Of a stretch of DNA of 22,598 nucleotides, positions 1-22,598 are shown one piece after another. The stretch comes from Myxococcota bacterium (GTDB taxonomy: Bacteria > Myxococcota_C > UBA6777). Where the stretch lies: positions 1 to 22,598 of the forward strand of contig JAKLKB010000160.1 in the NCBI GenBank assembly GCA_023150835.1, in the 5' to 3' direction. The position numbers and the translations under genes are program-made. Position 1 is the first letter of the stretch. Each line of letters opens with the position of its first letter. A model generated the notes under the pieces. That model ran no database searches and was not told the origin of the DNA. It saw only the letters and a program-made list of their open reading frames with translations.

Positions 1-12
1 CGTGGTTTGGCG

Positions 13-762
13 TTAGCGGCGGGAAAAGCGGGGGGTGGGGATCTTGGGTGTGGGTGGTTTTTCGAGGTGAAATTGGTACCATTGATCGCCGTAATTCTTC
101 ATTTTCATCTGCTTGTTGTTTTGGAGTGCGACAAGGTTTTCGACGATCACGTTGTTGGCGGGGAGAGCCTTTTGTGCGCGCCCAAGGACTTCGATGGCGC
201 GATCGGTCTTTTTGATCTTGTTGAGGCAGTAGGCGTAGATATTCCAGAGCATATCTTCTTTTTTGTTGTAGCTGACGGCCTTTTCAAAGGCTTCTTCCAT
301 CTTTTCGGGTTTATGGCGTTTCATGTGGCAGATCGCGAGCATGGCTTGGGCGATCCAGTTCCTTGGGAAAGAGCGTTCGAGATAAGGCATGGCTTCTTTG
401 AAGTCGTCTTTGACGCTAAAGAGGATGATGCCGATCTGTGCGTCGATTTGGGCTTTGAGAAAGAATTGCCAACGGGCGAGGTCGTAGCCTGCTTTGAGTT
501 TTTCGACGGATTGATCGATGATCATATTGCGTCGGTCGGGGTTGCTGGCGATCTCGGGTCGGTTTTGAAGGGGTTCAAGGGTCTGAACAGCGTCGCGAAA
601 GAGGGCTTCGGTTTGTTTGGAGGTGCGGCGCACGAGGTAGAAGTAGGCCGCAACAAACCCGATCACAGCGGGGGGGAATGCTTGCCACCACACGTTGAGC
701 CAGAGATAAAACGGGACAAACAGAAAGATGCCCGCAACAAGAGAGAAGATTAAGTTGAGCAT
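13..762 (-). CDS. TPR-like inner-membrane protein
   Basis: Protein of 249 aa with no named family that I recognise. The N-terminus has two hydrophobic segments (about residues 3-22 and 25-42), followed by a basic stop-transfer (RRTSKQ). A long soluble part made of paired helices follows. Stretches such as the one around AMLAICHMKRHKPEKMEEAF and NIYAYCLNKIKKTDRAIEVL look like tetratricopeptide repeats, so it is probably a membrane-anchored scaffold facing the cytoplasm. The tail is Pro/Lys/Arg rich. I prefer the ATG at 762 because GAGG lies about 10 nt upstream; an in-frame ATG at 792 adds ten residues but has no ribosome binding site. It lies downstream of another TPR membrane gene on the same strand, so the two may work together. 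The membrane and TPR calls are firm; the role is unknown. Confidence 0.8.
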   Translation of the reverse strand: MLNLIFSLVAGIFLFVPFYLWLNVWWQAFPPAVIGFVAAYFYLVRRTSKQTEALFRDAVQTLEPLQNRPEIASNPDRRNMIIDQSVEKLKAGYDLARWQFFLKAQIDAQIGIILFSVKDDFKEAMPYLERSFPRNWIAQAMLAICHMKRHKPEKMEEAFEKAVSYNKKEDMLWNIYAYCLNKIKKTDRAIEVLGRAQKALPANNVIVENLVALQNNKQMKMKNYGDQWYQFHLEKPPTPKIPTPRFSRR

Positions 763-820
763 TCGGAGTGTGCCTCGTACGCAAAAACGCATAAGGAATA
801 AGGGTTTAGGAGAATCGTCT

Positions 821-840
821 CCCTTCCAAAAAGGGGAGGG
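821..840. other. small hairpin between two TPR genes
   Basis: CCCTTCC at 821-827 can pair with the G-rich run ending at 840 (one G-U pair) around an A-rich loop. It resembles the C-rich/G-rich hairpins in the dispersed repeats near 13.5 and 16 kb. It lies in the 143-bp gap between two minus-strand genes. There is no convincing U tract, so it may be a repeat remnant or an mRNA-stabilising hairpin rather than a terminator. Confidence 0.3.
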
Positions 841-905
841 GGGGCGAAAAGAGAGTGTACCCTAATCTCGGCATAAGGCGTTGTCAAGCCTAGAAAGCAA
901 CGATG

Positions 906-2300
906 TTATTCGAACGGTGAAAGAATTTGGCGTGAGCGAGTATGGGGATCTTGTTGTGGGAGCGGAGGAGGCGGCAAGCGTCGGAAGGTCGTGGGTTGTG
1001 TGGTGGGTCGCGAAGGAAGCGTGTGGGTGTTGAGATGAGCGGTTTGTGTGGTAGGTGGGGTATCGAGCCGATGGGGTCGTGGCGGAGGAGGCGGAGCAAG
1101 CCGATGTTGTAGGCGTTGGAGCAGCCGTTGGAATCGTGCGCGAGCGATGCGATCTTGGGCGGAGCGATGGGCTTGTTGGGCGTGTTGGAGGGCTGCTTGG
1201 AGATCGCCGCGTTCTTCTTTGGCGAGGGCAAGGGTTTCGAGCATATAAGGGCGGAGGCTTGGGAGGTTGGTGTCGGTGGGCGGGGTGGCGGGCTGGAGTT
1301 GGAGTGCGCGGGTGGCGTATTGTTCGGCGCGTAGGGCATCTTGCGCAGAGACCTTGGGTTGGAGCAGCAAGGCGCGTGCGGTGTGATCGAGCAGTTCGGG
1401 GTCTTTGGGGGCGATGCGTAGGGCCTGTTCGTAGGCTTGCAAAGCGCGGGGATACAAGCGTTGATGCGTGTACACGTCGCCAAGCAACAGCCACATCTTC
1501 CATTGCGAAGCGAAGTATTTTTGCATATTTTGTTCGATACTTGCGATCTGATCGGACTTTTGGTGTCGCAGATAAAGTCGCAACGCAAGCTCGTAGGGCA
1601 AAGGCCACGGTGGGTCGGCTTGGATGGCGGCTTCGGCTTCTTGGATGGCTTGGGTGTGTTGTTCTTGGCGCAAGAGGCAAAAAGCCGTCTTGTAGCGCAG
1701 CATCGCACGTCGACGAGCGTGTTGTTTGGGGGGGTTGTTGGCTTGGATGGCTTGGTGGGCTTTGCGATAGGCTTGGATCGCTCGATCACAGCGGCCTTCT
1801 TGGAGTGCTTGATCGCCCGCTCGTTCTGCCGAAGCTCCCGGAGCAAACCAACGCTCCAACCAAGGCACATTGCGCACAAGATACGGATAGATCGCAAAGC
1901 CAAGAATGAAGACAAACAACAAGATCTGTAACCAAAGTTTGGGAGAGCGCGGTGTTGCCGTTGCCGCTGGAGGAAACGCAAATTCGTCTTCTTGGGCAGC
2001 CTGTTCGGGGCGTTGCGATTCTTTTGAAACAGCGGTCTGTTCGGTGCTTACGGCTTTTTCGGCACTTGTGACTGTTTTGGCCTTCGCCTCTTCCTTTTGT
2101 GGTGTAGTCTTGATCTTTTCGGAACCAGCGGACTTTGGTGTGATCTTGTTCTTTTCGGAACCAGCAGACTTTGGTGTGATCTTGTTCTTTTCGGAACCAG
2201 CAGATTTTTCAGGGATAATGGATTTGCTTTGGGTGGTGACTTTGCTTGGGGCGGTGGATTTTTTGGAAGGCGTTTTGTTGTTTTTCTTGGATGAGTTCAA
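906..2300 (-). CDS. TPR-like membrane protein with repeat-bearing N-terminal tail
   Basis: Protein of 464 aa. Residues 1-120 form a Lys/Ser/Glu-rich, disordered-looking cytoplasmic tail containing a 12-residue repeat (KSAGSEKNKITP, two full copies and a partial). One membrane segment follows at about 121-142 (WLQILLFVFILGFAIYPYLV). The next 240 residues are Ala/Gln/Arg-rich helical hairpins that look like TPRs, for example around GDVYTHQRLYPRALQAYEQA. The C-terminal 60 residues are Pro/Thr/His/Arg-rich low complexity. I chose the TTG at 2300 because AGAAAGGA sits 7 nt upstream; the frame stays open to a TTG at 2342 without such a site. It is probably an assembly or scaffold protein of the inner membrane. 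It sits between gcvP and a second TPR membrane gene on the same strand, with gaps of about 150 bp, so cotranscription is possible but not shown. Confidence 0.78.
   Translation of the reverse strand: MNSSKKNNKTPSKKSTAPSKVTTQSKSIIPEKSAGSEKNKITPKSAGSEKNKITPKSAGSEKIKTTPQKEEAKAKTVTSAEKAVSTEQTAVSKESQRPEQAAQEDEFAFPPAATATPRSPKLWLQILLFVFILGFAIYPYLVRNVPWLERWFAPGASAERAGDQALQEGRCDRAIQAYRKAHQAIQANNPPKQHARRRAMLRYKTAFCLLRQEQHTQAIQEAEAAIQADPPWPLPYELALRLYLRHQKSDQIASIEQNMQKYFASQWKMWLLLGDVYTHQRLYPRALQAYEQALRIAPKDPELLDHTARALLLQPKVSAQDALRAEQYATRALQLQPATPPTDTNLPSLRPYMLETLALAKEERGDLQAALQHAQQAHRSAQDRIARARFQRLLQRLQHRLAPPPPPRPHRLDTPPTTQTAHLNTHTLPSRPTTQPTTFRRLPPPPLPQQDPHTRSRQILSPFE
2116..2209. repeat. 36-bp in-frame tandem repeat
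   Basis: Two complete 36-bp units (2116-2151 and 2152-2187) and a partial third (2188-2209) differ by about one base. A more diverged partial precedes them. The unit length is a multiple of three and encodes the 12-residue KSAGSEKNKITP repeat of the TPR-like membrane protein. Confidence 0.9.
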
Positions 2301-2452
2301 TGGGTGGTCCTTTCTTGCGAGGCGGAGCGTATTGGAATGCAAGCGGTATAGCTCAGATCCGCACGAAAGAAAATAGGAGCGACGTGGCGTGCAGAGGTGG
2401 GGCTTATGCTTGGAAAAAGGCGTGTTTTTGAAGAGAGGATGAAGAGGGGAGA

Positions 2453-5335
2453 TTAAGTGTAGTCTTCGATGGGTGGGCAGGTGCAGACGAGGTTGCGATC
2501 GCCGAAGGCGTCATCGATGCGGGAGACAGAGGGCCAGAACTTGTTGGAGCGAGTCCAAGGAGCGGGGTAGGCGGCTTGTTCGCGAGGATAGGGCCGATTC
2601 CATTCGGAGGACAGGATGACTTCGGCGGTGTGAGGGGCGTGTTTGAGGGGGTTGTTGTCTTTGGGGAGTTTGCCTTGTTCGATGGCGCGGATCTCTTCGC
2701 GGATGGAGATCATGGCGTCACAGAAGCGATCAAGTTCGGCTTTGGATTCGCTTTCGGTGGGTTCGATCATCAACGTCCCGGGGACAGGCCAAGACATGGT
2801 GGGTGCGTGGAAACCGTAGTCCATGAGGCGTTTTGCGATATCGACGGCTTCGATATCGGCGCTGATCTTGAGGGGGCGCAGATCGATGATAAACTCGTGA
2901 GCCACGAGATCTTGGTTGCCACGGAAGAGGACGTCGTAGTGTTGTTCGAGGCGTTTGGCCATGTAGTTGGCGTTGAGGATCGCCATCTGCGTGGCTTGTT
3001 TAAGGCCGTCGCTGCCCATCATGGCGATATACATCCAAGAGATGGGGAGGATGCTTGCGCTGCTGAAGGGGGCGGCTGCGATCGGGCCGATGGATTGGGC
3101 GGATGGGTTGGGTTGGTTGGGATGCCCGGGAAGGAAGGGGACAAGGTGAGGAGCGACACCGATCGGCCCCATGCCCGGGCCACCGCCGCCGTGAGGAATC
3201 GTGAACGTTTTGTGAAGGTTCAAATGGCAGACATCTGCGCCGATATCACCGGGTCGGCAGAGTCCGACTTGGGCGTTCATATTGGCACCATCCATGTAGA
3301 CTTGTCCGCCGTGTTGGTGGATCACGTCGCAGATCTCGCGGATGCCTTCTTCAAAGACGCCGTGTGTCGAGGGATAAGTGACCATGAGCGCGCCGAGTTT
3401 GGGGGCATACTTGGCGGCTTTGTCCTTGAGGTCGGCGATATCGATGTCACCGCGATCGTTGCAAGCGACGGGGACGACTTGAAAGCCCGCCATGACGGCG
3501 CTTGCGGGGTTGGTTCCGTGTGCGGAGACGGGGATCAAGCAGACATCGCGGTGGTGATCGCCTCGGCTGTGGTGGTAGGCGCGCAAGACCAAGAGTCCGG
3601 CATATTCGCCTTGGGAGCCAGCGTTGGGTTGAAAGGACATCGCTGCAAAGCCTGTGGCATCGGACAACCAGCGATCGAGGTCTTGGGTCAGCAGACTGTA
3701 TCCTTTGGTTTGCTCGGCAGGAGCGAAGGGATGGAGGTTGGAAAAGGCGGGCCATGTGACGGGGATCATCTCGCTGGTTGCGTTGAGTTTCATGGTGCAA
3801 GAGCCGAGCGGGATCATCGAAGTGGTCAAGGAAAGGTCGCGGCTTTGCAGGCGATACATATAACGCAACATCTCGTGTTCGTTGTGGTAGCTGTGGAAGA
3901 CTTCGTGATCAAGGTAGGACGAGGTGCGAGCGAGGGCTTCGGGATAGCGAGTGTCCATCTTCTCGGCAAGATCGGCAAGATCGAAGGGGAGCGTGGCATT
4001 TTTTGCGAAGATCCGCAAGAGTTGTCGAACTTCGTTGGTGCTGCTGCGCTCGTCAAGGGTGATCCCAAGGCTGGCATCGGCATAACGACGGAGGTTGATC
4101 TTTTGGGCTTGCGCAGCTTTGTAGAAGAGGTCGGTTTGATCGCCTGTGGGGATGCGCAAGGTGTCAAAAAACGGCGATCCATCGAGTGCAAAGCCAAGCT
4201 CTTTCAGGCCCAACGCAAGCAGCGAAGTCAGATCGTGGATGCGTTCTGCGATGGCGCGTAGTCCTTGGGGGCCGTGATACACAGCGTACATACTGGCCAT
4301 GACAGCGAGTAGAACTTGGGCTGTACAGATATTGCTGGTGGCTTTGTCGCGTCGGATATGTTGTTCGCGGGTTTGGAGTGCGAGGCGATAAGCTCTCTTT
4401 CCGCGTGCATCGCGTGAAACACCCACAAGGCGTCCGGGCATTTGACGGCGGTGTTCTTCTTGGGTGGAGAGGTACGCTGCATGAGGACCTCCAAAGCCCA
4501 TCGGCACACCGAAGCGTTGGGCAGAGCCGATCGCGATATCGGCTCCCATCTCACCGGGGGGACGCAACAGCGTCAAGGACAATAGATCGGCAGAGACGAT
4601 CGCCAATGCCTCGGCGGCATGGATCTCTTTGATGACTTCTGTGAGGTCTTGGATACGACCGTCGGTGGTGGGGTATTGCAACAAAACACCGCAAAGATCG
4701 CGCCCTGCGAGCTTGATGGTGTGGGGATCTTCGACATAGACCGTGATCCCAAGCGGCTCTGCGCGGGTTTGGATCACGGCGATGGTTTGGGGGTGTGCAT
4801 CCGAAGAGACGAGGAATCCGTGTTTTTTCTGCCGGTGGATGTTGTAAGCCATCGACATGGCTTCGGCGGCGGCGGTGGCTTCGTCAAGCAGGGACGAGTT
4901 CGCAAGCGGAAGGCCCGTTAGATCGGCGATCAGGGTTTGATAATTGATCAGGGCCTCAAGGCGTCCTTGGGCGATCTCGGCTTGGTAGGGCGTGTATTGT
5001 GTGTACCATCCCGGATTTTCAAGGATATTGCGCAGGATCACAGGCGGAGTGATGCAGTCGGTATAGCCTGTGCCGATCAAGGAACGGAAGATCTGGTTTT
5101 GGGCGGCGATCACCGCGATATCGTGTAGGGCTTGTTGTTCGCCACGAGAAGCGCCCACAGTGAGCGGTTGATGGGTGCGGATACTTTTGGGCACCGCGAC
5201 ATCGCTCAGCGCATCGAGGCTTTCAAAGCCGAGGGTTGTCAACATCGCTCGCTGATCGGCCTCGTTTGAGCCGAGATGGCGGGGGGCGAAGTGGTCTGTG
5301 GATTGGGATAGCTTCTCGTATCGGGATCTTGTCAT
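2453..5335 (-). CDS. gcvP: glycine dehydrogenase (decarboxylating), P-protein
   Basis: Pyridoxal-phosphate P-protein of the glycine cleavage system. It decarboxylates glycine and passes the aminomethyl group to the lipoyl arm of GcvH. The 960-aa chain matches the usual length of the single-chain (fused) form, with both halves present. The N-terminal half opens with FAPRHLG and contains the [20 protein letters not shown] region. The C-terminal half carries the cofactor site [16 protein letters not shown] with the PLP lysine at about residue 709. I chose the ATG at 5335 because AAGGAGC lies 9 nt upstream and homologues begin near here. An in-frame ATG at 5470 would add 45 basic residues without family support. 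No gcvT, gcvH or lpd is in the window, so the system is split or its partners lie elsewhere. A divergent-looking repeat region and an Rrf2 gene lie upstream. Confidence 0.97.
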
Positions 5336-5661
5336 GCTTTTTTTGCTCCTTTTCCCTTGCAGGACAACGCTTGGGATGCGACCGCAAGATACTCTTTCGC
5401 CTCTGGAACGCAAGCCCTTTTTGCGGAAAACGCAGGAGAACTTTGGGCGGCTGTTTGGGGGCGAAGACAAGGCGACAGCAATCCATCACGAGCGCCGTAA
5501 GGGTCGGCCTGTGGGGCGCGATGACGGATCTGTGGGCCGTGAGGGCGGATCTGTGAGGGATGATTTGATTTGTGTGGCGACTCGGTTTGTGTGGCGACTC
5601 GGTTTGTGTGGCGACTCGGCTTGTGTGGCGACTCGGTTTGTGTGGCGAGGTGTGGTGGGGA
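5336..5661. other. gene-free stretch between rrf2-like gene and gcvP
   Basis: About 326 bp without a credible gene. Short frames on both strands are dominated by the tandem repeat and look like artefacts. It holds the gcvP ribosome binding site (5345-5351), a G-rich stretch with imperfect copies of a GGCGGATCTGTG motif near 5524-5556, and the 17-bp tandem repeat described separately. I saw no glycine riboswitch core. Confidence 0.7.
5569..5648. repeat. 17-bp tandem repeat, four full copies plus a partial
   Basis: Units start at 5569, 5586, 5603 and 5620, with a 12-base partial at 5637. The unit is TTTGTGTGGCGACTCGG; the fourth copy has C in place of its first T. The unit is not a multiple of three and the array lies between genes, 14 bp beyond the Rrf2 stop codon. 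Confidence 0.95.
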
Positions 5662-6168
5662 TTAGCTGGCGTGGGCGAGGTGTTGGGCGCGGGGGAGGGT
5701 GGGGATCTCATCGAAGGATTGAAGGATGCGGAGTTGTCGGAGTACAGAGGACTGACGATTGCGGAGTTCTTCGAGGGTGATGGATTCGAGAACATCGCGG
5801 ATGGCTTGGGTGACGCGTTGTTGGAGTTCGTCGATCAAGAAGCGGTTTTTTTCGTCGTTGGGTTCGTGGAGTTTGGGTTCGTGTTCTTCAGATTCTTGAT
5901 CGCAAAGTGAATCGCCGAGCAGATCAAGGATCTCTTTGAGACGGATCTTGTGAGGAGCGCGTGCGAGACGATAGCCGCCGATCGGGCCGCGCATTCCACG
6001 CACGACACCTGCTTTGCGAAGCGGGATGAAGAGTTGTTCGAGGTACTTGAGGGAGATCTCTTGGCGTTCGGCGATCACGTGCAGTTTGAGGGGTTGCTTG
6101 TCTTCGTGGTGCATCGAGAGATCGACAAGGGCGCGGATCGCGTATTCTGCGCGGGTTGAGAACTTCAT
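5662..6168 (-). CDS. Rrf2-family transcriptional regulator
   Basis: Protein of 168 aa of the Rrf2 group (IscR, NsrR, CymR relatives), which are small winged-helix repressors, often redox or sulfur responsive. It starts with the family signature MKFSTRAEYAIRALVDL. A helix-turn-helix lies at about 28-52 and the wing GPIGGYRLAR at 61-70, followed by the LKEILDLLGDSLC dimerisation helix. Fe-S members carry three cysteines after this helix; here only C89 remains, followed by an acidic insert rich in Glu and His (91-105). A classical [2Fe-2S] cluster is therefore unlikely. The start is supported by GAGGAG about 7 nt upstream. It is divergent from a sigma-54 activator across a region with GTTTCA/TGAAAC dyads, and upstream of gcvP on the same strand. 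It may regulate itself and the divergent gene; the ligand is unknown. Confidence 0.93.
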   Translation of the reverse strand: MKFSTRAEYAIRALVDLSMHHEDKQPLKLHVIAERQEISLKYLEQLFIPLRKAGVVRGMRGPIGGYRLARAPHKIRLKEILDLLGDSLCDQESEEHEPKLHEPNDEKNRFLIDELQQRVTQAIRDVLESITLEELRNRQSSVLRQLRILQSFDEIPTLPRAQHLAHAS

Positions 6169-6322
6169 CGGAAACTCCTCTCAAGGTTCCATTGTTTCAA
6201 TCACAAATCCGCTTTGTTTGCCAGCATCTCTTGTTCCACGAAATATTTTTCAATCGAAAAGTTTGATTTGCATAAGATTTTCGATCGAATGGAAAAAGAT
6301 TCCCTAGTTTCATACTGGAAAA

Positions 6323-6356
6323 ATATGTTTCACTGAAACATATATACGTTTCAGTG
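6323..6356. promoter_or_regulatory. overlapping dyads, likely operator
   Basis: Two inverted repeats share an arm. Dyad 1 is ATATGTTTCA at 6323-6332 with TGAAACATAT at 6334-6343 (20 matching bases around one central base). Dyad 2 is CACTGAAAC at 6331-6339 with GTTTCAGTG at 6348-6356. Further GTTTCA half-sites lie at 6307-6312 and 6194-6199, and a TTCGATCGAA palindrome at 6280-6289. The stretch is much more AT-rich than its surroundings and lies in the gap between the divergent Rrf2 and sigma-54 activator genes. An operator for the Rrf2 protein or another dimeric regulator is the simplest reading. Confidence 0.6.
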
Positions 6357-6397
6357 GGCGGGGGAGGCGTTGCAAGGAGCGTAAGGAGGAAGCGAAG

Positions 6398-8125
6398 GTG
6401 GTATCAAAAAGCGAGGCGAAGTCGACGCATCGTGTGGAGGTGATGGATTCGGAGTTATCGCGTTTTGGGCAGGCGTTACGTCGGATATTGGGGACATTTG
6501 GTGCGGAAGAAGCCTTTCATGTGTTATCGGATCTGTTGCCTGAGGTGGGTGTGTTTGTGGTGGATGCGGAGCGTCGGGTCTGTTATTGGAGCAAGGGAGC
6601 GGAGAAGCTGTTGGGGTTTCAGGCAGAACAGGTGATGGGGCAGGACTGTTTGCGGGCGAATCGTTGTGCGAGTTGCGTGTCGGGTTGTGGGATCGCGGAG
6701 AAGGGTTGGGTCGAAGGCAGTCCGTTGACCTTGTACCATTCGGATGGTCGTCCGATCGCGTTGCGCAAGAGTGGTCGGGGCTTTTTCGATGGAGGAGGTC
6801 GGTTTTTGGGGGGGGTGGAGATCTTGTTTCCAGATCGTCAACCCGTACAGGACTATCCGCCGATCCCGCCCGATACAGTGAACTTTCATGGTTTATGGAG
6901 CCGTTCGCCTGCGATGCACCAAGCTTTTGAGATCGTGCGAAACGTCGGTCCTACCGACACAACGGTGTTGGTGCGAGGAGATAGTGGTACAGGCAAAGAG
7001 ATCATTGCACGCGCCTTACACGAGGAAAGCCATCGGGTCCATCGACAGTTTTTGGCGGTGAATTGCGCTGCGTTGACGCCGACGCTGTTGGAAAGCGAGT
7101 TGTTCGGTCACATCAAAGGCGCGTTTACAGGCGCGGTGCGAGATCATGCGGGCCTGTTTGCGCAAGCCGATGGGGGGACGTTGTTTTTGGACGAGATCGC
7201 CGAACTACCGCTATCTTTGCAGGCCAAGTTGTTGCGTGTCTTGCAAGAGCAGACCTTTGTTCCTGTGGGGGGCGTGGTGCCTGTCAAAGTGGATGTGCGG
7301 ATCGTGGCCGCGACGCATCGGTCGCTGCGGCATCTGGTGCAAGTGGGGGCCTTTCGAGAAGATCTAATGTATCGTCTGCGGGTGGTGCCGATCTATCTGC
7401 CACCGTTGCGCGAACGCCGCGAGGATATCGAGTTGTTGCTGTGGCAATTTATCAAGAAGCGGAATCAACAGGGGCGTCGGACGATCACGTCGATCTCGCC
7501 CGAAGCGATGCGCGCCATGTTGAACCACGATTGGCCGGGGAATGTGCGCGAGTTGCAAAACGTGGTGGATTATGCGTTTGCGGTAGGCCGAGGCGAAGAG
7601 TTTTTGTACGCAGAGTTACCTCCTGAATTCGATGCCGCTCGTGGTTTGGCCGTGATGGGTCGTTCTGTGCATCTGCCTTTGCCTGCTGGAGCGCATGCTG
7701 TTCTTGTGTCGGACGAGATGCCCCATACACCTGTCTCTTCGGCTTCTTTGCCCTTGCCCAATGCTTTGAGGCCGCCGTCCTCTTCGTCGAATCCGCATCT
7801 TTCAAACTCTTCGCTGCCGCCTCGTCTGCTTTCTCCGCCTGCTTCTTCGCCCTCTTTCCCGATATCGGGCGTCTCTGTAGGAGGTCGCTTGTTTTCGATG
7901 CCATCTACAACCGAGAGTGTATGTGCATTTCCTTCGGAACATCGGACTTTTTCAACGGAAGAGCGGCGGATGGAGATGATCTGGCCGGGTTGGGAAGGGA
8001 TGGAAGAGAAAGAGCGGATCGTTGCGGCTTTAGAGATCGCAGAAGGCCATTTGGAGCGCGCAGCGGAGATCATGGGGATGAGTCGCACGACTTTTTGGCG
8101 AAAGCGTCGTAAATACGGGCTTTGA
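6398..8125 (+). CDS. sigma-54-dependent activator with cysteine-quartet PAS domain
   Basis: Enhancer-binding protein of 575 aa (NtrC class) that drives promoter opening by sigma-54 RNA polymerase. Residues 42-145 form a PAS sensor domain containing C84-x5-C90-x2-C93-x3-C97, which could bind a metal or Fe-S cluster or sense redox state. The AAA+ domain spans about 162-400: Walker A GDSGTGKE (194-201), the sigma-54 contact loop GAFTGA (241-246), Walker B GGTLFLDE (259-266) and WPGNVREL (379-386). A Ser/Pro-rich linker (about 430-515) precedes a Fis-type helix-turn-helix (548-575). There is no receiver domain, so control is probably through the PAS domain. The start is GTG at 6398 with AAGGAGG 8 nt upstream. 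It is divergent from the Rrf2 gene; targets are not evident in the window. Confidence 0.95.
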   Translation: MVSKSEAKSTHRVEVMDSELSRFGQALRRILGTFGAEEAFHVLSDLLPEVGVFVVDAERRVCYWSKGAEKLLGFQAEQVMGQDCLRANRCASCVSGCGIAEKGWVEGSPLTLYHSDGRPIALRKSGRGFFDGGGRFLGGVEILFPDRQPVQDYPPIPPDTVNFHGLWSRSPAMHQAFEIVRNVGPTDTTVLVRGDSGTGKEIIARALHEESHRVHRQFLAVNCAALTPTLLESELFGHIKGAFTGAVRDHAGLFAQADGGTLFLDEIAELPLSLQAKLLRVLQEQTFVPVGGVVPVKVDVRIVAATHRSLRHLVQVGAFREDLMYRLRVVPIYLPPLRERREDIELLLWQFIKKRNQQGRRTITSISPEAMRAMLNHDWPGNVRELQNVVDYAFAVGRGEEFLYAELPPEFDAARGLAVMGRSVHLPLPAGAHAVLVSDEMPHTPVSSASLPLPNALRPPSSSSNPHLSNSSLPPRLLSPPASSPSFPISGVSVGGRLFSMPSTTESVCAFPSEHRTFSTEERRMEMIWPGWEGMEEKERIVAALEIAEGHLERAAEIMGMSRTTFWRKRRKYGL

Positions 8126-8163
8126 TCGATCTGTGTTGTGGTGTAATACGAGATCCGCAGGGT

Positions 8164-8299
8164 GTGTGATCGCAAAACGTAGGGGCAGACAGGTGTGGCT
8201 GCCCAACAATCGGGCGTCTACACACTACCCTACGGGAACACATCACACGGGTATCGTGTGAGTCGTGAAACAGAGGTTTGGGCAAAAAGCGACCCAAAC
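8164..8299 (+). promoter_or_regulatory. structured leader upstream of metA
   Basis: Nested helices are visible. P1 pairs GTGTGAT 8164-8170 with ATCACAC 8242-8248. P2 pairs CGTAGGG 8178-8184 with CCCTACG 8228-8234. P3 pairs GGGCAG 8183-8188 with CTGCCC 8199-8204; its first two bases overlap P2. P4 (CACACG 8244-8249 with CGTGTG 8255-8260) shares bases with P1, so P1 and P4 exclude each other. P5 (GTTTGGG 8276-8282 with CCCAAAC 8293-8299) ends just before the AAAGG site at 8302. This could be a translation-controlling RNA for methionine synthesis. The GTAGGGGCA core also resembles dispersed intergenic hairpin repeats, so a repeat insertion is an alternative. Confidence 0.45.
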
Positions 8300-8312
8300 A
8301 GAAAGGCAAGCG

Positions 8313-9368
8313 ATGCTGGTACTCAATGAGAATCATCCTGCGCGGGCAGAGTTACAAAAACAAACTGTTGTGATCGATCCAGAAACAGCGCAACACGCGG
8401 ATATTCGGGCGTTGCGCCTCGGTGTCATCAACCTGATGCCTGTGATGAACGAGACCGAGAACGATATCTTGCGCTGCATCAGCCATTCGGTGTTGCAGAT
8501 CGAGCCGATCTGGATACGCAGCGCAACACGCGAACAATCGGGGCGTTATACCTCTCTTGAGCACGTGCAAAGCTTTTATCAGACCTTGGAAGAAGCGACC
8601 CGAGACCGGGGTTTGGATGGTTTGATCGTGACAGGTGCGCCGATCGAGCGCTTGGACTTTGAAGAGGTCGATTATTGGGATGAGTTGCGACAAGTGATGG
8701 ATTATGCCCAACGCCACGTCTATTGCACGATGTATCTGTGCTGGGCGGCGATGGCGGCGGCGTTTCATTTCTATCGCGTCCCCAAAGTGATGTATCCCGA
8801 AAAGCTGGCGGGTTTGTTTCGGTTGAAGAGTGTTTATGAGGACGATAATCCGTTTACGCGGGGGATGAATCCTGATGTGTCGATCTGTCAAAGCCGCTAT
8901 ACCGGCCTTGATTACGCGGCGATGCAACGCGAGATCTCCCAAGGGCGGATCTTGCCGCTGTTTGATTCGCAAGACATGGCCGAAGTTTTGGGCGGGCCGT
9001 TGGGGGTGACGGTGTTTGCTTCGTCGGATATGCGGGCCTTGTTTAATCTCGGTCATCTCGAATATCACGCCGCGACCATCGATCAAGAAGTCCAACGCGA
9101 TCTGCGAAAGGGTTTACATTACCCTGTTGAAAACTATTACCTCGATGCCATCGGGCGCACAGGCATCCCGCCGATGACATGGCGTGCGGATCGATCGTTG
9201 TTCTTTTCCAACTTCCTCAACGTCGCTTACGAACAGATGAATCGCCATCCCCACAAAAAGCACCGATCTTTCGTACTCCACCCCTCCTACTCCGAGGCGA
9301 ACTTCAAGTATCGCGCCGAAGATGCTGGACTCCCCACCCACGTCCCGATCCCTGTCAACGCTTTTTGA
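8313..9368 (+). CDS. metA: homoserine O-acyltransferase (probably acetyl-CoA type)
   Basis: MetA family enzyme of 351 aa that acylates homoserine in the first committed step of methionine synthesis; cytoplasmic. The match to the family runs along the whole chain: RLGVINLMPVMNETEN near 35-50, DGLIVTGAPIE at 102-112, nucleophile C143 in YLCWAAMAAAFHFY, and catalytic His/Glu in GHLEY (H248, E250). At the residue known to set acyl donor choice (Gly111 in E. coli, Glu in acetyl-CoA users such as Bacillus) this protein has E112, so it is predicted to use acetyl-CoA. The C-terminus is longer than E. coli MetA by some 35-40 residues. I chose ATG 8313 because AAAGG lies 6 nt upstream and the family starts here; a GTG at 8265 adds 16 residues without support. 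A hairpin-rich leader precedes it. Confidence 0.95.
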   Translation: MLVLNENHPARAELQKQTVVIDPETAQHADIRALRLGVINLMPVMNETENDILRCISHSVLQIEPIWIRSATREQSGRYTSLEHVQSFYQTLEEATRDRGLDGLIVTGAPIERLDFEEVDYWDELRQVMDYAQRHVYCTMYLCWAAMAAAFHFYRVPKVMYPEKLAGLFRLKSVYEDDNPFTRGMNPDVSICQSRYTGLDYAAMQREISQGRILPLFDSQDMAEVLGGPLGVTVFASSDMRALFNLGHLEYHAATIDQEVQRDLRKGLHYPVENYYLDAIGRTGIPPMTWRADRSLFFSNFLNVAYEQMNRHPHKKHRSFVLHPSYSEANFKYRAEDAGLPTHVPIPVNAF

Positions 9369-9370
9369 GC

Positions 9371-9745
9371 TTACGGTTCTCGGCAGAGTTGGCGGATCAT
9401 CTTCCCTTCTTTTGTGTCGTCTCCAAGGCGGCGACTCCAACACTCTTCGATGCACTTGTCGGTGATCTTCGGAAGGTTGGATTCTTTGCCGTCTTCTTTG
9501 TACTGTTTGGTTTGGGTTTGGATGCAGTTTTGTTTGCAAGCATTGAGAAACAAGCGGCATTCATCGCTGGGTGATCTCGGCCATCCGTCTTTGTCGACGG
9601 GTTTGGCGATGGCGGGTGGAGCGGGTTTGTTGGCGATCCCAAGCCAGTTCCACGCTGCATAACTCGCGAAGAGGCTGCCGAGGCCGCCCGCGATGCCCAA
9701 AACGAATTTTAAGGTGAGTGTTTTGGCGTTCAGTTTTTCGTTCAT
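9371..9745 (-). CDS. small membrane-tethered six-cysteine protein
   Basis: Protein of 124 aa; I do not recognise a family. A single hydrophobic helix (about 11-36) anchors it and a Pro/Ala-rich linker (40-50) follows. The soluble C-terminal part has six cysteines: C63-x6-C70-x3-C74 and C98-x3-C102-x18-C121. The two CX3C pairs, spaced by a charged segment, suggest a small disulfide-bonded helical hairpin outside the cytoplasm. The start is ATG 9745 with GGAGG 7 nt upstream; an upstream in-frame ATG at 9802 lacks a site. It is convergent with metA (only 2 bp separate the stop codons) and divergent from tpx. A redox or envelope role is a guess from the cysteines and the tpx neighbour. Confidence 0.72.
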   Translation of the reverse strand: MNEKLNAKTLTLKFVLGIAGGLGSLFASYAAWNWLGIANKPAPPAIAKPVDKDGWPRSPSDECRLFLNACKQNCIQTQTKQYKEDGKESNLPKITDKCIEECWSRRLGDDTKEGKMIRQLCREP

Positions 9746-9921
9746 CAAAAAGCCTCCGTCTATTCGAGGAAATTGCGCTTTCAGGCGTTGAGACACATCC
9801 AAGTTGAAGTGGTTATAGCAGGGGTTAGGGCAACAAGAATAGGACGGGTACGAAACCCGCCCGTCGTGTGGGTGGCGTATGTAGGGGCAACCACAGGGCT
9901 ACAGCACATCGCGCCGGCGTT

Positions 9922-9952
9922 TTGATCGTACTTCTCTCGGATATCGTATGAT
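9922..9952 (+). promoter_or_regulatory. possible sigma-70-like promoter for tpx
   Basis: TTGATC (9922-9927) and TATGAT (9947-9952) are separated by 19 bp, slightly longer than ideal. A start near 9960 would give a leader of about 135 nt containing the three hairpins described next. Confidence 0.35.
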
Positions 9953-9960
9953 TAAGGTGA

Positions 9961-10074
9961 AACCCTTGGAAGGGTTGTGCATCCAAAGGCCCAACCTTGG
10001 GATCGATCCAAGGTCGACCAGAGGGGCCTTCCAAAACAACCCGATCTTGCGACACTTTGGGGACATCCCCCAAA
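9961..10074 (+). promoter_or_regulatory. three-hairpin leader upstream of tpx
   Basis: Hairpin 1 pairs AACCCT (9961-9966) with AGGGTT (9971-9976). Hairpin 2 pairs ACCTTGG (9994-10000) with CCAAGGT (10008-10014) around GATCGAT. Hairpin 3 pairs TTTGGGG (10056-10062) with CCCCAAA (10068-10074), shortly before the GAGGAG site at 10085-10090. Hairpin 3 resembles the last hairpin of the metA leader. Farther upstream (9847-9866) is another inverted repeat of ACGGG/CCCGT type next to a GTAGGGGCA motif that is also found before metA. Function is inferred from position only. Confidence 0.4.
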
Positions 10075-10097
10075 CCCACGCGATGAGGAGAAAAAAC

Positions 10098-10592
10098 ATG
10101 GCGACCATTACACTCAAAGGCAATCCAATTCATACATCGGGCGATCTTCCTGCGGTGGGTTCGGCCTCACCGGACTTTACGTTGACCACAGCAGCTTTGC
10201 AAGATGTGTCTTTGGCGCATTATGCAGGCAAGCGAAAAGTGTTGAACATCTTTCCTAGCGTGGATACGCCCGTTTGTGCTTCTTCTGTACGCGCCTTTAA
10301 TGCCAAAGCAGCGGGCAAAGAGAATGTTGTGGTCTTGAATGTCTCCGCTGATCTGCCTTTTGCGATGAAGCGCTTTTGTGCTGCCGAAGGTCTCCAAGGC
10401 GTCGAAAGCCTGTCCTCGTTTCGCAGCGAATTTGCAAAGCGCTTTGGTTTGGAGATCACGGACGGACCGTTGGCAGGGCTTTGTTCGCGGGCGGTCTTGG
10501 TGTTGGATGAAAACAACAAAGTGATCCATGTAGAACAAGTCCCCGAGATCGCACAAGAACCCAACTACGACGCCGCTCTTGCTGCTCTTTAA
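10098..10592 (+). CDS. tpx: thiol peroxidase (Tpx-type peroxiredoxin)
   Basis: Tpx of 164 aa, which reduces lipid and other hydroperoxides using thioredoxin. It aligns end to end with E. coli Tpx: KGNP near the start, [18 protein letters not shown] with the peroxidatic cysteine C60, ISADLPFA-type [14 protein letters not shown] with the resolving cysteine C94, and a C-terminal [12 protein letters not shown] third cysteine, C129 ([13 protein letters not shown]), replaces the usual Ala. The start is ATG 10098 with GAGGAG 7 nt upstream; the frame is open further up to 9948 but that part is leader, not protein. It is transcribed alone behind a hairpin-rich leader. An oxidative-stress role fits the nearby Rrf2 and cysteine-PAS regulators, but no link is shown. 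Confidence 0.96.
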
Positions 10593-10677
10593 TCTGCACG
10601 CTCCCGAAGATGTCGGCGACCCAATGCAAGGCATCCTACGGAAGGTTTCGGGGCTTGGGCGGGGATATGACTCGATT

Positions 10678-10812
10678 TGAAAAAACGCCAAAAAAAGCCG
10701 CGTTCGCGACGCTTCAAGCGACATCTTTGTTGTTTTGAAAAACAGCGATCGTTTCGACAATACGGGGTCAAGGGGCGGCAGTCTATGGCGGGGTCTGGGG
10801 CAGCGCCCCATC
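10678..10812 (+). repeat. dispersed repeat, diverged copy
   Basis: This stretch matches the reverse complement of 13651-13793 in a mosaic way: the CAAAAAA run, CTTCAAGCG, TTTGAAAAAC, CGGGGTCAAGGGGC and a terminal GGGGCAGCGCCCCAT hairpin where the other copy has GGGGTGGAACCCCAT. The wider gap 10593-10981 contains no other gene; 10813-10970 shows nothing I can name. Confidence 0.65.
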
Positions 10813-10981
10813 AAACAAAACCAACAATCCGTACCAACCGAGAGAAGAAAGAGCATCTTTTTTGCGATCACGGCATCTTTGTAGGAACAAGGATGTTGAG
10901 CGAGCGCCTGTTTGGTGCGAGGCACCAAGTGAGGGCGCGTTAGGAAACCACAGCGAAAGCATGTTGAGAAGGAGTTGTGTG

Positions 10982-12250
10982 ATGTTTGATGCGAAAGACT
11001 CTGGAAATCAGGAGGCGCAACGCAGCGCTCGTTACACAAACGGCTCGTCTCATCGTGCAAATACCAAGGAATATCCGCCATCCACCAACGGATATCCGCC
11101 ATCCACCAACGGATATCCGCCCTCTTTTGTTTTTGAAGCAGAAAACGCCGGCAGCACCGCTCGAAAAAAGGTCGCTGCTTCGTTGGCCTCTGCGATCGAT
11201 CGTGTGGTGAGCGAAACGTGGGAAGGATCGGGGCAAGCAAGTATGGCTCCGATGCCTGTGTTGGCCTTTGCTTCGGGCCGCGCTTATACGCAGCACACAG
11301 AACCTGCGGTGGCCGTTGAGTTGCGAGGTGTGACCAAGCGTTATGGTTCTTTGGTGGCCGTCGATCATCTGGATATGGCGATCCAGAGCGGTGAGATCTT
11401 TGGGATGTTGGGGCCAAATGGTGCGGGGAAGACCACGACCATCCAGATGTTGTGTGGTTTATTGAAGCCCGATGAAGGTGAGATATGGGTGCAAGGAGCG
11501 TGTTTGTCTTCTTCGCCCGATGCGCGCCGACACATCGGTGTTTGTCCCCAACAACTGGTGTTGTGGGAGAAGATGACGCCGTTGGAGCAGTTGGTGTTTT
11601 TGGCGTCGGCGTATGATATCCCTGAAAAGATCGCGCATACACGGGCCTTATTGATGTTAAAGGCGTTGGGCTTGTGGGAAAAGCGCGACACGCTGGCCAA
11701 ATATCTTTCGGGCGGGATGAAGCGGCGGTTGAATCTGCTGATGGCGTTGATCCATGAACCGTCGATCTTGGTGCTCGATGAGCCAGAGGCAGGTCTTGAT
11801 CCGCAAAGTCGGGTGTTGGTTCGAGAGTACGTGCGGGCTTGGGTTCGCGAAGGACAACGCACCGTGATCTTGACCAGTCACAACATGGATGAGGTCGAGC
11901 GTCTGGCCGATCGGGTGGCCGTGATGGATCGGGGGCAGTTGTTGTCGCTTGATACACCCGACCAATTGAAGCGTCAACATCAGCAGGGCGATCTGTTGGA
12001 GATCGAGATCGCCGATGCAGCCCAACCCCATCTCGAAGAAGCGCTGTTTGTCTTGCATCAGATCGCTTCGGAGGTCCGATGGGAAGGCACGATTGTTTCG
12101 ATGCGGATGGATTCTTTGGTCGAGCATCTCTCCTTGGTCTTGGGGGTTTTTCGGCGTTTTAAGATCGCGATCCACGCGGTGCGTACGCGACCTTCGACGC
12201 TGGAAGATGTCTTTATCTCCTTAACGGGTCGGGCTTTGCGCGACGAGTGA
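10982..12250 (+). CDS. ABC-2 type exporter, ATP-binding protein
   Basis: ATPase of 422 aa of the CcmA/DrrA class that powers an ABC-2 exporter. The nucleotide-binding domain starts near residue 110 (VELRGVTKRYGSL). It has Walker A GPNGAGKT (144-151), Q-loop Q190, signature LSGGM (242-246), Walker B ILVLDEP (262-268) and switch H300 (TSHNMDEVE). It ends in the usual regulatory domain (TLEDVFISLTGR). The first 108 residues are an unusual low-complexity extension containing YPPSTNG repeats and no membrane segment. The start is ATG 10982 with AAGGAG about 8 nt upstream; M88 would remove the extension but has a poorer site. The permease gene follows after 57 bp, so the two form an operon. Substrate unknown; lipid, peptide or polyketide-like drug export are all possible. 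Confidence 0.95.
   Translation: MFDAKDSGNQEAQRSARYTNGSSHRANTKEYPPSTNGYPPSTNGYPPSFVFEAENAGSTARKKVAASLASAIDRVVSETWEGSGQASMAPMPVLAFASGRAYTQHTEPAVAVELRGVTKRYGSLVAVDHLDMAIQSGEIFGMLGPNGAGKTTTIQMLCGLLKPDEGEIWVQGACLSSSPDARRHIGVCPQQLVLWEKMTPLEQLVFLASAYDIPEKIAHTRALLMLKALGLWEKRDTLAKYLSGGMKRRLNLLMALIHEPSILVLDEPEAGLDPQSRVLVREYVRAWVREGQRTVILTSHNMDEVERLADRVAVMDRGQLLSLDTPDQLKRQHQQGDLLEIEIADAAQPHLEEALFVLHQIASEVRWEGTIVSMRMDSLVEHLSLVLGVFRRFKIAIHAVRTRPSTLEDVFISLTGRALRDE
11069..11124. repeat. 21-bp in-frame tandem repeat
   Basis: Units at 11069-11089 and 11090-11110, with a 14-base partial at 11111-11124. The unit is a multiple of three and encodes the YPPSTNG heptapeptide in the N-terminal extension of the ABC ATPase. 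Confidence 0.93.
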
Positions 12251-12307
12251 CACTCCCCTTATGAAGATGGGCGGGATTTTGGCGGTGGATGACGAAAGGG
12301 GCGATGG

Positions 12308-13474
12308 ATGCGGTTGTGGAGTGTGTTTCGCAAAAGTATTCGTGAACAATGGCGGGAGCCTTGGGGGTTGGCGCTGACGTTGGGAACCGCTCCGTTTTTT
12401 GTGTTGCTGTATTGGCTGTTTTTTGGCGGAACGACGCCTTTTGTGGTCTTGGTCTTTGAAGAAGGCCGCCCACCGCTCAAGACCGCTACCAAAGAAGAAG
12501 AAGTCTCCGCGGGAGGGCAGTTGGTGAAGCTGTTGGCTTCGCTGAAACGCCCGCGTGGTGGGGCTTTGATGAAGGCGAGTTTGGTGGAGGGGCTTGCAGA
12601 AGCCAAACAGCGACTGACGCGCAGACAAGCGGCGGCTTTGGTGGTGGTGCCTCGGGGATTTTTGCAAGCCTTGGCAGGAGCCGATGCCAACGCCAAGAAA
12701 CCAAAACTTCGGATAGTTGGGGACTTTACCGATCCGCAGTATGCGTCTGTGGCGGTGGTTTTGAATGCCGCGTTGCAGCGTTTTGTCCAAGAAGCGACCA
12801 ACACGATGATGCCTGTCGAGGTGGCGAAAGAAGCGATCGCTCGTTCCGATCAGCGGACGGAGTTTGAGAACTACGTCCCGGGTTTGCTGATCTTGTCGGT
12901 GGTGATGCTGATCTTTTCGGCGGCGATGACCATCACGTACGAGGTGGAGATGGGGACGTTACGACGTTTGCAGTTGTCCAATCTATCGGCCTTTTCGTTG
13001 TTGTTGGGGATCGCGCTGTCGCAGGTGTTGTTGGGGACGCTGTCGGTGTTGTTGACTTTTGGGATGGCGGCGATCTTGGGCTTTCGCAGCCAAGGCCCGC
13101 TGTGGGTGGCGATCTTGGTGGGGGCTGTGACAAGCTTGTCGATTATGGGCGTGGCGATGATCGTGGCGTCTTTTGCGCGGACGGTCACGGAAGCCTTCTT
13201 GTTATCGAACTTTCCGCTATTTTTGCTGATGTTCTTTTCGGGGGCGATCCGACCGATCCCCAAAGTGCCGCTGGGGGTGATCGGGGGGCGAGAGATCGGG
13301 TTGTACGACCTTTTACAGCCCACGCATGCGGTGGTGGCGCTCAATAAAGTGCTGACTTTTGGCGCGTCCTTGCGGGATGTGGTCTTTGAGGTGATTGCGG
13401 TGCTGGTGTTGGCGGTGCTGTACTTTGGGGTGGGGGTTGCGTTGTTTCATCTGCGTCGGATGCGTATTGCCTGA
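12308..13474 (+). CDS. ABC-2 type exporter, permease
   Basis: Membrane subunit of 388 aa of the ABC-2 superfamily, partner of the ATPase immediately upstream. TM1 is at about 20-40, then a large extracytoplasmic domain (41-187) typical of the YhgE/DrrB-like long-loop type. Further membrane segments follow at about 190-212, 229-251, 265-288, 296-313 and 357-381. The sequence EMGTLRRLQLSNLS after TM2 is the usual amphipathic coupling region. The start is ATG 12308 with AAAGGGG 6 nt upstream. The protein ends 23 bp before the left copy of the 151-bp inverted repeat, whose strong hairpin may end or protect the operon transcript. Confidence 0.94.
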   Translation: MRLWSVFRKSIREQWREPWGLALTLGTAPFFVLLYWLFFGGTTPFVVLVFEEGRPPLKTATKEEEVSAGGQLVKLLASLKRPRGGALMKASLVEGLAEAKQRLTRRQAAALVVVPRGFLQALAGADANAKKPKLRIVGDFTDPQYASVAVVLNAALQRFVQEATNTMMPVEVAKEAIARSDQRTEFENYVPGLLILSVVMLIFSAAMTITYEVEMGTLRRLQLSNLSAFSLLLGIALSQVLLGTLSVLLTFGMAAILGFRSQGPLWVAILVGAVTSLSIMGVAMIVASFARTVTEAFLLSNFPLFLLMFFSGAIRPIPKVPLGVIGGREIGLYDLLQPTHAVVALNKVLTFGASLRDVVFEVIAVLVLAVLYFGVGVALFHLRRMRIA

Positions 13475-13497
13475 ATGCCTCATCGTGTTTTATTTTT

Positions 13498-13648
13498 GTG
13501 GGGTTCCACCCCATAGGCGTTAGGTTAAGCGCTTGTTGGCCCCCCCCACCCCAGCCCTCCCCCGTGAACAGGGGAGGGAGCGAAAGTCGGAAGCAGCGGG
13601 GATTTTGTTTTTTCATGACGCACGCTGTTTGCACGAGACGCAGACGCT
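13498..13648 (+). repeat. 151-bp inverted repeat, left copy
   Basis: Matches the reverse complement of 15990-16140 with two substitutions and two single-base indels in C runs, about 97% identity. It begins with GTGGGGTTCCACCCCATA and contains the perfect hairpin CCCTCCCC (13555-13562) / GGGGAGGG (13571-13578) around CGTGAACA. There is no reading frame of note. The near identity indicates recent copying or gene conversion. Confidence 0.95.
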
Positions 13649-13649
13649 C

Positions 13650-13795
13650 GTATGGGGTTCCACCCCACACCCCGCAAGGGACCGATGGCCCCTTGACCCC
13701 GCGTTGGCGGGACGCGGCTAGGTTTTTCAAACAAACAGCGGCACCGCTTGAAGTGGCACGAACACGGGGTTTTTTGCTCGCTGTTTTTTTCGGAG
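13650..13795 (-). repeat. dispersed repeat, second type
   Basis: On the minus strand this runs from a CGAAAAAAAC end to a GGGGTGGAACCCCATA hairpin end. It is a relative of 10678-10812, and its last about 30 bases recur near 15849-15885. It adjoins the left 151-bp repeat directly, making a composite repeat block in the 439-bp gap after the ABC permease. Confidence 0.7.
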
Positions 13796-13899
13796 GGATC
13801 TCGGCGGATTCGTGGGGCGTTTGGATGGATTGTGTGAGCGTATGAGATCTCTGCGGAGCTGTGGGGCGTTTGGATGACTTGGATGACTTGTGTGAGCGT
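13796..13899. repeat. imperfect tandem duplication of about 49 bp
   Basis: Two units share GTGGGGCGTTTGGATG (13812-13827 and 13861-13876) followed by TTGTGTGAGCGT (13830-13841 and 13888-13899). A small GGATGACTT duplication lies inside the second unit. The array lies just ahead of the ribosome binding site (13902-13908) of the next gene and so may be in its leader. Confidence 0.75.
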
Positions 13900-13913
13900 G
13901 AAGGGAGGTGCCG

Positions 13914-14498
13914 ATGTCTGTGTATCCGTCTTTTGTGGAATATCAACGGCTTTTGCATACGCGTCTTTTGGAGTTGACTCCGCCGCTTTGCGCGTATCTT
14001 CGGGCATTACGGGAGCGCCCGTTTCATCCCGAGGTGGATCTTTTGCAATTTGAGATGATGCACGAAGATGCTGCGGAGGTATTTCCGATCTTTTTGTTGA
14101 CGAAACGCCGATGTGACGGGGTGGATCGTTATTGTTCGGGCCAGTCATACGATTATCGGCGGGAGTGGTTTGAAGATCGAGAGCGGTCGGATGTGTTTTC
14201 AGGGTTTGAGCGGTTGTTGCAAGAGCCGCTGATGGTGGGCGAGCTGGTGCGATATTTTCACCTTGAGCACGAAGAGACCGCTCCCGACGAAGATTACGAT
14301 GAGATGATCGAGCGATGCGATATCTATTTCTTTGAAGCGGTGGGGCCTTGGTTTTATGCGTTGTGGAAACAAGAGATCGGTGCGGATCTGCCCATCTCAT
14401 CGTATTTTTTGCAGATGGGCGATGATGCGGGTGGGAACGTCTTTGATCTGCGTACACAGCAAGAGATCCCTTGGGAACAGATGTACAAACAAGAGTGA
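13914..14498 (+). CDS. uncharacterised acidic protein in repeat-flanked cassette
   Basis: Protein of 194 aa; I recognise no family. It is soluble, acidic and aromatic-rich, with no signal peptide or membrane segment. Two clusters stand out: CDGVDRYCSGQSYDYRREWF (68-87) and an acidic EHEETAPDEDYDEMIERCD stretch (118-136), followed by YFFEAVGPWFYALWKQE and a GDDAGGN turn. Four cysteines are scattered. The start is ATG 13914 with AGGGAGG 5 nt upstream; an in-frame GTG at 13908 overlaps that site and is unlikely. It is convergent with the next unknown gene (57-bp gap), and both lie between the 151-bp inverted repeats. A SUKH/SMI1-like fold is a passing thought from size and composition, without motif support. 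Confidence 0.75.
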   Translation: MSVYPSFVEYQRLLHTRLLELTPPLCAYLRALRERPFHPEVDLLQFEMMHEDAAEVFPIFLLTKRRCDGVDRYCSGQSYDYRREWFEDRERSDVFSGFERLLQEPLMVGELVRYFHLEHEETAPDEDYDEMIERCDIYFFEAVGPWFYALWKQEIGADLPISSYFLQMGDDAGGNVFDLRTQQEIPWEQMYKQE

Positions 14499-14555
14499 TC
14501 AAGCGGATCTGGGGCGCTCGTCTTAACTTTGCCCTAGGATCAAAGCTCAAAGGAT

Positions 14556-15341
14556 TCAGTCGTTTGTGTGGGTCGGATCTTCTGGAGGGTGGGGCGTGGA
14601 GAGGTTGGGATCGTCGATGGGTTGGGTGGGGGTTTCTTCGCCTCGGCGTCGGCGGACGGTTGGGCGCACTCGATCGGCGAGTTCTCGGAGTCCTGCGATG
14701 CGGTAAAGACCCTCAAGAGCAGAGGCCGTTCCTTGATAGACGTCCCCCCATCGTTCCAGAACACGGTCGCGTTCGATGAGAGCGTCTTGGAGTTCGCGTT
14801 GCTCTCGTTTGACGTCTTCGACGCCTCTTTCCAGTCGTTCAGCTTTTTGCAAAAGAAACTTGCCCAAGGCGTGTGGGTGAACTTCTTGACCGAAAGCGTC
14901 TGTGTAGGTCTCTGCTGCATCACAGAGCAAAGTTCCTGTGTGTTTGAGGGTATTCGCGAGTTGGTGGGGCGTGTCTACTTGCGTTGTGGGAATGCCGTAT
15001 TTTTTGAGCAGGTCTTGTTTGTGGGGGATGCTGCGGAGCCGATAGGCGGCGTTGTTGAGAGCTTCTTGCCCCTCGATGGTGGCTTGATCGCGCTCTTGAC
15101 GGTATCCATCGTCGTCTGCTTGTTCTTTCACGTAGGCCATCTCAAGCTGTTCGAGTGCCTTTGTTTGCGCATCCAAAGCTGTTGCAAGCGCGCCTAAAAA
15201 CTGAGATATCTGTGCGGCACTTAACCCGTGAAGCGTTGAAGCTAGAATGTCCGCAACTTTGGTTTTATGGACCTGAACTGAACTCACAACATGAAGGCTG
15301 TTTTTCTTTTGACTTTCGACGCGAGCGCTCATCTGTGCCAT
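14556..15341 (-). CDS. uncharacterised helical protein in repeat-flanked cassette
   Basis: Protein of 261 aa; I recognise no family. It is almost all predicted helix, with likely coiled coils at about 45-105 and 160-205 (AERLERGVEDVKREQRELQD). An arginine cluster (228-233) and a Pro/Asp/Thr/His-rich tail (236-261) end it. No membrane segment or signal peptide. I chose ATG 15341 (GAGG about 9 nt upstream) because a good minus-strand promoter lies at 15447-15474. The frame stays open to 15956, but that extension is Cys/His/Pro/Lys-rich and unlike protein. ATG 15332 is an alternative. It is convergent with the acidic unknown gene inside the inverted-repeat cassette. A structural or partner role is possible; nothing stronger can be said. 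Confidence 0.72.
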   Translation of the reverse strand: MAQMSARVESQKKNSLHVVSSVQVHKTKVADILASTLHGLSAAQISQFLGALATALDAQTKALEQLEMAYVKEQADDDGYRQERDQATIEGQEALNNAAYRLRSIPHKQDLLKKYGIPTTQVDTPHQLANTLKHTGTLLCDAAETYTDAFGQEVHPHALGKFLLQKAERLERGVEDVKREQRELQDALIERDRVLERWGDVYQGTASALEGLYRIAGLRELADRVRPTVRRRRGEETPTQPIDDPNLSTPHPPEDPTHTND

Positions 15342-15848
15342 CGGCTTTGCCTCTGTGGGGGGTGATGGTGCGGTGCAAAAGTCACTTGAAACTTCACCGC
15401 ATCTTGTTTTGTTCGATTTCGCAAGTCCTATTTCAACAACAAACGCAGTATACCACCCACATCGCAAAATGCAAAAGGGCCAAAAGGGTTTCGCGGTTTT
15501 GTGGGGCTGCGGTCCACAAAACAGATCCACAAGCCATTCGTTTGGGAACAAGATATCGTGCGTTTGGAGGGTCTGTCGGCGCGTGGGAAACGCAGCCCGA
15601 ATACAAGCCGAGCCTTTTTTGCAAAGGGAAGGCTGATCGATGCTGGAGAAGATCAGTGGTGAGCGGAAGTGGACGTTGTTCTGGATCGGAAAATGCGTTT
15701 TCCAAGCGCAGCAATGTCGGGATGAACCTGTTTTGTGTTTTGCTTTGTTGGTGTCCTTGGGAAAGCTTGTTGGGGGCGCGTGGATGTGTTTCCCGTGTTG
15801 TGATGCTTTTTTGTGAAGGGGAGGTTTGGGTTTGCGCAGCCATAGGAT
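15342..15848. other. gene-free stretch upstream of helical unknown gene
   Basis: About 500 bp without a credible gene. Frames are open on both strands but have Cys/Trp/His-heavy translations typical of chance reading. It holds the predicted promoter and a perfect hairpin, TTTTGTGG (15497-15504) with CCACAAAA (15514-15521). Otherwise I see nothing in it. Confidence 0.6.
15447..15474 (-). promoter_or_regulatory. sigma-70-like promoter for helical unknown gene
   Basis: On the minus strand TTGCAT (15474-15469) and TATACT (15452-15447) are 16 bp apart. Transcription would begin near 15440, giving a leader of about 100 nt before the ATG at 15341. Confidence 0.5.
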
Positions 15849-15975
15849 ATCCCCGTGCGGGGTGTGGGGTGGAACCCCATAGGCGTTAGGTGAAGGTGGA
15901 AACACCGGATAGTCTAGCCTGATCGCCTTTTCTTTTGCTCGCCCCCCCCCCCTCAATCCCCCCGTGAACGGGGGG
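15849..15975 (+). repeat. variant dispersed repeat, mosaic copy
   Basis: It starts with a B-type end (GCGGGGTGTGGGGTGGAACC, 15860-15879), then the CCCATAGGCGTTAGGT start of the 151-bp element (15879-15894). A different middle follows, then a C-rich run and the hairpin CCCCCC (15958-15963) / GGGGGG (15970-15975) around GTGAAC. It is thus a patchwork of the two repeat types and abuts the right 151-bp copy in opposite orientation. Confidence 0.65.
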
Positions 15976-15989
15976 AAGTTGGAACGGGC

Positions 15990-16140
15990 AGCGTCTGCGT
16001 CTCGTGCAAACAGCGTGCGTCATGAAAAAACAAAATCCCCGCTGCTTCCGACTTTCGCTCCCTCCCCTGTTCACGGGGGAGGGGCTGGGGTGGGGGGGCC
16101 AACAAGCGCTTAACCTAGCGCGTATGGGGTGGAACCCCAC
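15990..16140 (-). repeat. 151-bp inverted repeat, right copy
   Basis: Reverse-complement partner of 13498-13648 (four small differences), with the same CCCTCCCC/GGGGAGGG hairpin. The two copies enclose 2,341 bp holding the two convergent unknown genes. Confidence 0.95.
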
Positions 16141-16145
16141 AACGT

Positions 16146-16249
16146 CTATCGGAGGGCGGGTTTGTGTCCCAGCGTATCTGGACTACGTGATGGCGCGGTG
16201 AAGCGGCGTCCCGCAAACCTATCGGGGGGCGGGTTTGTGGGGGAGCGTA
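16146..16249. repeat. duplicated 3' end of the GT-C-like gene
   Basis: CTATCGGAGGGCGGGTTTGTG plus a following AGCGTA (16146-16176) recurs, slightly changed, at 16219-16249, a shift of 73 bp. The second copy contains the stop codon and last codons of the GT-C-like gene. The first lies 5 bp from the outer edge of the right 151-bp repeat, which suggests a rearrangement at this boundary. CCCGCAAACC (16210-16219) and GGTTTGTGGG (16232-16241) can also form a hairpin across the stop codon. Confidence 0.7.
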
Positions 16250-17790
16250 GGATGAGAGGTGGGGGTGGATATCTCGAAGATCTTGGTGTTGGAGTCGGCG
16301 TAAACTTCTTTGACGAGTGGATCGAGGGAGAGTTGTTGGGCGAGTGGCGCGTCGCCAGCGGCGGCAAACAACACGACATAGCGAGCGCGAAAGAGGGTGC
16401 GGATCCACCGAGCGGGATCGTGCGAGCGTCCTTGGTTAATGGTCTGATAATCTTGAAACAGCCGAGGCTTCCATCCAGCAAGGAACAGCGGGCTGAGACC
16501 TGCGATGTAGTGGTTGTGTGTGTTGTGGAAGAAGAGGTAAGAAAAGCCAGCCCAATCGGTATGGTAGACGATCGCGCCTGCGGGGGTGTTGGCTTTGAGC
16601 CAACGGGAAGCGTCTTGGGCGATATCGGAGCGGATCTCGAAAGCGTATCGGTGGAGGTCTTGGTGCTTTTTGACGCCAAACCACAGAAACGAAAGACACA
16701 AAAGGCCCAGACACAGCACAACGATTCGGGCCTTGGCTTTGGAAGCCAAGAAGGGCAGGGACTCCGCATTCCACCGCTGCACGACGGTGGCGTCAAACAG
16801 GCGCGCTCCAAGCAACACAGCAAACGCGACTCCATATTCTAACATCCGCTCCGCACGCAAAGAGACCGCCCATAGCGCCAACGCCCCCACAAGCAAGACG
16901 CCGATATCACGAGGCCAATGCTTTCTTTGCGAAAGCAATACAAGAGGCAACACAAGGCCAAGCAAAAAGGCAGGGTAATTTCTTTGCCAAAGTAGAGCGA
17001 GTGTGGTTCCGCGCCACTCGGGGATCAGCGGGATATCGGCGAGGTGCTGGCTTGGGAAGGCCGAAGAGAAATGAAACGCAAAAAAGGAAAAGGTGTCTGG
17101 TGCAAAAGGATGCAGCGCCAAACCAAAGAAGATCCCGCCTGTCGTGTAAAGCAGCGGGCGCCATTCCCACACACCTTCTTGCCACCGTCCCCAAGCCACC
17201 GCGACCATCGCCATCGGTACAAGCGCGATGGCGGTTTGATAAGTCCAGATGTAGGCAAAAGCCACCCCAAACAACAGACGGTGATGCTTTCGCTCCAAGC
17301 ACCACAAAGCCAACAACAAAAAGATCAAAGACAACGATATCGAGCGCGGCATCGAGATACGGAACAGAAAGAAATCCGACGCCAACAACAGCACGATCCC
17401 ATACACCCATGCAAAGCGCACGCGATGGGCGATCAGGTAAAGTACACAAGCGGAAAGGGCGATCGTTCCGAAGAAAACCGCAGAGAGCTTCATCCCAAAG
17501 AGCAGATCGCCTCCCGCAAACGGCATCAAGAGCAGATGGTAAAGAAAGTGATGATCGGCCCAAGTGTCCTTTGCGATGGAGAATTGCATCCACGGGAAAT
17601 CTGTAAACAGGCCTTTTTGTCGATAAAGCCAAGCGTATCGGATGTGATACATACCGTCGACGGAGTGTAGCGTGTGGTGCGAAAAAAGATGCACAGACAA
17701 GACGATGGCGTTGAGGATGGTGATGCCGATCAATCCGAGAAATGCTTGACTTCGAGAGAGGGCGGTGTTGTGTTGGTGGAGGTGTGTCAT
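16219..17790 (-). CDS. GT-C-like polytopic membrane protein
   Basis: Protein of 523 aa with roughly ten membrane segments and a soluble C-terminal domain (about 395-523). The architecture fits GT-C glycosyltransferases that move sugars from lipid carriers. After TM1 comes a loop with D45 and H49 (SVDGMYHIRYAW) and then WADHHFLYH (D79, H80, H81), the places where GT-C enzymes carry catalytic Asp and acidic/His pairs. The C-terminal part (AGAIVYHTDWAGFSYLFFHN) lies outside the membrane. I prefer ATG 17790; an in-frame GTG at 17838 adds 16 residues, and neither has a clear ribosome binding site. It is divergent from the YfhO-like gene, which suggests a shared role in surface polysaccharide or glycolipid. 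The family is inferred from topology and motifs, not certain. Confidence 0.85.
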   Translation of the reverse strand: MTHLHQHNTALSRSQAFLGLIGITILNAIVLSVHLFSHHTLHSVDGMYHIRYAWLYRQKGLFTDFPWMQFSIAKDTWADHHFLYHLLLMPFAGGDLLFGMKLSAVFFGTIALSACVLYLIAHRVRFAWVYGIVLLLASDFFLFRISMPRSISLSLIFLLLALWCLERKHHRLLFGVAFAYIWTYQTAIALVPMAMVAVAWGRWQEGVWEWRPLLYTTGGIFFGLALHPFAPDTFSFFAFHFSSAFPSQHLADIPLIPEWRGTTLALLWQRNYPAFLLGLVLPLVLLSQRKHWPRDIGVLLVGALALWAVSLRAERMLEYGVAFAVLLGARLFDATVVQRWNAESLPFLASKAKARIVVLCLGLLCLSFLWFGVKKHQDLHRYAFEIRSDIAQDASRWLKANTPAGAIVYHTDWAGFSYLFFHNTHNHYIAGLSPLFLAGWKPRLFQDYQTINQGRSHDPARWIRTLFRARYVVLFAAAGDAPLAQQLSLDPLVKEVYADSNTKIFEISTPTSHPTLPHKPAPR

Positions 17791-17909
17791 GTGCGTATGA
17801 GCCGTCGTGATGGATGGAGAGCCGATGCAGATGGCCACGAGGTTGGCTTGTGCTTGCCAAGGGGTTGGCTTGTGATCGCGAGGACCAGCCGTGAGGATGT
17901 AGGCTCGTC

Positions 17910-18007
17910 AAGGCGTGCATGATCGAGGACTAGCCGTGATGGTGAGGGATTGTCAAGGCGTGCATGATCGAGGACTAGCCGTGATGGCGAGGGATTGTCA
18001 AGGCGTG
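17910..18007. repeat. 45-bp tandem repeat between divergent membrane genes
   Basis: Two full units (17910-17954 and 17955-17999) differ at one base, with an 8-base partial after them and a diverged partial before (about 17874-17909). The array fills most of the gap between the two divergent start codons, so it must overlap one or both promoters. A long minus-strand frame across it is a product of the unit being a multiple of three. Confidence 0.93.
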
Positions 18008-18041
18008 GTGTTCTGTGGTGTCGAACGATCGGGGTGTTTGG

Positions 18042-20366
18042 ATGAGTGATTGGTTTGTGTGGTTGTGTCGTCGAGGGCGGGGATATGGGGGATGGTGGAG
18101 TGGGGTGTTGTTGGTGTGTCTGTGTTGGGTGGGGTATGGGCAGCTTTTGCGTGAGGGCCATGTGCCGTATTCGCGTTATTCGGATGATATCGCGCACAAT
18201 ATCGCGACTTCTTATGTGTTGTATGAGGCGCGTCGAAGGGGAGGATCGGCTCCGTTGTGGCGGAGTGATCAGCTTGTGGGCGGGGTGGCGATGACGCAAC
18301 CTCAAGCGTTGTACACGTATCCGCTGCGTGTGTTTTCTTGGTGGGTGCATCCTGCGCGGTGGGTGGGGTGGGCGTATTGGTTGGAGATGTTGGCGGTGGC
18401 AGGGGTGTTTTGGTGGCTGGGTGGTACGTTGGGGCTGTCGGTGGGGGGGCGTCTGGTAATGGCGGTGGGTGCGCTGTTTCAGATGAAATTTATTTTGGCG
18501 ATCTATGCGGGCTGGTTGGCTGCACTGCCGGGATATGTGTGGACACCGTTGTTGTTTGGGGTGGTGTTTCGGGCGTTACAACAGCCTGATCGGACGAGTG
18601 CTTTGTGGATGGCGGGGGTGGGTGGGCTGTGTTTGCATGCAGGGCACCTTCAGAGCTTGTATTACACGACGTTGTTGTTGTGTTTGTATTTGTGCGTTTG
18701 TGGGGTGGATTGGTGGCGGAAGAAGGCGTGGGCAGAAGCAGGGCGGGTCATTGGGAGTCTTGGAGCGGGGGCGATCTTGGCGGTGGCGATGTCGGCGTAT
18801 TTGATCGTGCCGTTGTTGTTGGAGTCATCGCTGTCTTCGCGGGTGGGTTTGTCGTATCAGGAGTTTTTGGCGGATCACGCGCTCGAATGGCGTCATCTGT
18901 GGACCTTGTTTTTTCCCGAAGCGTTGGGAACACCGTTGCGTGGGACGTATCCGAAGGTCGAGCTGTGGGAAGATCTGGCTTATTTTGGTATTGTTCCGTT
19001 GTTTTTGGCGGTGGTTGGGGCGATATGGGGTTGGCGGCGGCGATTTGTGGGGTTTTTGGTGATCAGCTTTTGTGGGTTGTGGGTGTTGGCGCAAGATAGT
19101 GTGTTATTGCGTTTTTTTTATGATTACATCCCGGGGTTTCGGTTGTTTCGTGCGCCTGCGCGGATGCTTTTTTTGGTGAGTGCGTTGGGGCTGATGTTGG
19201 CGGGGGTGGGGTGGGATGTGTTGGCTTCGTGGCTGACGGAGAAAGGGAAGATGCGTTGGGTGTGGATCGGTTGTGCGGGCCTGTTGTGTGGGATGACGGT
19301 CGAAGGAGCGTGGTACAGCCGACGTTATGTGACGACGCGGCCTTGGGCTGAGGTCTTTCCAAAGGCAGACTACCAAGTCTTTCTCGCAAAGCAGCAGAAG
19401 CCGTTTCGGGTGCTTCCGATGGGGCGATCGACGCTGAATTCGGGGTGGGCGGCGTGGATGGGATTGGAAGTGATCACAGGGTATGAGCCTTACAACTACC
19501 GCCATTATCAGCAGCTCGTTTCGCTGTTGTTGGACGGGCGTGTGCGCCCGAGGGTGGGGGTGGTGTGGACGGATGTGGATCGGATCGCACGTCCTGATGT
19601 GTTGGATCTGTTGAATGTGCGCTATGTGCTTTCTCCTATGGCGATCCAACTCCCCTCAGACAGTTCTTTTTGGCCAGTCGCGCAGTTCGAGCAGCAGCCT
19701 TTTTTTGTGCCGTATGGCGGTATGCGATATGGCGAGATGCTGATCTACGAAAATCGGCGGATGTTCGGGCGTATCCAACATCCTCGACAAGTGGTGGTCG
19801 TGCAAACGGAGGCAGAGATGATCCGTTGGGTCGAGAGCCGCCGCTTGCATGATCTGGCGGTGGTGTTGGACAGGTCTCCCAAGATACTTGGGGCGACGGC
19901 AAAGGCGGTGGAGCGTCCTACGCGGAAGACGGTGTTGTTTGGGGCGACGACAAAGGCGGAGGGGCGTTCTGCGTCGAAGGCGGAGGGGCGTTCGGTGCCG
20001 AAAGTGGTGTTGCTTGGGGCGACGACAAAGGCGGAGGGGCGTTCGGTGCCGAAAGTGGTTTCGCGGATCGTTTCATGGAAGGCGGGGAAGATCGAAGTGT
20101 GGATCCGTAGCGAAGGACGGCGGTTTGTGCGCGTGAGCGAGGTATGGCATCCGGGATGGCGTGCGGTGTCGGATGGTCGGGCGATTCCGCTATTTCGTAC
20201 GGATCTGAGTTTGCTTGGATTTTGGGTGGATGCAGGAGAGTATCGGGTTTCGCTGGTGTTTCAACCGTTGGCTTGGTCTTGGGCGTTGGGCGTGAGTGGT
20301 TTGGCGGGGCTGTTGTGGTTGGGGCTGTGTGTGGGGTGGCGGCGAAGAGATCGCGCTTTTGCGTGA
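18042..20366 (+). CDS. YfhO-like polytopic membrane protein
   Basis: Protein of 774 aa resembling the YfhO family, large membrane proteins linked to glycosylation of surface polymers such as lipoteichoic acid in Gram-positives. About a dozen membrane segments lie in the first 430 residues. D48-D49 fall in the first outer loop (YSRYSDDIAHN). GHLQSLYYTTLLL matches the family GHPQ-type motif, and FRAPARMLFL the conserved inner region. The C-terminal outer domain ends with VWHPGWRAVSDGRAIPLFRT and a last membrane helix, as in YfhO. An in-frame repeat insert (about 616-675) interrupts this outer domain. The start is ATG 18042 with a weak GGGG site; GTG 18015 is an alternative. It is divergent from the GT-C-like gene. 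Confidence 0.88.
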   Translation: MSDWFVWLCRRGRGYGGWWSGVLLVCLCWVGYGQLLREGHVPYSRYSDDIAHNIATSYVLYEARRRGGSAPLWRSDQLVGGVAMTQPQALYTYPLRVFSWWVHPARWVGWAYWLEMLAVAGVFWWLGGTLGLSVGGRLVMAVGALFQMKFILAIYAGWLAALPGYVWTPLLFGVVFRALQQPDRTSALWMAGVGGLCLHAGHLQSLYYTTLLLCLYLCVCGVDWWRKKAWAEAGRVIGSLGAGAILAVAMSAYLIVPLLLESSLSSRVGLSYQEFLADHALEWRHLWTLFFPEALGTPLRGTYPKVELWEDLAYFGIVPLFLAVVGAIWGWRRRFVGFLVISFCGLWVLAQDSVLLRFFYDYIPGFRLFRAPARMLFLVSALGLMLAGVGWDVLASWLTEKGKMRWVWIGCAGLLCGMTVEGAWYSRRYVTTRPWAEVFPKADYQVFLAKQQKPFRVLPMGRSTLNSGWAAWMGLEVITGYEPYNYRHYQQLVSLLLDGRVRPRVGVVWTDVDRIARPDVLDLLNVRYVLSPMAIQLPSDSSFWPVAQFEQQPFFVPYGGMRYGEMLIYENRRMFGRIQHPRQVVVVQTEAEMIRWVESRRLHDLAVVLDRSPKILGATAKAVERPTRKTVLFGATTKAEGRSASKAEGRSVPKVVLLGATTKAEGRSVPKVVSRIVSWKAGKIEVWIRSEGRRFVRVSEVWHPGWRAVSDGRAIPLFRTDLSLLGFWVDAGEYRVSLVFQPLAWSWALGVSGLAGLLWLGLCVGWRRRDRAFA
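19890..20066. repeat. 51-bp in-frame tandem repeat with 24-bp sub-duplication
   Basis: GGGGCGACG-initiated units begin at 19890, 19941 and 20016. The second is 75 bp because a 24-bp piece (CGGAGGGGCGTTC...) is doubled inside it. All lengths are multiples of three and encode 17-residue units such as LGATTKAEGRSVPKVV in the outer domain of the YfhO-like protein. Confidence 0.93.
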
Positions 20367-20400
20367 TGTGTATGGGGTGGCGGCGAAGAGATCGCGCTTT
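20333..20400. repeat. 27-bp direct repeat at the YfhO 3' end
   Basis: GGGGTGGCGGCGAAGAGATC and the following CGCGCTTT-type bases occur at 20333-20359 and identically at 20374-20400, 41 bp apart. The first copy encodes the last residues of the YfhO-like protein; the second, in another frame, encodes the start of the visible ATPase remnant. Confidence 0.9.
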
Positions 20401-20697
20401 CAGAAAACAATCCCGTTGTGTTGATCGGCCCGAATGCTTCGGGGAAGTCAACCTATCTCGAAGTCCTCGATCTTCTCTCTTCTGCGGCCAACGGCTTTTT
20501 TGGGGAGGCTCTGCAAAGAAGAGGAGGGTTTCGATCGGTTTATTCGGCGTATGAAACGTCGCCCCAAAGTGATGATCGAGATGTTTCTGTGTGCGTTCAC
20601 GCAGTTTCCTCGCGTTCCGAGTGTCTCGTTGTTGTCGCGGTTGCCCGATCTTGTTCATATCGCTCAGGAGATCAATCGTTTGAGCGAAGTGTCTTGA
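20374..20697 (+). pseudogene. AAA-ATPase remnant, truncated and frameshifted
   Basis: In one frame EEIALSENNPVVLIGPNASG followed by KSTYLEVLDLL (from 20385) is the unmistakable P-loop start of a RecF/SMC-like AAA ATPase of the type found in defence or overcoming-lysogeny (OLD)-like proteins. The initiator and first dozen or so residues are missing. After GEALQRRGGF (to about 20535) the sense seems to move to another frame, which reads KVMIEMFLCAFTQFPRVPSV and ends in a TGA at 20695-20697. Such ATPases are usually 350 aa or more, so most of the gene is gone. It sits against the duplicated YfhO 3' end and is convergent with the C2-domain gene. Decay is clear; the exact ATPase family is not. Confidence 0.75.
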
Positions 20698-20710
20698 GGG
20701 ACTCGGAAAT

Positions 20711-21658
20711 CTAACGAAGGCGGCGAAAGTGGAGCTTGAGTTGTCGAACGCGGTCGCAGCGAAGGGTGAGTAAGACGCGGCGAACGAAAGGCAAGTGTTC
20801 GAGAGAAGAGAAGCTGCATGAGCCGATGGTTTCTTCGGATGTTCCGTCGTGGTCGAGGATCCGCAGCCCAAGGGGTTCGCGCCCTGTAAGATAAAGGCGG
20901 GTGGTGGCATTCCATTGAGGGCGGTGGGTATTGCGAAGGATCGGGGTTTTGAATTCGTGGGAGCCGATGCGCAAGTACACGTAGGGATCGGGCTTTCCGT
21001 TCATGATATCCCACGACTTGCCATCGGGATTGTGGAGGGGGATCTCGGCGCTGCGGATCGTCACTTCGTAGAGGCCGGCACGCAAGCCTCTGGGTCGGTG
21101 GGCGCGGGGGTTGGGGACAAACAACAAAGTTAGCGCGTACACCTGACCGATCTGCAACGTCCAAGTTCCCCCTTGTTCGAGGATATGCGGCGGGATAGGG
21201 ATATCGTCGCGCTGTCCGATCAGATCATCGCGTTGCAGATCGGTATCCCAGATCGAAGCAGACAAACGAACGCCCCGATGCAAGGCGATCGATTCGGTGG
21301 TTCCCCACTCTGGAAGCAGCGAGTCTGAGATCTTGTGCGTGCGGATCACAAGGCCATTGGAAAAACGCAACAGAGCGTAGGCATCGGGAAGGCTCGTTCC
21401 TTCGAGAGCGTTGTGATGGCGTAGGACGCTGCGCCATCGGTCAATCGGCGTTTTTTGGAGTGTCTCGGTCAGTTTAAGCCGTTGTGTTCGGCCTCCCAAA
21501 CAAAAGTCCCAACACCCGCCATCTGCTTTGTTCGGCAAGATATGAGCACCAACGACCACCACGCGATATTCCATCGGTTGGGCCGCAACCTCAGTGGAGA
21601 TCACAAACAGCAAGCTGTAGAACAAAAGGCCAAGGTGAAAAACAACGGTATCTCGCAT
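20711..21658 (-). CDS. secreted protein with two C2 domains
   Basis: Protein of 315 aa with an N-terminal signal peptide (about 1-27, cleavage after STEVAAQ or nearby). Two C2-type beta-sandwiches follow. The first (about 75-175) has D92 in SLPDAYALL and WDTDLQRDDLIG (D138, D140, D144). The second (about 195-305) has D224 in GKPDPYVYL and LDHDGTSEETIG (D269, D271). These acidic loops match calcium-binding C2 domains, which in eukaryotes bind membranes. Here the protein should be periplasmic or exported. The start is ATG 21658; a longer frame to 21883 overlaps the upstream gene and is rejected. It lies 34 bp after the DUF6920-type gene on the same strand, so the two are probably one operon. 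Confidence 0.85.
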   Translation of the reverse strand: MRDTVVFHLGLLFYSLLFVISTEVAAQPMEYRVVVVGAHILPNKADGGCWDFCLGGRTQRLKLTETLQKTPIDRWRSVLRHHNALEGTSLPDAYALLRFSNGLVIRTHKISDSLLPEWGTTESIALHRGVRLSASIWDTDLQRDDLIGQRDDIPIPPHILEQGGTWTLQIGQVYALTLLFVPNPRAHRPRGLRAGLYEVTIRSAEIPLHNPDGKSWDIMNGKPDPYVYLRIGSHEFKTPILRNTHRPQWNATTRLYLTGREPLGLRILDHDGTSEETIGSCSFSSLEHLPFVRRVLLTLRCDRVRQLKLHFRRLR

Positions 21659-21692
21659 TTGCGTCTCGCATCGGTTTGGGTGGCGTTTCGTG

Positions 21693-22547
21693 TTAGGGGG
21701 AGCGGCGGTGGAAGTTGTATCGGACGTCTTTGACGCGAAGGCGTGTGTAGACGAAGGGGCCTGTTTTGAGGCTCCATGCGACTTCGACCTGTGTGGGGAT
21801 CTGGATGCCTTGAAAGGCTTTGTAGTGGCTGGCGTCACCGAACCAATGGCGTTGTTGGTTGGCATCACGAAAGCGCAAGCCATCGACGCGAGTGAGTTGC
21901 CCTTTTGGATCGACGTGGAGGGTGAGATCGGCGCTGGCGTATTTTCCGAGGAAGGTGAGTTTTGCGCGCTGGTGATCGATCGGTTTCCAGCGTAGATGGG
22001 GATTTTGTAGGAAAGAAGTGGGGAACCACATCATCTCGGCGAGGTAGCGCATGAGTGCGCCTTGATCGATATCAGGCCCCTTGGCATCGGCGATATCAAA
22101 GGAAGAGAGCAGACGAATCCACATGGAGCCGCGCCCATCGCGGTAATGATCGCGTGCATCGAGCCAAAACAAGGTCGAAGCCTGCGCACGGGCAACCCAC
22201 AAAAAGGCGGGTGGATCGATGCTAAAGTATTGGAGGGCCGTCAGCGGCATCCAAGCTTGGTGAGGGTCGGTGCGGATTACGCCTTGTTGCGTCAGGTAGA
22301 CGCTTTCGATCAACGGTGTGCCTTCAGGGATCGCGTAGCGCAGATAACGTTGGATCGGCGGTGGCAACGAAGTGAGCATTGAAGCATGAAAACGCCCTTG
22401 AATCGGCCTGATCTGGTTGATAAAGCTGTGCGTTTCGCGGTTGATCTGGCTTTGGTGCTGCGCGTTGCCCCACGTGATCCAAGTGGCCAAGATCCCCAAA
22501 CACACAAGAACAAAAAGCACAAGCACAAGCACAATGCGTTTCCACAT
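21693..22547 (-). CDS. DUF6920-type membrane-anchored protein
   Basis: Protein of 284 aa resembling the uncharacterised DUF6920 (earlier DUF6544) family. One N-terminal membrane helix (about 4-24) is followed by a soluble outer domain. Family-like features are LPPPIQRYLRYAIPEGTPLI (61-80), the WMPLTALQYFSIDPPAFLW region (99-117), DHYRDGRGSMWIRLLSSF (133-150), the ALMRYLAEMMWFPTSFL stretch (164-180) and WKPIDHQRAKLT (187-198). The function of the family is unknown; such folds may bind lipids or lipoproteins. The start is ATG 22547 with GGAG 8 nt upstream. It is the first gene of a likely two-gene unit with the C2-domain protein. Upstream (22548-22598) only 51 bp are visible. Confidence 0.85.
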   Translation of the reverse strand: MWKRIVLVLVLFVLVCLGILATWITWGNAQHQSQINRETHSFINQIRPIQGRFHASMLTSLPPPIQRYLRYAIPEGTPLIESVYLTQQGVIRTDPHQAWMPLTALQYFSIDPPAFLWVARAQASTLFWLDARDHYRDGRGSMWIRLLSSFDIADAKGPDIDQGALMRYLAEMMWFPTSFLQNPHLRWKPIDHQRAKLTFLGKYASADLTLHVDPKGQLTRVDGLRFRDANQQRHWFGDASHYKAFQGIQIPTQVEVAWSLKTGPFVYTRLRVKDVRYNFHRRSP

Positions 22548-22598
22548 CCGAATACTCCAGTCGGGTCTAGTGCGTAGACGCTCTATTCTTGGGCAGCC

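Follow-up and report, generated by a model that had tools for sequence, protein, structure and literature searches.

A high-copy MITE-like element inserted in a REP-like palindrome accounts for an apparent two-gene cassette in a Myxococcota genome

Two convergent genes that match no known family lie between near-identical inverted repeats in a 22,598-nucleotide contig of a Myxococcota bacterium, and the question raised by this locus is whether repeats and genes form one unit. The contig was analysed at its full length (the window); it is contig C105 of the host genome G000, a draft of 7.56 Mb in 239 contigs and 93% complete. A sequence-only reading had reported the repeats and the two open reading frames, and both are present as described. 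The arms (13496-13648 and 15990-16142) are 153 nt long, 95% complementary in an ungapped comparison and separated by a spacer of 2341 nt. A gapped alignment of the two arms gives 150 identical positions out of 154, with two substitutions and two indels. The frames occupy 13914-14498 on the plus strand (gene 1) and 14556-15341 on the minus strand (gene 2). The flanking genes are an ABC-2 permease gene (12308-13474, plus strand) and a gene for a multi-TM GT-C-like protein (16219-17838, minus strand). Both are syntenic in KLAP109 (G001), a Myxococcota bacterium MAG of the same genus and the nearest relative compared. A search of positions 13200-16500 against Rfam gave no match. Two tandem repeats were also observed in the window. 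Three 45-bp units stand at 17879-18013, where the GT-C-like and YfhO-like genes diverge from each other, and are fewer in the G001 counterpart; three 36-bp units at 2100-2207 form a 12-residue repeat inside the frame 906-2342 (minus strand).

The repeats are almost certainly two independent insertions of one non-autonomous MITE-like family, and the genes between them are bystanders. A 37-nt core of the repeat occurs in 135 copies in the host genome (up to three mismatches), compared with 0 for the reversed control. The left arm was found in at least 41 places in the host genome (40 of 288 candidates were scored). Many host contigs start or finish inside the repeat, as expected, since assemblers stall on such a repeat. 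With 135 randomly placed copies, about 5.7 neighbouring pairs as close as the one in the window are expected, about 2.9 of them inverted, and the pairing therefore needs no special explanation. A cassette that is striking in the raw sequence is thus explicable by repeat density alone.

Alignment of the copies showed the element to be longer than the window arms, which cover only what the copies have in common. The 151-bp ends previously taken as the repeat unit were wrongly delimited: the true units are 15875-16129 (255 bp) and 13509-13657 (149 bp), and the 151 bp are the portion common to both copies plus the target palindrome. The element is bounded by terminal inverted repeats (TIRs) of 21 bp, CCCCATASGCGYYWDGTKAAG, starting with CCCCATA. 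The host genome holds 254 TIR ends with at most one mismatch to a 22-nt pattern. Complete copies are mostly 146-283 bp long. The main element, of about 250 bp, is without coding capacity, and 255 bp is too short for a transposase. Single-strand folding is strong (z -7.2 for the plus strand, folded as RNA), with a predicted stem-loop. One subtype in G001 reaches 573 bp (L175:1025-1598 and L176:1215-1787) and has the same ends as the main element. It contains the internal palindromes GGGCGGTTCCCGAACCGCCC and GGGCGGTTCGCGAACCGCCC and no recognisable gene; its longest open frames, of about 150 codons, matched no family.

The 5-bp target duplication is perfect in 22 of the 31 complete copies extracted from stretches of the genomes, G001 included, and GGGG and CCCC enclose most of these. 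Mis-pairing of TIRs in G001 accounts for two of the nine other copies, and there the real outer flanks agree (CGCTG). In the remaining seven pairs the 5-bp flanks are mismatched or one base off, which needs recombination, mutation or misassembly. Unmatched flanks were seen at L124:1279-1522, L014:1512-1758, L117:1501-1746 and L141:15744-16026, those of L117 and L141 being reverse complements of each other (GCAGC/GCTGC). Such non-matching flanks suggest recombination between copies, inversion, or misassembly. Among 27 sampled host copies, 24 are clear of open reading frames of 200 or more residues. The three overlaps comprise one at a contig end and two in the window, where the copies run into a frame antisense to gene 1 and an upstream extension of gene 2; both window overlaps were judged spurious. 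The gaps around the sampled host copies are of mixed type, without special preference for convergent ones. By its short length, TIRs, duplication of constant length, lack of a transposase and high number of dispersed, mostly intergenic copies, the element family is a MITE. A literature search found no paper describing it, and it combines behaviours that are already known.

The place of insertion follows a narrow rule. Copies have GGGG-N5 as their left flank and N5-CCCC as their right flank, where N5 is the duplicated 5 bp, and 194 TIR ends in the host have the context GGGG-N5-TIR (one mismatch allowed). The intact target palindrome reads GTGGGGCAGCGCCCCAC. Its strict unoccupied form, GTGGGG-N5-CCCCAC, was counted 251 times in G000 and 337 times in G001, with 0 for the control; each of three other family members has it only 1-4 times. 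The palindrome is carried by a longer dispersed REP-like repeat; in G001, the flank of a single copy by itself gives dozens of matches. The element thus occupies the axis of a palindrome that is dispersed through the host genome, and insertion is almost exclusively into this GC-rich GGGG-N5-CCCC palindrome, which is genus-specific. Two diverged members of the REP-like host repeat family from which the target palindromes come also occur in opposite orientation at 10730-10776 and 13688-13734 of the window (70% identity). Since the repeat is an abundant element that chooses palindromes, the two intervening genes are bystanders and not a cassette. The element ends are CCCC...GGGG, and each insertion therefore recreates GGGG-N5-CCCC at both junctions, which predicts back-to-back copies, as found. 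Back-to-back elements with a single shared 5-bp junction lie at L211:135-150, L212:1518-1533 and L111:1517-1532.

The same rule is visible between species. A palindrome on contig C70 of G000 (L157:6919-6931) holds a 247-bp subtype in one orientation; in G001 the orthologous palindrome, on contig C285, is occupied at that very nucleotide by another subtype, oriented the other way (L157:6919-7191 versus L231:2588-2719). Our reading is that one orthologous target was hit twice independently, an apparent parallel insertion; replacement by recombination could instead have given the same arrangement. With what look like parallel insertions at one base in two species, the target rule can be put to the test.

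Each of the two window copies can be described in these terms. The left copy (13509-13657, plus strand, 149 bp) was delimited by element alignment and is internally deleted. It matches element positions 1-140 and then only CGTATGGGG of the far end, so that both termini are kept and about 106 bp of the interior are missing. It lies between an outer (13504-13508) and an inner (13658-13662) copy of the duplication TTCCA. The REP-like host repeat at 13663-13700 (plus strand) provides the GGGG-N5-CCCC palindrome that is its insertion site, and this repeat is uninterrupted in G001. The right copy (15875-16129, minus strand) is of full length, 255 bp; it starts with CCCCATAGGCGTTAGG, ends with TATGGGG and has the TIRs CCCCATA..../....TATGGGG. 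Its duplication is TGGAA, inner at 15870-15874 and outer at 16130-16134.

Comparison with G001 shows the site without the left insertion. Between 7.3 and 20.4 kb the window is collinear with contig C108 of G001, the DNA identity being about 85-95%. The order there is the ABC permease gene, an uninterrupted TGTGGGG-TTCCA-CCCCAC, the orthologue of gene 1, about 205 bp, and the GT-C-like gene. The window reads TGTGGGG-TTCCA-[element]-TTCCA-CCCCAC at the corresponding position, and L103:6313-6327 of G001 is exactly the left element's site in its empty state. Both repeats and gene 2 are absent from the G001 locus. At the position of the right copy the G001 sequence differs, and the empty site is that of the left copy alone. 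Of the possibilities offered by the sequence-only reading, two independent repeat insertions is the one borne out, by the separate 5-bp duplication of each copy and by the left empty site in G001.

These data bear directly on the idea of a composite non-autonomous cassette, in which the inverted copies would carry the 2.3 kb and both genes as a compound transposon. Near-identical inverted copies do flank two genes, and gene 2 is missing from the G001 locus, as such a unit would have it. Nevertheless, gene 1 occupies the same place in G001 without the repeats, the left element alone has its own empty site, and the two elements have a duplication each where a compound unit would have one. With the repeat genome-wide and homologues of the two genes not travelling together, a compound transposon is extremely improbable, and the cassette first proposed for this locus has been abandoned. 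An invertible segment, in which recombination between the copies would flip both genes, was the other unit proposed. Recombination is conceivable in principle between inverted stretches of 150 bp at 97% identity, and the non-matching flanks of some copies elsewhere suggest that recombination between copies takes place. However, the orientation of gene 1 relative to both flanks is identical in G001 and the window, and no recombinase is encoded nearby. Inversion is thereby left very unlikely. The duplications TTCCA and TGGAA are mutual reverse complements, so they cannot report a past inversion.

On the explanation by independent insertions, the genes enclosed by the two copies are ordinary occupants of the gap, and their histories are separate. 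Gene 1 (13914-14498, plus strand) encodes an acidic protein of 194 residues. Its orthologue, conserved at the same locus in G001, has 89% amino acid identity and a dN/dS of about 0.2, and by this comparison gene 1 is a resident of the locus and not part of a cassette. Gene 1 had no match in the genomes G002-G004 or in 36 more distant genomes, nor in Pfam, NCBIfam, PHROGs, PADLOC or PDB sequences. Its structure model is poor (mean pLDDT 42), and therefore no claim is made about its fold.

Gene 2 (14556-15341, minus strand) encodes a protein of 261 residues, a length set by homology to its relatives, that is predicted to be a helical bundle. The model is all-helical (pLDDT 85.5) with an added disordered proline-rich tail. 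Comparison with profile libraries gave only sub-threshold noise, and comparison of the model with viral structures gave no significant match. Relatives were detected in G003 (nine), in G004 (one) and in the host itself (a second copy); the family, with loci at L195, L196, L197, L198, L199 and L204, is expanded in G003. The relatives examined have a helical core in common and unrelated neighbourhoods. Gene 2 belongs to a lineage-specific family of paralogues. G001 has gene 1 without gene 2, and G003 and G004 have relatives of gene 2 without gene 1. The two are therefore not a linked pair, and the earlier suggestion of a two-component system finds no support.

Gene 2 and the right element may have reached the G000 lineage together, by homologous recombination or element-assisted gain, with gene 1 ancestral. 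Both are missing from the 205-bp gap of G001, and paralogues of gene 2 are scattered in relatives. Set against this, the intact 5-bp duplication of the right element is typical of a solitary insertion, loss of gene 2 in G001 is equally possible, and the gap sequences of the two genomes are not alignable. Joint arrival is accordingly regarded as a minor possibility, one that would not conflict with the account preferred for the left element.

Under this explanation, movement of the element would depend, or would once have depended, on a transposase acting in trans from another locus. Under independent insertions, this enzyme would cut the axis of the palindrome, at the host site GTGGGG-N5-CCCCAC, with a 5-bp stagger, and the regeneration of the target at both junctions would permit copies to accumulate back to back. 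Candidates for a parent transposon were sought in several ways. TIR pairs in about 290 kb of host contigs enclosed no transposase-bearing element, and TIRs followed by unusual bases in the host genome led to no parent element. None of the genes for DDE_Tnp_1 or IS1380-type transposases (searched with PF13701 and PF01609) in the 93% complete draft carried the element TIRs, and the host and its relatives yielded no insertion sequence with such ends. Since direct tests covered two transposase families in a draft genome, the missing parent is weak negative evidence. It is conceivable, if rather unlikely, that an undescribed transposase recognises the axis of the GGGG-N5-CCCC cruciform or palindrome, and that the element ends mirror the half-site and so double the targets with each insertion. 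If true, the transposase of the element could belong to an uncatalogued family.

Several known systems resemble the element in part. TIMEs are miniature elements derived from Tn3, with 38-bp TIRs beginning with GGGG and a 5-bp target duplication. The duplication is alike, and the inner TIR end of the present element, GTTAAG, resembles Tn3-family TIRs. Membership in the Tn3-derived TIMEs is ruled out by a TIR of about 21 bp starting with CCCC, not 38 bp starting with GGGG. Bacterial MITEs are typically shorter than 500 bp, have direct repeats on either side of TIRs of about 4-30 bp, and are usually AT-rich and intergenic (PMC10969869). QMITE2, Chunjie, Nezha and MITEAba12 (PMC10969869, PMC3733652) are like the present family, whose main subtype is below 300 bp with TIRs of about 21 bp, and share with it the flanking direct repeats, lack of coding capacity, high copy number, largely intergenic position and strong predicted stem-loop. 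They differ in being AT-rich and lying in AT-rich intergenic DNA, whereas the present element is GC-rich and almost exclusively confined to one palindromic target. The GTAG-23 REPs of Thermomicrobium roseum lie inside CCGSSCC(n3,4)GGSSCGG, a palindrome with hundreds of further copies (PMC3733652), and are likewise small repeats within a GC-rich palindrome abundant in the genome. GTAG-23, however, is GTAG-tagged and belongs to a class of REPs linked to tyrosine transposases, whereas the present element has TIRs and 5-bp duplications, which would point to a DDE-type enzyme.

In its choice of target the element is comparable with the insertion sequences that insert at the axis of REP palindromes: ISPsy8 (3-bp duplication), ISRm22 (6-bp duplication), IS1397, ISKpn1 and IS621 (PMC1525189). 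Unlike these, it is a MITE with a 5-bp duplication for which no transposase-bearing relative was found; like them, it makes a short duplication on entering a dispersed palindrome of the host at its axis. Hybrid copies of ISRm22 with unmatched duplications were attributed to recombination (PMC1525189), and L124 and L014 are similar cases here. The family thus documents a high-copy MITE with near-exclusive insertion in one REP-like palindrome in a Myxococcota lineage. Its parent transposase, if found, would add a palindrome-directed enzyme, and until then the family is a well-resolved example of known behaviour.
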